Below the pieces are notes generated by a model that made no database searches, was not told the origin of the DNA, and saw only the letters and a list, made by a program, of their open reading frames with translations. Positions 1-64,000 of a stretch of DNA of 64,000 nt are shown here, in pieces. Source of the DNA: a virus; IMG/VR virus record IMGVR_UViG_3300023179_000039, positions 1 to 64,000 of that record. One strand, given 5' to 3'. Position 1 is the first letter of the stretch, and each line of letters starts with the position of its first letter. The translations under genes and the position numbers were made by a program.

Positions 1-789
1 GATACCGTTCATGTTCTTCAAGTCCTGCTCAAGTTCGACAGACCAGCGAGCGGCAAGGCGGCGTGTACCGGCCTCAACGGCTGTCTTTTCGAAGCTGACT
101 ACGACCTGAGGAATATTGCTGTTTAGCTCAAACTGGCTGAGCAACTGAGCAACACCACGGTCTTGATCGAGAACTGTAAAGTCGGCATTGCCGGACAATG
201 CAGTGCTCTGTGCACCGGTAAACCCGGTGGCAAGGAACTGATAGCCAAGCTCAGGATTGCTGGATAAAGCCTGTTTCCAGGAATTACCGCCAAACTGAGT
301 GGCACCGGTGTTACCATCGATGCTACCAGTCTGATAGCCTAAGCTTGTGGGTTCGTACTTATAACGGAGGGCAAAAGCAAGGCCTACTGGACCGCTCATG
401 GGCTGAACGCCAACGATTTCGTTAGTGATCAACTCAGGGAACGTACGGCGAATCATCGGAATGAGGATCTTAGGAAGACGAGCATCGCCTTGAGCATAAG
501 CACCGTCATTCTGTGAAGGGAACTGGTTGCCATAAGCACCATTATTAACGGAGCCAAATACGCTTGTACCTGAACCTCCGCCAAAACTTCCACCAGCAAC
601 GTTGCTTGCTTCGAAGCACCACTTCTCTTGGTTTTCCAAAAGGATAGCGGTGTTTAAGCGAGTGTGATCGTCTTCAATAGCGCGGACGTTATCGGAAGAG
701 TAATCCAGAACTGGACCCCACTTCTCGAGAAGTACCCTAGCGCGTGACTCATCAATGTAAGCCTGTGTAGGACGAATTTGTTTAGCCAT
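1..789 (-). CDS. 23: Major capsid protein gp23, 3' end outside the window
   Basis: Builds the hexamers of the T4-like head shell. Translating the complement from the ATG at 789 gives about 263 residues with no stop before the window edge. Diagnostic gp23 text is RRTFPELITNEIVGVQP, then MSGPVGLAFALRYKY, and near the edge ARWSVELEQDLKNMNGI. T4 gp23 loses about 65 N-terminal residues to the gp21 protease. Here the best matching site is CFE|ASNVAGG, after residue 60. Codons end in C or G more often than in most neighbours, as expected for a very highly expressed gene. It lies downstream of the scaffold gene 22 on the same strand. Unlike many late genes here it has a real leader, with GGAG 12 nt before the ATG and a doubled promoter-like element upstream. 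Confidence 0.97.
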   Translation of the reverse strand, partial: MAKQIRPTQAYIDESRARVLLEKWGPVLDYSSDNVRAIEDDHTRLNTAILLENQEKWCFEASNVAGGSFGGGSGTSVFGSVNNGAYGNQFPSQNDGAYAQGDARLPKILIPMIRRTFPELITNEIVGVQPMSGPVGLAFALRYKYEPTSLGYQTGSIDGNTGATQFGGNSWKQALSSNPELGYQFLATGFTGAQSTALSGNADFTVLDQDRGVAQLLSQFELNSNIPQVVVSFEKTAVEAGTRRLAARWSVELEQDLKNMNGI

Positions 790-819
790 AATTATATATT
801 TCTCCAATATATGTGTGTC

Positions 820-855
820 GACCTTTTAAATTTATCTGACCTTTTAAATTTATCT
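820..855 (-). promoter_or_regulatory. Tandem late-promoter-like repeat upstream of gene 23
   Basis: Two perfect, adjacent 18-bp units (820-837 and 838-855). On the minus strand each reads AGATAAATTTAAAAGGTC and contains GATAAATT, close to the late octamer. Transcripts from them would carry leaders of roughly 25-45 nt that include the GGAG before the gp23 ATG. A doubled late promoter would suit the most abundant virion protein; that role is inferred. Confidence 0.5.
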
Positions 856-887
856 ATTCAGGGGTTAAACCCTCAACGTAAAACAAA

Positions 888-1772
888 TTAGTATTTTGAA
901 AGCTCGCTCATGTAGTTATTAAAATGAGGATCTGTATCATTTTTTTCTACTGGAGCAACTGATTCTTCAACTACAGGTCTGTCAACTTTAGTAGCTACAG
1001 ACTCTGTTACTGCTTCTGTTTTTAGCGTCTTGAGCCGCTCTTCCTCTGTCTTTTCAAACAGATTTAAAGTATAATCAAAGTTCTCTTTAACGAACTCTGC
1101 AGACTTACCATTAAGCATCTTCTTCATATATGATTTTTTATCATCATCTAGAGAAGAAACTCTTTCTTCAAGAGTAGCACGAGCATTAAGCTTCTTGTTC
1201 TCTTCTGTAAGTCTAGCTACTTCTTTAGTAGCGGCTTCAAGCTGGCTAGCAGCTTCATCTAATCTCTTCTTACCATCGATAACGGCATCTTTAATGCTAT
1301 CTTTTGATAGCGCCATATCGACGGATAGAATCTGACGCATATTCTCTAATAGAGAAATGGCCTTTTTGTTCTTTACAGCCTCATTAATTGAGGTTGAGGG
1401 AAGCTTTTCTTCGAGGTAAAGATCTAAGTATTTGCTTAGCTCACTTACAATCGAACTCTTGAACTCAGTAGCTTCTTTATTGAGAGCAGCTTCATACTTC
1501 TCAACTACTGTTTTTAGCTTTGCAGCGCGATCAGTATCAATAGCTTCAACAACCTTTTTAAGCTTGTTGGTATGATCTGTATCCATTGCTTCAACTAAAG
1601 TCTCTAATTTCTTTGTATAATCAGCATCTTGTTCGGAAAGAGCTTTTTCAACGTGTATCTGTACTCTCTCATTAACAGAAGCATCAAACGCAGCTTCGAT
1701 TTCCTTAAGAACATCCTCAGTAAGAATATCCTTTGTAGCTTCTTTCAATACTTTGCTGATGTTATTGTCCAT
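888..1772 (-). CDS. 22: Prohead core scaffolding protein gp22
   Basis: Main internal scaffold of the T4-type prohead, later degraded by the gp21 protease. The 294 residues are almost wholly charged and helical, with long predicted coiled coils at about residues 45-110 and 160-215. They include the near-repeat MDTDHTNKLKKVVEAIDTDR. T4 gp22 is of similar length (269). The identification rests on composition and on its place between genes 21 and 23, the T4 order 21-22-23. The C-terminus FNNYMSELSKY is typical of T4-like gp22 proteins. No late octamer lies directly before the ATG, so it is probably read from upstream promoters together with the small gene and gene 21. Confidence 0.9.
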   Translation of the reverse strand: MDNNISKVLKEATKDILTEDVLKEIEAAFDASVNERVQIHVEKALSEQDADYTKKLETLVEAMDTDHTNKLKKVVEAIDTDRAAKLKTVVEKYEAALNKEATEFKSSIVSELSKYLDLYLEEKLPSTSINEAVKNKKAISLLENMRQILSVDMALSKDSIKDAVIDGKKRLDEAASQLEAATKEVARLTEENKKLNARATLEERVSSLDDDKKSYMKKMLNGKSAEFVKENFDYTLNLFEKTEEERLKTLKTEAVTESVATKVDRPVVEESVAPVEKNDTDPHFNNYMSELSKY

Positions 1773-1775
1773 AAA

Positions 1776-1991
1776 TTAAAAAATTTTTTCTTTTAGAGCA
1801 TTCTCGATTTTTGATTTAATCTTCAAATCGATAACACTCTGTAAATATTTATTAGCCTCGGAATAATTTTTTTGAGAAATAGACTTTAAAAACCCAACTA
1901 TTTCCTTTTGTTCGTTTAGCTTAGATTCTTTCTTAGCCTTTGGCATAGAATTATTTATTTTTTTGCCTCCCGTTTTTTTAGAATGTTTCAT
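1776..1991 (-). CDS. Small basic protein between genes 21 and 22 (prohead core candidate)
   Basis: A 71-residue Lys-rich protein. The N-terminal 25 residues are mostly K, S, N and G; the rest is a predicted helix (IVGFLKSISQKNYSEANKYL). T4 places the small prohead core genes 67 and 68 next to gene 21, so a minor core component is a reasonable guess from position, size and charge. No sequence match to gp67 or gp68 is claimed. It lies 3 nt from gene 22 and 4 nt from gene 21, tightly packed in the head operon. Confidence 0.6.
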   Translation of the reverse strand: MKHSKKTGGKKINNSMPKAKKESKLNEQKEIVGFLKSISQKNYSEANKYLQSVIDLKIKSKIENALKEKIF

Positions 1992-1995
1992 AAAA

Positions 1996-2667
1996 TTAAG
2001 AAGCTCTTAAAAACTTAAAAAACGTCAAAATTTGCTCTTTAAGGTAAGTTTGCATTTCCTTTCTTGGTAAAGTATTTAGCGATTTTTCAAATTTATCAAA
2101 TACTTCTTCTAATTCACCGTTTGTATTGACAACATATTGTTTGCTTTCTAGAATACCGTTAACAAAAGCCTTAGGACAGGATGGATCAGCAACACAATCA
2201 ACAGCTATTAATCTCATGTCTGTTACGCGATTAACACCCCCTGCATCTTCATTTAGCTTTCCTAATGCACGGCTAGACATACCAACCTTAACACCATCAT
2301 TAATAAGTGAACGTACTATTTGTCCCATGGGAGTAGATAGTACTTGTGATTTACCTAGAACGTGGTTGCCCTCAAATTTTAAATTTGTAACAATATGACA
2401 TGCTCTTTCAAGATTTACTTCTGCTGAAGCAGGGTGATTTAATTCTCCCATGGCGCGCTTGGTGCTGACCATTTCAGAAACATATCTCTCTACTTCACGG
2501 CGCATATCATCCTTTTCGTAAATTCGTTGATTTTTATTTACTTCATTACAAACCATGTAAGGGCCTTGAATATAAAGCTTTGCGGGCTCCTTAGGATTTT
2601 TCTCTTCTAGGATATATTCAAACTGCTCTTCAGGAGCAGGTGTTTCGACGAGTAGACGAAGCGCCAT
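1996..2667 (-). CDS. 21: Prohead core protease gp21
   Basis: Serine protease that matures the prohead by cutting gp23, scaffold and internal proteins after (I/L)-x-E. The 223-residue protein has the family's key stretches: GELNHP with the likely catalytic His78, and GMSSRALG with the likely nucleophile at Ser131 or Ser132. VDCVADPSCPKAFV follows. The N-terminus reads LRLLVE|TPAPEE, itself an L-x-E site and a candidate self-cleavage point. A late octamer (AATAAATA) ends 5 nt before the ATG, so late, possibly leaderless expression is predicted. Length matches T4 gp21 (212). It is the likely processing enzyme for the many capsid-targeting-like N-termini elsewhere in the window. Confidence 0.95.
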   Translation of the reverse strand: MALRLLVETPAPEEQFEYILEEKNPKEPAKLYIQGPYMVCNEVNKNQRIYEKDDMRREVERYVSEMVSTKRAMGELNHPASAEVNLERACHIVTNLKFEGNHVLGKSQVLSTPMGQIVRSLINDGVKVGMSSRALGKLNEDAGGVNRVTDMRLIAVDCVADPSCPKAFVNGILESKQYVVNTNGELEEVFDKFEKSLNTLPRKEMQTYLKEQILTFFKFLRAS

Positions 2668-2671
2668 AATA

Positions 2672-3130
2672 TTATTTATTTAGTCCTAATTCCTTTTCTG
2701 TTAATATTAAGAATTTATAATTTCTTTTATCACACCACTTTTTAGCAGCTTCCCATTTAGCCATATTCTGTATATATCTTTTATTTTCATAAATGACAGT
2801 GCTCTGTCTTTTCTTACCAGGTTTTGGTTGAACAACCTGTGAAGATGGCTTAATTTCTATTATATACTTGTTGATAATACCGTTTTCTCTTATTGCTACA
2901 ACACCGTCTGTATAATATCTATGTGTTTTACCATCAATAGGGTTTACATATGGTATTATGATTGCCTCGCTTGCCCATTCAACTATATTAACATTTTCAT
3001 CACACCATCTAAAGAAACGAAGCTCCCACCCAGATCTGTAAACCGGCGGCGTACGGCCTATGTATTTTGATGTATTTCTAGGGCGAAATATACCCTGGCG
3101 AAAGCTATCGTTTTTACCAAGAGGTATCAT
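2672..3130 (-). CDS. 4: Head completion protein gp4
   Basis: T4 gp4 (also called gp50/65) completes the DNA-filled head before the tail joins, and its family resembles TnsA-type nucleases. This 152-residue protein shows the family landmarks in order: YRSGWELRFFRWCDEN (residues about 31-46), VEWASEAIIIPYVNPIDGK, YTDGVV, then IIEIKPSSQVVQPKPGKKR and WEAAKKWCDKRNYKFLILTE. The D...E-x-K arrangement (YTDG, EIK) matches a PD-(D/E)xK nuclease core. Its ATG overlaps the stop of the gp13-like gene upstream, suggesting coupled translation. Length matches T4 gp4 (about 150). Confidence 0.93.
   Translation of the reverse strand: MIPLGKNDSFRQGIFRPRNTSKYIGRTPPVYRSGWELRFFRWCDENVNIVEWASEAIIIPYVNPIDGKTHRYYTDGVVAIRENGIINKYIIEIKPSSQVVQPKPGKKRQSTVIYENKRYIQNMAKWEAAKKWCDKRNYKFLILTEKELGLNK
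2673..2680 (-). promoter_or_regulatory. Late promoter octamer, gene 21
   Basis: AATAAATA on the minus strand, ending 5 nt before the gp21 ATG. If used like a T4 late promoter (-13 to -6), transcription starts at the A of the ATG. Confidence 0.7.
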
Positions 3131-4206
3131 TATCCAACAAAAAACTGCGGAGGTGCGGCATCGCCTAAGCCAGGTGCACCTTCATATAGCTTTTGCTCGA
3201 GTTTTTCTTTTTCTGCTAATCCTTGAGATAGTAAATCATTATAATTAATTTGACCGCCACCAAACATTGTCGTACCTGTATATTTGCCTCTTACATTGCC
3301 TATAGCAATTTTACTTAAAGCAAGAGCATATTGATAAACCCAAGGCTCTTTGATAATATCTTTTAATCGTCTTTCTACATAACATGCTACGACTCCGTAA
3401 AATCTAGATCCGGAGCCTGGTGTTCTGGGCGGTGGATAGAAAGTTAAATATTGTGTTCTATCATCAAATGTAATATATCTTTTAACTGCTAATAATTTTT
3501 CTCTCATTTTAAGCCAGTCTTTTAAGGTATACCAGCTAATTAAATCAAAACCATAATTACCCATTGCATAGCTAAAATATGTTTGTTGAGCTAGTGTTTG
3601 CTCAATTGTAAAGAGTGAATTAATTCCAGTGTTTGAACCTTCTTCGAAGTCTATTACATCTATAACTTTTCTATAATCCATTGCATCATAGTCATAGCTA
3701 TTTGTAAACTTTAGTTTTTCATTTGCGGATGCTGTGAAATATTGCCCTAAAACACCATTCCAATTAATGACAGAAAGGTAGCTTGACGTTGTCAATATTT
3801 GATTTTGAAATATGCCCGAGCTATATGTACTGGAAAGTGTATTTGAGTTTGTAAAGTAGGATGCAGGGATAGAGGAACTAGCTGCATAAACAGTGGGAGA
3901 TGGGTCTATATTTTTATTAAAATAAGGTGTAATAGTGAATAGACTATCAAGCCTTATACCTTTACCATCTTCATATAAATTAGAATCAAAAATAAGATAC
4001 TCTTCTGTATAGCCAGCAAATTTAGCAAACATTTCACAAGCAATGGAAATATTTTCAAACAGTTGATCATGATGTAGTTCTAAATTAATCATAGGCGCTC
4101 CTAAGGAACGAGTAATTCTATCAGCAAGTCTAGAGAAAGAATCAATCTTATTGTTTAGATTAGTACTCTGAAACGCTGTAATAGGCGTAATTGCAGAACA
4201 GTCCAT
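3130..4206 (-). CDS. 13: Neck / head-closure protein, gp13-like
   Basis: A 358-residue structural protein. Residues about 28-75 (RITRSLGAPMINLELHHD, then QLFENISIACEMFAKFAGYTE) fit the N-terminal pattern of gp13 neck proteins in T4-like marine phages, where a short segment 'LG.P.....V..DQ' is followed by a helix. T4 gp13 (309 residues) sits on the portal and, with gp14, forms the neck. The neighbours are gene 4 and portal gene 20, which fits. A late octamer (GATAAATA) ends 5 nt before the ATG. The middle (about 100-200) is Ser/Thr/Asn-rich and looks like variable surface sequence. The gp13 assignment is from pattern and context; 'virion structural protein' is the safe label. Confidence 0.75.
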   Translation of the reverse strand: MDCSAITPITAFQSTNLNNKIDSFSRLADRITRSLGAPMINLELHHDQLFENISIACEMFAKFAGYTEEYLIFDSNLYEDGKGIRLDSLFTITPYFNKNIDPSPTVYAASSSIPASYFTNSNTLSSTYSSGIFQNQILTTSSYLSVINWNGVLGQYFTASANEKLKFTNSYDYDAMDYRKVIDVIDFEEGSNTGINSLFTIEQTLAQQTYFSYAMGNYGFDLISWYTLKDWLKMREKLLAVKRYITFDDRTQYLTFYPPPRTPGSGSRFYGVVACYVERRLKDIIKEPWVYQYALALSKIAIGNVRGKYTGTTMFGGGQINYNDLLSQGLAEKEKLEQKLYEGAPGLGDAAPPQFFVG

Positions 4207-4211
4207 ATAGT

Positions 4212-4219
4212 TATTTATC
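4212..4219 (-). promoter_or_regulatory. Late promoter octamer, gp13-like gene
   Basis: GATAAATA ends 5 nt before the ATG of the 358-residue neck protein gene. Confidence 0.65.
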
Positions 4220-4221
4220 TA

Positions 4222-6030
4222 TTAAGCTGTAGGAGAAGCTGCGGCTCCGCCTCCTGCAGCTGGCCCTGCGCCACCAGCAGTTGCGGTTTCAGGAGCAGCT
4301 CCTACTCCTGCGCCACCTCCTGCTGCAGCAGGCCCGGGACCAAATTCAGGCGGGGTACGTGTAGCTGAAGCACCACCAATACCACCTCCACCGCCTCCAC
4401 CAGGTGCTTCACCTTGTCCGCCGGCTCCAGGCTGTGCGGCACCAAGCTCTCTCCAGTTAGGACCACCATTAGTAATTTGATCAAGTTCCCACAAAAGCTC
4501 TCGATCCTTTCTTAAAAATTCTCTATTAGCCATTAAATCTGTATCCGACCAGCCTAGATATTTTTTCTGTGCGTATGTTTTTGAAACTAAATCACTTTGC
4601 GTTATTGAATTAAAGTTTTCTGCTTTAAGTTGAAACTTTTGATTTTCTCTAAGTTCATAAAAGTTTGTTGGTACATTAAAAGCTAAATCTAAATCTGTAT
4701 CTTTGAGTTTTAATTCTTCCCAGATCTTTTTAAGCTTTAAATGTGTAGTAAATCCGTTTTTTAACCCTGCTGCAAATACTCTTTGCTGACGTATAATAAA
4801 TCTAGCAAATTTTAATTCTTCCCTAAGAATGTCTGTACCGTCTTTAAATACATCTTCAACATTCAATCTACTTACAGGTACTTTTAACGACTTGTAAAGT
4901 TTTTGAACAAAATACATTAGATCGGTAAGTTCACCGAGATTTTGACCGCCCGGTAATTGTGTTACTGAAGTTCCCTCACTACCAGCGCGCTTTGCAAACC
5001 AAAAACTATCAAGCATTGATTGTGGGTTAAATTTCTGTACTGATGCACCTTGATCGGCGTCGTATGTTCTACGCGACCAATAATTTTGCATTAGCTTTCT
5101 AAGATAAGCTTCTGCTTTTGGAGGGGCCATATTACCAACATCAACATTAAACACTAAACGCTCAGGTGCACGAACTAATCTATAAATTACTATACTATCT
5201 TCTATTAAAGATAACTGCCTGTAAGCACGACGTGCATTTTCAATAAAAGGAAGTCTTACAGTTTTAGTTTCATTCCATATATCAGAATTAATATAAGTTA
5301 CTTGATTAACGTCCATTGGTACAAGTTCGATCTTAACAACTTTACCTGGGTTTTTAGCATCGTATATATTCTTACGTAGCAAATAACCTCTTACAATTTG
5401 ATTCTGTACGTTTTCAAAGACAGGATCAATAATATCCGACGGTACAGCAACTACACCAAGAATACCTTCTTCTGGATATTTTTTATGAATAATATGCTCC
5501 CAATATAGCTCTGCATCAACAAGTAACTGTCTTAAATACGACCATCCTTTATTTTCTAAATCAAAAAACCCTATGTATTTTTGAAATTCTTTTCTAAGCT
5601 TTTCTTTTTGCTCTTCGCTTAGATTGCCGGTCTTAAAATTAAGCTTTATAATATCACCATTATCGTCCTTGTTAATAAATTCATCACATATTTCATCTAG
5701 TGCATCTGCTACTTCTGCAAAAGCAGCCATTACGCGATAATCGGTTAATCTTCTGCCCTTATCAGGTTGAAGATTTGCATACATGAAATTATGATAATCT
5801 TTATTCTGTACTACGTTTGCGTAAAGATCATCAGTAAATGTAAGGGAAGAAGAAATAGACTGTCTTGCTAGGGCTTCCTCTCGTTTTGTACCTTTATTAA
5901 AAAAATCTTCGTACTTAGGATTTAATTTTTTAATTTGATCTTCTATACCGACAGATTGATAAGGAAGCTTAGATGATATAAACTTCATTATATCTCTACC
6001 AAATGTACTCTCTCTATTGGGATCGGCCAT
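4222..6030 (-). CDS. 20: Portal vertex protein gp20
   Basis: Forms the dodecameric portal through which gp17 pumps DNA. The 602-residue protein matches the gp20 core over about residues 1-510: RLTDYRVMAAFAEVADALDE, IYRLVRAPERLVFNVDVGNM, NYWSRRTYDADQG and LPGGQNLGELTDLMYFVQKL are textbook portal sequences. The last 85 or so residues are unusual: almost only Gly, Ala, Pro and Thr, rising from a normal domain into a low-complexity tail absent from T4 gp20 (524 residues). The octamer AATAAATA lies 12 nt upstream of the ATG, one of the few late genes here that would have a short leader. It sits between gp13-like and gp15 genes in the head operon. Confidence 0.97.
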   Translation of the reverse strand: MADPNRESTFGRDIMKFISSKLPYQSVGIEDQIKKLNPKYEDFFNKGTKREEALARQSISSSLTFTDDLYANVVQNKDYHNFMYANLQPDKGRRLTDYRVMAAFAEVADALDEICDEFINKDDNGDIIKLNFKTGNLSEEQKEKLRKEFQKYIGFFDLENKGWSYLRQLLVDAELYWEHIIHKKYPEEGILGVVAVPSDIIDPVFENVQNQIVRGYLLRKNIYDAKNPGKVVKIELVPMDVNQVTYINSDIWNETKTVRLPFIENARRAYRQLSLIEDSIVIYRLVRAPERLVFNVDVGNMAPPKAEAYLRKLMQNYWSRRTYDADQGASVQKFNPQSMLDSFWFAKRAGSEGTSVTQLPGGQNLGELTDLMYFVQKLYKSLKVPVSRLNVEDVFKDGTDILREELKFARFIIRQQRVFAAGLKNGFTTHLKLKKIWEELKLKDTDLDLAFNVPTNFYELRENQKFQLKAENFNSITQSDLVSKTYAQKKYLGWSDTDLMANREFLRKDRELLWELDQITNGGPNWRELGAAQPGAGGQGEAPGGGGGGGIGGASATRTPPEFGPGPAAAGGGAGVGAAPETATAGGAGPAAGGGAAASPTA

Positions 6031-6042
6031 ATATAACCTAAT

Positions 6043-6050
6043 TATTTATT
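6043..6050 (-). promoter_or_regulatory. Late promoter octamer, portal gene
   Basis: AATAAATA ending 12 nt before the gp20 ATG; predicts a leader of about 7 nt rather than a leaderless message. Confidence 0.6.
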
Positions 6051-6071
6051 ATACAAAAGCTTACTTTAAAC

Positions 6072-6875
6072 TTAAAACTTGTAAGTATAATCTACGTTTG
6101 TTATTTGTGGTGTACCTGAAAGAGATACAACTTCTAGTTCATCTACTAAGCCCGTACTAACAGGGTATGCAAAAGTACTGTCTTCTAGGCTCTCATAAGT
6201 TGTAATTTTAGACGATACTCTAAAGTTTGAATCAATATAGAAAATATTGCCAACAGGGTTTTCGACATAAGGGAATAACCACCCTTTAATAGTAAATGCA
6301 GTATCACCAACTATTCTATACTTATCAGAAGAAGAAATATCTGTTGGATAATTGATAGTCACTCCACCATCCCATAGCACTTCACTTCGTATTTCTTGAG
6401 GTATTGAACTTGATGCTATATCTTCAGGTACTTTCCACGAAAGTATAATATAAGGATTACTGTATGGAACAAAGTTAGATATAATTTGATCCATATCGGT
6501 TTGAAATTTTGTAATGATAGACATTCCAACTTGTATGTTTACCGGTACAGGAGTCCTATAAAACTGAGAATTTATTAAAGCATCTCTTTCGCCTGATCCT
6601 CTTGAAACGTAAAAACCTGCAAGTTTGTTAAACACTCTTGTCTCATCACGACTGACACTATTAATAGTAACAGCTACTACGGGTACAGTTAAGTTTTGTG
6701 CCTTATTTACCAAATCATATAAAACTCTTTGCTTAGGAGCATAGACGTATCTAACCTGAATCTTACTCTGCGGTACTCTATTCTTATCGTATCTCTTGAT
6801 AATAATATTATCAAAAGCGGCAACAAATTGAGTAATAAGATCTTTTATCTCAAAATGAAATGTCTGGTTCTTCAC
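6072..6875 (-). CDS. 15: Tail sheath terminator / tail completion protein gp15
   Basis: T4 gp15 (272 residues) caps the finished tail and joins it to the neck. This protein has the same layout: VPQSKIQVRYVYAPKQRVLY near residue 40 corresponds to the T4 'IRVPITYASKEH' region. RTPVPVNIQVGMSIITKF with DQIISNFVPYSNPYIILSW corresponds to the T4 stretch ending ILPYFQPH. An in-frame ATG exists at 6893, but it precedes the late octamer. AATAAATA ends 5 nt before a GTG at 6875, so I take the GTG as the start (267 residues). This also removes the overlap with the helicase gene upstream. Confidence 0.88.
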   Translation of the reverse strand: MKNQTFHFEIKDLITQFVAAFDNIIIKRYDKNRVPQSKIQVRYVYAPKQRVLYDLVNKAQNLTVPVVAVTINSVSRDETRVFNKLAGFYVSRGSGERDALINSQFYRTPVPVNIQVGMSIITKFQTDMDQIISNFVPYSNPYIILSWKVPEDIASSSIPQEIRSEVLWDGGVTINYPTDISSSDKYRIVGDTAFTIKGWLFPYVENPVGNIFYIDSNFRVSSKITTYESLEDSTFAYPVSTGLVDELEVVSLSGTPQITNVDYTYKF

Positions 6876-6880
6876 TATAT

Positions 6881-6888
6881 TATTTATT
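6881..6888 (-). promoter_or_regulatory. Late promoter octamer, gene 15
   Basis: AATAAATA ends 5 nt before a GTG, which sets the start of gp15 at 6875. Confidence 0.65.
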
Positions 6889-8518
6889 AGCAAATACGGT
6901 CAATAAAAGCTTTAGGAAGCTTATCTTTCACTCTTTTCATTACATTAACAACATTGCCATCGAGAACGTAAGTAGTGGAAAAATCGTTCTTACTTCTTGT
7001 AGCTCTACCACATGCCTGTACTAATGCGTTAAGCATCTTATTCTCATACCACTCTTTATCCGTATCAAACAGTTTTTTAACCCTTTTACAAGCAAGCGAT
7101 GGATAGGGTAGTTTAATAATAATTTGAAACCGAGCTAAATGATCTTTTAAATCTACCCCAAACGCCAAGCTCGGTGAAACAAGAACTGTAGGTTCATTTG
7201 TTGTGTAATGCTCTTTTAAAATAGTTTCATTATTAGAAAATTCATCACGAAAGAGAAATCTTTTATCATTACAAAGTTTATTTTTTATAAATTGCGTAAT
7301 TTCATTTGAATGGGTATGAATAATTCCTTTTTCAGTTTTATGATGTTCAACAATAGTTTTTATTTGATCGCAAACATGCGGGAGTGCTGAGGCAAGGTTT
7401 TTATGATTTAATTTATATTTTGATGATACATAAATGGGTGATTTGCTAGGCTCAAAATCGCTTTCCACTTCTACGTATTCATAATCTTTAATTCCTAAAG
7501 TCTTAGCATAATTTTTATGATCAATTATAGTTGCAGACATCAACAAGACATTATCAGCATAGTCAAAAATAAATTTTGTGAGCCTATCAACCTTAAGAGG
7601 TGTAAATGTAGCTTTCTTTGCCTCTCTATTGATAATATATTCGCAGTCTTTCCACAGCCCGTCTACAGTAGTAAGTGCATTATGTATACTTTTAAGATAC
7701 TGCATTTTTATTTTTTCAGGCTGTGATAAGGTGCGATGCTTTTTATTTGCACGGTTTATTAGAACATTAATTTGCTCACTAATATTAAAAATAAGCTCAT
7801 ATATCCACGCTCTTGTTTTATCTCTATTTTCGGTTATTAGCGGCTTACAATCAACACCATAATGCTTAAGCTTATCATAAACAATCTCTGCTGAGAATCT
7901 CTTTATAAGCTCATCTTCAAGTTCAGAAGCCTCATCACATATAATAAAATTTTTTCTCTTTACATGTCCTGGTAATGCTAAAAACATTTTGTAGTTTAAT
8001 ACGGCAAATTTTGATAGTAGTGCATGATTGCGCGCATTATAATAATGACAGCGATTATTCTCCCAACATTCATCTCTAATTTTTGAAACTAAAACGCATG
8101 GTGCTGTCTCCACATCAAAGTTTGGATCTATATCACATGGGTAGTTTGATTTACCCTTTAAAATATCGGTATCAGGAAATAGATTTGTATATTGATCTTG
8201 TAGAGATTTTGTGATTGTGAGTGCAAATGTACCAAATGGTGGTTGTGCAAGACAGTCTACTTCATTAATGTAATTACCGGCAAAATCTTGCTTGTATGCA
8301 GAGTAAGATTTAATACTGTTAGAAAATTTTTCAGTTGGACCGGAGCCTAGACCAGAGAGTGTTTTTGCCAAAAAACTTTTACCGGTACCGGTAGGAGCAC
8401 AACAAATAACAAATTTTTTTCCGTTATTAAAAGCTCGCTCAACACCCTTAATTAATTTAACCTGTTGATTACTAGGATTATATTCTTTTGGAAAATGCAA
8501 AAGATATCTACTAAACAT
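6887..8518 (-). CDS. XPD/DinG-like Fe-S superfamily 2 helicase
   Basis: A 543-residue ATP-dependent helicase. Walker A is CAPTGTGKS (about residues 40-48). Four cysteines at about 128, 141, 151 and 157 lie between motifs I and II, where XPD/DinG helicases bind a 4Fe-4S cluster. Motif II is DEAS (195-198), motif III is LLMSATI, and motif VI is QACGRATRS near the C-terminus. The family unwinds 5'-3' at forks, bubbles or R-loops. It is additional to UvsW and gp41 in this window, and T4 itself has no close equivalent that I recall. A sigma70-type -10 (TATAAT) ends 6 nt before the ATG, suggesting early, possibly leaderless expression. It sits among late head genes but is likely read separately from them. 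Confidence 0.9.
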   Translation of the reverse strand: MFSRYLLHFPKEYNPSNQQVKLIKGVERAFNNGKKFVICCAPTGTGKSFLAKTLSGLGSGPTEKFSNSIKSYSAYKQDFAGNYINEVDCLAQPPFGTFALTITKSLQDQYTNLFPDTDILKGKSNYPCDIDPNFDVETAPCVLVSKIRDECWENNRCHYYNARNHALLSKFAVLNYKMFLALPGHVKRKNFIICDEASELEDELIKRFSAEIVYDKLKHYGVDCKPLITENRDKTRAWIYELIFNISEQINVLINRANKKHRTLSQPEKIKMQYLKSIHNALTTVDGLWKDCEYIINREAKKATFTPLKVDRLTKFIFDYADNVLLMSATIIDHKNYAKTLGIKDYEYVEVESDFEPSKSPIYVSSKYKLNHKNLASALPHVCDQIKTIVEHHKTEKGIIHTHSNEITQFIKNKLCNDKRFLFRDEFSNNETILKEHYTTNEPTVLVSPSLAFGVDLKDHLARFQIIIKLPYPSLACKRVKKLFDTDKEWYENKMLNALVQACGRATRSKNDFSTTYVLDGNVVNVMKRVKDKLPKAFIDRIC

Positions 8519-8524
8519 ACCTAT

Positions 8525-8530
8525 ATTATA
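8525..8530 (-). promoter_or_regulatory. Sigma70-type -10 element, Fe-S helicase gene
   Basis: TATAAT ends 6 nt before the ATG. The -35 region at 8547-8552 reads TTTAAT, which is weak. Confidence 0.45.
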
Positions 8531-8547
8531 CTATCAAAACTTTAAAA

Positions 8548-8898
8548 TTAAAGCGGCGTTATCGCCATTTTTTTATTGTAAAGTTTTGCAGTCTTTTTAA
8601 TAGGAAGCTGATTAACAAGTTTTTGTAACTCTTTATTTGTTTTGCAAAATGTATTTACAGAATAATCAAAAATTATCTTTCCATTTTGCCCGGTATAAAG
8701 ATCAAAAGGATAAGGAACTTCATAAACAATTTTTTTATTCTTTTTCTCCTCACACAATAAAGTAAAAATGCAAAAAAAGTCTTTAATACAAAATAATATT
8801 AATCTACCTTTTTTAAGTATTTTTGTTTCTATAGAAAATGTAACGGTTTTCTGTAAAAAACCTGTTATTATTTTTTCTATTTCTAACGGTGAAGTCAT
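8548..8898 (-). CDS. Hypothetical protein, 116 aa
   Basis: Not recognised. The protein is Lys- and Phe-rich with alternating hydrophobic strands (KGRLILFCIKDFFCIFTLLC) and then KIVYEVPYPFDLYTGQNGK; a small beta-rich fold is plausible. Its ATG overlaps the stop of the upstream gene (ATGA), so the pair is probably translated together, in a minus-strand run that begins with the clamp-loader and GroES-like genes. Confidence 0.65.
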   Translation of the reverse strand: MTSPLEIEKIITGFLQKTVTFSIETKILKKGRLILFCIKDFFCIFTLLCEEKKNKKIVYEVPYPFDLYTGQNGKIIFDYSVNTFCKTNKELQKLVNQLPIKKTAKLYNKKMAITPL

Positions 8899-9269
8899 GA
8901 GTTCATGAACCTTGTTTTTTCAGTTGACGACATTAATGATAATTTTTTATTAAAGAAATTCCAAAACTGTGATACAGGAATTAAATTTAACATATTACAA
9001 GCAGCCATATTTACACATCTATAGTCTTGCATAAGAATGTCCCACGTTATCAATAGGTCTTTTGCGGTGGGATTATATTTAACTGCGTTAATAGCACGAC
9101 GATAGTTTAAAGCAATTCTTCCTTCCGGGCTATTTAAAAGTGGCAAAGAATTAGTACACAACATTCTTCTCGTTGGTGGAAGCCCTGGCCTTGAACGCCT
9201 TCGGGTAAACTTAATTTCCGCCACGTTGTTTAGAAGAAGATTTTTTAATGTGGCTAGCGACACTTTCAT
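8895..9269 (-). CDS. Hypothetical protein with possible N-terminal SH3-like barrel, 124 aa
   Basis: Residues about 1-50 (LKNLLLNNVAEIKFTRRR, then RRMLCTNSLPLL) resemble the small phage family often described as an SH3-like barrel, with its 'V.F.K..G..R.MRCT' signature. The match is loose. The remainder is helical. The gene overlaps the 3' end of the GroES-like gene by 59 nt. The overlap is kept because the N-terminal motif starts at once and no later start is suitable. Confidence 0.6.
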   Translation of the reverse strand: MKVSLATLKNLLLNNVAEIKFTRRRSRPGLPPTRRMLCTNSLPLLNSPEGRIALNYRRAINAVKYNPTAKDLLITWDILMQDYRCVNMAACNMLNLIPVSQFWNFFNKKLSLMSSTEKTRFMNS

Positions 9270-9669
9270 TATCGTTTCTTACTGAGCAAATACCAAATAT
9301 TCTTTGCTCATTTAGAAAAATTCCTTTTTTAAGGGTACCATAACCATCAATATCAATATTTGCAACCGGTACACCTAGATTATTTGGAAAGCAAACAAAA
9401 TCACCTTTCTTAACATACTTAGCATTAGGGCCGCATAAGATAATTTCGCCTATTCTCCATGCACGCGTATCAGCATTAATAGGAACAACAATACCGTTTC
9501 TCATGATAGATGAGCCGTCAACTGTTTCATCAACAAATTTAACGAGCAGAACATCATCTAATATTGTTTTAAGGTTAAAGCCAAAAAAAACAGAATTAAA
9601 AGAATTTTTAGGTAATTCAGATAAATCTATTAAACTTTTTTGTGTAGGGAGTAAATCTATATCAGCCAT
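9211..9669 (-). CDS. GroES-like co-chaperonin (gp31-type role)
   Basis: A 152-residue protein whose central part reads like GroES: DDVLLVKFVDE (about residues 38-48), GIVVPINADTRAWRIGEIIL, then KKGDFVCFPNNLGVPV. This is the GroES strand order 'D.VLV...E...GGI..P......G.V...G....GD.V.F....G'. T4 gp31 and its analogues replace host GroES so that GroEL can fold gp23. A phage with a large gp23 would use such a protein the same way, though this role is inferred. Residues 1-30 and the basic C-terminal tail (KKSSSKQRGGN) fall outside the GroES core. It lies 12 nt downstream of the gp62 gene. Confidence 0.75.
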   Translation of the reverse strand: MADIDLLPTQKSLIDLSELPKNSFNSVFFGFNLKTILDDVLLVKFVDETVDGSSIMRNGIVVPINADTRAWRIGEIILCGPNAKYVKKGDFVCFPNNLGVPVANIDIDGYGTLKKGIFLNEQRIFGICSVRNDNESVASHIKKSSSKQRGGN

Positions 9670-9681
9670 ATCGTAATTTAA

Positions 9682-10050
9682 TTAGCTGTGTATGGTTTTC
9701 AATGTTTGAATATGATCTTTTATCTCTCTTTGTGAAAGTTCTTTTGCTATAGCTAAAAGCTTTATATTGTCGTTTTCATCTGTCTTTTCAGCTTTTTTGC
9801 GCTTAAAGTAGTTAATTCTTTTATAGGGCATTCTTGTAAAACACGCACAAAATAAATTATATAATTCTTTTTTCGACTCAAATACAGCTAGATATTTGTT
9901 CAAAGTATTACATGTATTTACAGTAGAATTTGAATACATACTAATCCATCTGTTAACCAAGAAAGGTGAAAATTCATTTTCGTCTTCTAGTGTAGTTAAC
10001 TGCTTTTTTTTGGTAAAAAGAATATCTGAAATATAATCAAATATTGTCAT
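9682..10050 (-). CDS. 62: Clamp loader small subunit gp62
   Basis: Subunit A of the T4-type clamp loader, which with gp44 opens the gp45 ring. The 122-residue protein opens with MTIFDYISDILFTKKKQL and then FSPFLVNRWISMYSNS, matching the family pattern 'FDYINAI..TKK......Y.PF.VNR.LS'. A basic segment (RMPYKRINYFKRKKAEK) follows. It is shorter than T4 gp62 (187) but close to marine T4-like versions. Gene 44 is not in this window, and gene 45 is far away on the other strand, so the T4 order 45-44-62 is broken. Its start overlaps the DUF366-like gene upstream by 4 nt. Confidence 0.85.
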   Translation of the reverse strand: MTIFDYISDILFTKKKQLTTLEDENEFSPFLVNRWISMYSNSTVNTCNTLNKYLAVFESKKELYNLFCACFTRMPYKRINYFKRKKAEKTDENDNIKLLAIAKELSQREIKDHIQTLKTIHS

Positions 10051-10637
10051 TTAATTATAACTTTTGATGTAGCTATAAAAATATCATCGTTCATAGCGTA
10101 GAAAAGACTGACAACATCCTTCATAAACAATTCTGCTTGTTCATCTGATAGTTGTGTAGAAAAAGCAAACGCTGGAGCCTTTTTACCTGCATTAATATTA
10201 ATACCGGTATGCCCTAGCGCTACACCGTTATTGGTATACGTTATACTTACCGAGCATTTACCCTTTGTCTGTGTAACGCCGCCCTGGGTATGTTCTTTAT
10301 GTACAATTAAATCATCACCGTCGACCTCAATAGGTGCTTTAAGATATTTTGTACTTAAAATATTTGCAATTTGAGTATTGAATAGTCTTTGCCAAGCTAC
10401 TGCACCAAAGGAATCTATGTAAGGTATTTCCCAGCAGAAATTAATTGCATCTTCGCTGTATATGTAATCTGCATTTAGAATGTCCTCACTATCTATCATT
10501 CCTGCAGCTTCAACATTCATAGGAGCACGAAACGCGACAATATTACCAATTGGCAACGTCTTTTCTTTAAAAAACTTATATGCAAATCTAGAATGAATTA
10601 AATTACCATCATAAACCTTAATATCTTTTAAAATCAT
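10047..10637 (-). CDS. DUF366-like protein
   Basis: A 196-residue protein matching my recollection of the DUF366 family. It has an N-terminal YDGNLIHSRFAYKFF, then IVAFRAPMNVEAAGMIDSED, YSEDAINFCWEIP, and a C-terminal KCSVSITYTNNGVALGHTGI. In DUF366 these correspond to 'YDG.QL....A', 'GD.IVAF.GP..V....MVDLED', 'HFI.E' and 'KLSVSIAT.S....H.GIN'. The family's function is not established to my knowledge. It heads the minus-strand run with gp62 and the GroES-like gene, so early replication-period expression is likely. A -10 element (TATACT) ends 6 nt before the ATG. Confidence 0.75.
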   Translation of the reverse strand: MILKDIKVYDGNLIHSRFAYKFFKEKTLPIGNIVAFRAPMNVEAAGMIDSEDILNADYIYSEDAINFCWEIPYIDSFGAVAWQRLFNTQIANILSTKYLKAPIEVDGDDLIVHKEHTQGGVTQTKGKCSVSITYTNNGVALGHTGININAGKKAPAFAFSTQLSDEQAELFMKDVVSLFYAMNDDIFIATSKVIIK

Positions 10638-10643
10638 GCTGAT

Positions 10644-10649
10644 AGTATA
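10644..10649 (-). promoter_or_regulatory. Sigma70-type -10 element, DUF366-like gene
   Basis: TATACT ends 6 nt before the ATG, the spacing seen at other early genes here. No good -35 at the expected place. Confidence 0.4.
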
Positions 10650-10656
10650 ATGTATA

Positions 10657-11526
10657 TTACTTCTGAATTCCAGAAATTATTCTCATCAAATATCTGCATC
10701 GAGCATCATACGTATGCTTTTTGAGTACAGTATTATATCCATGCTCTTCAATTTCTTTTCTCTTGTCAGGATTGTCTAAATAAAATTTAATCTTTTCTTT
10801 AAGATCGTTTATATCCCTATAAGTTACCAAATCTTTGTCAATATCAAAAAGTTTTTCCAAGCCAGGTGTATGATTAGTAAGTAAAAATGTTTTACAACCT
10901 AATGTTTCAAACGTACGGTAATTTATATCGTTAGCTAGGTTTTTATTTAAATGTATTTTATACGAACAAATAGTTTCAACCATTTTGTTACCGATTACAA
11001 AAATGTCATATTTTGCATTAAATTCTGCTAATTCGTTTATTAAGCTCTGACGCTCTTGAAAGAAACTACCACAAAACCCTACATCAACAGTTTTCTCAAC
11101 GGGTAGAGGTTCAATCAAATCGCTTGGATATGAATTTGGAAACCAATAACAATATCTTGCATATGGAGTAAAGTATGGCAAATATGATTCAGTAGAATTT
11201 AAGTGTATATCAGGTTTAAGATTTTTATTTAAATCTATGTGCATGTTAAGAACGCAATGACTATCTATACTCCAGAAAATTTTTAATTTGTTACTTCTAA
11301 CTATTTTATTAACAGGCAGCCAAGCCGGCGTATAATTTTCAAGAATAAAAATTACATCAGCCCATCTCTCTAATTCATCAAACTCGTTAAACCTAGGATA
11401 ATTTAACCCCCATACTTCTGCACTATTACCCTCAATTTTATTAATAGAATTTTTAAGACACAGAGACTCTCTGAAGTGTCTATTTTCTTCATGCCTTCCA
11501 GCTTCTTGAATAATTAAAAAATTCAT
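10657..11526 (-). CDS. CgeB-like glycosyltransferase (GT-B)
   Basis: A 289-residue protein with the look of CgeB / Glyco_trans_1_2 enzymes. It starts with a Rossmann-like N-terminus MNFLIIQEAGRHEENRHF, and VDVGFCGSFFQERQSLINEL opens the second domain. The C-terminal donor-site region INYRTFETLGCKTFLLTN is followed by TPGLEKLFDIDKDLVTYRD, matching the family's 'R.FE..ACG...L.......L...F..G.E...Y'. It lies last in a run of four overlapping glycosyltransferase genes (4-nt overlaps). The acceptor is unknown: modified phage DNA, virion protein or host surface sugar are all possible. Confidence 0.85.
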   Translation of the reverse strand: MNFLIIQEAGRHEENRHFRESLCLKNSINKIEGNSAEVWGLNYPRFNEFDELERWADVIFILENYTPAWLPVNKIVRSNKLKIFWSIDSHCVLNMHIDLNKNLKPDIHLNSTESYLPYFTPYARYCYWFPNSYPSDLIEPLPVEKTVDVGFCGSFFQERQSLINELAEFNAKYDIFVIGNKMVETICSYKIHLNKNLANDINYRTFETLGCKTFLLTNHTPGLEKLFDIDKDLVTYRDINDLKEKIKFYLDNPDKRKEIEEHGYNTVLKKHTYDARCRYLMRIISGIQK

Positions 11527-12257
11527 CTCGGTAAATTGTTAGCAATTAAAGCTTCTTCTAGCATACCTAAATGCTCAGGATGTGTTGGTTGATCGTCTTC
11601 ACTGTACTGGCATCCAGTAAATGTGCACATTTCTCTACCACCATATCCGTTTACTTTTATTTTTTTTCTAGGTAATGGCCAAGGCTTTTTATCAAAAAAT
11701 TCATCATGTACAGTTTTATCTTCTGTAAATCTAGGGTAAATAAGAGCAGTAATTAATCTTTGGTCGTACCCATGATTACTTGGCATTTTGTGAGGTAAGA
11801 GTATTTCCTTTACATCTCTTAGCTTGTCGCCTTTAACACCCCACATACCACCTAGCATCATATGGTGAGTAGGGCTAGGTCCGTGCCAAGGATGATCTCT
11901 CATTATATGCAAGCCTGTTCCTTCTTTAATCCATTCATTAACCGCTGCGGCTTCTCTTGCATCGACGCGTGAATCTGTGTCTCTAAAAATAGCATATTCA
12001 ACTCTTTCATCTGAGGGCGGAAAGAATCTGTAGTTCATAAAATAAGCATCATCAATATCTTCTACAACTAAAATTGTGGCTCCCTTATCTTTTAGTTCAA
12101 CTAAAAGGTCTCTTGGTATTGTTGGGGAAACGTAAAACCAAATCTCCCACCCTGGATAAAACTCTTTACATAAATCTACATTTTTTAACGCGCCTATCCT
12201 GTAATGATTGCGAACTCCATAGAGGCAAAAGCTAACCACACGAATTGAATTCTTCAT
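11523..12257 (-). CDS. Glycosyltransferase-like protein, 244 aa
   Basis: Resembles a GT-A-type family common in marine T4-like phages. Residues about 1-30 (IRVVSFCLYGVRNHYRIGAL) lead to YAIFRDTDSRVDAREAAAV, whose D-x-D (DTDS, about residue 95) is a likely metal/sugar-nucleotide site. HHMMLGGMWGVKG and NHGYDQRLITALIYPRF follow, as in that family. Overlaps both neighbours by 4 nt (ATGA), so it is translated as part of the four-gene set. The substrate cannot be predicted. Confidence 0.75.
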   Translation of the reverse strand: MKNSIRVVSFCLYGVRNHYRIGALKNVDLCKEFYPGWEIWFYVSPTIPRDLLVELKDKGATILVVEDIDDAYFMNYRFFPPSDERVEYAIFRDTDSRVDAREAAAVNEWIKEGTGLHIMRDHPWHGPSPTHHMMLGGMWGVKGDKLRDVKEILLPHKMPSNHGYDQRLITALIYPRFTEDKTVHDEFFDKKPWPLPRKKIKVNGYGGREMCTFTGCQYSEDDQPTHPEHLGMLEEALIANNLPR

Positions 12258-12994
12258 TGTATTTTAGAAATATCAGGGTCAATATTTAATAGCTTTTGCC
12301 ACATTCTAGCTTCTTTAATACGATCATCAAAAAGCTTGGGCCATATTTGATCAGAATATTCTTTATTTTCACCTTCACTGTCACGTAAATGCTGAGCAAC
12401 TTTATCAAACTTCGATGTACCAAATACCCAATTGTTATGTGTTATTGTAATATCTTCTCTATAAACTTTTCTATTAAAAGCTGTATAGATATTATCTAAC
12501 CATTGATCTATCCAATTACGAGCAAATTCTTCGCGCATAAAATAACCTGTTTGCTCCATATAAAACCTATGAATAAAAATCCAAGATGCGAATTTATCAC
12601 GCCTATGCCCATCATAACCACATACCAATTTAAATTTATCTGGGCAATTCTTTTCATTAAATTCTTCTAAAATTTTTTCATCCCAATCGTCTGTTGTAAA
12701 AACCATGTCGTCACCCAGCATTGAAATAACTTCTTCTGTACTATTTTTAGCTAAATAATTCCAAAGATATCCTAGACTAAGTCTTCCAGTAGGATTTTTT
12801 GGTATTGTAATTATCTTTAAATTGTTAATAGCTTTAGCGAGCTTGTTACATCTTGGTAGGGTAGAGTCGTCTTCATCGAGACCCATGTAGAGGGTATAGT
12901 TATCAGGGTTTTTACATTTTGCTAACGCAGATACTAAGAAATTAATCTTATTATTCATTCTTTCTTTTGTAGGTAATAGTAGAGCTATTTTCAT
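12254..12994 (-). CDS. GT-A fold glycosyltransferase-like protein, 246 aa
   Basis: N-terminus MKIALLLPTKERMNN is the first strand of GT2-type enzymes. YMGLDEDDSTLPRC and VISMLGDDMVFTTDDWDEKI provide acidic clusters where a DxD motif would bind metal and UDP/GDP-sugar. The C-terminal half (FASWIFIHRFYMEQTGYF) would form the acceptor side. Part of the coupled four-gene glycosyltransferase cluster. Confidence 0.75.
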   Translation of the reverse strand: MKIALLLPTKERMNNKINFLVSALAKCKNPDNYTLYMGLDEDDSTLPRCNKLAKAINNLKIITIPKNPTGRLSLGYLWNYLAKNSTEEVISMLGDDMVFTTDDWDEKILEEFNEKNCPDKFKLVCGYDGHRRDKFASWIFIHRFYMEQTGYFMREEFARNWIDQWLDNIYTAFNRKVYREDITITHNNWVFGTSKFDKVAQHLRDSEGENKEYSDQIWPKLFDDRIKEARMWQKLLNIDPDISKIQ

Positions 12995-13788
12995 GGTTTA
13001 ATCTTTTTAAGAAATTTAAATATATCTTCTTGTTTTGTATCGGGTACAGCTCCTTGCCATGCAGGTAAATAATTATGCTTTTTTTGAAAAAGTAAAGCTC
13101 CTTTTTTAATGTTTTCTTGCCAATCAGATCTTGGTCTTATAGAACTGCTATATTCAGAGCATTCAAGCTCTTCAAGCAATTCATAACTGTTAGCTAAATC
13201 AGGCCAATTCCAATATGGCGTACAAAAGCCAGCTTTTGCTATTCTATAGCTATGTTCAACATGTTCAAAGGCATTAGTAAAATCTTCATCAATTAGACCA
13301 ACTTTATTTAAAGTATTTTTTGAATAATAACAAAAAGCGCCAACGCTATGCGCATTGAAAGCTAGCTTAAATGTTTTGTAATCTACAATAAATTTAGGGG
13401 TTGGCTTACCTTTTGAAATACCTCCCCGGTTGGCCGGGCCATGGTAACCAAAACAAAAATGCTCAATACCACTAATTTTACTAGCATTAATATATTTTTC
13501 AAAAACCGTAGTATCTTTGATAATAATATCATCTTCTATTATAAAAATATGATCACATTCTTCATCAAGTAAAAACTTTAAGAGTTTATTTTTTGACTTA
13601 CCTACACCTAAATTTTCTTTGTTATGTATGTAAGTAAAAATTTTCTCATCTTTAAGCTTATCTATATCCTCAAAATCAGATCCATCATTAACAATAACTA
13701 GCGAATCTACATTAGGTATTGATCTAAAACATTTAAGAAAGAAGCTTGGTCTATTGCAAGTAACTATGCCTACACCTATTTTACCCAT
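12991..13788 (-). CDS. Family 2 glycosyltransferase
   Basis: A 265-residue GT2 enzyme. MGKIGVGIVTCNRPSFFLKC at the N-terminus, VIVNDGSDFED around residue 32 and HIFIIEDDIII (about 80-90) are the standard donor-binding strands, the last carrying the DxD-like acidic pair. HYGP-like FGYHGPANRGG follows. First gene of the minus-strand glycosyltransferase cluster. It diverges from the fibre-like gene at 13821. A weak -10 (TATTAA) ends 6 nt before the ATG. Confidence 0.85.
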   Translation of the reverse strand: MGKIGVGIVTCNRPSFFLKCFRSIPNVDSLVIVNDGSDFEDIDKLKDEKIFTYIHNKENLGVGKSKNKLLKFLLDEECDHIFIIEDDIIIKDTTVFEKYINASKISGIEHFCFGYHGPANRGGISKGKPTPKFIVDYKTFKLAFNAHSVGAFCYYSKNTLNKVGLIDEDFTNAFEHVEHSYRIAKAGFCTPYWNWPDLANSYELLEELECSEYSSSIRPRSDWQENIKKGALLFQKKHNYLPAWQGAVPDTKQEDIFKFLKKIKP

Positions 13789-13806
13789 ATAATTTTAATA
13801 TTATAT

Positions 13807-13814
13807 AATAAATA
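13807..13814 (+). promoter_or_regulatory. Late promoter octamer, fibre-like gene
   Basis: AATAAATA ends 6 nt before the ATG at 13821. Confidence 0.6.
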
Positions 13815-13820
13815 ATAACG

Positions 13821-14531
13821 ATGGCAATAAACACTTCTAACAGCAACTATGTAAATATCAGTAATCTTCCTCAAGCACAAGAGGCAATAGATACTGATCT
13901 AATAATTTTGCAAACAGAGAACGGTACTCAAACTATAACGTTTGGTGACTTTAATGTTGTAAAAACAGATGCTGCTGGTAATGCTACGATTGTAGGTAAT
14001 GTTACCGGAGCTAACGCTACTTTTAGTACGTTGTCAGCTAGCAATTATATAAAGACTTTAAATTATTACGCAGGTAATAATACAAAAGGCATCTATGCGC
14101 CAAATGCTTTTTACAACAGATTTACTATTAATGCAGGGTTAATAACTTCTGCAGATATTAATCTAGGATCTCCGGAATATGTTAACATTACGCAAGTAGT
14201 ATTACCATCTCTAACTGGTTGGCAAGACACGCAATATAAGAAGATTATTGACATTAATAACAATTCTGCAACAATTCTAGCTAATTATTCTTATGTGCCT
14301 GTTGAAATTATTAATTTTTATCAATCATATCCACAAATTGCATCTTCCTCACTAAACGGTACACATTTCATGCTAACAGCCACATCTAGATTATCTTCCA
14401 TGCCCTACCTTACCGATTTAAATAATGATCTATATAGATCTAATACAAACAATTTGTATTTTAGAATTAATTTAGGTTACGTTGTACCGCAAAACACTGT
14501 AATTAATTGGCGACTTCTTTACACGTATTAA
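13821..14531 (+). CDS. Virion fibre-like structural protein, 236 aa
   Basis: Probable late virion protein. The N-terminus (YVNISNLPQAQEAIDTD, then LIILQTENGTQTITFGDF) resembles the short attachment domain of phage fibre proteins that start 'vtIS.L......D.l......T..i'. The protein at 40284 starts in the same style. Residues 50-65 (AAGNATIVGNVTGANATF) look like a triple-helix or linker segment, and the C-terminal 150 residues look beta-rich. No host-binding domain is recognised. It has its own late octamer and is convergent with the small gene at 14528-14737. Confidence 0.65.
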   Translation: MAINTSNSNYVNISNLPQAQEAIDTDLIILQTENGTQTITFGDFNVVKTDAAGNATIVGNVTGANATFSTLSASNYIKTLNYYAGNNTKGIYAPNAFYNRFTINAGLITSADINLGSPEYVNITQVVLPSLTGWQDTQYKKIIDINNNSATILANYSYVPVEIINFYQSYPQIASSSLNGTHFMLTATSRLSSMPYLTDLNNDLYRSNTNNLYFRINLGYVVPQNTVINWRLLYTY

Positions 14532-14737
14532 CGTGTATGGAACATTAATGCTTTATTAATACGCGCTAAAGCTATTCTTGGATGCAATCCTTCATCTAGT
14601 AATCTCTTATATTCCGTCTTGAACGATTTTACAAAGTCTTCTGATAGTCTGAAGTTTTTAGGGTAAAATTCTTTTTTAACTGTTTTTAAGTATTTAAAGC
14701 TTTCTAGAAGCTTGTCTACATTATCATTAAACGTCAT
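14528..14737 (-). CDS. Hypothetical small late protein, 69 aa
   Basis: Not recognised. Helical and basic, with FRLSEDFVKSFKTEYKRLLD and HPRIALARINKAL. The octamer GATAAATA ends 5 nt before the ATG, which is the main support for expression. Convergent with the fibre-like gene, overlapping it by 4 nt at the stops. Confidence 0.6.
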   Translation of the reverse strand: MTFNDNVDKLLESFKYLKTVKKEFYPKNFRLSEDFVKSFKTEYKRLLDEGLHPRIALARINKALMFHTR

Positions 14738-14742
14738 TAAAA

Positions 14743-14750
14743 TATTTATC
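14743..14750 (-). promoter_or_regulatory. Late promoter octamer, 69-aa gene
   Basis: GATAAATA ends 5 nt before the ATG at 14737. It lies within the 3' end of the upstream ATPase gene. Confidence 0.6.
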
Positions 14751-15483
14751 TGCCGGTAATGATTTTTTTCCTTATCTTTTGCTCTTCTTTTTCTTCAACT
14801 AACGCACTTTTCTGCACTCTAAGTAATTTCTCCATTTCGTCAATGTTTTTAGGGTCTAATACACTAGATTGATCATCAATTAATTCGCCTTTTTCATCAA
14901 GGTAAAATTTAATCATTTCTACACGCTGTTCTGGTGTACCAAAGATTTCTATAATAGGTGGTCGGTCATCATCAGCCATAAAAGGGCAAACACTATGACG
15001 CATTAAATTATATTCAATTCCTTTAAAAATATTATCTATTTCATTAATAAACTCTTTATCGATTTCGCGTGTTTCTTTTAACTCTACTTTAACAGGAGCC
15101 ACTTTTGTAATAGGAAGATAGAAAATAATATCAATAGACTTCATACTCTCTTTTACTAAAGGAATACATTTTTTAATAAATTCACTATCAATATCAGAGC
15201 TCTGCTTGTCTTCAGCCCAAAGCGAGTGCACAAGATTATCTAGCGGGCAGCGATCAAAAACAATTTTATCACCTTTTTCTGTGTGTTGAATATCGTCAAT
15301 AAGGCAATTTAAAATTTTCCATTGTCCATCCTTATCAACTTCTTTGTTAATTTTTATTTTCTCTTTTTTTAGAAGAGCACGATATGATTCGTCTGATCTT
15401 TTGTATGAGGGCCAATTTTTAATAATATCATTAACTAGTGTACTTTTACCCTGACATGCAGCGCCGCTAATAGCTATTCTCAT
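14746..15483 (-). CDS. P-loop NTPase / AAA_28-type (NadR-like) kinase
   Basis: A 245-residue P-loop protein: MRIAISGAACQGKSTLVNDI places a Walker A (GAACQGKST) at the N-terminus. KIVFDRCPLDNLVHSLWAED carries the family's 'DR...D...Y' like acidic motif. This fits AAA_28 / NadR-type nucleoside or nicotinamide riboside kinases; the substrate is not certain. An upstream in-frame ATG at 15516 would overlap queE. The ATG at 15483 starts directly on the first beta strand and is preferred. The C-terminal 60 residues are charged and helical. Confidence 0.75.
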   Translation of the reverse strand: MRIAISGAACQGKSTLVNDIIKNWPSYKRSDESYRALLKKEKIKINKEVDKDGQWKILNCLIDDIQHTEKGDKIVFDRCPLDNLVHSLWAEDKQSSDIDSEFIKKCIPLVKESMKSIDIIFYLPITKVAPVKVELKETREIDKEFINEIDNIFKGIEYNLMRHSVCPFMADDDRPPIIEIFGTPEQRVEMIKFYLDEKGELIDDQSSVLDPKNIDEMEKLLRVQKSALVEEKEEQKIRKKIITGR

Positions 15484-15484
15484 A

Positions 15485-16222
15485 TTATACTTTAAGTGCT
15501 TTATTCCAAATAACAAGCTGCAGTCTGGGACTAAACTTAAAGTTATACTTTTTGCAAAGCTCAGCTACTAAACCAACCTTTTCTGTATGTTCATCTCTAC
15601 TACCACAACACGGCATAAGCCATACTCTGTCGTTTGGTATATTAAATTTTATAACATATTGTTCGAGAATTTCATTAATATCTGACTCATTATTAATGAC
15701 AAATTTGAATCCGGATTTATGCTCAACGTGCCATTTGAGAACTTCTGGTTTATATCTTTTTTCAATAGGATCGCCATTATTAGAAAGCTTTGGCGATGTA
15801 GTAAATGTCGCCTTCCAGTCAACCCACTGATGATCGGGTATAATTGTTGCGTTTGTCTCAAAGTCAATTCTTGGTAAAAATCCGAATCTAAAAATAAACT
15901 GATCAACTAGTTCAAGTAACGCTTTTTGTTGAATAAGAGGCTCGCCACCAGTTATTTTCCATATAGCACCATCCTTAAGGCGACAGTTATAACTATTTTG
16001 TGCCATATATTCAAAAACGTCATCAAACGTCATGCGATTTTTAACTGACCAGCTTATAAAGCTATCGCAGCCGTTAGGTGAATCAGCTGATGCAAACCCT
16101 TTACACGTTAAATTACACATTGAAAGGCGCATAAAAACTGAAGGATGTCCAACATATTCACCTTCACCTTCTAAAGTATAGAAAAGCTTGTCATCGCTTA
16201 AGAAAATAGTCTGTTCGCTCAT
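15485..16222 (-). CDS. queE: 7-carboxy-7-deazaguanine synthase QueE
   Basis: Radical SAM enzyme that converts 6-carboxy-tetrahydropterin to 7-carboxy-7-deazaguanine, third step to preQ0. The N-terminus LFYTLEGEGEYVGHPSVFMR is typical of QueE. The cluster cysteines are C36, C40 and C52, spaced C-x3-C-x11-C because an insert (KGFASADSPNG) replaces the usual x2. Similar odd spacings occur in some QueE families. KITGGEPL (about residues 88-95) is the SAM-binding GGEP motif, and FETNAT follows. With folE, queD and queC also in this window the full preQ0 route is present. Confidence 0.92.
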   Translation of the reverse strand: MSEQTIFLSDDKLFYTLEGEGEYVGHPSVFMRLSMCNLTCKGFASADSPNGCDSFISWSVKNRMTFDDVFEYMAQNSYNCRLKDGAIWKITGGEPLIQQKALLELVDQFIFRFGFLPRIDFETNATIIPDHQWVDWKATFTTSPKLSNNGDPIEKRYKPEVLKWHVEHKSGFKFVINNESDINEILEQYVIKFNIPNDRVWLMPCCGSRDEHTEKVGLVAELCKKYNFKFSPRLQLVIWNKALKV

Positions 16223-16291
16223 ATAGTTCTATATTAATAGATATTTTTACTAATTCCATTTAATTATATATGACAAAAAAGCTTTATCAAG

Positions 16292-16299
16292 AATAAATA
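16292..16299 (+). promoter_or_regulatory. Late-type octamer, phoH
   Basis: AATAAATA ends 7 nt before the phoH ATG. Confidence 0.5.
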
Positions 16300-16306
16300 A
16301 TTATAG

Positions 16307-17041
16307 ATGTCGAAGAAAGACAGACAGCTTAAAAAAGCTGCCCGCGAAGATAAACAGCTTATTAAATCGGATATTTTTCTCAATTTTAAAGTAGAGCAAA
16401 AGTTCCATTTTAACGAGCATCATAAAGCTTTTGTAGACAAAGCTTTTGATGACAATTCTCATATAATATTTTGCGACGGCCCTGCAGGATCATCTAAAAC
16501 ATACTGTGCAACATATGTTGCTCTGTCTATGCTAAGAGATAAAAAGATAGATGAAGTTATCTACATAAGAAGTATAGTAGAATCAGCTACTAGAAAACTG
16601 GGAAGTCTTCCGGGAGAAGTAGACGACAAATTCAAACCATGGAGTATACCTCTAATAGAGAAATGTGATGAATTAGTTGGTAAACAAATTACTAATATGC
16701 TTTTCGAAAGTGAATATATTAAATGTACACCTGTTAATTTCTTGAGAGGCGCTACCTTTTCTAACAGTGTAGTCATTGTTGATGAGGCACAAAATTTAGA
16801 GCATAGTGAATTGGTAACTATTTTAACCAGATATGGTCGTAATTGTAAGCTGTTTGTTATAGGTGATTCTTTACAATCTGATATTCAAAAATCCGGATTT
16901 AAGAACATAATGAGCGGGTTTGATTCTAAAGAAAGTGATGAACACGGAATACATGTATTCCATTTCACAGAAGATGACATTACGAGAAGTAAGTTACTAA
17001 AATTTATTGTTAAAGTAATAGCAACTATAAAACCGAAATAA
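16307..17041 (+). CDS. phoH: PhoH-like P-loop ATPase
   Basis: A 244-residue PhoH-family protein. Walker A is GPAGSSKT (residues 58-65), then IRSIVESATRKLGSLPGEVD, the signature after it. FLRGATFSNSVVIVDEAQN holds Walker B (DEAQ, about 159-162), and FVIGDSLQSD is the sensor strand. PhoH is one of the commonest accessory genes in marine phages; its role is not settled (RNA-directed ATPase and phosphate-stress roles have been proposed). The basic N-terminal 25 residues are extra to the core. A late-type octamer precedes it. Confidence 0.93.
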   Translation: MSKKDRQLKKAAREDKQLIKSDIFLNFKVEQKFHFNEHHKAFVDKAFDDNSHIIFCDGPAGSSKTYCATYVALSMLRDKKIDEVIYIRSIVESATRKLGSLPGEVDDKFKPWSIPLIEKCDELVGKQITNMLFESEYIKCTPVNFLRGATFSNSVVIVDEAQNLEHSELVTILTRYGRNCKLFVIGDSLQSDIQKSGFKNIMSGFDSKESDEHGIHVFHFTEDDITRSKLLKFIVKVIATIKPK

Positions 17042-17713
17042 TTAAACGCCCCAGCTTGTTCCGCCAAATAGATTCGAATAACCTTGAGTTGTCTTATTAC
17101 CAACTGGCGCGGCTTTACTACTGCTGCTATCCGGAGGAATCTGCTTTAAAACATTACTAATATTAATTCCTGATTCCTTTTCAACTTCATTAATAAAATT
17201 TCTAATATGATTTACAGGCGGCTGGTTTTGTAAATTTTCAACCGGTACAGCGGGAGGTACATTAGAGTTATTTGAAAGATTAGATACTACGGCAGAATTT
17301 TTATCATGCTCCCATACCTCTACCCTCTCTACCCAACATCTTTCTTTTGTAATTTCGCGAATATAACGATCTGCGGCTTTCAAACACCACTCAGCAGTCT
17401 TTTCTATCCCTACACCTTCAGGCATAATTCTTAAATCGCATCCTCCTGCTGTATGTAACGTTTTAAATCCTTCAAGTAAAGGGTCATCTCCTGCTACACA
17501 TAATGTATGATCAAATTGTTTTTCAAGTATATCTTTTAACCCTTTTAAACCTCCAAAGTCAACTACCCAATTCTTTTCATCTAATGTTGTACAACCAAAC
17601 CAAAACTTAGCAATTAATCTATAACCATGTACAAATTTGCAATGACTATCAGCTTTCCACTGTCTAAACGCACAACTACCTAATTCAATAACTTTTGTAC
17701 TAGTATACTTCAT
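17042..17713 (-). CDS. queD: 6-carboxy-tetrahydropterin synthase QueD, with C-terminal extension
   Basis: Converts dihydroneopterin triphosphate to 6-carboxy-tetrahydropterin, second step to preQ0. Metal and catalytic motifs: HCKFVHGYR (about residues 24-32), FDHTLC with the Asp-His pair, VGIEKTAEWC, and VERVEVWEHDKNSA near residue 145. The family core ends near residue 150. The last 70 residues are Ser/Pro/Asn-rich with a short predicted helix and are not part of QueD. The start codon has a leader of about 40 nt from the nearest -10-like element, unlike most early genes here. Convergent with phoH, with which it abuts directly. Confidence 0.9.
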   Translation of the reverse strand: MKYTSTKVIELGSCAFRQWKADSHCKFVHGYRLIAKFWFGCTTLDEKNWVVDFGGLKGLKDILEKQFDHTLCVAGDDPLLEGFKTLHTAGGCDLRIMPEGVGIEKTAEWCLKAADRYIREITKERCWVERVEVWEHDKNSAVVSNLSNNSNVPPAVPVENLQNQPPVNHIRNFINEVEKESGINISNVLKQIPPDSSSSKAAPVGNKTTQGYSNLFGGTSWGV

Positions 17714-17779
17714 ATATCCGGTAAACGTCTTTTCTATTATCTATAATATTATAACGCTACTATTTTAAAAATCAACTGA

Positions 17780-17926
17780 TTATTTTATATAACCGTTAAT
17801 ATTATTTTCAGAAATATATTTTTCTGCTTCTTCTTTTGTATTAAAAGTTATAATATTACCGTCTTTATCGACTAATGAATTATTGTCGACAATTATAACA
17901 AAACCGCGTTTAGTTAGAAGACGCAT
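17780..17926 (-). CDS. Small protein, 48 aa
   Basis: Read from the complement: starts MRLLTKRGFVIIVDNN, continues LVDKDGNIITFNTKEEAEKY and ends NNINGYIK before TAA at 17780. The order of hydrophobic strand, charged turn and helix looks like a real small domain. The ATG overlaps the 3' end of the 71-aa gene by 17 nt, which suggests coupled translation. Function unknown. Confidence 0.55.
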   Translation of the reverse strand: MRLLTKRGFVIIVDNNSLVDKDGNIITFNTKEEAEKYISENNINGYIK

Positions 17927-18125
17927 TATTAGTTGGCTTATAAAGCTCAGTTAGTATGTTGTCAACTAATTCGTTAAAAGATTCTTTTTTGAGAAACTTC
18001 TTTATTTCTTTTTTGGGCATTTCTTTTGCAACTTTTTTTGCTGCGCCTTTAACGCCTTTTTGATGTTTTTTAGCACCCATTACGGCGCCGAAGAATTTTC
18101 TTTGTTTTTCAGATTTTGCGGGCAT
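17910..18125 (-). CDS. Small basic phage protein (MPAKSEKQRKFFGAV type), 71 aa
   Basis: MPAKSEKQRKFFGAVMGAKK followed by KGAAKKVAKEMPKKEIKKFL is a sequence type I recognise from many marine and other phages, usually as a short DUF-type protein with no assigned function. The C-terminal tail (FNELVDNILTELYKPTNN) resembles the targeting peptides at the start of neighbouring cargo-like genes, but here it lies at the wrong end. A late-type octamer (ATTAAATA) ends 5 nt before the ATG. Confidence 0.75.
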   Translation of the reverse strand: MPAKSEKQRKFFGAVMGAKKHQKGVKGAAKKVAKEMPKKEIKKFLKKESFNELVDNILTELYKPTNNASSN

Positions 18126-18130
18126 ACAAT

Positions 18131-18138
18131 TATTTAAT
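18131..18138 (-). promoter_or_regulatory. Late-type octamer, 71-aa gene
   Basis: ATTAAATA, one mismatch from the common form, ends 5 nt before the ATG at 18125. Confidence 0.5.
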
Positions 18139-18162
18139 AATAATAGTTGTTAAAACACTATA

Positions 18163-19017
18163 TTATTTCGAATATATTCGCTTTGCTGCGACAATATTAT
18201 TCTTAACATCTTGTATTTCATAATTATACATTCTACCATGGTCATCTTTTATTGTAAAAACAACACCTTTCTTAGGATCAGTTCCGGAAGCTGTTGAAGA
18301 AGATGGAGTTTGTCTGGTTGTACTTTGTGTTGTAGGTGTTGTTGTAGCCGTGGTTGAAGTTCCTGCAGGAGCTGTTCCTGGTAATCCTCCAGATATAACC
18401 TGACCTTGTGTAACTTGCCCTGCACCCTGTATAGTACCTGAAGATGTAGTACCTGGTGTTACTGCAGTAGCTGATGTCTGACCTGGCTTTTGTTGCTGCT
18501 GACCGCCTGCTAGCAATGCCTTTACGTCATTAATGTCAAACTCTTCTATATCTTTATCAGGCTTATTCATATCTTTCATAGCATTGTAAGCATTGCTTAC
18601 ACCCTGCTTAACCATACCGGTGGGGTTATTACCTAAGAAAAAATTTCTTGCTGTTTTTACCGGTGAATCTAATGCCGCTTTACCTGCTGCTATAGCGGCG
18701 CCTGCACTAAATTTTCCAGCAGTTTTTGCAGCGCTACCTATATTTTGTGCTGCAGCTCCTACTACACTTCCAACACCTTGTTTTAGCTGGCTTAAGCCAC
18801 TCTTTACACCCGGGGTTGCAGCTGCTGTAGCTCTACCTAACCTGGTAGCCATACTAGGAGTATTTTGCTGTTGCTGTTGAGCTTGTTGTTGCATTTGTCT
18901 AGCATGGTTTGCAACATTATTTCTATAAGCCTGTGAAGTCGGTCTTCTTATAAATGAAGACATAGGAGCTTCATTTAATATTAAATCTACTAAATTATCA
19001 AAATTAAGATGCATCAT
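18163..19017 (-). CDS. Low-complexity late protein with capsid-targeting-like N-terminus, 284 aa
   Basis: The N-terminus MMHLNFDNLVDLILNEAPMS has the T4 internal-protein pattern: a short amphipathic stretch ending in L-N-E before AP, a likely gp21 site. The body is low complexity: a Gln run (about 42-52), an Ala/Gly/Val-rich helical part (60-145), a second Gln run, then Thr/Ser/Gly/Pro repeats (175-245). The last 35 residues form a compact unit, GVVFTIKDDHGRMYNYEIQD with VKNNIVAAKRIYSK. Likely a head-interior or other virion protein. It is coupled to the upstream 145-aa gene by a 14-nt overlap. Confidence 0.65.
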   Translation of the reverse strand: MMHLNFDNLVDLILNEAPMSSFIRRPTSQAYRNNVANHARQMQQQAQQQQQNTPSMATRLGRATAAATPGVKSGLSQLKQGVGSVVGAAAQNIGSAAKTAGKFSAGAAIAAGKAALDSPVKTARNFFLGNNPTGMVKQGVSNAYNAMKDMNKPDKDIEEFDINDVKALLAGGQQQQKPGQTSATAVTPGTTSSGTIQGAGQVTQGQVISGGLPGTAPAGTSTTATTTPTTQSTTRQTPSSSTASGTDPKKGVVFTIKDDHGRMYNYEIQDVKNNIVAAKRIYSK

Positions 19018-19441
19018 CTGAAATAAACTCCTTATAAAGATCAGCCAGTTTTTCCTTAGTATAGCCGCATTGATTAATTATCTGCTCTATATCATTTAAG
19101 TTATCTGAATTGGTAACTTGAAATATAATTGGATCGTTTTCAACCATACCATTTTGTATAAGTTTATTTATTATAAAATGCTTTAAAGAATGAAAAGCAT
19201 CTTCAGCTGCATCATCTGCTAATGCTTCAATAAACTCAATAGGTATATCTTCAATACCAAGCTCAGGTGTTAAAATTAAAATCTTTAAATGACTTTTACC
19301 CTCTTCTAATACATAACCCTCATAACCATCTACTTTAGAAAAATCAGCCTCAGCACTTACAAGAGCCGGATCTACTTTAATCCTTATACGCTTTAAAGCA
19401 GTCTTCTTTAAGCTTTCAAGAATTAAGTCATTATAATTCAC
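19004..19441 (-). CDS. Late protein with capsid-targeting-like N-terminus, 145 aa
   Basis: Starts at a GTG at 19441, because the octamer CATAAATA ends exactly 5 nt upstream; a longer in-frame ATG at 19477 lies before the promoter. The product begins MNYNDLILESLKKTALKRIR: I-L-E|S is a likely gp21 cleavage site. The remainder (VDGYEGYVLEEGKSHLKILI) suggests a small barrel strand pair, then an acidic region ELGIEDIPIEFIEALADDAA. I recall similar proteins beside other virion cargo genes in marine T4-like phages, but the function is unknown. Confidence 0.65.
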   Translation of the reverse strand: MNYNDLILESLKKTALKRIRIKVDPALVSAEADFSKVDGYEGYVLEEGKSHLKILILTPELGIEDIPIEFIEALADDAAEDAFHSLKHFIINKLIQNGMVENDPIIFQVTNSDNLNDIEQIINQCGYTKEKLADLYKEFISDDAS

Positions 19442-19446
19442 ATTAT

Positions 19447-19454
19447 TATTTATG
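19447..19454 (-). promoter_or_regulatory. Late promoter octamer, 145-aa gene
   Basis: CATAAATA ends 5 nt before the GTG at 19441 and decides that start. Confidence 0.6.
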
Positions 19455-19489
19455 TTGATCTTGTTACATCTTATCATATAATAGCTGAT
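19455..19489 (+). promoter_or_regulatory. Sigma70-type promoter, folE
   Basis: TTGATC (19455-19460), 16-nt spacer, TATAAT (19477-19482), then 7 nt to the folE ATG. Confidence 0.65.
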
Positions 19490-20137
19490 ATGTTTAAGAA
19501 GAAATTAGCTTTCGCGAACCATAATCATCCTCATACTCAAGAAGAAAGAGAACAAATAATAGAAAGAGCAGCTAAAGCATACGAGGCTTATATGGATGCT
19601 CTAGGTTACGATTGGAGAAATGATCCAAATAGTGCCGACACTCCAAGAAGAGTGACAAAAGCATTCGTTGATGATCTTGCGTGGGGTTGTTATAGTGAAC
19701 CGCCTAAGATTACTGCGTTTGACAATACTGACGGTTATGATGGTATTGTATGTCAAAATAATATTAAAGTTGTATCACTATGCTCTCATCATCATGCACC
19801 GTTTACAGGGTTTGCACATGTTGCTTATATTCCTTCTAAAGATGGTAAGGTTATCGGTCTAAGTAAGCTTAATCGTATTGTTGATTGGTTTTCAAGGAGA
19901 CCACAAATACAAGAAGGGCTTACAAAACAGATACATCAGTTCATTGATGAAACATGTAAGAAAAATAATGGTGTTGCAGTATTAATAGAAGCAAATCATA
20001 CTTGTTGCTCTAATAGGGGCATCAAGCATGATAGCTCTATGCGCACTGCAAGAATGTCCGGTGCATTTTTAGATAATAAAGATAATTCAAGAGCAGAATT
20101 TTATAAGTTTGTAGAATTCTCTAAATCAAAAGTTTAG
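19490..20137 (+). CDS. folE: GTP cyclohydrolase I FolE
   Basis: First step of pterin and 7-deazaguanine synthesis: GTP to dihydroneopterin triphosphate. The 215-residue protein shows ADTPRRVTKAFVDDL, VVSLCSHHHAPFTGFAHVAY (Zn-binding Cys and His), GLSKLNRIVDWFSRRPQIQE and NHTCCSNRGI (third Zn ligand), all classic FolE text. An early-type promoter precedes the ATG closely. With QueD, QueE and QueC it completes the path to preQ0. The 3' end overlaps the convergent GIY-YIG gene by 12 nt. Confidence 0.95.
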   Translation: MFKKKLAFANHNHPHTQEEREQIIERAAKAYEAYMDALGYDWRNDPNSADTPRRVTKAFVDDLAWGCYSEPPKITAFDNTDGYDGIVCQNNIKVVSLCSHHHAPFTGFAHVAYIPSKDGKVIGLSKLNRIVDWFSRRPQIQEGLTKQIHQFIDETCKKNNGVAVLIEANHTCCSNRGIKHDSSMRTARMSGAFLDNKDNSRAEFYKFVEFSKSKV

Positions 20138-20749
20138 TCGTTTTTTACCTCTTATTTTTATATTATTATTTTTTAATAATATACATATGGTAGGTACTGA
20201 GCAATTATATTTTAAAGATATTGTTTTTGCAGATTTACCTAAACTATACATTAAAATAATGTCATTAATTTCGTCTTTAGTAAATTTAAAACGAGAGCCT
20301 CTACTGTAAGTTTTTATTTTAGAAATTCTGAGATATCTAAGAACACTAGTCTCATGGAGACCGACAACCTCACCAATTTTTTTAGCTGTAAATTTTTTAT
20401 TAACATATAAATTAATTATTGTTCTTAAAATATTAGGATCTAAAATTTTAAATCCTTTTTGATTTACTACTTTATAATTTAATAAAGTACCACCATCCTC
20501 TATTCTTTTAAACTTTTTTATTAATTTTTCTTCTAAATTTAATGCTTGTTCTTCTGTTAAATTATCTTGAATTATACTAACAATTTGTTCGTTAGTAAAT
20601 CCGGTTTTAAGCAATTTTTGTCTTTTATTTTCACATCTTCCACTTTGATGAAAATTTGTTGATCTAGAGTCTGTACCTTTACCTACATAAAAGGTTATAT
20701 TTTTTACAGGTACTTTCCAGGTATAAACATAAAATCGATTATTATCCAT
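20126..20749 (-). CDS. GIY-YIG homing-type endonuclease with tandem HTH
   Basis: N-terminal nuclease domain: FYVYTWKVPVKNITFYVGKG carries the GIY...YIG equivalents. SGRCENKRQKLLK and EEQALNLEEKLIKKF (the metal-binding Glu helix) follow, as in Seg/I-TevI-type nucleases. The second half holds two DNA-recognition helix-turn-helix units: KFTAKKIGEVVGLHETSVLR at about 120 and GKSAKTISLKYNCSVPTICI at about 175. This layout is a free-standing homing endonuclease that invades a neighbouring locus. The likely target lies near folE or the site occupied by this gene. Codon use is strongly AT, more than its neighbours. Confidence 0.85.
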   Translation of the reverse strand: MDNNRFYVYTWKVPVKNITFYVGKGTDSRSTNFHQSGRCENKRQKLLKTGFTNEQIVSIIQDNLTEEQALNLEEKLIKKFKRIEDGGTLLNYKVVNQKGFKILDPNILRTIINLYVNKKFTAKKIGEVVGLHETSVLRYLRISKIKTYSRGSRFKFTKDEINDIILMYSLGKSAKTISLKYNCSVPTICILLKNNNIKIRGKKRLNF

Positions 20750-20813
20750 AAAATTATATTTATCTTTATAGTAAGATTTTCTTGTAAAGAGTTAAAAACT
20801 TATCTAATTATCG

Positions 20814-20821
20814 ACTAAATA
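20814..20821 (+). promoter_or_regulatory. Late-type octamer, 107-aa gene
   Basis: ACTAAATA ends 5 nt before the GTG at 20827. Confidence 0.45.
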
Positions 20822-20826
20822 TTTAT

Positions 20827-21150
20827 GTGAGTCGGTCGCTGTTAATAAATGGCGATTTAATAAACCCTCCGTCGTCAATATCTTGTGTGAGGGATATAAC
20901 CTTTATTGCACACGAGTATCTTGATTTAGACGTAATAATTGAATGTATAGCTGAAAAAGATTTTTATCATCGTTATCTTAAAAACTTCGGTGCTATGGAT
21001 TACGTAGATGAGTTAACAGCGTTTGGTGAAGAGGAAGGTATGAGAATTGATAATGATTTTCACTATGACCCGACTATCTATGTAACAGATATTATTGATG
21101 CAAAGAATGTACAGTTAATCTTGAGGTGTATCGGCTTCAGAGGCTTTTGA
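20827..21150 (+). CDS. Hypothetical late protein, 107 aa
   Basis: Not recognised. A mixed alpha/beta small protein: FIAHEYLDLDVIIECIAEKD, YLKNFGAMDYVDELTAFGEE, then HYDPTIYVTDIIDAKNVQLI. GTG start fixed by the octamer 5 nt upstream; the overlapping ATG one base earlier is in another frame. Its 3' end overlaps the convergent protease gene by 36 nt. Confidence 0.6.
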   Translation: MSRSLLINGDLINPPSSISCVRDITFIAHEYLDLDVIIECIAEKDFYHRYLKNFGAMDYVDELTAFGEEEGMRIDNDFHYDPTIYVTDIIDAKNVQLILRCIGFRGF

Positions 21151-21777
21151 CTTTTTCTTTAAAACTAAAAAAGGTTTTTTGGTATTCGGATTGTATATCT
21201 TTAAAGTATCCTGACCCTTAAATTTAGGACTACCGCTTTTATTTACAATTAAAGTCTTTTGCTTATTAGCTATGGCACGAATTGCATTTTCAGAGTAACT
21301 TGGTCTTTTCCAGTCTTTAGCAAGCTTATCTTTTTTATTAATTGCAGATACATTATATTTTGTTGATTCATGTACTGGTTCTTTATTAACATCTATAACA
21401 GCATTTAGCTTTTTTAGGAACGGTTCACCTACAAGAATAGGATCTTCATTTTCAGAGCGATCTGCTATACTAAAAGGCACATCTTTATATTCTTTTCCGT
21501 TTATTTTAATGTTTAGCTTAACAATTGGTCTATCTTCTTTTACACCACTACCAATATGAATTTTTATGTCCCCTGCTCGTGGTGCTTTTATTTTTTTACC
21601 ATCTACAGTAGTAAAAGAAACGGTTTCACCATCCTCGGAAACATCTACCCCATGAAGGACATTATAAGCCTCATTACCACTATCAATCTTTGCTTTAATT
21701 GGGCCAAGGCCTTCAATATCAATTATTTCATTGACACCAAATACTGGTTTATCGTAAAATTCTTTGAAAGATTCCAC
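21115..21777 (-). CDS. Retropepsin-like (RimB / Zn_protease-type) aspartic protease, late gene
   Basis: Residues 14-125 match the RimB-like aspartic protease family: IIDIEGLGPIKAKIDSGNEA contains the catalytic D-S-G (residues 32-34), where cellular members have D-T-G. RPIVKLNIKINGKEYKDVPF, FSIADRSENEDPILVGEPFL and KKLNAVIDVNKE complete the retropepsin-like fold. The C-terminal 90 residues are basic. GTG start set by AATAAATA 5 nt upstream. The N-terminus MESFKEFYDKP resembles T4 capsid-targeting peptides but lacks a clear (I/L)-x-E. A virion-packaged protease is possible. Known members modify or cleave small substrates; the target here is unknown. Confidence 0.75.
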   Translation of the reverse strand: MESFKEFYDKPVFGVNEIIDIEGLGPIKAKIDSGNEAYNVLHGVDVSEDGETVSFTTVDGKKIKAPRAGDIKIHIGSGVKEDRPIVKLNIKINGKEYKDVPFSIADRSENEDPILVGEPFLKKLNAVIDVNKEPVHESTKYNVSAINKKDKLAKDWKRPSYSENAIRAIANKQKTLIVNKSGSPKFKGQDTLKIYNPNTKKPFLVLKKKSKASEADTPQD

Positions 21778-21782
21778 AAAGA

Positions 21783-21790
21783 TATTTATT
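21783..21790 (-). promoter_or_regulatory. Late promoter octamer, protease gene
   Basis: AATAAATA ends 5 nt before the GTG at 21777. Confidence 0.6.
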
Positions 21791-21822
21791 GATTATAAAG
21801 AGGTTTTCATGATAATAGTATT
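21789..21822 (+). promoter_or_regulatory. Sigma70-type promoter, deaminase gene
   Basis: TTGATT (21789-21794), 16 nt, GATAAT (21811-21816), then 6 nt to the GTG. It partly overlaps the divergent late octamer of the protease gene. Confidence 0.55.
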
Positions 21823-22230
21823 GTGGATAACATACTAACTAAGTGTACTGAGATTTCATATGCTTTATTAAAGAAGCATGGTAATTATCGTTGCAAGCAT
21901 TTCTCGTTTATTTTTCAAAGAAATAGGCTTATTTCCATAGGTATTAATAATCCGACTAAAACGCATCCAAAAAATTTAGAAATTGGGTTTTTTAATAAGA
22001 GGGGTGAAGATATATCTCATACCGTTGGTGTACATTCTGAGCTTTCTGCTATTTTAAAACTTGGAGAAGAAGATTGCTCCAAATTTACATTAGTTAATAC
22101 AAGAATTAATCGTAATCACCAATTAGATTTCTCTAAACCATGTGAAGGATGTACATCTCTTCTAGAGCAGCTTAACTTAAGAAAGATTTATTATTCAACA
22201 ATTAAAGGTTACCAGTTCTTACAGCTGTAA
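21823..22230 (+). CDS. Cytidine/deoxycytidylate deaminase-like protein
   Basis: A 135-residue zinc deaminase-fold protein. GVHSELSAILKLG supplies the His71 ligand and Glu73 proton donor, and PCEGC the two Cys ligands (107, 110). The arrangement H-x-E...P-C-x2-C is the superfamily signature. Whether it acts on cytidine, dCMP, a tRNA or a pterin-like substrate cannot be decided. It is short and lacks the extended insert of T4 dCMP deaminase. GTG start set by the early-type promoter. The 3' end overlaps the convergent 95-aa gene by 22 nt. Confidence 0.8.
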   Translation: MDNILTKCTEISYALLKKHGNYRCKHFSFIFQRNRLISIGINNPTKTHPKNLEIGFFNKRGEDISHTVGVHSELSAILKLGEEDCSKFTLVNTRINRNHQLDFSKPCEGCTSLLEQLNLRKIYYSTIKGYQFLQL

Positions 22231-22496
22231 TATTTAGGTGTCCCCGGTTTTGCAGACGAGCATTTATGCCTAGCTCTAAATGATTTACGTCTTTTTGGAT
22301 TTGATTTTTTTATGCGCAATCCCGGGTCACCGTAATGAATTCTCTTTAATTTACCGTCTACTCTAGCACAACGCATGTATTTCTTGTCTGAACGTGTAGA
22401 AGATTGCTGCCCAGTAACCTTTGTACAGCGAGAACCTTTTTTCTCTTCTAATATATCTTGTTCCAATGCATTGATAAACGCTTTCTCGAATAACAT
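22209..22496 (-). CDS. Cys/Arg-rich virion-type protein with capsid-targeting-like N-terminus, 95 aa
   Basis: N-terminus LFEKAFINALEQDILEEKKG ends in I-L-E|E, a likely gp21 site. The body (KYMRCARVDGKLKRIHYGDP, then KKSNPKRRKSFRARHKCSS and TPKYYSCKNW) is a sequence type I recognise from proteins of marine T4-like phages. It is a compact Cys/Arg/Lys-rich module that could bind nucleic acid or metal. The strong positive charge suits a protein packed with DNA in the head. The promoter is the perfect T4 consensus TATAAATA, 5 nt from the ATG. Confidence 0.75.
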   Translation of the reverse strand: MLFEKAFINALEQDILEEKKGSRCTKVTGQQSSTRSDKKYMRCARVDGKLKRIHYGDPGLRIKKSNPKRRKSFRARHKCSSAKPGTPKYYSCKNW

Positions 22497-22501
22497 AAAA
22501 T

Positions 22502-22509
22502 TATTTATA
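22502..22509 (-). promoter_or_regulatory. Late promoter, perfect TATAAATA
   Basis: Exact T4 late consensus, ending 5 nt before the ATG at 22496. Confidence 0.75.
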
Positions 22510-22514
22510 CTTTG

Positions 22515-22522
22515 AATAAATA
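22515..22522 (+). promoter_or_regulatory. Late promoter octamer, 214-aa gene
   Basis: AATAAATA ends 5 nt before the ATG at 22528; divergent from the late promoter at 22502-22509. Confidence 0.65.
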
Positions 22523-22527
22523 TTTAT

Positions 22528-23172
22528 ATGTTCTCGAAAGATTTTAACGCTCTTAACGATCTTTATAATAAAAAGATTATAACTGAAAGCTTAGGCTTAG
22601 GACCCCTAGCTGATCAAAATTCTGCACCTTCTGTTAGCAAGCCTACTAAGATACCGCTTCCTCCTAAGAAAGAATGTGGCTGTGAAGAAGAAGAGCATTG
22701 TGCAGCAGCTGCTAAAGGTTGTAAATGTAACGGTTGTCCAGAATGTAAAGCCAACCAACATAATAAAAGCGAAGACTGTGAAGGTTACGATCCTACCACC
22801 CACGATAGCAACGGTGAAATGGCTAAACAATTACTTTATAGATGTGCTAAACTTTCAGTTATGCTTCACGATTTGTTAGCAGGTAAAGATAATATTGAAG
22901 CATGGGTTTTAAGCAAACTTACCAATGCACATGATCAATTAAATTCGGTATTTGGTTATGAAGATTATGAAGCTATAAAAAACCCGGAACACGGTATGTG
23001 CGGTGATGGCGGAAGCTTAGAAGAAAATAATGAAGAAGAGTTGTTTGCTGCTATAGCTAAAGGCGGTGATAGTTTACTTTCCAATTTAAAGAGTGTATTA
23101 AAGAAAGAATCTAAAGAAACATTAGAAAAAGTGTTACTAGAGACAATACTTATACTAGAAAAGAAAAGATAA
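22528..23172 (+). CDS. Cys-cluster virion-type protein with capsid-targeting-like N-terminus, 214 aa
   Basis: N-terminus FNALNDLYNKKIITESLGLG ends in I-T-E|S, a likely gp21 site. Residues about 48-80 form a cysteine cluster (CGCEEEEHC, then CKCNGCPEC) that probably binds Zn or another metal. The middle (NGEMAKQLLYRCAKLSVMLH, then NIEAWVLSKLTNAHDQL and VFGYEDYEA) is a helical unit I recognise from several virion proteins of marine T4-like phages. The acidic and helical C-terminus follows. Together these point to a head-interior protein. Strand is opposite to the other cargo-like genes around it. Confidence 0.7.
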   Translation: MFSKDFNALNDLYNKKIITESLGLGPLADQNSAPSVSKPTKIPLPPKKECGCEEEEHCAAAAKGCKCNGCPECKANQHNKSEDCEGYDPTTHDSNGEMAKQLLYRCAKLSVMLHDLLAGKDNIEAWVLSKLTNAHDQLNSVFGYEDYEAIKNPEHGMCGDGGSLEENNEEELFAAIAKGGDSLLSNLKSVLKKESKETLEKVLLETILILEKKR

Positions 23173-23829
23173 TTATTTTAGCTTGGCGTTAAACAGATTA
23201 TAAATTTTTGGATCAAACTTACCAATTACGCTTGTAACAATCTCTTTACGCTGTTGTTCGTTTGCCGCCTTATACATATTTCTTAGTTCAGTAGCACTTG
23301 TTATAGCTTTTTTTCCTATATTAAAAGTTATAGTACCCGGTGAATATATATAGCCATGTCCACCGGCTTCTTTAAACGGAACCATTTCATTTAAATTTTT
23401 AAAAGGCTGAAAATATGTAGGTGTACCTTTTTTAGTCATACCAAAAGAAAATCGAGGATCCTCTTTCATATCTTTCTCTCCTACAACATAAATTACTTTG
23501 GCAATATTAGAATCATAATCTTTTAAAATTTCTAATGGCTTATAAGGCTGTTTTACTAATCTTATCTCTTGTTCGGGTATACCTGCAGCCATCATAATTT
23601 GTTTTTTTTCATTGAAGTTAAATGGATAACGACCTGGGTCTTTTGCAGCATCTTTTGTGGGCATATCAGAAGTAGCTATAAAAAAATCTGCACCTGGAAA
23701 TTGCTTTTTTGCCATATCAAAAAATCTCTTATGACCTATATGAAAAGGTTGAAAGCGCCCAGGAAAAATTACAATCAAATTATTTTTTTGATGCATTAAA
23801 ATTTCATTTACTAATTTGTCAAATTTCAT
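23173..23829 (-). CDS. Adenylyl/cytidylyltransferase-like protein (NMNAT-type)
   Basis: A 218-residue HIGH-motif nucleotidyltransferase. VIFPGRFQPFHIGHKRFFDM (HIGH at residues 30-33) matches the NMNAT/NadM-like 'GRFQPFH.GH', and ITSATELR near residue 180 is the second nucleotide-binding motif (IS-x-T-x-x-R). The enzyme class joins a nucleotide to a phosphorylated partner with release of PPi. The N-terminus MKFDKLVNEILMHQKN is targeting-like but its cleavage site is unclear. Its start overlaps the stop of the ligase-like gene (ATGA), and I recall this pair adjacent in related phages. Confidence 0.8.
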   Translation of the reverse strand: MKFDKLVNEILMHQKNNLIVIFPGRFQPFHIGHKRFFDMAKKQFPGADFFIATSDMPTKDAAKDPGRYPFNFNEKKQIMMAAGIPEQEIRLVKQPYKPLEILKDYDSNIAKVIYVVGEKDMKEDPRFSFGMTKKGTPTYFQPFKNLNEMVPFKEAGGHGYIYSPGTITFNIGKKAITSATELRNMYKAANEQQRKEIVTSVIGKFDPKIYNLFNAKLK

Positions 23830-25040
23830 ATTGTTGCTCCCGGAGTTAAGGTACCTCTCAAAATATCCTTACTGTATGGTGGCGTTGTTTGATAGTTATT
23901 GGCTTTAACTACTTTATCTGTATTAAAAAGCTGTCCCTTTATACCATACTCTTCATTTTCATTTCTTTTAGCAAATTTACCAGCTTCTTTTCCAGTTATA
24001 AAGCTACCAGTAATTTTTACCGGATTTGTTGATACACTAGGATCTCTTATCACAATGCCCTCTTGTGTATTTAATGATCCTAATTTTGATGAAGCAGCCT
24101 GTTTAATGACATCGCCTAGAACGATAGTAGCATGATAAAGTAAAGCTCCATTTATAGCTTTATTAATAACATCTTGATTATCTCCAATGTATTGATGCAT
24201 TGGTACACCTGCAGTTACATTTTTATAATTTTCTAAGCTCATAGCACTTATAGTTTTACCAGAAGCAAGTTTTATTTTTTCAGCTCTAGGGTTAATAGCT
24301 TTAGCTAACCACTTACCTAAAGGCTGTGAAACTATATTTCTTGTATCATAATTTACAGTAAATTCTGAATTTAAAACGCTATTAAAATTAACATTTCCTA
24401 ATTCAACAGCAAATTCGTGCTCAACATCAAAACCATATTTTTTAGCAATAGGATTTACTTTTTCTATTAACGATAATAATGCCTTTTTATCATAAGATAT
24501 TTCTCTTGATGCTCTTCTAATACTACCTTTAACAGGGCTCTTAACTTCTATAATTTCGTTTAAACCGTGAATGGCAAGAAAGTTATTTGCATATCCAATA
24601 ACGTTGGTTGCACCTTTTACAAATTCCATATTAAAAAGAATTTTAGGATTATTCCACATTTTAAGTTTTTTTAGTTCAGGCTCTATATTAGGAATAGCAG
24701 TATTAAAAATATTGAGTACAGTTTTTCCTGTCTCTATCATTCCATGGCCTTCAGGAAATCTTGATGTAAGCTTAGCTATAGTAACACCTTCTACGTCCTC
24801 AGGTTTATTAGAACCTCTATCCATAGCAAACTCTTTATTACCTTCTTCATTAGTAATAAGCTTTATTGATGCGTTAACTCCGTCAATTTTTACAGAAGAA
24901 GGTTTCTTTTTTAAGCTAATAGCAATTTTATTAAAGACATTTATTAAGTCTTTACCACTATTAACATTAGGTAAATCAAAAGGATGGGCCATATGCCCGG
25001 CTACTCCACCCTCAACTAAAAACTGTTCAAACGTTATCAT
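23826..25040 (-). CDS. Ligase-like nucleotidyltransferase (DUF6267 type) with capsid-targeting N-terminus
   Basis: A 404-residue protein of the type labelled DUF6267 in T4-like phages. N-terminus MITFEQFLVEGGVAGHMAHP gives L-V-E|GG, a strong gp21 site. It carries the covalent nucleotidyltransferase motif set: SSVKIDGVNA, with K-x-D-G at residues 51-54 (motif I); ILFNMEFV at about 134-141 (motif III-like); EGIVIRD at 327-333 (motif IV); and VKITGSF at 341-347 (motif V). These are the motifs of RNA/DNA ligases and capping enzymes, though ligase activity is inferred. Motif order and spacing fit, with a long insert between III and IV. It overlaps both neighbours by 4 nt in a five-gene late block. 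Confidence 0.75.
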   Translation of the reverse strand: MITFEQFLVEGGVAGHMAHPFDLPNVNSGKDLINVFNKIAISLKKKPSSVKIDGVNASIKLITNEEGNKEFAMDRGSNKPEDVEGVTIAKLTSRFPEGHGMIETGKTVLNIFNTAIPNIEPELKKLKMWNNPKILFNMEFVKGATNVIGYANNFLAIHGLNEIIEVKSPVKGSIRRASREISYDKKALLSLIEKVNPIAKKYGFDVEHEFAVELGNVNFNSVLNSEFTVNYDTRNIVSQPLGKWLAKAINPRAEKIKLASGKTISAMSLENYKNVTAGVPMHQYIGDNQDVINKAINGALLYHATIVLGDVIKQAASSKLGSLNTQEGIVIRDPSVSTNPVKITGSFITGKEAGKFAKRNENEEYGIKGQLFNTDKVVKANNYQTTPPYSKDILRGTLTPGATI

Positions 25041-26455
25041 ACTGTAGCTTGTTGTTTTTTAACAGCTATTTTAACACCTCCGCTAGAAATTTGATCTATT
25101 TCTATATAATTAGAAATTTGATCTTGAGGAAAATAACTAAATTGATTTGCTGAGACCAAAAATACGCCGGTAATATCTTTAGGAAATAAGTTTCTTATAA
25201 TAGCAGCATCATTAAACATATCCTGTACCCTTCTTAATTCTGATAAAAGCTTTAAATTGTTCACTGAATTAAAAAAGTCTTTTGCTGTTAAATGTCCCTT
25301 GCCTGTCGTGGTAATTTTTCTTCTTGTTAATTTTCTATCAAGATCATCAACTATATCATCTAAAAATTCTTCTTCTTTTTGCTTTTGTTCTGGGGTTTCT
25401 ATTTCTGGCAAATACATTTTACGTATTATATCTTTAAGTTCTTGTGATTTATTTGTCACATTAACAGTAAAAGCTGTTTGATCTTTTGCTATTTCTTCAA
25501 TGGCATTAAAGACCTCTTGTAAGGTTCTTAAAAAATATCTTGCTCTTAGAGGGTTTTTAGAGTATCTAGATGGGTCCATTGTTCCCTCTTTTTTGATTAA
25601 ATTAGAAGGTAATTCTCTTATTGTTTTATTATCTGTATCTTCTGATTGATAAATTGCAGATAAAAATCCACCTAAGTTCCAGCCTTGACCAAACTCAAAC
25701 ATTTGCTGTTGTTTGCCGTATTTTGCTAGATTTGCTTTAGTTTCTTTAAAAGGTTTTGCAGGTGGTCCACCCTTAGTAAGTTCAAGCTGACGTCTTAATA
25801 AATCATCTACTTGAAGTTTGGAGTTTCTATCTAGAGAATGATATGAATTTTCCAACCTTTCAATAATTCTAAGAACTCCGTTAACAATTAAGCTGGTTGC
25901 CTTTTGACCTTCTGCTCCAATTCGAACGCTAGCACCATCTACATCTAATTCTTTAACTTCAAATTTTAATTTTTGCTTACTTTTATACTCTTCAGTTTCA
26001 GGCGGTACGCATACGTCAAATGATTTAGATTGACCTTGTATACAATCATCAAGTAAGCATTTTACTTCCTCAGCAGCAATTGCACTACTAGAAACAATTC
26101 CTGACACAAAACTTGCAACACTAAATTCACCTCTACCAGTACCCGTTTTCTGCCAATTAAATATTTGCTGTTGAAAAGGAGTCCATGCTTTGTTAACTAC
26201 TGGAGAATTTTGTATTTGAGTAAATTCCTTACCAGGGGCAATCTCTATATTTGGTTTAGCTAAACCTGCACAAGCTGACGCCTCTTTTTGCTTTTGTTTT
26301 TTTACTACAGGTTGCTGAGTTACAGGCTGTTGTTCCGGCTGTTGGGGAGTAGCTACCTGTGAGTAAGGAGCACCAGGTACAGGCTTTGCAAAAGCTTCGC
26401 TTAAATAGATACTTGATAGCGAGCGGTAAGGCTTTTTAATTTTAGCTTTACGCAT
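25037..26455 (-). CDS. Large late protein with capsid-targeting-like N-terminus, 472 aa
   Basis: N-terminus RSLSSIYLSEAFAKPVPGAP provides L-S-E|AF, a likely gp21 site. A Pro/Gln linker follows (about 30-60). A larger domain of about 400 residues is mostly helical, with ASFVSGIVSSSAIAAEEVKC and VIRFRR-free charged helices, then LLDDCIQG, NSYHSLDRNSKLQVDDLLRR and FNAIEEIAKDQTAF. No catalytic motif was recognised. It sits between the ligase-like gene and the 149-aa cargo-like gene and is translationally coupled to the former. Probably an internal head or other virion protein. Confidence 0.65.
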   Translation of the reverse strand: MRKAKIKKPYRSLSSIYLSEAFAKPVPGAPYSQVATPQQPEQQPVTQQPVVKKQKQKEASACAGLAKPNIEIAPGKEFTQIQNSPVVNKAWTPFQQQIFNWQKTGTGRGEFSVASFVSGIVSSSAIAAEEVKCLLDDCIQGQSKSFDVCVPPETEEYKSKQKLKFEVKELDVDGASVRIGAEGQKATSLIVNGVLRIIERLENSYHSLDRNSKLQVDDLLRRQLELTKGGPPAKPFKETKANLAKYGKQQQMFEFGQGWNLGGFLSAIYQSEDTDNKTIRELPSNLIKKEGTMDPSRYSKNPLRARYFLRTLQEVFNAIEEIAKDQTAFTVNVTNKSQELKDIIRKMYLPEIETPEQKQKEEEFLDDIVDDLDRKLTRRKITTTGKGHLTAKDFFNSVNNLKLLSELRRVQDMFNDAAIIRNLFPKDITGVFLVSANQFSYFPQDQISNYIEIDQISSGGVKIAVKKQQATV

Positions 26456-26456
26456 A

Positions 26457-26906
26457 TCATTTTAATTTAGGGTCGTTACTATACTTTTGCATTACAGAAA
26501 GAAGCTGCTTATATTTAGCCATAAAATTATTTTCATTTATAGATTTTACAAATGCTCTATAATGTGGATTTTCTATTTTCTGAGGATTGTCTTCGTAATT
26601 TTCATTTGTATTAATTGCATCTTGTAATCCTTCTCTTACTTGTGTAGCATTTTCCTGTGTAATAGGAGTTGTAAATAAAGCATCAATAGAACCAGCAGGT
26701 ATATTCATTACAAGAGCCTTAGCAAGCATTCTTACCATATCAACATATCCCTCGGGCGGTATAGCAGTTTGCTGTTCAGTTGAGGGTTGAGGCGCAGGCT
26801 GCTCTGCAGCAGGCGCAGGTGCCGCGGCATCCTGAGTATTCATATCTTGTTGAGGTGCTTCAGTTAACGTAGAAAATAAGGATTTTAACTTATTGTTAAA
26901 TGTCAT
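26457..26906 (-). CDS. Late protein with capsid-targeting-like N-terminus, 149 aa
   Basis: The start is the ATG at 26906, 5 nt after the octamer; an in-frame ATG at 26930 lies upstream of the promoter. It begins MTFNNKLKSLFSTLTEAPQQ: L-T-E|AP is a clean gp21-type site. An Ala/Pro/Gln-rich linker (about 20-55) leads to a helical region (VDMVRMLAKALVMNIPAGSI, then QVREGLQDAINT). First gene of the minus-strand cargo block that runs to the nucleotidyltransferases. Confidence 0.7.
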   Translation of the reverse strand: MTFNNKLKSLFSTLTEAPQQDMNTQDAAAPAPAAEQPAPQPSTEQQTAIPPEGYVDMVRMLAKALVMNIPAGSIDALFTTPITQENATQVREGLQDAINTNENYEDNPQKIENPHYRAFVKSINENNFMAKYKQLLSVMQKYSNDPKLK

Positions 26907-26911
26907 ATTAT

Positions 26912-26919
26912 TATTTATT
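26912..26919 (-). promoter_or_regulatory. Late promoter octamer, cargo block 26906 to 23173
   Basis: AATAAATA ends 5 nt before the ATG at 26906. It appears to serve the four closely packed genes that follow. Confidence 0.65.
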
Positions 26920-26922
26920 AAA

Positions 26923-27483
26923 TTAAACAATAATAAGTTGCTTTGCTTTAAGCTGATTAAAGTATTCTTTATTTAGAAACACTAGGCCATATGTTTTGGT
27001 AAACTTGTTAATATTGCTAAATGTATAATTTTCAAGGCTTATTGAATCTATATAAGCTCTAATGTTGTTAATTAATTCTTGACTTCTGCCATCATTTTTT
27101 TGAAGTAAATGAACTAAGAAATCAAAAGATATAGATGAAATAAAGATCTTAATAGGTAAAAGCTTTTTTATTTTTTTAATAATAACATTTATTAATGATA
27201 AAACCTCTTCTTCTTTAAAATATTTTGTTAGCTTAAAATTACCTAGCTGTGTGTTATTAATATAAATTATTGTCTTTTCTTTTACTCTATTCTTTAAGAG
27301 CTCTTCACACAATCCAAAAATTATATGATGATAAAAAAATCTTTTTGCATTAGTACTAATTTTATCTTTTAACAGACTGTGATTATGGAGGTCATTGATA
27401 ATATTAATTTCAATATCTTTAAAAAGAAAATTAAAATTAAGTATTCTAAAATTATATTGACTAAATTCTAACTGACTAAGCAT
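26923..27483 (-). CDS. Hypothetical protein, 186 aa
   Basis: Not recognised. Very Lys/Ile/Asn-rich. Alternating strands and helices (KTIIYINNTQLGNFKLTKYF, then KLLPIKIFISSISFDFLVHL) and NDGRSQELINNIRAYID could be an RNase H-like or other alpha/beta fold, but no catalytic set is clear. An early-type promoter (TTGATA-N17-TATAAT) ends 6 nt before the ATG, so it is probably early, unlike the late cargo genes downstream. Confidence 0.6.
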   Translation of the reverse strand: MLSQLEFSQYNFRILNFNFLFKDIEINIINDLHNHSLLKDKISTNAKRFFYHHIIFGLCEELLKNRVKEKTIIYINNTQLGNFKLTKYFKEEEVLSLINVIIKKIKKLLPIKIFISSISFDFLVHLLQKNDGRSQELINNIRAYIDSISLENYTFSNINKFTKTYGLVFLNKEYFNQLKAKQLIIV

Positions 27484-27489
27484 TAAAAA

Positions 27490-27518
27490 ATTATAGCCGC
27501 TTTTTTAAATGTTATCAA
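27490..27518 (-). promoter_or_regulatory. Sigma70-type promoter, 186-aa gene
   Basis: Minus strand TTGATA (27513-27518), 17 nt, TATAAT (27490-27495), then 6 nt to the ATG at 27483. Confidence 0.55.
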
Positions 27519-27924
27519 GAAAATTCTTTGGCGGCCTTCCAATCCTTACATTTATAATACCGTTATAATAATCTTCTCTCATTAAAACGTTTTTTGCTAT
27601 CTGCTCAGATATTTCAAAGTAAGCTAGCTCCCATTTAGATCCACATGCTCTTAGAATTTTAAAGATAAATTTATCTTTACCATATTTTTTAATATCTTCA
27701 TTTAGCTCAGTCGATGAGCTTGTATATTCTTTCCAATCAGATTCTTTAATTTCAATTCTTTTATTTTTTCTGCCTTTTAAAGGCTTTTTTTTTAATTTTG
27801 ATTTACATTGCTTTTTACCAATATACTTCTTGCCGGTGACAGTATTAGTAATTTCGTAAATAAACCCAAACGTATTCTCGTTAACTGTTACGTTTTCGCT
27901 TAATATCCAATGACCTAGATCCAC
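27505..27924 (-). CDS. GIY-YIG-type nuclease-like protein, 139 aa
   Basis: FGFIYEITNTVTGKKYIGKK carries the 'GfIYkItN..nGKkYIGKk' start of a small phage family common in marine T4-like genomes. ESDWKEYTSSSTELNEDIKK, then KFIFKILRACGSKWELAYFE with its conserved Glu, and REDYYNGIINVRIG complete it. Probably a structure-specific or homing-type endonuclease; the specific role is unknown. It starts at GTG. Confidence 0.75.
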   Translation of the reverse strand: MDLGHWILSENVTVNENTFGFIYEITNTVTGKKYIGKKQCKSKLKKKPLKGRKNKRIEIKESDWKEYTSSSTELNEDIKKYGKDKFIFKILRACGSKWELAYFEISEQIAKNVLMREDYYNGIINVRIGRPPKNFLDNI

Positions 27925-27927
27925 AAG

Positions 27928-28185
27928 TTATTTAGATGTTTTAAGAACTAATCCAGGTAAAGGACGACGCTGTACAAAAAACTTTTTCTTCTTTTTCTTT
28001 GCACCTAAAACTTTAGGCACTCTAGCATCACCCGGTGCATATGCATTATCGTTTTGTGAAGGAAATTGATTACCAAATTCTCCAGATAACCCTTTTACTC
28101 CAAATATACTGTCAGCCCCTCCAGCAACGTTTACAGTTTCAAGTAGTTTTAAAAATTTTGATTCAAATAAACCAATTGATTTCAT
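27928..28185 (-). CDS. Mini-gp23: short protein copying the capsid protein N-arm, 85 aa
   Basis: The first 16 residues (MKSIGLFESKFLKLLE) look like a capsid-targeting peptide ending in L-L-E. Residue 17 onwards reads TVNVAGG, parallel to gp23 after its predicted cut (ASNVAGG). Residues 38-60 repeat gp23 residues 87-109 with 19 of 23 identical: GNQFPSQND, AYA, GDAR and PK are shared. Downstream is a basic tail (GAKKKKKKFFVQRRPLPG) absent from gp23. It is therefore a partial paralogue of the major capsid protein with its own targeting peptide. An AT-rich octamer-like element (TTAAATAA) lies about 14 nt upstream. Role unknown. Confidence 0.75.
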   Translation of the reverse strand: MKSIGLFESKFLKLLETVNVAGGADSIFGVKGLSGEFGNQFPSQNDNAYAPGDARVPKVLGAKKKKKKFFVQRRPLPGLVLKTSK

Positions 28186-28211
28186 ATATGTTTATATTAT
28201 TATTTAATTTA

Positions 28212-28604
28212 ATGCTGCTAGAAGAATATATAAAAGAGCTTGAAAACGACTTAAAAATAAGTGAATTAGAGCTCAAAGATTATCAGTTAAAATTACCAGG
28301 CATCAAGCATAAGTGGGCCGGTAGATGTATTCGACATAAGTTAGAGCTCAACGATTTACGTAAAAAGCGCGATTTGCTTAAACGTACTTTAGTCGAAAAG
28401 CTTCAAGAACAAAGCCCGGTAAAGCTTAATCTACCTGTTGCTGAGCGTACAGTTGAAAAGCATAGCGAGCTTGTAGAGCTTGACAATAAGCTTAAACAAC
28501 TAGAGCTTGTAGTTGAGCTACTAGAAAAATCAGAAAAAACACTAAGCGCTACATCTTATGACTTGAAGAATATTATTGACATTATCAAACTTGAAACGAC
28601 ATGA
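28212..28604 (+). CDS. uvsY: Recombination mediator UvsY
   Basis: Loads UvsX recombinase on gp32-coated ssDNA. The ATG at 28212 gives 130 residues (T4 UvsY has 137). A longer in-frame ORF exists upstream but would overlap the opposite-strand mini-gp23 gene. The protein is fully helical: MLLEEYIKELENDLKISELE, then KHKWAGRCIRHKLELNDL, in the region where UvsY has 'L.SKWL......K.K....'. The C-terminal helix is QLELVVELLEKSEKTLSAT. It directly precedes uvsW (ATGA overlap), the T4 neighbourhood, which carries much of the assignment. Confidence 0.8.
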   Translation: MLLEEYIKELENDLKISELELKDYQLKLPGIKHKWAGRCIRHKLELNDLRKKRDLLKRTLVEKLQEQSPVKLNLPVAERTVEKHSELVELDNKLKQLELVVELLEKSEKTLSATSYDLKNIIDIIKLETT

Positions 28605-30070
28605 TTACTTTTGCTTTAGACGAAAAAAAGGGAATGGGTGTCATCACCGGTGATTTATTTGAAGATATAAGAGAATCATTTTCAGTAAAGAATGAAGCCG
28701 CGGTATTTATTCGCCGCAAATACGGTAGGTTTCTCCCTCAAAGAACATATGCGATTACCCCTACAGGTAGATTTGATCCCGGATTATATTTTGAAATAAG
28801 AAAATACCTTACGAGTAATAATTATGTTGGTGAAGTAAAGACAGACGAGTCTCTTTTTAAAGCTATTCTTCCTGCTAAAAAATGGCAAGAAAGTACAAAT
28901 TTTAGTAATAATATAATACCTCTTTCTTTACCATTACGAGACTATCAAGAGGAAATAGTTAAAAAGGCTTTCTCTATAGGAAGAGGAACTATAGTTCTTG
29001 CAACTGCTGGAGGTAAGACTCTTACTGCTGCCTCTTTACTTACAAAAATATTTTTACAGTACGGTAGATCGTTTCGTTGTCTATATATAGTTCCAGATTT
29101 AGGACTAGTAGAACAAACATATTCTGATTTTATTTCATATAATGTACCTTTCTCACTTCGTAAGTGGACAGGAAAATATGGAATAGAAGATGAAAAAGAT
29201 GCTCCCTCAAACGTAATTATTGCTAATTTAGGAATTTTACAAAGTAAAAATACAGATCTTTCTTGGCTATCAAATATTGATGCGCTATTTGTAGATGAAG
29301 TTCATAAAATTAGAAAAGGCAATGAAATTAACAAAATCTTAAAAACTATTAAAACGTCTGTACGCTTTGGGTTTACAGGAACTATGCCTGAAAATCCATT
29401 AGATCAATGGAATATCATTGGTAAAATTGGCCCGATTATATATGAAAAGAATAGCTATGAATTGAGATTGGAGAATTTTGTAAGCAATGTTCAAGTACAA
29501 ATTTTAAAACTCATCTACAAAGAAGATCCTTTTAAGGATGTAGTTATTTCTTCATCTAATCTATTTAGAGAAGAGCAGAGATTTTTAATGCGCAATAAAT
29601 TTAGAAATAGCGTTCTAAGTAAATTAGCATGTAAGCTTAATAATAATGTTCTTATTTTAGTAGATTTTATTGAGCACGGTGAAACAGTATATAATGCTAT
29701 TAAAGAGTTATGCCCCGGAAAGCAGTGCTATTTTATTCGCGGTGAAGTAGAAGTAGCAGAAAGAGACAAAATTCGTAAGCTAATGGAAGATCATTCAGAT
29801 GTAGTAGTTGTAGCTATAACAAAAATATTTTCAACAGGTATTAACATTAAAAACTTACACTATATTATTTTTGCATGCGGTGGCAAGGCAAAAATAAAAA
29901 TTGTTCAGTCAATAGGCAGAGGCCTTCGCTTGCATAAGGATAAGGATAAGCTTATAATATTCGACATTGCTGATAATTTCAAGTATAGCTTAGCACACAT
30001 GGAAAAAAGAATAAATTTATATGAAAAAGAAAAAATCCAATTCTCCGTCAAAGAGATTAAAGAAAGTTAA
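28601..30070 (+). CDS. uvsW: UvsW-type superfamily 2 helicase
   Basis: A 489-residue helicase (T4 UvsW 502). Motif Q/I: LRDYQEEIVKKAFSIGRGTI, then ATAGGKTLTAA. Motif II: FVDEVHKIR (DEVH). Motif III: FGFTGTMPE. Motif VI: IVQSIGRGLRLHKD. The N-terminal ~100 residues form the small UvsW DNA-binding domain. UvsW branch-migrates and unwinds R-loops, moving T4 from origin to recombination-dependent replication. Coupled to uvsY by ATGA, and its 3' end overlaps gene 55 by 50 nt. Confidence 0.95.
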   Translation: MITFALDEKKGMGVITGDLFEDIRESFSVKNEAAVFIRRKYGRFLPQRTYAITPTGRFDPGLYFEIRKYLTSNNYVGEVKTDESLFKAILPAKKWQESTNFSNNIIPLSLPLRDYQEEIVKKAFSIGRGTIVLATAGGKTLTAASLLTKIFLQYGRSFRCLYIVPDLGLVEQTYSDFISYNVPFSLRKWTGKYGIEDEKDAPSNVIIANLGILQSKNTDLSWLSNIDALFVDEVHKIRKGNEINKILKTIKTSVRFGFTGTMPENPLDQWNIIGKIGPIIYEKNSYELRLENFVSNVQVQILKLIYKEDPFKDVVISSSNLFREEQRFLMRNKFRNSVLSKLACKLNNNVLILVDFIEHGETVYNAIKELCPGKQCYFIRGEVEVAERDKIRKLMEDHSDVVVVAITKIFSTGINIKNLHYIIFACGGKAKIKIVQSIGRGLRLHKDKDKLIIFDIADNFKYSLAHMEKRINLYEKEKIQFSVKEIKES

Positions 30071-30605
30071 TAAAAAATCATCTTCTGTTGTTACAGAAAA
30101 TGACCCGGAAGTTCAAAAGCTTCTTACTACGCAATTGCCTGCAGCAGTACCTGGCAAGAAGGGAAAAGAAAAAATTCATTATGTAAACAGTAAAGAATTT
30201 GAGGACGAAATTCGTGCTTATTATAAAACCGGGCATGTAACACAAAAGCTAGGCGAAAGCATTACAAAGATTGCCCACGGCCTCTCTTATGCACCTAACT
30301 TTATCAATTATTCGTATAAGGATGATATGATAGGCGATGCAATAGTTAAAATGTTTTCAGCTTTGCGTAATAAAAAGTTTAAGCTAGATACAGGTTTTAG
30401 TCCGTTTTCATACTTTACAACAATTGCATTTCATGCGTTTATTAATCGTATTAAGAAAGAAAATAAGCACCACGCTGTACTTAATGAGTATAGAGAAAAG
30501 GTTTATACTGATTTAATGCTTGACCCTGAGATTGCTGGTAATGCACATATTTACGTCGAGCTACAGACGACAATTATAATTCATCTGGAGAGTGAAAACA
30601 AATAA
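30021..30605 (+). CDS. 55: Late sigma factor gp55
   Basis: Directs host RNA polymerase to late octamer promoters, with the gp45 clamp as activator. The 194-residue protein has a basic N-terminal tail. The recognisable sigma region-2-like core is SYKDDMIGDAIVKMFSALRN, then KFKLDTGFSPFSYFTTIAFH and AFINRIKKENKHH. This pattern (a DAI...L.N....D.....F.Y.T...). is characteristic of gp55 in T4-like phages. Its presence supports reading the many AATAAATA/TATAAATA elements here as late promoters. It overlaps uvsW upstream and gp47 downstream, so it belongs to the uvsY-uvsW-55-47-46 operon. gp33, its co-activator, was not identified. Confidence 0.9.
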   Translation: MKKKKSNSPSKRLKKVNKKSSSVVTENDPEVQKLLTTQLPAAVPGKKGKEKIHYVNSKEFEDEIRAYYKTGHVTQKLGESITKIAHGLSYAPNFINYSYKDDMIGDAIVKMFSALRNKKFKLDTGFSPFSYFTTIAFHAFINRIKKENKHHAVLNEYREKVYTDLMLDPEIAGNAHIYVELQTTIIIHLESENK

Positions 30606-31665
30606 AGAATTAACGTTAAAGACGGATAAGGTTTGTTGTATTGCTGACCTACATATCGGCGTGCATCAAAACAGTATTTTTTGGCACGAAACCGCATTAA
30701 AGTGGGCTGAATGGCTAAAAATAGAACTTATCTCTAAGGGAATAAAAGATATTTTTATTCTCGGTGATCTCTATCATTATCGTGATGAAATTGCTGTAAA
30801 TACGATTCACGTTGTTAATCAGATATTACGTCTTTGGTCTGATTTTAATATTGTTATCTTAGTTGGTAATCATGATGCGTTTTATAAGGATAGGGCAGAT
30901 GTTAACTCTCTATCTATTCTAGATGGCTGGAAGAATATTTTAGTTATTAGTGAGCCCTCAACATATACTATATTAGGTAAAAACGCTACTTTCTTGCCAT
31001 GGGGTGCGAGTGTAAAGGATATAAAAAAGAGCGATGTTTTATTCGGTCATTTAGAGATAGAAAGCTTCAAAATGAATAGCCATAAGCACTGTGATCATGG
31101 TATAAAAACTTCTGATTTATTATCAAAAGCAAACCTTACAATGACTGGGCATTTTCATTTAAGAGATGAACGCAAGTATGATAGCAAAACAATCCTATAT
31201 GTTGGTAATCCTTTTGAAATGGACTTTGGGGATACTGGCTCAACGAAAGGCTATTATATACTAGATTTCAATGATCTTTCTTATGAATTTTTCGAAAATA
31301 CACTTTCACCAAAGCATAGAAAAATTTCTATTACAGAACTTTTAAATTTTAAATCGCTTAGCGCAACAGAAGTTAACGATTTAGTTAATAATAATATAGT
31401 TAAACTTGCTGTTGATAAAAAGATATCAAGTGACAATATTGAACTTTTAATTCAAAAAATCACTACGTTTAAACCTTTTAATCTATCAGTAGACTATTCT
31501 CTTTATGACAATTCTATCACGGTAAATGAAGATCAATCCTATGATCTATCTGGGGTAAATATGAGCCAAGCTATTGAAGAGTTCGTGACTTTACTTGACA
31601 TTGATAAAAAAGAAGATGTATCGCGATATTGTTTAGAGCTCTACAGAAAGGCAGTACAAAAATGA
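30592..31665 (+). CDS. 47: gp47 recombination nuclease subunit (Mre11/SbcD-like)
   Basis: Nuclease partner of gp46 in DNA-end resection. The metallophosphoesterase motifs are CCIADLHIGVH (residues about 14-24), IFILGDLYHYRDE (about 56-68), VILVGNHDAF (about 90-99) and TMTGHFHLRDE with later GNPFEMDFGD. The 357 residues compare with 339 in T4. Starts at GTG 30592, with GGAGA 5-9 nt upstream, one of the few Shine-Dalgarno-like sites here, as expected for an internal operon gene. Overlaps gene 46 by ATGA. Confidence 0.95.
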   Translation: MKTNKELTLKTDKVCCIADLHIGVHQNSIFWHETALKWAEWLKIELISKGIKDIFILGDLYHYRDEIAVNTIHVVNQILRLWSDFNIVILVGNHDAFYKDRADVNSLSILDGWKNILVISEPSTYTILGKNATFLPWGASVKDIKKSDVLFGHLEIESFKMNSHKHCDHGIKTSDLLSKANLTMTGHFHLRDERKYDSKTILYVGNPFEMDFGDTGSTKGYYILDFNDLSYEFFENTLSPKHRKISITELLNFKSLSATEVNDLVNNNIVKLAVDKKISSDNIELLIQKITTFKPFNLSVDYSLYDNSITVNEDQSYDLSGVNMSQAIEEFVTLLDIDKKEDVSRYCLELYRKAVQK

Positions 31666-33473
31666 AATATATTTCATTCAATAAGATTAGTATTAAAAAT
31701 TTTCTATCTGTTGGTAACCAGCCTGTTGTTGTTGATTTTAAGAGAGGCATTCACATTATTACTGGAATTAATAAAGATAAAGAAGATAGGCGTAATGGTG
31801 TTGGTAAGTCGACTGTTGCTGATGCAATCTATTTTGCAGTATTTGGCGAAACGCTTAGAGATTTAAAGAAAGAAAATATTATTAACAATATTAATCGTAA
31901 GAATTGTGAAATTATTCTTGACGTTACCGTTAGTAATATGGATATAAAGGAAGATATTCAAATTATTAGAACCCTCGAGCCTTCTAAATGCTACATATAT
32001 GTTAATGGCGAGGATAAAACTCGCGATAGTATAAGCAATACTAACTCATTTATTGCATCAAAATTTAATAGTAATACTGAGGTATTTCAAAACTGTGTTA
32101 TTATGACCATAAACAACGTCATTCCGTTTATGGCAAAAAAGAAGCAAGAAAAGAGAAAATTTATTGAAGATATCTTTAACCTTGGTATTTTTGGTGATAT
32201 GTTAGATATACTGAAAAACGATATAAATGAGAATAAAAAAAGCTTTGATCTCGAAGTTACAAAGCATGATGAAATATCTAAAAGCATATTGTCTTTAGAA
32301 GCACAACAAAAGAAATTTGCTGAAGAAAGAGAGCGTAAGAAAGAAAAATACACCACTCGTCAAGAAAATAATATCAACGAAATAGACACAATTAGTAAGA
32401 AGTTAGCAAATTTTGTGCTACCTGATGTTGCAGAAATTAAGAAAGAAATTACTGAGCAAGAGACTAATAATACTAAAATAGATAAAAAGCTACAAGATGC
32501 GCGCCATTTAATTTCAGAAAACACCACACTTATTACACAAGCTAATAAAAAATTATCTTCTGTGGGCACAGATAAAGATGTATGTCCTACTTGTTTGCGT
32601 ACTATAGAGGAGAATGACCGAGATCATATTAAAAATGAAAAGAAAAAGATTAACAGTGAGATTGATAGTTGTGAGGACAAGATAACTAAATTTAAAGCAG
32701 AAGAAAAGCAATTCTTATCTCTCCAAGAGAAAGTAAAATCAAAAATGTTGAAGTTAAGAGATAATCTTAATTCTTACCAACATAAAGTGAAAGAAAGAAA
32801 TGATTTAGAAGCAAGACTTAATCAATTAAGAACGTGGCAAACTGAACTCGAGCAAGATTTAAAAGATCTTGAATCTGACCATAACACTTTTGATAATTCC
32901 ATTAAAGAACAAAAAACGAGACTCGATACGGTAAAGAAACAAATAGATATAATTAAGGAAAAATTAAACACCTTAGATGTAGTTAAATTTGTAGTTTCTG
33001 AGGAAGGCGTAAAGTCATATATTGTTAAAAAGATGCTTCAATTGTTTAATAGTAAACTTGCATATTATTTGAAAAAAATGGATGCAAACTGTGTATGTAC
33101 ATTTAATGAATATTTTGAAGAAGAAATTATTGATAGTAGAGGCAAGGTATGTTCGTATTTTAACTTTAGCGGAGCAGAGCGTAAGAATATTGATTTAGCT
33201 TGCTTATTTACATTTATGGATATTCGTAGATTGCAGGGTGATGTGACATTTAACTTTAGCATTTATGATGAGCTATTTGATTCTAGTTTAGATGAAAGAG
33301 GTGTAGAATTGGTTATCAACATATTACGAGAGCGTGTTGAGAAATATAATGAATGTATTATGGTTATAAGTCATAGAAAGGAAAGTATTAAAGCTGCAAC
33401 TGGCGATATTATATTCTTAGAAAAGTCTAACGGTATAACAAAGCGAGTTGATTATAAAGAATATAGCAGTTAA
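31662..33473 (+). CDS. 46: gp46 recombination ATPase subunit (Rad50/SbcC-like)
   Basis: ATPase arm of the gp46/47 end-resection complex. The ATG at 31662 overlaps the gp47 stop; a longer in-frame ORF from 31629 is less likely. Walker A is RRNGVGKSTVADAIYFAVFG near residue 45. Long coiled coils flank a zinc hook, VCPTCLRT (Cys about 308 and 311). The C-terminal ATPase half has NFSGAERKNIDLACLFTFMD (signature motif) and FSIYDELFDSSLDERG (Walker B/D-loop). The 603 residues compare with 560 in T4. Confidence 0.95.
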   Translation: MKYISFNKISIKNFLSVGNQPVVVDFKRGIHIITGINKDKEDRRNGVGKSTVADAIYFAVFGETLRDLKKENIINNINRKNCEIILDVTVSNMDIKEDIQIIRTLEPSKCYIYVNGEDKTRDSISNTNSFIASKFNSNTEVFQNCVIMTINNVIPFMAKKKQEKRKFIEDIFNLGIFGDMLDILKNDINENKKSFDLEVTKHDEISKSILSLEAQQKKFAEERERKKEKYTTRQENNINEIDTISKKLANFVLPDVAEIKKEITEQETNNTKIDKKLQDARHLISENTTLITQANKKLSSVGTDKDVCPTCLRTIEENDRDHIKNEKKKINSEIDSCEDKITKFKAEEKQFLSLQEKVKSKMLKLRDNLNSYQHKVKERNDLEARLNQLRTWQTELEQDLKDLESDHNTFDNSIKEQKTRLDTVKKQIDIIKEKLNTLDVVKFVVSEEGVKSYIVKKMLQLFNSKLAYYLKKMDANCVCTFNEYFEEEIIDSRGKVCSYFNFSGAERKNIDLACLFTFMDIRRLQGDVTFNFSIYDELFDSSLDERGVELVINILRERVEKYNECIMVISHRKESIKAATGDIIFLEKSNGITKRVDYKEYSS

Positions 33474-33486
33474 TATTATATCATCT

Positions 33487-34704
33487 ATGCATGGTTCGCC
33501 CTTCGTCTCTCCGTTTACTTCACCCTTTGTATCTCCTTTTGCTTCACCGTTTGCCTCCCAGCAATCACCACAGCCGGAGATACCCCGTCCGCCGGAAATG
33601 GATCTTCAGCGTGTAATGAACTATTATGCAGATTATAGTGGCTGTGGATTCTGGAGAATGATTTGGCCTGAGCATGTGCTCAATGCACATCAAAAACTTA
33701 TAGTTCATGGTAGTACTGTTATGTGCTTTGATCCAAATTATTATAGAGGTACAAAAACAATTCGAATTCAAAGACAAGCAACATCCAGTCAGCTTAAATT
33801 TGTTCAGTTTCTTAAGGAGTTGAGTAAGAAAGTAGGTTTTCGTTTAGTATATGAAATTGATGATTTAGTGTTTAGTGAAGATATTCCTGAATACAATAAA
33901 TTTAAGCCAGCATTTACAGATCCAGAGATTAGAAAAACCGCTCAATCGATTATGGAGCTGTGTGATGAAATTACCGTAACATGTGATTTCATGAAAGAGT
34001 ATTATCTAGGCAAAACGAAAAACCAAAACATTACAGTTATACCTAATTATCCGCCTAAGTTTTGGATGGGTCATTTTTATGATGAAAAGCGCATTTCATC
34101 AAATTATGATGAATTTGAGAAGAGACCTAGAATTTTATATGCAGGTTCCGGTGCACACTTTGATGTAGATAATAGGGTAAATCAACATGATGACTTCCAT
34201 CATATCGTCGATACTATTATTAAAACGAGACACAAGTATAGGTGGGTCTTTTTAGGTGCATTTCCAATTCCATTGAAGCCGTATATTCAAAACGGTGATC
34301 TCGAATTTCATTCTTGGCAACAACTTTATAGTTACCCAGAAAAGATTTATAATTTAAAGGTTAATATGATGGTTGCGCCATTACAAAACAACACTTTTAA
34401 TAAAGCTAAGAGCGATTTAAAATATATAGAAGCCTGTTGCTATGGCTTGCCCATTGCTTGTCAAGACTTAGTAACATATAGTAATGCACCTATAAAGTTT
34501 AATACTGGTGAAGAGATGGTAGGGTGTATTGACGATGCTTTATCTAAGAAGGGAAAATATATGAATATGTGTGCTAAATTTAGAAAAGTTGCAGAAGATA
34601 GATGGCTGGAAAACGAAAATAACTTGCAAAAGTATGTAGAACTGTATACACTACCTTATGGGCATAAAGACAGAAAGCTTTTAAATTCTGTAAACAGTCT
34701 ATGA
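33487..34704 (+). CDS. GT-B glycosyltransferase with N-terminal SPF repeat
   Basis: A 405-residue GT4-type enzyme common in marine T4-like phages. The ATG at 33487 is chosen because earlier in-frame codons overlap gene 46. Residues 3-22 are five 4-residue units (SPFV/SPFT/SPFA), encoded by near-perfect 12-bp DNA repeats, an unusual start for this family. The core follows: GFRLVYEIDDLVFSEDIPEY with an acidic loop, EITVTCDFMKEYYLG, RPRILYAGSGAHFDVDNRVN at the second-domain start, and the donor site SDLKYIEACCYGLPIACQDL with its Glu. Acceptor unknown. Confidence 0.85.
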   Translation: MHGSPFVSPFTSPFVSPFASPFASQQSPQPEIPRPPEMDLQRVMNYYADYSGCGFWRMIWPEHVLNAHQKLIVHGSTVMCFDPNYYRGTKTIRIQRQATSSQLKFVQFLKELSKKVGFRLVYEIDDLVFSEDIPEYNKFKPAFTDPEIRKTAQSIMELCDEITVTCDFMKEYYLGKTKNQNITVIPNYPPKFWMGHFYDEKRISSNYDEFEKRPRILYAGSGAHFDVDNRVNQHDDFHHIVDTIIKTRHKYRWVFLGAFPIPLKPYIQNGDLEFHSWQQLYSYPEKIYNLKVNMMVAPLQNNTFNKAKSDLKYIEACCYGLPIACQDLVTYSNAPIKFNTGEEMVGCIDDALSKKGKYMNMCAKFRKVAEDRWLENENNLQKYVELYTLPYGHKDRKLLNSVNSL

Positions 34705-34880
34705 GAAAGTTATCTAGAAAAGAAATTAAAAAATTAGAAGAGGAAGGGCGTTTAAGAGATTTAGTTGAAATCTGGGTTGACCGCCACAATCATAAGCTTG
34801 AATTATTACGCACACTTACAAGCTTTATTGCCGCAGCATGCTCTTCTGTTGTTTTGTTAAAATTATTTCACTTGATTTGA
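34701..34880 (+). CDS. Small membrane protein, 59 aa
   Basis: ATG at 34701 overlaps the stop of the glycosyltransferase gene (ATGA). The product is MRKLSRKEIKKLEEEGRLRD, then LVEIWVDRHNHKLELLRTL, and ends with a hydrophobic segment TSFIAAACSSVVLLKLFHLI. This gives a charged N-terminal helix and a single C-terminal membrane anchor. Function unknown. It fills the gap before the DNA polymerase promoter. Confidence 0.6.
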   Translation: MRKLSRKEIKKLEEEGRLRDLVEIWVDRHNHKLELLRTLTSFIAAACSSVVLLKLFHLI

Positions 34881-34905
34881 CAAGTATTTAAGTTATAATT
34901 TTTAA
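34872..34905 (+). promoter_or_regulatory. Sigma70-type promoter, gene 43
   Basis: TTGATT (34872-34877), 16 nt, TATAAT (34894-34899), then 6 nt to the GTG of the DNA polymerase gene. Confidence 0.75.
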
Positions 34906-37497
34906 GTGTATCGTAACGTAGCATATCTTCCAAAAGATCAATTAATGCGACTATTCACTTGGGATAGTGATGGTAAGCGTGTAGCTGTCGACACTACCTA
35001 CGAACCGTACATATATTTGGAAACTAATAATCATCCGGATAGTAATAGTATTTTTAATACAAAGTTAAAAAAGAAAAGGTTTAAAAACCAAGCTGAGCGC
35101 TCACGTTATCTTAAGGATAATAAAGTCACGCGCGTCTTTGAAAACTTAAATATACAACAACAGTTTCTTATTGATAACTTTTGGGAGCTTAACGAGAAGG
35201 ATGAATTCACTAAACATCCTATACGCGTGCTTTTTATAGATATCGAGACATATAGCCCGGATGAATTTCCACAAGTAGATAATCCCAACCATCCAATTAA
35301 TGTTATAACCGTTTATGATACATTAAGGAAGCAGTTTATAACATGGGGGTTAAAAGCTTTTCATAAGAATATTAATAACGGTATATATATCTATTGTAAG
35401 ACAGAAAAAGATTTGTTATCAAAATTTATAAATTTCTTTGCATCTGATTATCCAGATATTTTATCTGGATGGAATAGTGAATTTTTTGACGTACCTTATA
35501 TTATTAACCGTATTACACGTATCTTAGGTGAAGATGAAACGAAACGGCTTTCACCGGTAGGCTATATTCGTCCTATTGTGTTTAAGGGTAAGTTTGGAAG
35601 AGAGCAGGTACACTGGCATATAGAGGGCGTATCTTGCGTTGATTATCTAGATATCTACAAAAGATTTTGCCCCACATTGCGTGAATCATATAAGTTAGAT
35701 GCTATCGGCGAACTTGAGCTTGGTGAAAATAAGATAGATTACGGTGATACTAATCTAGCAAGTCTTGCTGATGATAATTGGGAATTATTTATCGAATATA
35801 ATATTCAAGACGTAAACCTTCTTGTACGCCTAGAAGAAAAGCTACAATACTTGAAGCTATTGAAAATGATTGCATATGCCGGGCTAACAACGTTTGAAGG
35901 CGCGCTTGGCTCTTTGTCCGTTATTACAGGGCTTTGTGCTATCAGAGCACGTGGTCGTAATCAAAGAATCCCCACATTTGTTAAAACCGTTACCAACGAT
36001 GAGCAGAATGCTGGGGCTTATGTGGGTGAGCCTCTTAAAGGGTTTCAAGAAAATATAGTATCATTTGATGCAAACAGCCTATATCCAAACGTAATGATTA
36101 CTTTAAATTTATCTCCAGAAACTAAGGTAGGTGTAATTACAGAAAAAACAGATAAAGAAATTACTATTCATCATGTTAACGGTCAAGAGTTTAAACTTTC
36201 GGTAAACAGTTTTGTTGAGTTTATAAAGAAAGAGAAGATAGCTATATCAAAAGCTAAAGTATTATTCACACAAAAAGAAAAAGGTATTATACCTGAAACT
36301 GTTGATCATTTTTATAAAAAGAGAGTAGAAATTAAAAGACAACTTAAACTTCTAAAGAAGAAACTAGTAAGTCTAGACATTAAATCAGAAGAATATACAA
36401 CACTAAGCCAACAAGTTGATAATTTAAATATTTTACAACATACAATTAAGATTTTAATTAATACAATCTATGGCTACTTCGGTAATAAGCATAGCCCTCT
36501 TGGCGACGACGAACTAGCAGAGTCAATTACACTGACCGGTCAAGCCGTGATTAAGGAATCTAACAGGTTACTAGAAGAATATGTAAAACAAAAAACAGGA
36601 ATGACAGATAAAGATCTTTTAGAAGATACGCCTATTATATACAACGATACAGACAGTTCCTATATTTCTATAAAACATATTGTTAAGAAAACAGGATTAA
36701 AAATGTTCGATAATAAAGGTAAAATTACTCCAGAATACTACAAAGAAGTGCAAAACATAGAAGATTATCTCAATAAAAATATTATTGTTTGGGGCCAGAC
36801 AGCTTTAGGTTCAACAGATTGCCGGCTAAATTTTAAGAGAGAAGCGATCGCAGATACCGGTATCTTTCTTCAAAAAAAGCGATATGTTCTACATGTTCTC
36901 GATGAAGAAGGTATTCCGTGCGATAAATTTAAGTATACAGGTGTTGAGGTTGTACGCACAACTATGCCAGCGCCTATCAAGCCTTATGTAAAGAAGATTA
37001 TTGAAACAATGCTTCTCACAAGAGATTTGGGGGAAACAAATAAAATCTTTAACGAAACATATGATATTTTTAAAGGGTTAGATGTGGAGGACATTGCCTT
37101 TGTTATGGGAGTTAAGGGATATGAAAAATATGCTTCAATGTGTGACGGATTTAAAACTGCCAAGCATATGCCTATTCACGTCAAAGCAGGATATTTTTAC
37201 AATCTGCTCCTAGACAGATTTAACACTGGTAAAAAATACGAAAAAATATCCTCTGGAGATAAGGTAAGATACTTTTATGCTAAACAACCAAATAAATTCG
37301 GCATATCGACAATAGGTTACAAATATAGTTATCCCAAAGAATTTAGAGAAGTTTTTGAGCCTGATCACGAATTAATGTTTGAGAAGATTATCTTTTCAGT
37401 TATTGAAAGGTTTTACGAGGCCGTGAATTGGAAATTATTATCTCCTGGCTGCCAAGTACAGACAGATTTATTTGATTTATTAAGTGTTGATAGTTGA
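34906..37497 (+). CDS. 43: Family B DNA polymerase gp43
   Basis: Replicative polymerase with 3'-5' exonuclease (863 residues; T4 898). Exo I is VLFIDIETYSPDEFP (Asp/Glu near residue 112). Polymerase motif A is VSFDANSLYPNVM near residue 386; motif B is in KILINTIYGYFGN; motif C is IYNDTDSSYIS near residues 579-586. The C-terminus QTDLFDLLSVDS fits a sliding-clamp binding peptide for gp45. GTG start fixed by the early promoter 6 nt upstream. No intein or intron was found in it. Confidence 0.98.
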   Translation: MYRNVAYLPKDQLMRLFTWDSDGKRVAVDTTYEPYIYLETNNHPDSNSIFNTKLKKKRFKNQAERSRYLKDNKVTRVFENLNIQQQFLIDNFWELNEKDEFTKHPIRVLFIDIETYSPDEFPQVDNPNHPINVITVYDTLRKQFITWGLKAFHKNINNGIYIYCKTEKDLLSKFINFFASDYPDILSGWNSEFFDVPYIINRITRILGEDETKRLSPVGYIRPIVFKGKFGREQVHWHIEGVSCVDYLDIYKRFCPTLRESYKLDAIGELELGENKIDYGDTNLASLADDNWELFIEYNIQDVNLLVRLEEKLQYLKLLKMIAYAGLTTFEGALGSLSVITGLCAIRARGRNQRIPTFVKTVTNDEQNAGAYVGEPLKGFQENIVSFDANSLYPNVMITLNLSPETKVGVITEKTDKEITIHHVNGQEFKLSVNSFVEFIKKEKIAISKAKVLFTQKEKGIIPETVDHFYKKRVEIKRQLKLLKKKLVSLDIKSEEYTTLSQQVDNLNILQHTIKILINTIYGYFGNKHSPLGDDELAESITLTGQAVIKESNRLLEEYVKQKTGMTDKDLLEDTPIIYNDTDSSYISIKHIVKKTGLKMFDNKGKITPEYYKEVQNIEDYLNKNIIVWGQTALGSTDCRLNFKREAIADTGIFLQKKRYVLHVLDEEGIPCDKFKYTGVEVVRTTMPAPIKPYVKKIIETMLLTRDLGETNKIFNETYDIFKGLDVEDIAFVMGVKGYEKYASMCDGFKTAKHMPIHVKAGYFYNLLLDRFNTGKKYEKISSGDKVRYFYAKQPNKFGISTIGYKYSYPKEFREVFEPDHELMFEKIIFSVIERFYEAVNWKLLSPGCQVQTDLFDLLSVDS

Positions 37498-37527
37498 TTT
37501 ATTCTTATAATATTATAATATAACTAC
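37494..37527 (+). promoter_or_regulatory. Sigma70-type promoter, 117-aa gene
   Basis: TTGATT (37494-37499), 16 nt, TAATAT (37516-37521), then 6 nt to the ATG at 37528. Confidence 0.65.
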
Positions 37528-37881
37528 ATGAGCGAACAAAATCTTATTACATTTATTGACCATATTGGTAGAACAATTCTTGCAACTTTAGTTGAGCAGG
37601 ACAAGACAACACTTACCGTGAAGAACCCTGCTATTATTCATGTACAGCCCACACAGCAAGGTCAACTAAATGTACAGACAATCCCGCTTTTCTTTAGAGA
37701 GTTTATCGGTGAAAAGTCGAAAGCCAATGGAACGACTTGGAAGTTTAATCTTAATACTGTTGTTCTTGGGCTGGATATTGATAATGACCCGAGACTAGTT
37801 GAGCAGTACAATAGGCTTTTCTTGCCCCCGGCTCCGGCTCCTGAGTCAACCGCTCCCGTAATTAAGTTGTTTGACGAGTAA
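37528..37881 (+). CDS. Small Sm/SH3-barrel-like protein between genes 43 and uvsX, 117 aa
   Basis: I recognise the type from marine T4-like phages, where it also lies between gene 43 and uvsX; its function is not known to me. LITFIDHIGRTILATLVEQD, TTLTVKNPAIIHVQPTQ and QTIPLFFREFIGEKS suggest a small beta-barrel similar to Sm/Hfq folds, but this is a visual impression. The acidic C-terminus KLFDE and Pro/Ala linker come after. It has its own early promoter. Confidence 0.65.
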   Translation: MSEQNLITFIDHIGRTILATLVEQDKTTLTVKNPAIIHVQPTQQGQLNVQTIPLFFREFIGEKSKANGTTWKFNLNTVVLGLDIDNDPRLVEQYNRLFLPPAPAPESTAPVIKLFDE

Positions 37882-37889
37882 TTTTTTAC

Positions 37890-37923
37890 TTGTAATTTCA
37901 TCTAGTTCATTTATACTAGACCT
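37890..37923 (+). promoter_or_regulatory. Sigma70-type promoter, uvsX
   Basis: TTGTAA (37890-37895), 16 nt, TATACT (37912-37917), then 6 nt to the uvsX ATG. Confidence 0.7.
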
Positions 37924-39042
37924 ATGAGTAAAGACCTTAGTAAGATATTTGCATCGTTAGACAAGCTAAACAGTGAAGCCTCGTTTTTAAACGAAAACGC
38001 TTTAAGTAAAGTAGATGAATGGTTTGATACTGGCTGCTATGCTCTCAATGCCATATTGGGTGGCAGCTGTCGTGGTGGCGGTGTCCCTAAGGGAAGAATT
38101 ACCGGCTTCTCTGGCCCTAGTCAGACAGGCAAGACTTTTATTGTTAACAAGATTCTTGCAACGGCGCAAAAGAAAGGCATCACGCCAGTTATTTTTGATA
38201 CAGAGATCGCTATCGACGAGAATAGTACAAAAGGTGTAGGTCTTGACCCCGAAAATGTAAAATATGTACCGGTAGATACAATTGATCAGTGCCGTAATCA
38301 GATCAGTGCATTACTTGATAGTATTATCGAAAACAATGCTAAAGGTAAGTTTATTATTAGTATTGACAGTTTAGGTAATCTTGCTTCACAGAAAGAGCTG
38401 GATGACGTAGCTAAGGATAAATCTGCTGCAGATATGGGTCTTCGTGCAAAGTCTTTAAAGAGTATGTTTCGTACTTTAACTTTTAAAGCTGCTAAGGCTG
38501 GTGTTACAATTCTGTTTACTAATCATACTTACGATGACCCGGCTGCAATGTTCCCTAGTCTTGTAAAGAATCAAGCCGGTGGCTCAGGACCTGTATATAT
38601 GGCTAGTATTCTTGTACAGCTTGCCAAGCGTCATGAGAAGGAAGGCGAAGGCGATTCAATGGATACAGAAGATAAAAAGCTTGCTGAAGCAAACAAATAC
38701 AGCGGTACAACACTTCGTGCATTAACTGTAAAGAATCGCTTTCTACCACCGTTTTTAGAGACAGAAATGTATCTTTCCTTTAAGACTGGATTGAACAAGT
38801 ATAGCGGTTTGCTTGGTATGGCTGCAGTGAGAGGTATCGTTGAACAAAATGGTGCAACCTATACTGTAGGTGTTACCAGTGGTAAGTATAAGAAGGGCGA
38901 TAAACTAGGATATGCAAAGACATTTGCAAAAGATCCCGCTTTCTACGAGGAATTCATTATCCCTGAACTCGACAAGCGCTTGGCTGAAGAATACAAGTAT
39001 AACGTAAATGAAGCGCAAGGCGAAGAAGAACCTCACGAGTAA
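37924..39042 (+). CDS. uvsX: UvsX RecA-like recombinase
   Basis: Strand-exchange protein of T4-type recombination (372 residues; T4 391). Walker A is GFSGPSQTGKTFIVNK near residue 65; KFIISIDSLGNLASQKEL holds Walker B; TILFTNHTYDDPAAMFPSL and VKNQAGGSGPVYMASIL follow as in UvsX. The C-terminus is acidic (GEEEPHE). Codons use more C/G at third positions than small neighbours, suggesting strong expression. Its 3' end overlaps queC by 35 nt. Confidence 0.97.
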   Translation: MSKDLSKIFASLDKLNSEASFLNENALSKVDEWFDTGCYALNAILGGSCRGGGVPKGRITGFSGPSQTGKTFIVNKILATAQKKGITPVIFDTEIAIDENSTKGVGLDPENVKYVPVDTIDQCRNQISALLDSIIENNAKGKFIISIDSLGNLASQKELDDVAKDKSAADMGLRAKSLKSMFRTLTFKAAKAGVTILFTNHTYDDPAAMFPSLVKNQAGGSGPVYMASILVQLAKRHEKEGEGDSMDTEDKKLAEANKYSGTTLRALTVKNRFLPPFLETEMYLSFKTGLNKYSGLLGMAAVRGIVEQNGATYTVGVTSGKYKKGDKLGYAKTFAKDPAFYEEFIIPELDKRLAEEYKYNVNEAQGEEEPHE

Positions 39043-39748
39043 AGCTGTAGTCCCCATTTCCGGAGGAATGGACAGTACTGTCCTACTACATTTAGCTGCT
39101 AGTAGGTATGATAAGATAATCACGGTTAACTATGATTACGGGCAGAAGCACCGTGATAAAGAAATAAATTGCGCTTCATTTCAGATTGAATCGGTTGATA
39201 TGCCGGTTGACAGTTTACACATAAAATTACCGTTTTTTAAGGATATATGTCAGGTTTCTTCACTTCTTAATAACAAGGTTGCAGTTGCTAAAGCCAAGGA
39301 TGTAATGGGCGATCCGCAGACGGTTAACTATGTTCCCTACCGTAACTTGATGTTACTTAGCATTTCACTAGCTATCGCTGAAAACTACGGTGCTAGCACG
39401 GTTTTTCATGGTGCAGCACAAGCCGATAGTGTTGCAGGATTCTGGGATGGAAGCGAGGAGTTTCTTGATCAAATTAATAAAGTATCAGCTCTTAACAGAA
39501 GAAACAAAATTGTTGTACAGGCGCCATTAATTGACAAATCTAAAGAAGAAATCATAAAATTAGGTGTAAAGCTTGGTGTAAATTTTAGCCAGACATGGAC
39601 TTGTTATGAGGGAGAAGAACAGGCCTGCGGTGAATGTACTGCGTGCTCTTTAAGAATAAAAGGCTTTATAGATGCAGGTTATGTAGACCCGTTAAACTAT
39701 AAAATCTCAATACCTTGGGAAAAATATAAGTGTAAAGAAATAATTTAA
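39008..39748 (+). CDS. queC: 7-cyano-7-deazaguanine synthase QueC
   Basis: Turns 7-carboxy-7-deazaguanine into preQ0 using ATP and ammonia. KAVVPISGGMDSTVLLHLAA has the PP-loop SGGMDST near residues 18-24. YVPYRNLMLLSISLAIAENY and FHGAAQADSVAGFWDGSEEF are QueC signatures. The C-terminal Zn knuckle is TCYEGEEQACGECTACSLR. Starts inside the end of uvsX, 35 nt before its stop, so it is probably coupled to uvsX. Completes the folE-queD-queE-queC set. Confidence 0.96.
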   Translation: MKRKAKKNLTSKAVVPISGGMDSTVLLHLAASRYDKIITVNYDYGQKHRDKEINCASFQIESVDMPVDSLHIKLPFFKDICQVSSLLNNKVAVAKAKDVMGDPQTVNYVPYRNLMLLSISLAIAENYGASTVFHGAAQADSVAGFWDGSEEFLDQINKVSALNRRNKIVVQAPLIDKSKEEIIKLGVKLGVNFSQTWTCYEGEEQACGECTACSLRIKGFIDAGYVDPLNYKISIPWEKYKCKEII

Positions 39749-40284
39749 CCTATCCGGTAAAATACAGCTCCGCTGTTTCTTTCATCAGCATCCCAAAAAG
39801 GATAAGAAGTAGGAGCTGTTATATCCATGTAATCACCTGCAGCGAGATCAAAAATGTAAAAACCAGTAACTTGCCAGTAGGGTTGAGATGATCCACCTGC
39901 GTAAGGTTTCAACGGAAAATCTACTCCATTTTTTCTATAAAAAAATTGAGCATAAATATTATTAGCTTTTGAAATCATAAAAACACCAAAATAATATCTT
40001 CCAGCTACTGGAGCAGTAAACCTACCATTGGTGTTATTATACAAATTATTATCATTAATATCTGCAATATCCCAAATCACTACGTAATCAGTATTATTAC
40101 CTACATATTTTGAAATACGTCTTACAGAAGCCATAGGCATGTAAGGCTTGTTAATAATACTTGAATAAGCCACAGGTAAAGAAGAAATTTGCGCTGCATT
40201 TGTAGAGTTGTTTTGACTGTAAGGCAACAAAGCACTACCAGCAGGCGTTCCTTGAGTTAACTGAGAAATCGTAACATCAGCCAT
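39745..40284 (-). CDS. Fibre protein with C1q/TNF-like C-terminal domain, 179 aa
   Basis: The N-terminal 35 residues (VTISQLTQGTPAGSALLPYS, then AAQISSLPVAYS) are the short attachment region typical of small T4-like marine phage fibres. Residues about 55-179 look like a C1q/TNF-like jelly roll: GRFTAPVAGRYYFGVFMISK, AQFFYRKNGVDFPLKPYAG, GFYIFDLAAGDYMDITAP and a final AVFYRIG match the family's strand pattern. Such trimers often bind receptors. AAGGAT, 6 nt before the ATG, serves as a Shine-Dalgarno site; no late octamer is placed for it. Confidence 0.75.
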   Translation of the reverse strand: MADVTISQLTQGTPAGSALLPYSQNNSTNAAQISSLPVAYSSIINKPYMPMASVRRISKYVGNNTDYVVIWDIADINDNNLYNNTNGRFTAPVAGRYYFGVFMISKANNIYAQFFYRKNGVDFPLKPYAGGSSQPYWQVTGFYIFDLAAGDYMDITAPTSYPFWDADERNSGAVFYRIG

Positions 40285-40293
40285 ATTTTATCC

Positions 40294-41193
40294 TTAGACA
40301 GTACTATATTTATCAAATTCATCCATTGGCCCGCTTCTACCAACATAGCCTAAATCTCTTGCAACAGATGTAGGTTCATCGGCTTCTGGATATTCATCTA
40401 TAGTTTCTACTTCTCCGGAGCCTTCACCTTCTTTTGCTTTTTCAGAAGCCGGTGAATAGCTGTTTTTATACTTCAACGAGTCAATAAAGTCTTGAACCAT
40501 CTCTTTGTCGTTTGCCATTTTTTCATCATATGCGCGCACAATAGCATCAACTACTTCTTTTCTTAGCTCAGGTGAATCATAAAGATCACCCTTTGCAACA
40601 GTAATTTCATCAGGAAGCTCTGCAAAAATAGGCATCCACTCTTTAATGAACCTTACATCATTTTTTACAAAAGAATTAGCAGCAGGTGTAGCAGGCGCAG
40701 TACTTGGTGTACCAGGAGCCACGACTTTCTTACCTTCAACGCCAGCTGTTACAGCTTGTTTAACTTGAGCAGGGCTAGCAGCAGCACCACCTTCAACATC
40801 AACACGTAAAACATTTAAAAGATTGTCGACAACACGAGCTGTGTATTTAGCTTCTGTACCACCTATTTTAAGCTCGTTCTTTATTAAATTTTCTAAATCA
40901 GTTCTAAACTTCATTTTAGAACCCGGGTAGTAAAGCTTATATTCTTTACCATCGATAGTATGAATAGCAGGTTTAAATAGCTTTGTTTGAATAACTTGCA
41001 GTAAACGGTTAGCAATTTCAGCTTTTGATTTGCCTTCTTTTGCTGCAGTTTTACCTATTCCATAACCTTTGCCAGGTGCTTTTTCAATATCACCAGTATA
41101 ACCTAAATCATCAGCATATATAGGCGCTTCACTAACTACCTGTTTTTTCTTTGAAATATATGCTTCGTATATAAATTGTACATCTTTGTTCAT
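40294..41193 (-). CDS. Late protein with capsid-targeting-like N-terminus, 299 aa
   Basis: N-terminus MNKDVQFIYEAYISKKKQ offers I-Y-E|AY, and further on VVSEAPIYAD offers a second possible site before AP. Around residue 25, DDLGYTGDIEKAPGKGYGIG follows, and a sister phrase DLGYVGRSGPMDEFDKYS closes the protein. The middle is helical with an Ala/Pro/Thr linker (about 150-175) and then a charged helical part (DEITVAKGDLYDSPELRKEV). An octamer AATAAATA ends 7 nt before the ATG. Probably head-interior or other virion protein. Confidence 0.65.
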   Translation of the reverse strand: MNKDVQFIYEAYISKKKQVVSEAPIYADDLGYTGDIEKAPGKGYGIGKTAAKEGKSKAEIANRLLQVIQTKLFKPAIHTIDGKEYKLYYPGSKMKFRTDLENLIKNELKIGGTEAKYTARVVDNLLNVLRVDVEGGAAASPAQVKQAVTAGVEGKKVVAPGTPSTAPATPAANSFVKNDVRFIKEWMPIFAELPDEITVAKGDLYDSPELRKEVVDAIVRAYDEKMANDKEMVQDFIDSLKYKNSYSPASEKAKEGEGSGEVETIDEYPEADEPTSVARDLGYVGRSGPMDEFDKYSTV

Positions 41194-41200
41194 CTTGAAT

Positions 41201-41208
41201 TATTTATT
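41201..41208 (-). promoter_or_regulatory. Late promoter octamer, 299-aa gene
   Basis: AATAAATA ends 7 nt before the ATG at 41193. Confidence 0.55.
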
Positions 41209-41226
41209 CTTTATAATATAATAATT

Positions 41227-41232
41227 AGGAGG
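41227..41232 (+). promoter_or_regulatory. Shine-Dalgarno AGGAGG before an ATT start
   Basis: The only full AGGAGG I noticed before a gene in the window. It ends 10 nt before the ATT that I propose starts the amidotransferase. Confidence 0.6.
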
Positions 41233-41242
41233 TATATAATAT

Positions 41243-41926
41243 ATTTGCGGTATATTTGGTTCTAAAGACTTTACAACATATGTAAAGCTTTATAAGAGTA
41301 ATAAGAAAAGAGGCACCTTTTCTTACGGGGGTCTATTAATTGGACATAAGATACATGCCTTGTTAAAAACTCCAGGAACTGCAGAATTACATAAAAAGCT
41401 AGTTATCGAATACGGGAGAAAGAAGAGAAGTATTACTGATTTTGAAACGTTTTTAGGTCATACACAAGCACCTACATCAAGCCAGAGACGATTTACACCT
41501 GCCACTTCTCACCCTTTTCAATATAAAAACTGGATCATTGCACATAATGGCGTTTTAACAAATGATAGAGAGCTTAAGAAACTTATAAAAGATAAAAAAT
41601 CTTTTAATGTAGTTGACTCATCTGTTATTGCACCTTTAATAGATTTTAAATTTAGGGATATAGGGGATGAGGTAGCAGGTATATGTAGCGCGCTTTCTAT
41701 GCTTAAAGGTACCTTCGGGTTATGGATTTATGAGCAAAAGAGCGGAAACATATACCTTGCAAGATCCGGTAGTACGATTTATGCAAATTTTATCACTAAT
41801 GACTTCTCATCTCTTAAAGAAGAAGGCTTTGTTTCATTAGATGAAGGAGTTCTCTATCTCTTAACAAAAGAAGGCATTACATCTGTAGGCGTCTTTAAGA
41901 CAAACTCACCTTTTTTCTCACCATGA
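41243..41926 (+). CDS. Class II glutamine amidotransferase, probable ATT start
   Basis: Ntn-type glutaminase domain. Class II enzymes need a Cys directly after the initiator Met. Here the frame reads (ATT)-CGIFGSKDFTTYVKLYKSN, exactly the canonical MCGIFG start if ATT is read as the initiator. TAA lies two codons upstream, so no ATG/GTG/TTG can precede Cys2. The next usual start, TTG at 41360, would remove the catalytic Cys and 38 more residues. Other motifs: FLGHTQAPTSSQRRFTPATS, HPFQYKNWIIAHNGVLTN and KGTFGLWIY. At 227 residues it is a stand-alone domain; the ammonia acceptor is unknown. It lies 1.5 kb downstream of queC on the same strand. Confidence 0.8.
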   Translation: MCGIFGSKDFTTYVKLYKSNKKRGTFSYGGLLIGHKIHALLKTPGTAELHKKLVIEYGRKKRSITDFETFLGHTQAPTSSQRRFTPATSHPFQYKNWIIAHNGVLTNDRELKKLIKDKKSFNVVDSSVIAPLIDFKFRDIGDEVAGICSALSMLKGTFGLWIYEQKSGNIYLARSGSTIYANFITNDFSSLKEEGFVSLDEGVLYLLTKEGITSVGVFKTNSPFFSP

Positions 41927-42597
41927 AGACGGCATTCTATACATGTACAAGGCGTTCAATAATTGATGAGACGTTTGCTTTCAAGTCACTAAGAAGACTT
42001 TGTGATAAAATAGAATTTTTTTACGATTGTAATAACAAAGAGGGCCTCAGCAAACGTTACAACGATATTCTAAAAGAACATGCAAACTCATTTGATAATA
42101 TAGTATTCTTGCACGACGATGTTTATGTCGATGATCTTTATGTTATTGAAAAGCTAGAAAAAGCGCACACCGTTTTTGATATTGTTGGTCTTGCTGGAGG
42201 AGTTAACCCAACCGTTAAGACACCTGCACTATGGCATTTAATGTGTGGGGGGTTCGGTAGCGGTAACTTGAGAGGCGCAGTCGCGCACCCGACAGGTAAC
42301 AAAGCAAATGATCAGATATTTGTAACTAGCTTTGGCCCTACACCTAGCCGAGTAGCTATTTTAGACGGTTTATTTTTAAGTGTTAATACAAAATGCTACT
42401 TAGATAAAAACTGGAAATTTAATGAAAACTATACATTTCATCATTATGATATAGCTAGCAGTCTAGATGCAAATAAAGCTCAGCTTAAGCTAGGGGTAGT
42501 GCCTATTTGGTGTGTACACAGTTCTCCTGGTCTTTTAAATATAGAAGACAAATTATTCTTAAATAGCCAACAAAAGTTTTTAGAAGAATATAGTTAG
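41923..42597 (+). CDS. GT-A glycosyltransferase-like protein (StrF-like), 224 aa
   Basis: FDNIVFLHDDVYVDDLYVIE (about residues 55-75) has the acidic HDDV where metal and sugar nucleotide bind. FDIVGLAGGVNPTVKTPALW and AILDGLFLSVNTKCYL follow. NYTFHHYDIASSLDANKAQL with VVPIWCVHSSPG completes the pattern of the Glyco_tranf_2_5 / StrF-like group. Start overlaps the amidotransferase stop (ATGA). Substrate unknown. Confidence 0.75.
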   Translation: MKTAFYTCTRRSIIDETFAFKSLRRLCDKIEFFYDCNNKEGLSKRYNDILKEHANSFDNIVFLHDDVYVDDLYVIEKLEKAHTVFDIVGLAGGVNPTVKTPALWHLMCGGFGSGNLRGAVAHPTGNKANDQIFVTSFGPTPSRVAILDGLFLSVNTKCYLDKNWKFNENYTFHHYDIASSLDANKAQLKLGVVPIWCVHSSPGLLNIEDKLFLNSQQKFLEEYS

Positions 42598-42599
42598 CA

Positions 42600-42633
42600 T
42601 TGATTATTTGTTTTTATAATTTATTATAATGTA
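42600..42633 (+). promoter_or_regulatory. Sigma70-type promoter, gene 41
   Basis: TTGATT (42600-42605), 16 nt, TATTAT (42622-42627), then 6 nt to the ATG of gp41. Confidence 0.7.
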
Positions 42634-43962
42634 ATGGGCAAGTTAGATCTAGACTTTTTTGAAACAGTTATTGCTTTTAAGTCTTTAACTGATGAAACCT
42701 ACCTCGCATCCATAGTAGATCATATAAAACCTGTTTTTTTCAAAAATAAAGATATTAAATCGATTTTTACTATTATTCGCGATTTCTATGAAAGTAGAAA
42801 CGCGTGCCCCACTCTTACTGAAATTAAGTCTTATCTTACTACAGAAGAATTAAAAACGTCATTTAAAAATACCGTAAATCTGTTTAATAATCTTGATAAA
42901 AATTTTAATAACGACGAGCTTTCATTTAATACTGAAAAATTTATTAAAGAAAAGTCTGTATACCATACAATGATGGATGTAATTGAAGATATCGACAAGA
43001 ATAGCGTTGATACCTCTAAAATTTTAGCGAAGTTTGAAAAGGCTTGTAATATTTCTCTCACCACCGAGATTGGTTTAGATCTCTACACAGATATTGATAA
43101 AGTTATTACAGACTTACATTCGAATGAAAAATATTTGCCTTCAAAATGGAAATGGTTAGATGAAAAAATAGGAGGTGGGTTTTTAGAGGAAGGTAGAGCA
43201 TTATATTTGTTTGCCGGTGAAACTAATATTGGTAAGAGTATATTTCTAGGCAATGTTGCAATTAATGTGGCTGATCAAGGCAAGACCGTCCTGCTTGTTT
43301 CTTTGGAAATGCCTGAAATAATTTATGCAAAAAGGCTTGTTTCAAGCGTATCTAAGATACCGCTTAGTCAATTAAAGGTTGAATCTGATACTTTAAAAAA
43401 TCAAATAAGCGAATATTGTATAGAGAATCCTAATGCTAAAATTTTAATTAAAGAGTTTCCCCCTGCTACAATCACACCCAATCATTTAAAGGCATTTATT
43501 AAAAAGCTTTTTCAAAAAGGTATAAAAATCGATGCAATTGTATTAGATTATGTAAATCTATTACATTCAACTATGGGTGATTCGAGTTATGAAAGGGTAA
43601 AGATATGTACAGAACAACTCAGAGCTCTAAGCTATCAGTTTAATTGCCCTGTTATAACAGCTACTCAATTAAATCGTGAAGGATATGAGATAACCGATCC
43701 CGGTCTTAAGACAATTTCTGAAAGTATAGGATTAGCAATGACAGGCGATGTCATTATGAGTATTTGGCAAGAAGATACAGATAAAGAGTTAGGTGTTATA
43801 AAAATGGGGTTAATGAAGAACAGATTTGGGCCAAATTTCGGCCATTGCGCTATGAGAATAGACTATTCTACATTGACTATAACAGAGGACGAACATATAA
43901 ACGACACGGAGGCAAGTACATCATCTATTAATACGTTGACAAAATTAGCTATAGATAATTGA
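42634..43962 (+). CDS. 41: Replicative DNA helicase gp41 (DnaB-like)
   Basis: Hexameric 5'-3' helicase of the T4 primosome (442 residues; T4 475). N-terminal helical domain, then LYLFAGETNIGKSIFLGNVA (Walker A near residue 195), TVLLVSLEMPEIIYAKRLVS (H1a), IDAIVLDYVNLLHSTMGDSS (Walker B), PVITATQLNREGYE and KMGLMKNRFGP (arginine finger region). The acidic, Ser/Thr-rich tail is free to bind partners. Primase gp61 is encoded at 49974. Confidence 0.96.
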   Translation: MGKLDLDFFETVIAFKSLTDETYLASIVDHIKPVFFKNKDIKSIFTIIRDFYESRNACPTLTEIKSYLTTEELKTSFKNTVNLFNNLDKNFNNDELSFNTEKFIKEKSVYHTMMDVIEDIDKNSVDTSKILAKFEKACNISLTTEIGLDLYTDIDKVITDLHSNEKYLPSKWKWLDEKIGGGFLEEGRALYLFAGETNIGKSIFLGNVAINVADQGKTVLLVSLEMPEIIYAKRLVSSVSKIPLSQLKVESDTLKNQISEYCIENPNAKILIKEFPPATITPNHLKAFIKKLFQKGIKIDAIVLDYVNLLHSTMGDSSYERVKICTEQLRALSYQFNCPVITATQLNREGYEITDPGLKTISESIGLAMTGDVIMSIWQEDTDKELGVIKMGLMKNRFGPNFGHCAMRIDYSTLTITEDEHINDTEASTSSINTLTKLAIDN

Positions 43963-43986
43963 TTTATTAGTTTTGAGTAATAATTA
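43959..43986 (+). promoter_or_regulatory. Possible sigma70-type promoter, 96- to 98-aa gene
   Basis: TTGATT (43959-43964), 16 nt, TAATTA (43981-43986). Start-codon spacing is 4 nt to a TTG or 10 nt to a GTG, so less regular than at other genes. Confidence 0.4.
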
Positions 43987-43987
43987 G

Positions 43988-44284
43988 TTGTTGACTGTGA
44001 AAGGTTACGATCCTTCTGAACTGATAACTGATTATGAACAAACACATTTGTTTTTATCGTTTTGTTCGTTTGTAACATTAACAAATACTAAAAAACTTAA
44101 TCTAGCTAATGTTTTTATATGTTTACTTAAACATAAAGAGTTTAGAGACGTCTTTAAAGTATATTGTGATTTAAAAAATGATTTTAACGCCGTTAAATTT
44201 TTCTTGCAATTTGATTCAAGTTTGTATAAAAGTAAATACATTATGAAATTTTTAAACAGTAACAAAAAGTTTTTATTAGTATGA
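43988..44284 (+). CDS. Hypothetical protein before the bS21 gene, up to 98 aa
   Basis: Not recognised. Start uncertain among TTG 43988, TTG 43991 and GTG 43997. Helical: SELITDYEQTHLFLSFCSF, NTKKLNLANVFICLLKHKEF and FNAVKFFLQFDSSLYKSKYI. Lies directly after gene 41, and its stop overlaps the bS21 start (ATGA). In T4 the late co-activator gp33 and loader gp59 lie close to gene 32, so one of these three small genes may take such a role, but I see no sequence support. Confidence 0.55.
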   Translation: MLTVKGYDPSELITDYEQTHLFLSFCSFVTLTNTKKLNLANVFICLLKHKEFRDVFKVYCDLKNDFNAVKFFLQFDSSLYKSKYIMKFLNSNKKFLLV

Positions 44285-44493
44285 GTAAAGTAATTAACGT
44301 TTCCGTTTCTTTAGACAAAAAGAAATGCACAGATAAAGCTTATTTTGATAAAGCTTATAAAAAATTTGCAAGAGAAGTTTTAAGAGCAGGTATTTCTGAA
44401 GATCTACGTTTTAAGCGTTATTATCTTAAGCCGAGTGCGCTTAGAAAGCTTAAAAAGCAGTTCAGCAGACAAAAGTGGAAATTTTATAATTGA
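44281..44493 (+). CDS. rpsU: Ribosomal protein bS21 homologue
   Basis: A 70-residue basic protein. DKAYKKFAREVLRAGISEDL with RFKRYYLKPSALRKLKKQF aligns with bS21's 'FD.ALRRFKR...KAG...E.R.RE.YEKP...RKRK'. Spacing of the 'F..A...F.R....AGI..E.R....Y.KPS..R' pattern is kept. bS21 sits on the small ribosomal subunit near the mRNA exit and helps choose initiation sites. Virus-encoded bS21 has been reported, including in pelagiphages as I recall. Coupled to genes on both sides by 4-nt overlaps. Confidence 0.8.
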   Translation: MSKVINVSVSLDKKKCTDKAYFDKAYKKFAREVLRAGISEDLRFKRYYLKPSALRKLKKQFSRQKWKFYN

Positions 44494-45131
44494 TAACTGA
44501 ATTTGAAAAACACATTTACAATTCTTTCTTAAAAGTTACTCGCTCAAATAGTAATTTACCGTACAAGCTTCGCAAAAATTTTGAAAATGTAGACGAAAAA
44601 ACATATTTATCGTTAAAAAAGCTATCATTGTTTTTTAAGAAATACCCCCATATAAAAGTAGAAGACTTTTTCAAAGCACCTTATTTGCTATATAAGGATG
44701 AAAAATATTTTCCATTAGAATACTTTTATACACTTAAGGCAATAAAATCCTTTACTCTTAATAATCAAAGGCAAAATAATTTAGATCCAGATAGTGACGA
44801 GCAGTTAAATAATATTAAACAGTCATTAGTCTATATTTTAAATTTTTGTAACAAGCATAACATTGATGTAGAAAATTATATTTTTCACAAAACTAATAAT
44901 GAATATTCTTTTTTATTACACCTCAAAGAACATAATGTTAATATGTATACTCTTTTAGGCTATAATAATTTTGAAAAGGTGCTGCGCTCCTGTAATGCCG
45001 AAATAACAAAATTTATTATTGGTGAAGAGCTCTACAACAACGTACAGACATTTAGAACAAAACTCTTTAATTCAAAAAAAGCTGCAAAATTAGTTTCACT
45101 TGGCCTTAAAAAAATTATAGAAAAGTCTTGA
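44490..45131 (+). CDS. Hypothetical protein upstream of gene 32 (gp59 position), 213 aa
   Basis: All-helical, Lys/Asn-rich: EFEKHIYNSFLKVTRSNSNL, YLSLKKLSLFFKKYPHIKVE and FPLEYFYTLKAIKSFTLNN. T4 places the helicase loader gp59 (217 residues, all helical, basic) next to gene 32, and size and fold type agree, but I see no diagnostic residues. The start appears to be TTG at 44490, overlapping the bS21 stop. Confidence 0.55.
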   Translation: MITEFEKHIYNSFLKVTRSNSNLPYKLRKNFENVDEKTYLSLKKLSLFFKKYPHIKVEDFFKAPYLLYKDEKYFPLEYFYTLKAIKSFTLNNQRQNNLDPDSDEQLNNIKQSLVYILNFCNKHNIDVENYIFHKTNNEYSFLLHLKEHNVNMYTLLGYNNFEKVLRSCNAEITKFIIGEELYNNVQTFRTKLFNSKKAAKLVSLGLKKIIEKS

Positions 45132-45161
45132 TTTACATTTTAAATCATATATCATAATAAC
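45128..45161 (+). promoter_or_regulatory. Sigma70-type promoter, gene 32
   Basis: TTGATT (45128-45133), 16 nt, TATCAT (45150-45155), then 6 nt to the gp32 ATG. Confidence 0.7.
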
Positions 45162-46022
45162 ATGAGTACATTTACCACATCGATGTTTGAAAGTATTAAA
45201 GGCGCGCTGACAAAGAGTAACGAATCAACTGCTTCGAAGATAAAAGATTATCTAAGATGTGAGGTTGGCAATACATATACAGTACGACTTCTCCCTAATG
45301 TTAAGGACCCATCAAAGACATTCTTCCATTATTATTCCTACGGATGGAACAGTTTTTCAACAGGAGAGCTAATTACTGCTGTTAGCCCTACAACCTGGAA
45401 TCAGCGTGACCCTATTGCAGAGGAACGCTATAGGATTCTTCGTACGGGCACTGAAAAGGAAAAGGAAAAGGCCCTGGCTATTAAGCGTCGCGAAAACTGG
45501 CTTGTTAGTGTTTATGTAGTTAATGATCCGGTTAATTCTGATAACAACGGTAAGGTCAAGCTGTTAAGGTTTGGTCGCCAGTTGCATAAGATTATTATGG
45601 GCGCTATTGAGGGTGAGGAAGCAGAAGAGCTCGGTCCTCGCATATTCGATCTTTCACCTAAAGGCTGCAACCTTAAGATTAAAGTAGAAAAGCAAGGTGA
45701 ATATCCTACTTATGTTTCATCTAAGTTTACTACACCCAAGGAAATTGAAGGCCTAGATGATGATTCTTTTAAGAAAGTATATAGCAGCGCCTTTGATCTC
45801 GAATCGTATGTTAGTGTAAAGAGTTATGATGAACTTAAGGACATCCTCGATTCACATTACCATGGCACTAAGGACGTTGAAGATGTAATTGAAGAGCCTG
45901 TAGCTAAAAAGACATCAGCTCCAACCCCTTCCGTTAATGTTACAGTCAAGCCTTCGAAAACAGAAGCAAAAGCTGTTACAGAAGACGACGAGAGCATTAG
46001 CGAACTTCTTAAGGACCTTTAA
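45162..46022 (+). CDS. 32: Single-stranded DNA-binding protein gp32
   Basis: A 286-residue ssDNA-binding protein (T4 301). TYTVRLLPNVKDPSKTFFHY, YSYGWNSFSTGELI, NWLVSVYVVNDPVNSDNNGK and VKLLRFGRQLHKIIMGAIEG are gp32 core text. The zinc-binding His/Cys set of T4 is not obvious here, as in marine relatives. A Pro/Thr linker leads to an acidic tail (DDESISELLKDL) that binds partner proteins. Codon use is of the highly expressed type. Confidence 0.95.
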   Translation: MSTFTTSMFESIKGALTKSNESTASKIKDYLRCEVGNTYTVRLLPNVKDPSKTFFHYYSYGWNSFSTGELITAVSPTTWNQRDPIAEERYRILRTGTEKEKEKALAIKRRENWLVSVYVVNDPVNSDNNGKVKLLRFGRQLHKIIMGAIEGEEAEELGPRIFDLSPKGCNLKIKVEKQGEYPTYVSSKFTTPKEIEGLDDDSFKKVYSSAFDLESYVSVKSYDELKDILDSHYHGTKDVEDVIEEPVAKKTSAPTPSVNVTVKPSKTEAKAVTEDDESISELLKDL

Positions 46023-46025
46023 TTA

Positions 46026-46445
46026 ATGGAAATGCAGGAACTTTCTCCTGAAGAGCTCAAATTAACAGCTCTTCAATTTATGGGTCAACATCTCACTGGT
46101 GATCTTAAGGAGTTAAATAAAAATATTGTAAGTCAAAATAGAACATTACAGGGCATGACTATAGACCCTGTGAGAATTATTAACACTATTCCTGCAGGGC
46201 ATAATAATCAGCATATAAACCCATATGCTAATGTTGTTAACGCTGGTATTAATGTAGCCCAGCAAAGACCAATCAACGTTCAAGCCTCCGCTGTACATCA
46301 AATTCAAACTGAACAACCAGCAGTTATTAATGACCCGAATCAGCTTGAATTTGAATTTAATAACTCAACAATTGCAAAACAAATATTTGAAAAATTAGAT
46401 ATTATTCTCAAAAAAATTGATAGTTTAGAAAACAAGCTTAAATAA
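46026..46445 (+). CDS. Hypothetical protein after gene 32, 139 aa
   Basis: Not recognised. N-terminal helices (LSPEELKLTALQFMGQHLTG), an Asn/Gln/Val-rich low-complexity middle (about 55-110), and a C-terminal coiled-coil helix (IFEKLDIILKKIDSLENKLK). 3 nt after gene 32, thus likely cotranscribed with it. Confidence 0.6.
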   Translation: MEMQELSPEELKLTALQFMGQHLTGDLKELNKNIVSQNRTLQGMTIDPVRIINTIPAGHNNQHINPYANVVNAGINVAQQRPINVQASAVHQIQTEQPAVINDPNQLEFEFNNSTIAKQIFEKLDIILKKIDSLENKLK

Positions 46446-46449
46446 GTTT

Positions 46450-47130
46450 ATGCCTGATTTTGAGAACTTAGTGATTCATACTCATTTAGGTTTAGGTGAT
46501 CACTTTATTTGTTGCGGATTAGTTAGAAAGCTAGCTTTAAAAGGCGACTATAAAAAGTATTACGTTGCTGTTAAAAAAAATAATTTTTCTTCTGTAAAAC
46601 CGCTCTACAGTGATTTAGAAAATATTGATTTTATAGTTGTTACACAGGACAATGAGGTAGGAGGTAGCTTACCTCCTAATAGCGAATATTTGAGAGTAGG
46701 CTTTTTTCAGCGCCCTTGGCTTAGATTTGATATAGGTTTTTATGATCAAGTTGGGTTTGATATTAAAGACAAATATGAATATTTTAAAATTAATAGAAAC
46801 ATAGAAAAAGAAAAAGAAGTAATTGATAAAGTTTGCCCACAAGGAGATTTTATTTTTGTAAATAATACATCTTCTTCTGGTACTTTTGATTTTAAAATAG
46901 ACAATAATTTACCAGTGGTATTACCAGATCCCAGCTTAGAATTTGCTGCTGTTGACTATTTAGGGGTTATTGAAAAGGCTAAGGAAGTTCATCTTCTGCA
47001 TAGTAGTTTTCTATGTCTTACCGACTTAGCGCTAAATCGCGGCGAGCTGTTTTTTCATAGAGTTAAAAAGAGTAGTGATGATGAACTTAATCCCGATCTA
47101 AGACTTAATTGGACTAAAATTGATTATTGA
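46450..47130 (+). CDS. GT-B-like glycosyltransferase-type protein (GT9-like N-terminus), 226 aa
   Basis: VIHTHLGLGDHFICCGLVRK at the N-terminus resembles the 'G.GD.i...p....L' loop of GT9/heptosyltransferase-type enzymes. PQGDFIFVNNTSSSGTFDFK opens the second half, and YLGVIEKAKEVHLLHSSFL matches the typical late region where a site of the 'E.AKEVH...SSF..L' form binds the donor. Shorter than cellular GT9 enzymes. Substrate unknown. Confidence 0.65.
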   Translation: MPDFENLVIHTHLGLGDHFICCGLVRKLALKGDYKKYYVAVKKNNFSSVKPLYSDLENIDFIVVTQDNEVGGSLPPNSEYLRVGFFQRPWLRFDIGFYDQVGFDIKDKYEYFKINRNIEKEKEVIDKVCPQGDFIFVNNTSSSGTFDFKIDNNLPVVLPDPSLEFAAVDYLGVIEKAKEVHLLHSSFLCLTDLALNRGELFFHRVKKSSDDELNPDLRLNWTKIDY

Positions 47131-47160
47131 TATCTTGCATATATAAGCTATTATAAACAT
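47127..47160 (+). promoter_or_regulatory. Sigma70-type promoter, gene 45
   Basis: TTGATA (47127-47132), 16 nt, TATTAT (47149-47154), then 6 nt to the GTG of gp45. Confidence 0.7.
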
Positions 47161-47892
47161 GTGAATTTAAATGTAAAAGATAAAGATAATTTTTTATTAA
47201 ATTTTGTTACACCGTTAAGCAAAGTTGCTGATAGCGCAGTTTTAAAAGTTAAGAATGGTAAAATAACATCATTAATATCGACAAGCGATAATACTATTAT
47301 TGTATATTCTGAATATAATGACGATGCAATTAAAGCAGATTCTACTCTTAATATTCCTGACCTAAAGAAGTTAAGTAGAGTTATTTCATGTGTTGAAGAG
47401 CCAAAATTAGATTTCGATATATCATCAAACTATATCGGATATAATTCGAATAATGTAAGATTTAAATACCATCTTTACGATGACGGTATTATACCTTCAC
47501 CTAAACTTAGTATCGATAAACTTAATGCTTTAGAATTTGATGGTAAATTCACCCTCCCTTTTAGTTCCGTTATTAATCTTATTAAAGGCAGCTCTATTAG
47601 TACCGAAACAAATAAAGTTTATATCAGTGTAAAGAATAATTCTGTATTTGGTGAGCTAACTGATAAAACTAGAGCTAACATAGATTCATATGGAATTAAT
47701 ATTTCTACAGATTATGAAGGCACACAGTTTGCCATTGCTATACCGTTGAATTTTGAGATATTTAGAATAATTTCTTCTATGAAGTTCAAAGAGCTACAAG
47801 CCCACCTTATTACAAAAATGGGCGTAATGACGCTTGATTTAAATCTTGATAATGCAAAATTTAAATTTGTTATTTCTGCACTAGCTAACTAA
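47161..47892 (+). CDS. 45: Sliding clamp gp45
   Basis: Trimeric processivity clamp and activator of late transcription (243 residues; T4 228). LNFVTPLSKVADSAVLKVKN, GKITSLISTSDNTIIVYSEY, LNIPDLKKLSRVISCVEE and RFKYHLYDDGIIPSP follow the gp45 order. The C-terminal half has VYISVKNNSVFGELTDKT and MGVMTLDLNLDNAKFKFVIS. GTG start set by the promoter 6 nt upstream. Clamp-loader gene 62 is at 9682; gene 44 is not in the window. Confidence 0.92.
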   Translation: MNLNVKDKDNFLLNFVTPLSKVADSAVLKVKNGKITSLISTSDNTIIVYSEYNDDAIKADSTLNIPDLKKLSRVISCVEEPKLDFDISSNYIGYNSNNVRFKYHLYDDGIIPSPKLSIDKLNALEFDGKFTLPFSSVINLIKGSSISTETNKVYISVKNNSVFGELTDKTRANIDSYGINISTDYEGTQFAIAIPLNFEIFRIISSMKFKELQAHLITKMGVMTLDLNLDNAKFKFVISALAN

Positions 47893-47893
47893 T

Positions 47894-48268
47894 ATGAGTA
47901 AAAATAAAATTAAAACACCTAGTTACTTTATTAAGCGTTTGCGAGATAACGGGTTTGTTGTTATTAAGCTTTTTAATGTCTATAGCAAATGTGACCCGCG
48001 TAGATGGACAGTAATGGTTAACCCTAGTTTTGAATCTGTTCTTATTACATGCTATACAAACAAGGATAATATTGATGAGGTGTTGTTTGAATTTAATGAT
48101 GGCGATAGAAAAATTCAGCGTAATTTCTCAATTAAGACAGATTCTATTGAAGTAATAATAACTTTCTTAATTAGACATGGTATTTCTAATAATGTTGATT
48201 ACCAAGGACGTAGCAGATACTTGTCAAGGAGACTAAATAATTATGATGAAAAACAAAAAGTTGCCTAA
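47894..48268 (+). CDS. Conserved hypothetical T4-like protein after gene 45, 124 aa
   Basis: KTPSYFIKRLRDNGFVVIKL with NVYSKCDPRRWTVMVNPS and RNFSIKTDSIEVIITFLIRH is a pattern I recognise from marine T4-like phages. No function is known to me. The compact alpha/beta appearance and tight spacing (1 nt) after gene 45 suggest a replication- or transcription-period role. Overlaps the next gene by 26 nt. Confidence 0.7.
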   Translation: MSKNKIKTPSYFIKRLRDNGFVVIKLFNVYSKCDPRRWTVMVNPSFESVLITCYTNKDNIDEVLFEFNDGDRKIQRNFSIKTDSIEVIITFLIRHGISNNVDYQGRSRYLSRRLNNYDEKQKVA

Positions 48269-48569
48269 AGACAATAGTTCTGATAAAAACTTTAATCCTA
48301 ATGAGAATAAAGAAATTAAAGAACTTACTCACAAGGCTTTGCTGTCATTTTTAAAAGAACAGATTTCCGAAAGAAACTCAAATAAAAAAGACCTCGACGC
48401 GTTACACGCTCAAATACTAGAATTTCTTAATTGCTTTATTTTAATTGGCTACAATTTTCAAGGCGAGCCAATTTCAATGATATCTGCGCACAATCAGCAA
48501 GAGGCCGACTCTTTAGCCGCTTTAATTAATAAATTTATTTTGAACTCTTCTAAAGATCAAAACGATTGA
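48243..48569 (+). CDS. Conserved hypothetical protein, 108 aa
   Basis: Charged N-terminal 45 residues, then LDALHAQILEFLNCFILIGY with NFQGEPISMISAHNQQEADS and LAALINKFIL, a pattern I recall from marine T4-like phages. Function unknown. Confidence 0.65.
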   Translation: MMKNKKLPKDNSSDKNFNPNENKEIKELTHKALLSFLKEQISERNSNKKDLDALHAQILEFLNCFILIGYNFQGEPISMISAHNQQEADSLAALINKFILNSSKDQND

Positions 48570-48599
48570 TATAGCTATTTTTTCTATTAAAATAATCGA
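48566..48599 (+). promoter_or_regulatory. Sigma70-type promoter, epimerase gene
   Basis: TTGATA (48566-48571), 16 nt, TAAAAT (48588-48593), then 6 nt to the GTG at 48600. Confidence 0.65.
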
Positions 48600-49433
48600 G
48601 TGAAAGTATTAGTCCTAGGAAAGGGATTTATTGGATCTAAGCTTATTGATTTTTTAAGATTAAAAGATGTTGATACTTTTGGTATTGCGCAGAACGAAAT
48701 TAATTATACTAGCTCTAGAGCGCTTGCTAATCTTTTAAGAGATTACAACTTTACTCACGTTATTAATTGCTGCGGGTATACAGGTGTACCGAATGTAGAC
48801 GGATGTGAGAGTAATAAAGAAGACTGTTGGAAATATAATGTAGTTATTGCTTCAAAAATTGATAGCCTTGTAAAATACTATAATAAAAAAATGATTCACA
48901 TTTCAAGCGGTTGCATATACACCGGATATGAAAAAGAATTTGAGGAAACAGATGTACCTAATTTTGGATTGTTTAATCCGCAGTCGAGTTTTTATAGTAA
49001 AACAAAACACGCATTCGAGACAATTATTGACACACATTGCTCTGCAATATTTAGAATAAGAATGCCTTTTACCGGGTTACGTGAAAATAAAAATTATCTT
49101 TACAAGCTTTTAAAATATGATAATTTAATTTCTATGCCTAATAGCTTAACAGGCGTTAATGATCTTAATGAACTTGTTTATAAATTTATTTTAGATTTTA
49201 GACCAGGACTATATAATGTAGTTAACCCTCAACCTTTGACAGCTAAAGAAATTGTCGATATTATGAAAAAATATAATATTAATAATGTAAATTGGAAGTT
49301 TATTGATATATCTAATCTTAATACTGTAGCAAATAGGTCTAATTGCGTGTTAAGTGCTAATAAACTAAAGAGCTTAGGTCTATCATTACCAGATACATTA
49401 GTTTCATTAGAAAACTGTATAAAGTCCTTATGA
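48600..49433 (+). CDS. NAD(P)-dependent epimerase / RmlD-like sugar reductase
   Basis: Extended SDR of 277 residues. MKVLVLGKGFIGSKLIDFLR has the GxxGxxG NAD(P) site; THVINCCGYTGVPNVDGCES resembles RmlD; IHISSGCIYTG supplies the catalytic Ser/Thr; and SFYSKTKHAFE the Y-x-x-x-K. Likely acts on a nucleotide sugar feeding the phage glycosyltransferases or remodelling host surface sugar; this is inferred. GTG start set by the early promoter. Its stop overlaps the next gene (ATGA). Confidence 0.85.
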   Translation: MKVLVLGKGFIGSKLIDFLRLKDVDTFGIAQNEINYTSSRALANLLRDYNFTHVINCCGYTGVPNVDGCESNKEDCWKYNVVIASKIDSLVKYYNKKMIHISSGCIYTGYEKEFEETDVPNFGLFNPQSSFYSKTKHAFETIIDTHCSAIFRIRMPFTGLRENKNYLYKLLKYDNLISMPNSLTGVNDLNELVYKFILDFRPGLYNVVNPQPLTAKEIVDIMKKYNINNVNWKFIDISNLNTVANRSNCVLSANKLKSLGLSLPDTLVSLENCIKSL

Positions 49434-49720
49434 TATTTGGCTTTAATAAACACCCCAAGCGTAAAGTTGTCTATGCTATAACCGGCGGCAAATATCTAGG
49501 AGAACTATTTGTTTTTATGGAAGAAAAAGATAATAATTTTATTTTTCTATCTTTACCCGAAATGATTGTTAGAGAAGTTCCTAAAGAAAAATTTATGTTT
49601 GGGTTAACCGAAAAAATTATTGATGTCGTCCAAAAGATACCTAGCTATGTTTACAATGTATGTAAAGCACAGTATAATAAGAATAAAACACGTGAAACAG
49701 CATTAGCTGTTAATAAATAG
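49430..49720 (+). CDS. Hypothetical protein, 96 aa
   Basis: Not recognised. PKRKVVYAITGGKYLGELFV and NNFIFLSLPEMIVREVPKEK look like a small beta domain, with a helical C-terminus (IIDVVQKIPSYVYNVCKAQY). Coupled to the epimerase gene by a 4-nt overlap. Confidence 0.6.
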   Translation: MIFGFNKHPKRKVVYAITGGKYLGELFVFMEEKDNNFIFLSLPEMIVREVPKEKFMFGLTEKIIDVVQKIPSYVYNVCKAQYNKNKTRETALAVNK

Positions 49721-49724
49721 TTTT

Positions 49725-49931
49725 ATGGACTTTATCGTACCTAAGAAAATTGTTTCACCTATAAGCGGCGAAACAGTCGTTCCTCGTTTACATACATATG
49801 TGAGAGAGGGTAAGCAAATCGTAGAAGCAGAATATATTGACCCTGCAAGCGGAGTCTTTATTAGAAAAGGCATTGTTTCAGTAACAGATTTGCCTAAACA
49901 AAATAAAAATACAGACAAAAAAGCTGAATAA
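49725..49931 (+). CDS. Hypothetical protein, 68 aa
   Basis: IVSPISGETVVPRLHTYVRE followed by EAEYIDPASGVFIRKGIVSV: probably a small beta hairpin repeat. No function recognised. 4 nt after the previous gene. Confidence 0.6.
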   Translation: MDFIVPKKIVSPISGETVVPRLHTYVREGKQIVEAEYIDPASGVFIRKGIVSVTDLPKQNKNTDKKAE

Positions 49932-49939
49932 CTTTTGTC

Positions 49940-49973
49940 TTGTATTTGTTTGTTAAACTATTATACTTAACTT
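49940..49973 (+). promoter_or_regulatory. Sigma70-type promoter, gene 61
   Basis: TTGTAT (49940-49945), 16 nt, TATACT (49962-49967), then 6 nt to the GTG of the primase gene. Confidence 0.7.
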
Positions 49974-51005
49974 GTGTTAGTTCCTACCGAATATATACTG
50001 CAAAAATTCTATCAATATGCAGGCTACCCGCAATTTAAGAAAACAAGCAATACGTATATTGCAGGGTGTCCAATTTGTAGGGAGGGTAAATCGTGGGGTA
50101 AGAAGAGAAGATGTATTTTTATACCTGAAGATGGTGTTGTATGTTGTCATAATTGCGGGTGGTATAGTAATGCTGTAAAATGGATAACTGAGGTATCTGG
50201 TCTTTCGTTCTCTGAAATAGTAAACGAATCTAAAGAATTTGATGTGTTGCCATTAAACGTGTATCAAGAAGAAAAAAAGCCTGTTAAAAAACCAGCTGCT
50301 ACTTTACCTTCTGATTGTATAAATTTGTTTGATTCAAATCAGATAGATTTTTATAAAGATAACTCAGTAGTAAAGGATGCCTTAGAATTAATTAAAAATA
50401 GAAAATTAGATGTAGCTATTAATAGACCGGATACGCTGTGGGTTACTTGTAAAGACAAGATTCATAAGAATAGAATAGTGATACCTTTTTATGATGAAAA
50501 CAATAATATTATTTTCTATCAAACCAGGCTCATATATAAAAAAGATGAGCGAATGTATCCAAAATATCTAAGCAAGGTAAACGGTGAAAAGTCACTATAT
50601 AATGTTAATAAGATTTCATCTAATTTAGAATATATTTTTATTTTTGAAGGCCCTATAGATGCTTTTTTTGTTAAAAATGGAACAGCTGTTGCTGGTATTC
50701 AAGAGAAAAGTTCTAATACATTTTCTACACTACAAGAGCATCAAATGTTATCTTATAAATTTTTTAATAAAATATGGGTATTAGATAGTCAGTGGCAAGA
50801 TAAAGCTAGCAGAAATAAAACTAATAAATTAATTGAATCTGGTGAAACAGTATTTATTTGGCCTGAAAACGTTGGTAAAAAATATAAAGATATTAATGAG
50901 ATGTGCGTGGACAGAGACTTATCTCAAATAGATCCAGAGTTTATAATTAGTAACTCACACAAAGATATGAAAGCCAAGCTTTTAATGTCTATTATCTGTC
51001 GTTAG
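49974..51005 (+). CDS. 61: DNA primase gp61
   Basis: Synthesises primers for the lagging strand with gp41 (343 residues; T4 342). N-terminal zinc ribbon: IAGCPICREG and VVCCHNCGWYSNAVKWITEV. Toprim-like catalytic core: NRIVIPFYDENNNIIFYQTR, YIFIFEGPIDAFFVKNGTAV (the E-G...D acidic set) and KIWVLDSQWQDKASRNKT (second acidic strand). GTG start set by the promoter. The 3' end overlaps the convergent cargo-like gene by 14 nt. Confidence 0.93.
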   Translation: MLVPTEYILQKFYQYAGYPQFKKTSNTYIAGCPICREGKSWGKKRRCIFIPEDGVVCCHNCGWYSNAVKWITEVSGLSFSEIVNESKEFDVLPLNVYQEEKKPVKKPAATLPSDCINLFDSNQIDFYKDNSVVKDALELIKNRKLDVAINRPDTLWVTCKDKIHKNRIVIPFYDENNNIIFYQTRLIYKKDERMYPKYLSKVNGEKSLYNVNKISSNLEYIFIFEGPIDAFFVKNGTAVAGIQEKSSNTFSTLQEHQMLSYKFFNKIWVLDSQWQDKASRNKTNKLIESGETVFIWPENVGKKYKDINEMCVDRDLSQIDPEFIISNSHKDMKAKLLMSIICR

Positions 51006-51396
51006 CAGAAATAAGATATCCCTTTAACGATTCGCTTAGCGAGCTTAATTCTGAAGCAAGTCTCGCTATTTTCTTTTTTTCACTTCTAGCAATATCTTCA
51101 AAAATAGTATCACAAGCTGCTGTATGTAATTGTACTTGCATGCTTGAAGGTTCTGTACTATTTAAAAACTTAATGAATTCATCTATTTGAGAAATCCATT
51201 CTCTTAGCTTTTGAACTTGTTCTGTCTTTCTGTGATCCTGTACTTGCTCTCTACCACCTTGTACATCAAAATCTTCAGGCTTTGCATTAGTTAATGTCTG
51301 TGCCATAGCTTCTTTGTCGTTAGCAGGAGCAGCAGGTTCTGGGGTAGTTTCGTCAGCTTCTAAAAGCGTATAAAATCTTTTAACAAATGAACTCAT
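50992..51396 (-). CDS. Late protein with capsid-targeting-like N-terminus, 134 aa
   Basis: MSSFVKRFYTLLEADETTPE starts with a short amphipathic stretch ending L-L-E|AD, a likely gp21 site. An acidic Pro/Ala linker follows, then helices (KLREWISQIDEFIKFLNSTE, KIARLASELSSLSESLKGYL). Octamer AATAAATA ends 5 nt before the ATG. Probably packed in the head; function unknown. Confidence 0.7.
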   Translation of the reverse strand: MSSFVKRFYTLLEADETTPEPAAPANDKEAMAQTLTNAKPEDFDVQGGREQVQDHRKTEQVQKLREWISQIDEFIKFLNSTEPSSMQVQLHTAACDTIFEDIARSEKKKIARLASELSSLSESLKGYLISANDR

Positions 51397-51401
51397 ATTA
51401 T

Positions 51402-51409
51402 TATTTATT
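51402..51409 (-). promoter_or_regulatory. Late promoter octamer, 134-aa gene
   Basis: AATAAATA ends 5 nt before the ATG at 51396. Confidence 0.65.
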
Positions 51410-51413
51410 ATTG

Positions 51414-51421
51414 AATAAATA
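51414..51421 (+). promoter_or_regulatory. Late promoter octamer, 128-aa gene
   Basis: AATAAATA ends 5 nt before the GTG at 51427; a divergent pair with 51402-51409. Confidence 0.65.
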
Positions 51422-51426
51422 ATTTT

Positions 51427-51813
51427 GTGAGAAAAAAGCTTGTTTTTGAAGATATTCTTAACTATAACAAATGGGTTTCTGGTATAGCTTCAAGAGAGCT
51501 TGCCACTCAAAAAGTTACACTTAAAGACATTTTTAACGGACCTTCCACCGAACAAAGCCCTAATGATGCTAAAGCAGACCCTGTAGTACCTTATCCTTTA
51601 CAAAATACTGTACAACAGATAGGAGAGCTTTATATTAATGCTACTAATGCAAAACAATCAGTTCTAAGCTCTTTAAATAACCCTGTATTAAAAGATAATA
51701 AAATAGCAAAAGAAGCAGTTAAAGGTGTTTTAGAAAGATTAGATATTATTATAAACACCGTACAAGACATAATAAAGTTAACTAATAAGCCGGTTGCAAA
51801 AAAAGAAAAATAA
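51427..51813 (+). CDS. Late protein, 128 aa
   Basis: MRKKLVFEDILNYNKWVSGI is weakly targeting-like (VFE). The rest is helical: VPYPLQNTVQQIGELYINAT and VLERLDIIINTVQDIIKLTN. GTG start set by the octamer. Function unknown; virion location is a guess from promoter class and N-terminus. Confidence 0.6.
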   Translation: MRKKLVFEDILNYNKWVSGIASRELATQKVTLKDIFNGPSTEQSPNDAKADPVVPYPLQNTVQQIGELYINATNAKQSVLSSLNNPVLKDNKIAKEAVKGVLERLDIIINTVQDIIKLTNKPVAKKEK

Positions 51814-51827
51814 GTTATAATACTATA
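51794..51827 (+). promoter_or_regulatory. Sigma70-type promoter, membrane protein gene
   Basis: TTGCAA (51794-51799), 16 nt, TATAAT (51816-51821), then 6 nt to the ATG at 51828. Lies inside the 3' end of the 128-aa gene. Confidence 0.65.
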
Positions 51828-52268
51828 ATGGCAAAAAGACTCTTGGGTCAACTAATATCTTTGTTATTAGTTTCAGTTATTTTTAGTGTGTTATTAAAAC
51901 ACTTTGATGTAAGCTATTGGGTGGGTGGGCTGTTCGGTATTGCAGTACAGTTTGCCGGGTTTTATGCTTTTAAAGCAATTCTCTCTACTTACGCAGCATT
52001 ACAAGATAAAAAGCTAGAAAACGAGCGCATAAAAGAATTATCGTATCAAGGGCTAAGCGTAGCCTGCCCTTGTTATAAAGCAGTTAAACAGTTTGTTCCT
52101 ATTAAGCTTAATGCACCTAACTATTACAAATGCGGCGATTGTAACAAACTAGTAGGCGTTTATGTAAATGCAGAGACTGCTATTGTAACTGAACCGCAAG
52201 AATCTAGTCTAGAAGCAGTAAATAGTTTATTATCTAAGAGCGTTGCTGCAGCAACTAAAACCGTATGA
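51828..52268 (+). CDS. Membrane protein with zinc-ribbon-like tail, 146 aa
   Basis: Two membrane segments near the N-terminus (LISLLLVSVIFSVLLKHF and VGGLFGIAVQFAGFYAFKAI), then a charged helix and a Cys-pair module: LSVACPCYKAVKQFVPIKL and YYKCGDCNKLVGVYV. CPC...CGDC is a plausible small zinc ribbon on the cytoplasmic side. An early promoter suggests host takeover or membrane function; no homologue recognised. Overlaps the next gene by 4 nt. Confidence 0.65.
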   Translation: MAKRLLGQLISLLLVSVIFSVLLKHFDVSYWVGGLFGIAVQFAGFYAFKAILSTYAALQDKKLENERIKELSYQGLSVACPCYKAVKQFVPIKLNAPNYYKCGDCNKLVGVYVNAETAIVTEPQESSLEAVNSLLSKSVAAATKTV

Positions 52269-52717
52269 ATGTACCACAAAGCATAAGTTCAATTACAACT
52301 GACACATCTCCTGATCCCTTTGCCTCGGTAGTCAAATTACCGGATCTTCCTTTAGATGAAATTATAGCTGCCTTTAAACGCTCTTTAACCGCTAAAGAGT
52401 TAGAAGACTTTCAAACTGGCTTGGCTTATTTTAAAAAAGATATATCTTCAGAAAAAGCTATACTAAAAAATATTTTTAATTTGGTATGTGAAATGTTAAT
52501 TAAAGCTATTAACAATAGCGATTTAGATGTAGATTTAAAACCCACCCTTGCAGTACAGATTAAAATGTCAATAGAGAGTCTTTGTAATAATTTTGATGCT
52601 TTTTACACGACTTTAATTATTTTAAATAAAAATAAAAATTTACTTGACGTGAAAGGATTAATCCTGATAATAATAGGATATGCAATCAGTCTTCTCAAAA
52701 AAACAAATAACGGTTGA
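52265..52717 (+). CDS. Hypothetical protein, 150 aa
   Basis: Not recognised. DLPLDEIIAAFKRSLTAKEL and EDFQTGLAYFKKDISSEKAI are helical. The C-terminus (LLDVKGLILIIIGYAISLLK) is hydrophobic and may touch a membrane. Overlaps neighbours by 4 and 38 nt, so it belongs to the same operon as the membrane protein. Confidence 0.6.
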   Translation: MNVPQSISSITTDTSPDPFASVVKLPDLPLDEIIAAFKRSLTAKELEDFQTGLAYFKKDISSEKAILKNIFNLVCEMLIKAINNSDLDVDLKPTLAVQIKMSIESLCNNFDAFYTTLIILNKNKNLLDVKGLILIIIGYAISLLKKTNNG

Positions 52718-52982
52718 AACATCTAAAACAAAGCACGTACTAGACGCTGAAGAATATACTAGATGGCTTTGTCTTATAGAAGCTTTAGATATCATTTCAA
52801 AAAGTGCAGAGCGCTTTAAAGTCGACTTAAACAATAGCGACTGGATTAAGCCGCTATCACTACAAAAATATATTGTCGAAAGGTTTGAATCAATGATAGA
52901 TGAAGTGTCGATGAACGAAGGTATTAAGATAAATATTAAAAAATTACCATGCACTACATTGTCGGAACCAGTTTTAGAGTAG
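52680..52982 (+). CDS. Hypothetical protein, 100 aa
   Basis: Not recognised. SKTKHVLDAEEYTRWLCLIE and ALDIISKSAERFKVDLNNSD suggest a helical protein. It overlaps the gene before by 38 nt and after by 34 nt; the three genes are in different frames. Confidence 0.55.
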   Translation: MQSVFSKKQITVETSKTKHVLDAEEYTRWLCLIEALDIISKSAERFKVDLNNSDWIKPLSLQKYIVERFESMIDEVSMNEGIKINIKKLPCTTLSEPVLE

Positions 52983-53224
52983 CGCCTAATAGCAAAGTTA
53001 ATATTAGGGATAAACGTTTTGTTCCTAATCAGAGTTATGTACTAACCTACATTTCTAGAAAACAAGATAAAGTAATTTATTTCTTTTCTGGTGGAGGTCA
53101 AAAATTTCAAATTGAATTTAATAGCTGTCGGGAAGGTGACGCGCTTATTTCAAAATTTAGAAATGAAAATATTCCTAACTACGAAGAACGTGTAGAAGAA
53201 GTAGTAGATGTTTTAAACGATTAG
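52949..53224 (+). CDS. Hypothetical small beta protein, 91 aa
   Basis: MHYIVGTSFRVAPNSKVNIR, then YVLTYISRKQDKVIYFFSGG and GQKFQIEFNSCREGDALIS: strand-rich, like a small barrel. Not recognised. Last gene of the plus-strand run; its stop overlaps the gp14 stop by 4 nt. Confidence 0.6.
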   Translation: MHYIVGTSFRVAPNSKVNIRDKRFVPNQSYVLTYISRKQDKVIYFFSGGGQKFQIEFNSCREGDALISKFRNENIPNYEERVEEVVDVLND

Positions 53225-53946
53225 TATCCGCCGTAAACATTACCGTAGTCTGTCTTAGAATAATCAAAAACAGTTTTAGAAGCAACATTTACATCATATT
53301 CATAAGGTTTATCTGCACCCGATGCATAAGGGCTTTTTGAATCTTCGAATATTTGCTGGTTTTGTGCCTCTTGTGTAACACCAGGTTCAAATGAATATTC
53401 AAATCGTTTGGCTTTTACCAACCATACGTAATGGCCCATTAGAGGGTTAATCTGTGCAATATCTTGATCTAACCTTTGTGTTATTTCGTAAATGTTACCA
53501 TTTCTTCCCCCGGGTCTGTCACTGCCATATTCAGTTAATTGCATAAGGTCACCCGACTTAGGCTCTGCGCCAGGGCCAAAGGTAGCATAGAAAGAGCTTA
53601 TATGAATAAATGCAGTCATCTCATCATCTGAAACAAGACCAAACTTGCTTAACAACAATGCATTTTCATTTAAATTTATTCCTATTATTAAGTTTTGAGG
53701 GGGAGAGTATTGCTGTGTTGGTTGTTCACCGTAAAGCATATCAGCGCTTAATGTTGTTGTATTATTAACAATATAACCTATTTTTTGCCCGTATAAATTA
53801 ATCTGTTCTCTCCAGTAATTAGAAATAGTATTTCTTTCATCAGCATTCTTCTCTTTATCAGTAAATCTAAAACACGTGTTATCTTCAAAAAAGAAAGGAT
53901 ATGTTTTTGGCTGCTCTAAATTACCTGTATAATATTGTGTAGACAT
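53221..53946 (-). CDS. 14: Neck protein gp14
   Basis: A 241-residue protein with the gp14 neck layout. RNTISNYWREQINLYGQKIG corresponds to the family's 'L...L..E.I...G.DV'. ADMLYGEQPTQQYSPPQNLI corresponds to 'D.IYGED....F..A..I'. ALLLSKFGLVSDDEMTAFIH matches 'LSKFGL...D'. EPKSGDLMQLTEYG and GNIYEITQRLDQD match 'P.EGDL......FEI'. GHYVWLVKAKRFEYSFEP closes the core. T4 gp14 has 256 residues. It lies far from the gp13-like gene (about 49 kb), unlike the adjacent 13-14 of T4. Confidence 0.82.
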   Translation of the reverse strand: MSTQYYTGNLEQPKTYPFFFEDNTCFRFTDKEKNADERNTISNYWREQINLYGQKIGYIVNNTTTLSADMLYGEQPTQQYSPPQNLIIGINLNENALLLSKFGLVSDDEMTAFIHISSFYATFGPGAEPKSGDLMQLTEYGSDRPGGRNGNIYEITQRLDQDIAQINPLMGHYVWLVKAKRFEYSFEPGVTQEAQNQQIFEDSKSPYASGADKPYEYDVNVASKTVFDYSKTDYGNVYGGY

Positions 53947-53947
53947 G

Positions 53948-54268
53948 TTATTTCTCTAGAACTGCCTTTCCAATTAATGGATCAAATCTTAAAATTATCC
54001 CAGTATTACCTAGTTTTTTTGGTGTAGTACTAGCATATTTTAGATTAAACTCATCTTCTATTTGCTTTATTTCGGCTGTATTTAAAACGACTCTACCTTG
54101 TGTTTTACGTAATAGACCCTCTACTTTTTGATTTTTATGAATGGTTCTATGTGCTTTCGGTACAAATCTTGATTGCGAAGGCAGGGTAGCTCCTAGACCT
54201 TCATGACGCTTTTTAACAAAATTACCTTTTTTATTGAATTTACGCCAATGGTCTTTAAACGTATTCAC
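53948..54268 (-). CDS. Hypothetical late protein, 106 aa
   Basis: Not recognised. Basic N-terminal half (DHWRKFNKKGNFVKKRHEGL) and a C-terminal part with NTAEIKQIEDEFNLKYAST and NTGIILRFDPLIGKAVLEK. GTG start 5 nt after CTTAAATA. Lies just after a strong terminator and just before gene 14. Confidence 0.6.
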   Translation of the reverse strand: MNTFKDHWRKFNKKGNFVKKRHEGLGATLPSQSRFVPKAHRTIHKNQKVEGLLRKTQGRVVLNTAEIKQIEDEFNLKYASTTPKKLGNTGIILRFDPLIGKAVLEK

Positions 54269-54273
54269 ATTAT

Positions 54274-54281
54274 TATTTAAG
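54274..54281 (-). promoter_or_regulatory. Late-type octamer, 106-aa gene
   Basis: CTTAAATA, a degenerate form, ends 5 nt before the GTG at 54268. It partly overlaps the end of the terminator tract. Confidence 0.4.
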
Positions 54282-54320
54282 CAAAAAAAAGGGCCTAATT
54301 TGACTTAGGCCCTAATTTTT
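54282..54320 (-). terminator. Rho-independent terminator
   Basis: Stem GGGCCTAA (54291-54298) and TTAGGCCC (54305-54312) with a 6-nt loop. On the minus strand it is followed by eight T residues, so it ends the transcript of the acidic prohead-type gene. On the plus strand TAATTTTT follows, so weak action there is possible. Confidence 0.85.
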
Positions 54321-54336
54321 ATTAGCTACTTAACGC

Positions 54337-54969
54337 TTATTTAAGACCGGCTAGATAAGCTCCAACCTTTGATGTCTTAGAAGCAACTACGTTAGCCTTA
54401 CCCTTAGGGGATGTGGGAGCGCCACCTTTTACGCCACCACCTACTAGAGCATGGCCTTTTTCACCATCATTACCGACTTTGTCAGTAACTTTACCATCAC
54501 CAGCACCGTGAGATGTTAAACTCTTTGTTACATCACCGACTTTATTGTCTTTCTTCTGTAGGCTTTCACCGGCAGAAGCGGGAAGTTCCTTAAGTTCAGT
54601 GGCTTCCTTAGCTACATTCCTGGAATTCTCTTCGTTATCTTCGTCGGAATCCTTCTCTTCATTATCTTCTTCAGCAGCTTCTTCTTCTTCGTTAGATTCT
54701 TCGCTACCAGCAGCTTCTTCACCACCAACTTCATCGCTTGTTTCATCAGCTTTATGAGCTTCTTCACCGGAGAGCAAATCAGCGAGAACGTCATGAAGCT
54801 TTTGAGCTACATCGCGAGGTAATGTTAAAGTTACTTCTTCTTCACCACCCTTATCTTCACCAGCATCAACGCTAGGAAGACCGAGTGCGGCGATATCGTC
54901 CGACTCAGCGTTCTCGGCCTGTCCGGCCATTACATCTTCAAAAAGTTTATCGAATATTGATTTGCTCAT
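54337..54969 (-). CDS. Short form of acidic prohead-type protein, 210 aa
   Basis: Internal in-frame ATG at 54969 with its own octamer AATAAATA 5 nt upstream. It begins MSKSIFDKLFEDVMAGQAEN, with L-F-E|DV as a possible gp21 site. EVTLTLPRDVAQKLHDVLAD follows, then a long Glu/Asp/Ala run (about 75-120) and a Gly/Lys-rich tail ending GAYLAGLK. Strong acidity fits a prohead core or internal protein. I recall similar sequence in structural proteins of marine T4-like phages. A strong terminator follows the gene. Confidence 0.65.
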   Translation of the reverse strand: MSKSIFDKLFEDVMAGQAENAESDDIAALGLPSVDAGEDKGGEEEVTLTLPRDVAQKLHDVLADLLSGEEAHKADETSDEVGGEEAAGSEESNEEEEAAEEDNEEKDSDEDNEENSRNVAKEATELKELPASAGESLQKKDNKVGDVTKSLTSHGAGDGKVTDKVGNDGEKGHALVGGGVKGGAPTSPKGKANVVASKTSKVGAYLAGLK

Positions 54970-55266
54970 AAAAGTATTTATTGTTTGTACTTCCGTTTTT
55001 TCAAGGTTTTGTGAGAATTTTTTAGGTTCAAAGAAATTTTCTTTTTTAGAAGAATTAGGATCAACGATATCTTTATTAAAGCCATCCGCGTTTTCAGGTC
55101 CAGAATTCTTAGGGAGAAAAGCTTTCTTATCAGCCGTTGCTTCAACAGGCTTTTTATCATCAGCAACCTTAAAAGTGCCCTTAGGAGGAAAGACTGACTT
55201 TTTCTCTTCAATAACTTGCTTTTCATAGAAATCACCGAGTGTTACTAGAGTTCTCGCACCGTTCAT
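54337..55266 (-). CDS. Long form of acidic prohead-type protein, 309 aa
   Basis: The open frame from the ATG at 55266 runs without a stop through the start of the 210-residue protein described separately. Residues 1-99 are basic to neutral and Pro/Lys-rich: NGARTLVTLGDFYEKQVIEE has a targeting-like pattern with V-I-E|E, then SVFPPKGTFKVADDKKPVEA. CATAAATA ends 6 nt before the ATG. Residue 100 onward is the acidic domain. Either a 309-residue fusion is made, or two nested products share the frame. Divergent from the terminase gene. Confidence 0.6.
   Translation of the reverse strand: MNGARTLVTLGDFYEKQVIEEKKSVFPPKGTFKVADDKKPVEATADKKAFLPKNSGPENADGFNKDIVDPNSSKKENFFEPKKFSQNLEKTEVQTINTFMSKSIFDKLFEDVMAGQAENAESDDIAALGLPSVDAGEDKGGEEEVTLTLPRDVAQKLHDVLADLLSGEEAHKADETSDEVGGEEAAGSEESNEEEEAAEEDNEEKDSDEDNEENSRNVAKEATELKELPASAGESLQKKDNKVGDVTKSLTSHGAGDGKVTDKVGNDGEKGHALVGGGVKGGAPTSPKGKANVVASKTSKVGAYLAGLK
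54975..54982 (-). promoter_or_regulatory. Late promoter octamer inside the long acidic gene
   Basis: AATAAATA ends 5 nt before the internal ATG at 54969. Confidence 0.6.
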
Positions 55267-55272
55267 ATTAAG

Positions 55273-55280
55273 TATTTATG
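55273..55280 (-). promoter_or_regulatory. Late promoter octamer, long acidic gene
   Basis: CATAAATA ends 6 nt before the ATG at 55266. Confidence 0.55.
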
Positions 55281-58055
55281 TTATATATGCCTAAAAAACA
55301 AGAAAGTCAATTTTATTTAGGAAATCAAAATTTACCCACAACAGATGCTGTATTTGATTATGAAGCACATCCAGAATGGGTACAAGATATAGCCAGATGT
55401 AGAAAAAATATATTATATTTTGCTGAGAACTTCTTCTATATTACCAATCTAGATGAAGGTAAGATGAAAATTAAACTTCATACTTATCAAAAGCGTATTT
55501 TAAGAAGTTTACGAGATAATAGATTTGTATGTTTATTAGCAAGTCGTCAAATTGGTAAAGCACTTGCTTTAGACACCCCAATACCTACTCCAGCTGGATG
55601 GACTACTATGGGTGAATTAAAAGACGGGGACATTGTATTTGGTTTAGATGGTAAAAGATGCAAGGTTGCAAAAGCTCATGATATTTTATTAAATAGAAAT
55701 TGTTATGAAGTGTTGTTTGATAATGGTGAAAAAATAATTGCTGACGAAGATCATTTGTGGTTAACACAAACTAGAGCCGAAAGACATAAAGAGATACAAG
55801 GTAGTAAAAAGACAACTAAAGAAATTTTCAATACTTTATTAACTAAATCTAAAACAAGACAAGAACCAAATCATAGAATTCCGGTTTGTTTGAATGGTAT
55901 AGAAACGAGTAGAAATTTACTACCAATAGATCCTTATGTTCTAGGATTTTGGTTGGGCGATGGAGCTTCTGAAGGCGGTACAATAACTGTTGGTAAAAGA
56001 GATTTAGATAATGTTATCTCTATTCTTAAAAATAATCAAATGCAGTTTAACAATTTAATTGTACATAAATACAATAAAAATGCTTTTACAGTGCGCATTA
56101 CAACCAGCAAAAACGTAAAGACTGAAAGTTTAAGCACATTATTAAAGGAAAATAATTTAGTTTTTAACAAACATATACCGCAAGAGTATATGTTAAGTAG
56201 CAGAACACAAAGATTATCTTTACTGCAGGGGTTAATAGATAGTGACGGCTATATAACAAAACATGGTATAGCTCAATTTTATAATACAAATTTAAATTTA
56301 GTAAAGCAGGTAAGAGAACTTATTGAAAGTTTAGGATACAAAGTAACTTACAAAGAATTTATTCCAAAACTCAGAGGTGTTGAATGCAGTAAAGTAGGCA
56401 CATTGACTTTTACTCCTTATGAAGAGGTATGTCTTTTAGACTTTAAAAAATCTAGACTAAAGAAAATAACTAAAAAAGAAAACGTTTCTAAATTAAGAGC
56501 TCAATGGCATTACATTAAATCTATAACCCCTGTAAAATCTGTGCCCGTTAGATGTATAACTGTAGATAATGAAACAGGGACATTTTTATGTGGAAAACAG
56601 TTTATTCCAACAAGTAATACTACATTAATGACAATATATGCTTTGTGGATAGCCTGTTTTTTTGAAGACCAACGTACTCTCATTGTCGCTAATAAAGAGC
56701 AAACAGCAATTAATATTTTTAAGAGAGTTCGTTTAGCTTATGAAAAACTACCAAACTATCTTAAACCAGGAACCGTAGAATATGGGAAAACATCAATGTC
56801 TTTGGGAAACGGGTCTAGTATTGGTATTTCGACGACAAGTAGTGATGCAGGCCGAGGCGATAGCTGTAATGTTTTAATTTTGGATGAGTTAGCATTTATT
56901 GACAACCATCTTGTTGAGCAATTCTGGAGTTCAGTATACCCAATTATTTCATCGTCCAAAAAATCTAAAATATTTGTTGCATCAACGCCAAACGGAACCG
57001 GTAATCTTTTTCATGAATTATATTCTGGGGCAATAGAGGGTAAAAATGATTGGCATGCTGAAAAAGTTGATTGGTGGGAGTTTCCCGGGCGTGATGATGT
57101 CTGGAAAGAAAAAACAATTAAAACTTTAGGCAGTAGAGAAGTTTTTGATCAAGAATTTGGTAATGTATTTTTACAAGCCGGAGAAAGTGCCATCGATGAA
57201 AAACTTTTTGAAGAAATGAAAACTGAATGTATTGAACCTAATTTTATTTTTGAAGAAGGAAAATATTTGATGTGGGAAGAGCCCTCACAGGATAAAATTT
57301 ATGTCGTCGGAGTCGACATAAGCGAAGGCGTAGGAGAAGCTGCAAGTGTTGTTCAAGTTTTAGATATTACGGATTTGAGAGAAATAAAACAAGTAGCAGT
57401 TTATCATGACCGTACAATTAGCCCTTACAATTTTACAACTAAGTTACACGAAATCTTAAAGCACTGGGGATCACCTCTTGCCATGATAGAAAGAAATAAC
57501 TGCGGTGCACAGGTTGTCGATCAACTTAAAAATACTATGGGATATGAAAATATAGTTTCATATGGAATTAAATCTGGACCGGTTTCGTTTAATAAAATTG
57601 GCGTACAAGCCCATACCAACACAAAATATAAAGGTGTAATGAATATGCGGTATTGGATGTCAGAATTAAAAGTATTAAAAATTAGAGATTTAAAAACGTT
57701 AAACGAATTAAAAGGGTTTGTTCGCTATCCTAACGGCACATGGGCGGCTAAACAAGGTTCAGATAGCTGGGATGATAGAGTAATGAGTCTTATGTGGGGG
57801 CTAATGATTTTAGAAAACGGGTTAGTGGAAAAATATTTTGAAATTGTAGAGTTTGATAATAATAAAAAACCATTAAAATTAAAATCTTTAGATTATGGAA
57901 TTAAGTATTTTCTAAACCCTGCATCAATTTATAACAATGAAAAAAATGGCTTAGAAGGGTTACCACCTTTACCTATAGTAATACAACAACAAGATAATAA
58001 TGATTTTAATGAAATAGCTGATTTAGAATCACAAGGCTACCGCCGAATTCAATAA
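55278..58055 (+). CDS. 17: Terminase large subunit gp17, split by an intein
   Basis: DNA-packaging motor. The ORF encodes 925 residues; removing the intein (95-447) leaves 572 (T4 610). N-extein: HPEWVQDIARCRKNILYFAE, then VCLLASRQIGK up to Lys94. C-extein resumes TTLMTIYALWIACFFEDQRT, rebuilding Walker A as SRQIGKTT. VLILDELAFID (about residue 531) is Walker B. FVASTPNGTGNLFHELYSG is the coupling motif. The nuclease domain has VVGVDISEGVGEAASVV (about 675) and SWDDRVMSLMWG. Start could be 55278 or the ATG at 55287. No promoter of either class is well placed. The next gene has its own late octamer. Confidence 0.96.
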   Translation: MLYMPKKQESQFYLGNQNLPTTDAVFDYEAHPEWVQDIARCRKNILYFAENFFYITNLDEGKMKIKLHTYQKRILRSLRDNRFVCLLASRQIGKALALDTPIPTPAGWTTMGELKDGDIVFGLDGKRCKVAKAHDILLNRNCYEVLFDNGEKIIADEDHLWLTQTRAERHKEIQGSKKTTKEIFNTLLTKSKTRQEPNHRIPVCLNGIETSRNLLPIDPYVLGFWLGDGASEGGTITVGKRDLDNVISILKNNQMQFNNLIVHKYNKNAFTVRITTSKNVKTESLSTLLKENNLVFNKHIPQEYMLSSRTQRLSLLQGLIDSDGYITKHGIAQFYNTNLNLVKQVRELIESLGYKVTYKEFIPKLRGVECSKVGTLTFTPYEEVCLLDFKKSRLKKITKKENVSKLRAQWHYIKSITPVKSVPVRCITVDNETGTFLCGKQFIPTSNTTLMTIYALWIACFFEDQRTLIVANKEQTAINIFKRVRLAYEKLPNYLKPGTVEYGKTSMSLGNGSSIGISTTSSDAGRGDSCNVLILDELAFIDNHLVEQFWSSVYPIISSSKKSKIFVASTPNGTGNLFHELYSGAIEGKNDWHAEKVDWWEFPGRDDVWKEKTIKTLGSREVFDQEFGNVFLQAGESAIDEKLFEEMKTECIEPNFIFEEGKYLMWEEPSQDKIYVVGVDISEGVGEAASVVQVLDITDLREIKQVAVYHDRTISPYNFTTKLHEILKHWGSPLAMIERNNCGAQVVDQLKNTMGYENIVSYGIKSGPVSFNKIGVQAHTNTKYKGVMNMRYWMSELKVLKIRDLKTLNELKGFVRYPNGTWAAKQGSDSWDDRVMSLMWGLMILENGLVEKYFEIVEFDNNKKPLKLKSLDYGIKYFLNPASIYNNEKNGLEGLPPLPIVIQQQDNNDFNEIADLESQGYRRIQ
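55560..56618 (+). mobile_element. Intein with LAGLIDADG endonuclease in the terminase Walker A loop (class 3-like)
   Basis: 353 residues. N-terminal block A: ALALDTPIPTPAGWTTMGEL, with Ala at position 1 instead of Cys/Ser. Block B: KIIADEDHLWLTQ, holding Trp161. Endonuclease motifs: LGFWLGDGASEGG (about 222) and LLQGLIDSDGYI (about 315). Block F: VPVRCITVDNETGTF, with Cys426. C-terminus: FIPTSN|T, with Thr445, Ser446 in place of the usual His, Asn447 and +1 Thr448. The Trp-Cys-Thr set with a non-nucleophilic residue 1 matches what I know of class 3 inteins, which begin splicing from the block F Cys. The endonuclease would let it spread into intein-free terminase genes. Confidence 0.93.
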
Positions 58056-58058
58056 ATA
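58051..58058 (+). promoter_or_regulatory. Late promoter octamer, tube-like gene
   Basis: AATAAATA ends 5 nt before the ATG at 58064 and overlaps the terminase stop. Confidence 0.65.
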
Positions 58059-58063
58059 TTTTT

Positions 58064-58726
58064 ATGGCAAACTTAGTTACATACACCCAAAGCCCTTTTA
58101 ATAAGGCGCGTAAAGACAAATTTTTATTTGTCTTAAATTTACCCCCTTGCTTAAAAGACATCTCTAGAAAAACCGAACGTAGTAATCAAACAGTAATGCC
58201 TGATTCTTTACAATTTTCAGTTTTTGGTGCAATCGTACCAGAAGTAACAGTACCTTCTGTACAATTAAGATATTCCGGTCAAACTTTACACAATTCGAGT
58301 CATTCACGCGACCCCTACCCTCCCGTTACAATTAATTTTACTGTTGACAATAGATTTAATAATTACTGGATCATTTATAAATGGCTGGACCTTCTTAATA
58401 GCGCAAAGTTAAGTTATTATGATGCAAATAATTTGACAAAATCTAATATTAAGGAAACACCGGGAAATATTGATCCTCGCGAAAATTCGAATTCTGCTCT
58501 AGCTGCTGTTGGCTATGATTATCTTAAGTTTAGAGCTAACTTTTCATTGTTTGCGTTAGATGAATATGATAAAAGAATTATTGAATTTATATACAAAGAA
58601 GCGTTTCCTACAGCTATAGGAAGTATTAATTTTAACAATAGAGATGCCTCAGAATTAGAAACTTCTTTTACGTTTGAATATTCTCAGCTGGAAGTATCTC
58701 TTATTGAACAGGTAGATAGTTTGTAA
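58064..58726 (+). CDS. Tail-tube-fold structural protein between genes 17 and 18, 220 aa
   Basis: Residues about 15-60 (KDKFLFVLNLPPCLKD, later MPDSLQFSVFGAIVPEVTVP), SVQLRYSGQTLHNSSHSRDP and PPVTINFTVDNRFNNYWII follow the strand order of gp19-type tube proteins ('F.....LP........P..G........R.....FTV..D..'). Marine T4-like phages often carry a protein of this kind between genes 17 and 18. Likely a tail tube or baseplate-tube component; precise role unknown. Confidence 0.7.
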   Translation: MANLVTYTQSPFNKARKDKFLFVLNLPPCLKDISRKTERSNQTVMPDSLQFSVFGAIVPEVTVPSVQLRYSGQTLHNSSHSRDPYPPVTINFTVDNRFNNYWIIYKWLDLLNSAKLSYYDANNLTKSNIKETPGNIDPRENSNSALAAVGYDYLKFRANFSLFALDEYDKRIIEFIYKEAFPTAIGSINFNNRDASELETSFTFEYSQLEVSLIEQVDSL

Positions 58727-58753
58727 AAAATTAAAAAGTTTTATCCAAAAAGA

Positions 58754-58761
58754 CATAAATA
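58754..58761 (+). promoter_or_regulatory. Late promoter octamer, gene 18
   Basis: CATAAATA ends 6 nt before the gp18 ATG. Confidence 0.65.
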
Positions 58762-58767
58762 CTTTAT

Positions 58768-61065
58768 ATGGCACGTACAATTCAGTCACCCGGAGTTGAA
58801 ATTCAAGAAATAGATTTATCGTTGAGAAACGCTGGTGCACCATCTACCGTGGTGTTTGTTCCAGGATTTGCATCAAAAGGCCCTTCTTCAGAACCTATTA
58901 GCGTTACATCGTTATCAGAATTTGAACAGATTTTTGGTCAGCCTACCAACTCCGCTGAAAGATATTTTTATCACTCTGTAAAAGCTACTCTACAGTCACC
59001 TGCAACTCCTATTGTATATCGTCTACCTTACGGTGCCGGTGCAGGAGTAGATACAAGTGATGAATACAGTGCTTTGGTATATCCTGTTAAGACCTACTGC
59101 CCTTCCACCGGATATGTAGATACAGATTTAACAAAGCCCGATAGCGTTTACTTTTTTGGAGCTCCTACTCACTTAAAACTTACACAATCAGAATATCTTT
59201 CAATCTTAAAGGGCGATGCTTTTAGCTGGGATAGCAATACATACGGCAGAACAACATTTAATTCTGTAACAGCTCTAAGCGGCGCAGGAATGATAGTTTT
59301 AAATAAAGGACAAACAACAATCAATACAAAGTTTGAAGGTGTATATATTGGTGTTATAGATAATACAAACCTAAATCCAGCTACACCTTACAATGATGTT
59401 AATGCAGTATACAGTGTCAACAAGGAAGACAAATCAATCGAAGGATCAAACTACGTTACAATTCCTGAAGTTCGTCTTAACTTTACTCTTTCCGCTGATT
59501 CAACAGGCTTACAGGGCAGTGTATCCGAGGTATTAGAAAATATACCTACATTTGATATTTCTTCAAATCAGTTTGATGATACCGTAACAATCGGCGTCTT
59601 TAAGCTCAGACAATCAGTATTCTCACCAGATACAATTGCTCTCGATTTCGTACTACAAGAAGGTTATACAGCTTCATTCGACGCCAACCGTCAGATTAAT
59701 AGTACTAATGGCGGACCCGCTGTTAGCTACTTCATGGAAACCGCAGATCAAAATTCTACAAATATTACAACCATTATTAACCCTTATATTTCTAATAAGG
59801 GTGCAAATACATGGCTAGATGCAAATGGTGTTCCGGTTAAGAAAGTACGTTTTCTTAGCACCGGCCTTGCAACGCCTCTAGATGGTGAAACATCAACACA
59901 ATATTTAGCCCGCGTCGGTGCACCTCAGGCAACAGTACAGAGCTTACTTGCCTCACTAGGTACAACAAACGCTCTTTACGCTCTAGGTGATTATAATAGT
60001 GAAGATCTTTCTACAAAAATCATTGGTAATGTACCAGCTAAGCTTTCGATAGCTACAGAAAAGATAACAAATTCTGATCTCTATCCTTTAAATCTAACTG
60101 TAGAGGCTGGTCTCGGTACAGTGTACGTAAATTCGTTTAACCCTTCAACATACGGTTATTTTGATGATAGTGTACCTTATGATCTAGTCAATGAAACCTT
60201 AGCTATACAAAATCCTAGCACAACTTCTGATATTGTACAACAATACAACGCAGTAGTTGCACCGTTTATTAATTTAACGTTAACACGAAAAGATCATATG
60301 TTTATCGCTGATGCGATTACTAACATCTTTATACAAGGTGCTAATCTTAAGACATTAGATATTCCGGATAACACATTTTCATCTCATATTTACTGGCCCC
60401 TAAAGAATCAATTTGCTGGTGTAGATACTAGCTATGCTTGCACATTTGGTAATGTAGCTAAAGTAGCTGATCCTTCAACAAACCAACAGGTTTGGGTTCC
60501 ATTCTCTGGATTTGCTGCAGCATCAATGGCTTCAACTGATACTAACTTCCAGCCATGGTATGCACCGGCAGGCTTTACCCGTGGTATTATCAATGGCGTA
60601 GTAGATATTGGTATGTATCCTAAGCAGAAACAACGCGATCAGCTTTATCGTATTAATATTAATCCGGTAACATTCTTCCCTGCAGAAGGGTTTGTAATCT
60701 TCGGGCAGAAGACTCTTCAAAAGAAGCCAAGCGCTTTTGATCGTATTAATGTACGTAGACTGTTCTTGAATATCGAAACAGCAACTCGCGATACAGTTAA
60801 GTTCTTCTTATTTGAGCCAAACACATTGTTTACCCGTACTCAAATTATCAATAGCTTAACACCAATCTATGATAATGCTAAAAATACACAAGGTATATAT
60901 GATTATCTCTTAATTTGCGACGAACGTAATAATACGCCCGAGACTATTGATGATAATACAATTGTAATAGATGTCTATATTAAGCCTGTAAGAGCTGCAG
61001 AGTATATACTTTGTAACTTCTACTGCACAAGAACTGGTACAAACTTCCAGGAGATTGTAACTTAA
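58768..61065 (+). CDS. 18: Tail sheath protein gp18
   Basis: Contractile sheath subunit (765 residues; T4 659). N-terminus MARTIQSPGVEIQEIDLSLR, then VFVPGFASKGPSSEPISVTS, and the C-terminal half GFTRGIINGVVDIGMYPKQK with QRDQLYRININPVTFFPAEG and FGQKTLQKKPSAFDRINVRR are classic gp18. RTGTNFQEIV is the final segment. The middle (about 100-480) is longer than in T4, forming exposed insert domains. C-rich codons in places fit high expression. Confidence 0.97.
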   Translation: MARTIQSPGVEIQEIDLSLRNAGAPSTVVFVPGFASKGPSSEPISVTSLSEFEQIFGQPTNSAERYFYHSVKATLQSPATPIVYRLPYGAGAGVDTSDEYSALVYPVKTYCPSTGYVDTDLTKPDSVYFFGAPTHLKLTQSEYLSILKGDAFSWDSNTYGRTTFNSVTALSGAGMIVLNKGQTTINTKFEGVYIGVIDNTNLNPATPYNDVNAVYSVNKEDKSIEGSNYVTIPEVRLNFTLSADSTGLQGSVSEVLENIPTFDISSNQFDDTVTIGVFKLRQSVFSPDTIALDFVLQEGYTASFDANRQINSTNGGPAVSYFMETADQNSTNITTIINPYISNKGANTWLDANGVPVKKVRFLSTGLATPLDGETSTQYLARVGAPQATVQSLLASLGTTNALYALGDYNSEDLSTKIIGNVPAKLSIATEKITNSDLYPLNLTVEAGLGTVYVNSFNPSTYGYFDDSVPYDLVNETLAIQNPSTTSDIVQQYNAVVAPFINLTLTRKDHMFIADAITNIFIQGANLKTLDIPDNTFSSHIYWPLKNQFAGVDTSYACTFGNVAKVADPSTNQQVWVPFSGFAAASMASTDTNFQPWYAPAGFTRGIINGVVDIGMYPKQKQRDQLYRININPVTFFPAEGFVIFGQKTLQKKPSAFDRINVRRLFLNIETATRDTVKFFLFEPNTLFTRTQIINSLTPIYDNAKNTQGIYDYLLICDERNNTPETIDDNTIVIDVYIKPVRAAEYILCNFYCTRTGTNFQEIVT

Positions 61066-61067
61066 TA

Positions 61068-61075
61068 GATAAATA
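61068..61075 (+). promoter_or_regulatory. Late promoter octamer, gene 19
   Basis: GATAAATA ends 5 nt before the gp19 ATG. Confidence 0.7.
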
Positions 61076-61080
61076 CTTTT

Positions 61081-61629
61081 ATGGCAGACGTAAATCAATT
61101 AATTACAGACTTCTACAGAGTAGCACAAAATCGCGAGTTCGCTCGTGATTATAACTTCAGAGTATTATCAATTAATACTGGAGGCGCTAGCAACGTAACA
61201 TTCGATCAAGACGATCTCGTATATGTTAAGACAGCTTCTTTACCTGCCCGTCAAATAAAAAACGTCGAAGTACCTTACATGGGATTAAACTTTAACCTTC
61301 CTGGTAATGCTACGTATCCCGGTTCTGATGCTTATGAAATGGCATTTTATGCTGATGCACAGTCTAAAATTCGTCAGAAATTTGAAACATGGTCATTAGA
61401 TATCTTTAATGACGCTAATTCAACCGGTAACTATTTTGCACCAAAGCAGACAGCTATTATTGATTTAGTTCAACTCGATAACCAGCTTAACAAAGTTGCA
61501 CAGTATCAATTAGTTGGTGTTTCAGTAAGAAATGTTGGCCCGATAAGCTATAACATTGCTGCTGGCACTGGCGAAACAATTGAATTTACCGCTACAGTTT
61601 CTTATCACTATTGGAGAAATATCGGCTAA
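61081..61629 (+). CDS. 19: Tail tube protein gp19
   Basis: Inner tube subunit (182 residues; T4 163). DFYRVAQNREFARDYNFRVL, VKTASLPARQIKNVEVPYMG, YEMAFYADAQSKIRQKFETW and TIEFTATVSYHYWRN follow gp19 from start to the terminal 'tf.v.l.y.yW'. Directly after the sheath gene, as in T4. Confidence 0.95.
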   Translation: MADVNQLITDFYRVAQNREFARDYNFRVLSINTGGASNVTFDQDDLVYVKTASLPARQIKNVEVPYMGLNFNLPGNATYPGSDAYEMAFYADAQSKIRQKFETWSLDIFNDANSTGNYFAPKQTAIIDLVQLDNQLNKVAQYQLVGVSVRNVGPISYNIAAGTGETIEFTATVSYHYWRNIG

Positions 61630-61640
61630 TAGTGTCGGGT

Positions 61641-61648
61641 AATAAATA
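61641..61648 (+). promoter_or_regulatory. Late promoter octamer, gp54-like gene
   Basis: AATAAATA ends 5 nt before the GTG at 61654. Confidence 0.65.
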
Positions 61649-61653
61649 ATTAG

Positions 61654-62562
61654 GTGAATAACCCGCTCACCGATGCGCTTAATGGTTTAGGTAAAAATTT
61701 TACCGGTTTATTTACAGGTACTAATCCGTCTTTTTCTCCTCAAATTACTGATCTGTTTGGGTTTAATATACCCGGAGTTCCTTTAATTAGTGTACGTGAT
61801 TATTTCCTCGTACAAATGGAATCTTGGTTTACTTCAATACCAAATTCTACACAATGGATAATTGTAATTGATAGATACCCATCATGTTTGAGCACAAGCG
61901 TTATTCAAGGTCTTGAGCGTACTGATGGTGCAAAGAAAGGGTTTAATATAGATACTGCTGCATCGATTTTAAAAAGTTTTCCTTTTCAAAAAATTATAGG
62001 TTGCTTGTTTGCACATGAGGTAACTATTCCTACCGAGCAGTTCGAAGTACAAACGGCTAATGTTAATAACAACAGAGGATTTTTACCAGGTATTTTAGGT
62101 GGTCCGAGGAGTAATGATTTTCCTTCTCTAGTAATAGATTTTCGCGAAACTAACACTTCATTTATAGATTTTGTTATAAGACCCTGGGTTATTTTAGCAT
62201 CACACTTTGGAATGGTTGCACGACCTGGTGACACAGGTAGATCACGTGATCCTAATAATGTTAAATGTAATATGACATTACTTAACTATACCCGTACAAG
62301 CGCAGGTATTTCAATGGTACCTCGAAAAGCATTTACATTTTTTAATTGTGTGCCTTATCAAGTCAGTGAACAATCTTATGACTACACAGATGAAAAATTG
62401 TTGTCATATCAAACTAGATGGACATATTCGCATTATACAGTAGAGAATAGTTTGTACTTGCCTATTGGAGACTTAGTGAATAGAATATCTCAAGGTGAAA
62501 TACCGAGAGTTACAAGCTTCCAAAACGGACTTAGTATTCCTAATCCGGTAAACTTCTTATAA
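61654..62562 (+). CDS. 54: Baseplate tube-initiator protein, gp54-like (or gp48-like)
   Basis: A 302-residue protein with the gp54/gp48 layout. The Gly/Ser/Phe-rich N-terminus is followed by a tube-fold half: IGCLFAHEVTIPTEQFEVQT compares with T4 gp54 'SVKMPENRLSYET'. SNDFPSLVIDFRETNTSFID and WVILASHFGMVARPG compare with 'PLVISFRMDSE...MQDWV'. FTFFNCVPYQVSEQSYDYTD and KLLSYQTRWTYSHYTV compare with 'MFTGCIPISVSAPELSYDGD...FDVTFAYR'. gp54 begins the tail tube on the baseplate. Which of 54 or 48 it is cannot be settled here. GTG start set by the octamer. Confidence 0.75.
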   Translation: MNNPLTDALNGLGKNFTGLFTGTNPSFSPQITDLFGFNIPGVPLISVRDYFLVQMESWFTSIPNSTQWIIVIDRYPSCLSTSVIQGLERTDGAKKGFNIDTAASILKSFPFQKIIGCLFAHEVTIPTEQFEVQTANVNNNRGFLPGILGGPRSNDFPSLVIDFRETNTSFIDFVIRPWVILASHFGMVARPGDTGRSRDPNNVKCNMTLLNYTRTSAGISMVPRKAFTFFNCVPYQVSEQSYDYTDEKLLSYQTRWTYSHYTVENSLYLPIGDLVNRISQGEIPRVTSFQNGLSIPNPVNFL

Positions 62563-63401
62563 TGTCATTTCATTTAAACTTTACATCTCCAACACTAAAC
62601 AAAAATTTTAAACTTAAAGAACTAAGTTTCTCTCAATATAGGACGCTGAATAAATTTTTAATTAACAATAACAATAATCATATTTCAGAATATTTAGACA
62701 TCATACTACACGAATGTCTAGTAGAAAAAAATGAGTTCTTAGATCTTTCAAGTTTTGATAAATTTTGCGCATTGTTCTTACTTAGATGTACATGTATTTC
62801 TCCAGAAATAGAATTTTTAAAGAATAATTTAAAATCAAAAGCTTCTTTACTACCTTTTTTACAGAAATGTCTAGATTTTAAAACAGAGTTTTTTGAAACT
62901 GTTAAAGTAGATGAAAATATTGAATTAAAATTATCTTTACCGAAAATATTTTTCTTTGAAACTTATTTCGATGCAATGTATGAATCTATTGATTCTGTAT
63001 ATCACAATGGCAACCTTGTAGAATATAGCAACAAAAAAGAACTAGTAGAGATTTTACCTGCAGGGGTTCTTAATTCTTTAAAAGAGTTTAGTGAAAAAAT
63101 TACTGACGCTTTTAAGCCATTAGTTTTAAATATTGGCGTAAACGAAAAAGATCAATTTTCTTTGACACCTTATAATTTGTCGTTTTTAGAAATTTTAAAA
63201 GCACTTTTCTCTGCTAATTTAAAAAACATATTTGAACTGCAATATGTTTTAGTTAGTAAATGCAGATACAATCCTGACTATGTTGACAAAAACACATTGG
63301 CAGAAAATTTAATTCTACTAAGCGTTTATGAAGAAGAAGTAAAAAAGATTAACGAAGAACAGAGCAAATCAATTGATAAACAAAATTTAGGTAATAAATA
63401 G
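62562..63401 (+). CDS. Baseplate hub-type protein (gp51/gp26-like), 279 aa
   Basis: LNFTSPTLNKNFKLKELSFS with QYRTLNKFLINNNNNHISEY and then helices such as LLPFLQKCLDFKTEFFETV resemble the T4 gp26/gp51 baseplate-hub group (small helical proteins that begin with a 'P....i....l..keeK.l' segment). The following gene has the same style of N-terminus, so two related proteins are side by side. Its start overlaps the gp54-like stop by 1 nt. Assignment is tentative. Confidence 0.55.
   Translation: MSFHLNFTSPTLNKNFKLKELSFSQYRTLNKFLINNNNNHISEYLDIILHECLVEKNEFLDLSSFDKFCALFLLRCTCISPEIEFLKNNLKSKASLLPFLQKCLDFKTEFFETVKVDENIELKLSLPKIFFFETYFDAMYESIDSVYHNGNLVEYSNKKELVEILPAGVLNSLKEFSEKITDAFKPLVLNIGVNEKDQFSLTPYNLSFLEILKALFSANLKNIFELQYVLVSKCRYNPDYVDKNTLAENLILLSVYEEEVKKINEEQSKSIDKQNLGNK
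63393..63400 (+). promoter_or_regulatory. Late promoter octamer, last gene
   Basis: AATAAATA ends 5 nt before the ATG at 63406. Confidence 0.65.
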
Positions 63402-63405
63402 GCTT

Positions 63406-64000
63406 ATGAGTACTTTTAATTCTGCTTTAAGTTCCTTAGAGTCACTCACAAAAATTTACGATATATTTGTACCTTCTCTTAACAAGACTGTCAAATTTAA
63501 AGGATTAACTACCAAGCAACAGAAAGAAGCTGTAAAAACCGCTCTAGATAAAAATATAACAGGAATTACTTTTTCAAACCTTTTAAATCAGGTTATTATA
63601 GAAAATTCTACAGAAAAAAACAAATATCTTCTTTCTGATAGGAGTTATATTGTTACTGCACTTCGTGTTACTTCTCTATCTAAAACCTTTACGGTAGATG
63701 AAACGGTTGTAGACCTTTCTTTTGTAAGTAACAATAAATTCGCTTTACCTGAGGATTTAAAAACAAAGGAAATAGTAGATGATAATGTAAAGATATCTGT
63801 TTCTATCCCAACCCTAGAAAAAGACACTTACGTTAATAATGAAACTCGTAAGAAATTAGCAGTACTTCCAGATAATGATAGTTTTGCCAAAGAGTCTATC
63901 GGTGAGGTTTTTGTTAATGAATTAGTAAAGTATATCGACTCTTTGACAATAATAGACGGTCAGCAGCCAACGACTATTGTTTTTAATGAACTAACTTTTG
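63406..64000 (+). CDS. Baseplate hub-type protein (gp26-like), 3' end outside the window
   Basis: ATG at 63406 opens a frame running to the window edge (about 198 residues so far). It starts MSTFNSALSSLESLTKIYDI, then FVPSLNKTVKFKGLTTKQQK and EAVKTALDKNITGITFSNLL. This matches the T4 gp26-type pattern, where a short 'lPS.gk...kfk.lt.kqeK.l..al' segment is followed by a helical region. IVTALRVTSLSKTFTVDETV and a beta-rich part follow. Baseplate hub function is inferred from pattern and neighbours. Confidence 0.65.
   Translation, partial: MSTFNSALSSLESLTKIYDIFVPSLNKTVKFKGLTTKQQKEAVKTALDKNITGITFSNLLNQVIIENSTEKNKYLLSDRSYIVTALRVTSLSKTFTVDETVVDLSFVSNNKFALPEDLKTKEIVDDNVKISVSIPTLEKDTYVNNETRKKLAVLPDNDSFAKESIGEVFVNELVKYIDSLTIIDGQQPTTIVFNELTF

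What the first reader, a model, noticed from the sequence alone, without database searches (positions are those of the whole stretch)
27928..28185. An 85-residue protein mimics the mature N-terminal arm of the major capsid protein
After a targeting-like peptide ending L-L-E, the product reads TVNVAGG; gp23 after its predicted gp21 site reads ASNVAGG. Residues 38-60 match gp23 residues 87-109 at 19 of 23 positions. The copy ends there and continues into a lysine-rich tail. Register at the cleavage site is exact, so after maturation both proteins would display the same arm. It could plug capsomer contacts, cap a special vertex, tether cargo or regulate gp23 assembly. I know of no described protein of this design, but such a gene may exist unnamed in relatives.
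Basis: seen in the sequence. Interest (0 to 1): 0.82.

Follow-up and report, generated by a model that had tools for sequence, protein, structure and literature searches.

The report
Free copy of capsid's N-terminal anchor
This phage, like T4 itself (gene 61.1) and many relatives, encodes a small head protein that carries a second copy of the tip by which the main shell protein locks onto its neighbours, joined to a positively charged tail; no paper we could find describes such a protein, and T4 makes its function testable at once.

Summary
Confirmed. The ORF (minus strand, 27928-28185, 85 aa) has a capsid-targeting-like leader ending in an L-x-E protease motif, a copy of the segment gp23 exposes after cleavage, and a lysine-rich tail. 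In T4 that segment is the N-fist (gp23 66-91), which locks neighbouring subunits together; the copy ends at the N-fist boundary.

It is a real, conserved gene: 45 distinct orthologs, one in all 74 independently sampled loci with enough flank, dN/dS 0.13 (0.11 in the copied part), late-promoter-like motif. Identical residues in gene and gp23 use different codons (137 of 372 the same, 168 expected), so this is neither recent duplication nor gene conversion. When gp23's N-fist changes type, the copy tends to change too.

Whole-genome scans with each phage's own N-fist found the same design in cultured phages: T4 gp61.1, with the cleavage Glu in register, and its relatives (tblastn: 1,437 records), plus P-HM1/P-HM2, S-SM2, P-RSM6, Syn33 and S-CRM01. 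All are unexplained "hypothetical" proteins (a few are called "major capsid protein").

Most likely the freed N-fist docks into gp23 sites and anchors the basic tail or other cargo to the shell. Docking, processing and presence in virions are inferred.

The parts
27928..28185 (-). N-fist mimic gene, 85 aa (whole ORF with stop)
   Evidence: 45 distinct orthologs; a gene of this design at this position in 74 of 74 sampled loci with enough flank
28138..28185 (-). capsid-targeting-like leader MKSIGLFESKFLKLLE, ending in L-x-E
   Evidence: P1-P3 L-x-E in most orthologs; variant leaders MITFQQFYKE / MITFNQFCSE resemble T4 IPII/IPIII MKTYQEFIAE and T4 gp61.1 MKTFKEFIKE; dN/dS 0.20
28003..28137 (-). 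copy of gp23 N-fist (residues 17-61)
   Evidence: 66% identity to gp23, E = 7e-12; dN/dS 0.11, lowest of the three regions; codons differ from gp23
27931..28002 (-). lysine-rich tail plus VQRRPLPGL motif (residues 62-85)
   Evidence: K-run and R73 R74 invariant or nearly so in alignment A1; dN/dS 0.16
28196..28207 (-). late-promoter-like motif TTAAATAATAAT
   Evidence: 15 matches in window vs 5.9 expected; TAAATA-type motif upstream of the mimics, and ATAAATA upstream of gp18, gp19, gp20 homologs. Promoter function inferred
1..789 (-). gp23 major capsid protein, N-terminal 263 aa (runs off window)
   Evidence: Pfam Gp23 E = 2e-31; PDB T4 gp23 E = 5.5e-11
475..606 (-). gp23 segment corresponding to T4 N-fist (residues 62-105)
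   Evidence: phmmer alignment places L105 at T4 mature position 26, i.e. residue 91; T4 N-fist = residues 66-91 (PMC7136217)
1996..2667 (-). gp21 prohead protease homolog
   Evidence: 35% identity to T4 gp21, E = 1e-25
888..1772 (-). gp22-like scaffold
   Evidence: position between gp21 and gp23; weak match to T4 gp22, E = 0.001
28212..28604 (+). conserved 130-aa gene divergent from the mimic, in front of uvsW
   Evidence: 46-90% identity among relatives; synteny
28601..30070 (+). UvsW helicase homolog
   Evidence: T4 UvsW E = 1e-38
27505..27924 (-). resident SegE-type GIY-YIG gene directly downstream
   Evidence: Pfam SegE_GIY-YIG E = 2e-30; same place in nearly all loci with enough flank

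Best explanation
The gene encodes a late, minor head protein. Its leader sends it into the prohead core. gp21 cuts after the Glu that ends the leader and frees an N-terminus that repeats the N-fist of mature gp23. This loose N-fist docks, without a capsid domain behind it, into N-fist sites of the gp23 lattice, most plausibly sites with no partner of their own, such as those around the portal vertex. The attached basic tail, or in other phages a larger domain, is thereby fixed to the shell wall, probably facing the DNA. Shown: architecture, conservation, selection, copy boundaries, correlated change with gp23 and the same design across T4-type phages. Inferred: late expression, packaging, cleavage, docking, location and the role of the tail.
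For: (1) Copy starts at the gp21 site and ends at the N-fist/N-arm border. (2) dN/dS 0.106 in the copied part, 0.198 leader, 0.158 tail. (3) 372 identical residues between the copies and their own gp23, only 137 with the same codon, 168 expected by usage. (4) Own gp23 is the better match: far-T4 pairs p = 0.004, cyanophage-type p = 0.0002, Straboviridae p = 0.03; P-HM1 and P-HM2 differ by the same Q/P change in both proteins. (5) T4 gp61.1 aligns ungapped to gp23 58-94, cleavage Glu on Glu. (6) In phages without an obvious leader (P-HM1/2, S-CRM01, Syn33) the N-fist lies at or near the translated N-terminus, and in long forms (Stupor, PVA8) a Glu precedes it: a free N-fist N-terminus is the common outcome. 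(7) The N-fist contacts four subunits and moves outward on expansion (PMC9958956); T4 N-arm Met98 meets the portal whisker inside the capsid (PMC7136217), so a tail leaving near residue 91 can reach the interior.
Against: No protein evidence: gp61.1 is absent from the part of the T4 head composition table of PMC9026906 that was read, and a PDB search with its sequence finds only gp23 itself as a phage head protein. The T4 tail KKKKEESKEKEE is nearly neutral overall. Some genomes carry mismatched types (G021 and G039), so a match to own gp23 is not obligatory. Among far-T4 pairs the own-match signal comes from one three-genome clade (p = 0.30 without it; clade), and the partial Mantel test is only p = 0.09. 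No second copy was found in S-PM2, S-MbCM7 or AG-345-F15. No T4 late promoter was seen near 61.1.
Confidence: 0.5

Rival explanations
1. Regulator of the gp21 protease: the protein offers a leader plus cleavage site and N-fist as a competing substrate or brake, a functional counterpart of T4 Inh.
For: It sits divergently from uvsW, where T4 has inh; T4 inh is annotated as a minor head protein inhibitor of protease; a Glu precedes the N-fist in most forms.
Against: No similarity between T4 Inh and gp23 or the mimic. The best-conserved part lies about 20-45 residues beyond the cleavage site, not around it. P-HM1/P-HM2 copies have no leader or processing site before the N-fist. T4 has both inh and 61.1.
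Confidence: 0.12
2. Assembly regulator in the prohead: the loose N-fist competes with gp23 N-fists before expansion and so tunes head size, expansion or the number of closed contacts.
For: Same evidence for docking as the best explanation; a leader would place it in the core at the right time.
Against: N-fists are disordered until expansion in T4 (PMC9958956), so competition before expansion has no known site; the conserved basic tail and the larger C-terminal domains in other phages are unexplained.
Confidence: 0.13
3. Injected effector or decoy: the basic part is delivered into the host (as T4 IPI is), or the N-fist distracts a host sensor of capsid protein; capsid attachment is only a loading device.
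For: Leader-bearing IPs are injected and IPI inhibits a restriction enzyme (PMC9026906, PMC9958956); capsid-sensing immunity exists (PMC9712102, title and abstract only); C-terminal parts vary between phages.
Against: Effectors in arms races usually vary fast, whereas the gene is under strong purifying selection and present in all 74 sampled loci.
Confidence: 0.12
4. Relic of a partial gp23 duplication or a tract carried by the neighbouring GIY-YIG endonuclease, without function.
For: A SegE-type GIY-YIG gene lies directly downstream.
Against: dN/dS 0.13, fixed synteny, conserved leader and tail, codons unrelated to gp23, same design in distant phages.
Confidence: 0.01

Closest known systems
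T4 gp61.1 (NP_049649.1; PHROG 1823; unknown function)
   Same: Leader of the IP type (MKTFKEFIKE), then an ungapped copy of its own gp23 N-fist in cleavage register, then a K-rich tail
   Different: No detectable profile relation outside the leader region (HHalign 19 columns, 78%); different N-fist because gp23 differs; lies before primase gene 61, not beside uvsW; lacks the VQRRPLPGL motif
T4 internal proteins IPI, IPII, IPIII
   Same: Short N-terminal targeting leader ending in a Glu predicted as gp21 site (PMC9026906)
   Different: Mature parts of the IPs are not known to copy gp23; IPs are abundant and poorly conserved
Prochlorococcus phage P-HM1/P-HM2 protein PHM1_169/PHM2_171 (PHROG 4187)
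   Same: Own gp23 N-fist at the N-terminus followed by a very basic stretch
   Different: No targeting leader; 234 aa with a long C-terminal part; different locus (near gene 61)
T4 Inh (gp21 inhibitor, minor head protein)
   Same: Genome position relative to uvsW
   Different: 226 aa, no similarity in sequence or architecture
T4 gp24 vertex protein
   Same: Derived from gp23 by duplication according to PMC9958956
   Different: gp24 keeps the whole HK97 fold; the mimic keeps only the N-fist. No second Gp23-family gene was found in eight records of this clade, several of them incomplete
Hoc and Soc decoration proteins
   Same: Small accessory capsid proteins
   Different: Bind outside with their own folds and do not reuse gp23 sequence (general knowledge; PMC10385173 for Hoc, abstract only)

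Membership tests
Leader-bearing, gp21-processed T4-type internal head proteins | N-terminal targeting leader of about 10-19 residues ending in L/I-x-E | tested here: met
   MKSIGLFESKFLKLLE|; P3-P1 L-x-E in most orthologs; MITF.. variants resemble IPII/IPIII MKTYQEFIAE
Leader-bearing, gp21-processed T4-type internal head proteins | gp21-type protease encoded in the same genome | tested here: met
   gp21 homolog at 1996-2667, E = 1e-25
Leader-bearing, gp21-processed T4-type internal head proteins | Presence in prohead core and observed cleavage | not testable with these tools
   needs proteomics of the phage or of T4
PHROG 1823 / T4 gp61.1 | Match to the family profile | tested here: not met
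   no PHROG match for the window protein; HHalign only 19 columns around leader and site, probability 78%
PHROG 1823 / T4 gp61.1 | Leader + own gp23 N-fist in cleavage register + K-rich tail | tested here: met
PHROG 1823 / T4 gp61.1 | Location next to primase gene 61 | tested here: not met
   window gene lies beside uvsW/SegE; T4 61.1 beside 61
T4 Inh | Sequence similarity to Inh | tested here: not met
   no BLASTP hit
T4 Inh | Inhibition of gp21 | not testable with these tools
   needs a protease assay
HK97-fold capsid proteins (gp23/gp24) | Capsid fold domain | tested here: not met
   no Pfam match; similarity stops at the N-fist border
GIY-YIG homing endonuclease passenger DNA | Sporadic presence or flanking target sequence | tested here: not met
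   mimic and SegE-type gene keep the same place in the loci examined

The most novel reading that the evidence does not exclude
The N-fist is a shared anchor module: most T4-superfamily phages, T4 included (gp61.1), encode at least one extra protein that carries the N-fist of their own major capsid protein at a free N-terminus, made by leader cleavage, by internal cleavage or directly by translation start, and use it to fasten basic tails or other domains to the inner face of the expanded shell or its portal vertex.
Probability: 0.45. Interest if true: 0.9.

Novelty: new variant of a known kind. Interest (0 to 1): 0.82.

Why it matters
It gives a concrete, testable hypothesis for a conserved T4 gene with no known role (61.1; tblastn hits in 1,437 phage records) and for unexplained cyanophage and freshwater far-T4 genes. 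If the docking model holds, T4-type phages reuse the locking tip of their capsid protein as an attachment device, which bears on how internal proteins are held, how the portal vertex is sealed, and how cargo could be loaded into T4 heads. It also explains why some annotators call these small proteins 'major capsid protein'.

Tried and rejected
Gene conversion or recent copying: rejected by codon comparison. Homing-endonuclease passenger: rejected by fixed synteny. Homology to T4 Inh despite position: rejected. Filling sites left empty by gp24: not general, since no gp24 was found in eight records of this clade. Profile search with cyanophage N-fists was not run because alignment A3 is too variable; replaced by scans of whole genomes with each phage's own N-fist. 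Pfam, PHROGs and tblastn of the window protein against cultured phages gave nothing, and neither did the diverged MITF-type copy. A scan of bacterial genome contigs gave no relative. PDB search with the mimic profile gave nothing relevant. A first version of the Mantel script failed and was redone with 17 pairs. Literature: gp61.1 appears only by name in two papers found (one read in part); the '61.1' in PMC9026906 is part of a DOI. Melnitz-1 and phiN3 copies are weak (scores 40 and 48; z = 5.3 and 7.1) and are not counted as secure. Structure prediction was not run: single chains only, and the protein is expected to be mostly disordered alone.

Full report
What is there. On the minus strand at 27928-28185 lies an 85-codon ORF. 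Its product has three parts: a leader MKSIGLFESKFLKLLE, a stretch that repeats gp23 after its predicted cleavage site, and a lysine-rich tail ending VQRRPLPGLVLKTSK. The genome is a distant T4 relative: gp21 and UvsW are recognisable against T4, gp23 is matched by cultured phages at about 34% identity or less over most of its length in the rows shown, and the known freshwater far-T4 group (PMC4360716) is the likely home.

The copied segment is the N-fist. In T4, gp23 residues 66-91, directly after the gp21 site, form the N-fist, which touches four subunits; it is disordered in the five gp23 subunits that face the portal (PMC7136217; PMC9958956). N-terminal regions of gp23 move from the inside to the outer surface on expansion and become ordered (PMC9958956). 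The alignment to T4 puts window gp23 L105 at T4 residue 91, so the N-fist here is residues 62-105, and the copy runs from the cleavage site to about residue 109. Both ends of the copy therefore fall on structural borders.

It is a conserved gene. Scans of viral contigs returned many relatives; 45 distinct proteins were collected. A sampling that did not use the mimic, through the divergent 130-aa neighbour, gave 80 loci; in all 74 with enough flank a gene with leader, N-fist-like stretch and basic tail sits at the same place, some strongly diverged. The order gp43, glycosyltransferase, 46, 47, sigma, uvsW, 130-aa gene, then divergently mimic, SegE-type gene and followers, is kept across the loci examined, with small gaps and contig ends. 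Nei-Gojobori dN/dS over 114 pairs is 0.13 overall and lowest in the copied part (0.106; leader 0.198, tail 0.158). A TAAATA-type motif precedes the orthologs, similar to ATAAATA motifs before tail and portal genes of the window, which suggests late expression.

It is not a recent copy. In 15 genomes with both genes on one contig, 372 aligned residues are identical but only 137 use the same codon, against 168 expected from codon usage alone. The protein likeness is kept by selection on protein sequence.

The copy follows gp23. Far-T4 gp23 arms almost all read GNQFPSQND; three genomes (G011, G064, G065) have another type (TGGVFPGSPND and similar), and their mimics are of that other type too. Two of these were found as a prediction: contigs were searched for gp23 because their mimics were unusual, and both had unusual gp23. 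With 17 pairs the own-gp23 excess has p = 0.004, but without this one clade it is p = 0.30, and the partial Mantel test is p = 0.09. A second type (AGPGxxLGxWTDxGxQFP) occurs in the mimic of G021 and the gp23 of its relative G039, not in matching pairs, so exchange or replacement also happens.

The same design in cultured phages. A search with the P-HM2 N-fist showed a second place in that genome: PHM2_171 begins MMGAGGITNVGPINTQTTGKGAIMGFDPIL and continues SRRRTKKRKK. P-HM1 has TNVGPINTPTT in both proteins where P-HM2 has TNVGPINTQTT. Scanning whole genomes with their own N-fist then gave clear second copies in T4, S-SM2, P-RSM6, Syn33 and S-CRM01, weak ones in Melnitz-1 and phiN3, and none in S-PM2, S-MbCM7 and AG-345-F15. 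The T4 copy is gene 61.1, 54 aa, MKTFKEFIKE|DMVAGDSGGNPENISIGTTSGAVVNKGPEQIPKKKKEESKEKEE. phmmer aligns its residues 3-39 to gp23 58-94 without a gap, Glu10 on Glu65. tblastn with gp61.1 gives 1,437 phage records and 1,735 places. Own alignments have z-scores of 8.8 or more in all but the two weak cases, and own gp23 is preferred over others' with p = 0.03 (Straboviridae), 0.0002 (cyanophage type) and 0.00001 (all 15); the last figure includes deep family differences.

A common outcome. The free N-fist arises in three ways: leader plus cleavage (T4, far-T4, S-SM2), a longer N-terminal part with a Glu before the N-fist (Stupor, PVA8), or translation starting at or close to it (P-HM1/2, probably S-CRM01 and Syn33). 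What follows varies: a short basic tail, or a basic stretch plus a further domain. In far-T4 one contig has a 210-aa fused form. This is what an anchor would look like.

Mechanism and limits. I take docking of the freed N-fist into gp23 sites, with the tail toward the DNA, as most likely (0.5). The interior position of the tail is inferred from Met98 of the T4 N-arm meeting the portal whisker inside the capsid. No step of processing, packaging or docking has been observed here, and gp61.1 is not in the part of the T4 head composition table that was read. HHalign does not establish common descent of the window protein and gp61.1 beyond the leader region; similar architecture by descent with a drifting N-fist, or repeated invention, are both open.

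Prior knowledge. No paper found describes an N-fist copy; gp61.1 is named in two papers and no role is given in the passage read. The library lacks most subscription journals, so an earlier remark cannot be excluded.

Noticed in passing
55278-58055 (+): Terminase large subunit (gp17) appears to carry an intein-like insert next to the Walker A motif (ASRQIGK|ALALDTPIPTPAGWTTMGELKDGD ... FLCGKQFIPTSN|TT).
   Followed up: no
50992-51396 (-), 26457-26906 (-), 23826-25040 (-), 18163-19017 (-), 22209-22496 (-): Several other proteins start with leader-like sequences (MSSFVKRFYTLLE|AD, MTFNNKLKSLFSTLTE|AP, MITFEQFLVE|GG, MHLNFDNLVDLILNE|AP, MLFEKAFINALEQ), possible further internal head proteins.
   Followed up: no
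28196-28207, 26907-26918, 51397-51408, 54269-54280 and upstream of 58064, 58768, 61081: A/T-TAAATA(ATAAT) motif ends at or just before start codons of late and leader-bearing genes; looks like a late promoter with almost no leader RNA.
   Followed up: partly
27505-27924 (-): SegE-type GIY-YIG gene is a fixed resident of this locus, not a sporadic homing gene.
   Followed up: partly
L172 (contig of L160): One far-T4 mimic continues into a further C-terminal part (210-aa open frame) with DGPAI..YWINGK motifs.
   Followed up: no
G021 and G039 (L049, L058, L168, L196): The unusual N-fist type AGPGxxLGxWTDxGxQFP is in the mimic of one genome and the gp23 of its relative, not paired within either.
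   Followed up: partly
L213:14045-17500 (record bases 98045-101500): 1151-aa protein made mostly of TPT-rich repeats.
   Followed up: no
L420, L418, L417: Long gp61.1 forms (PHROG 2086 type) carry the N-fist at the C-terminal end of another domain.
   Followed up: partly
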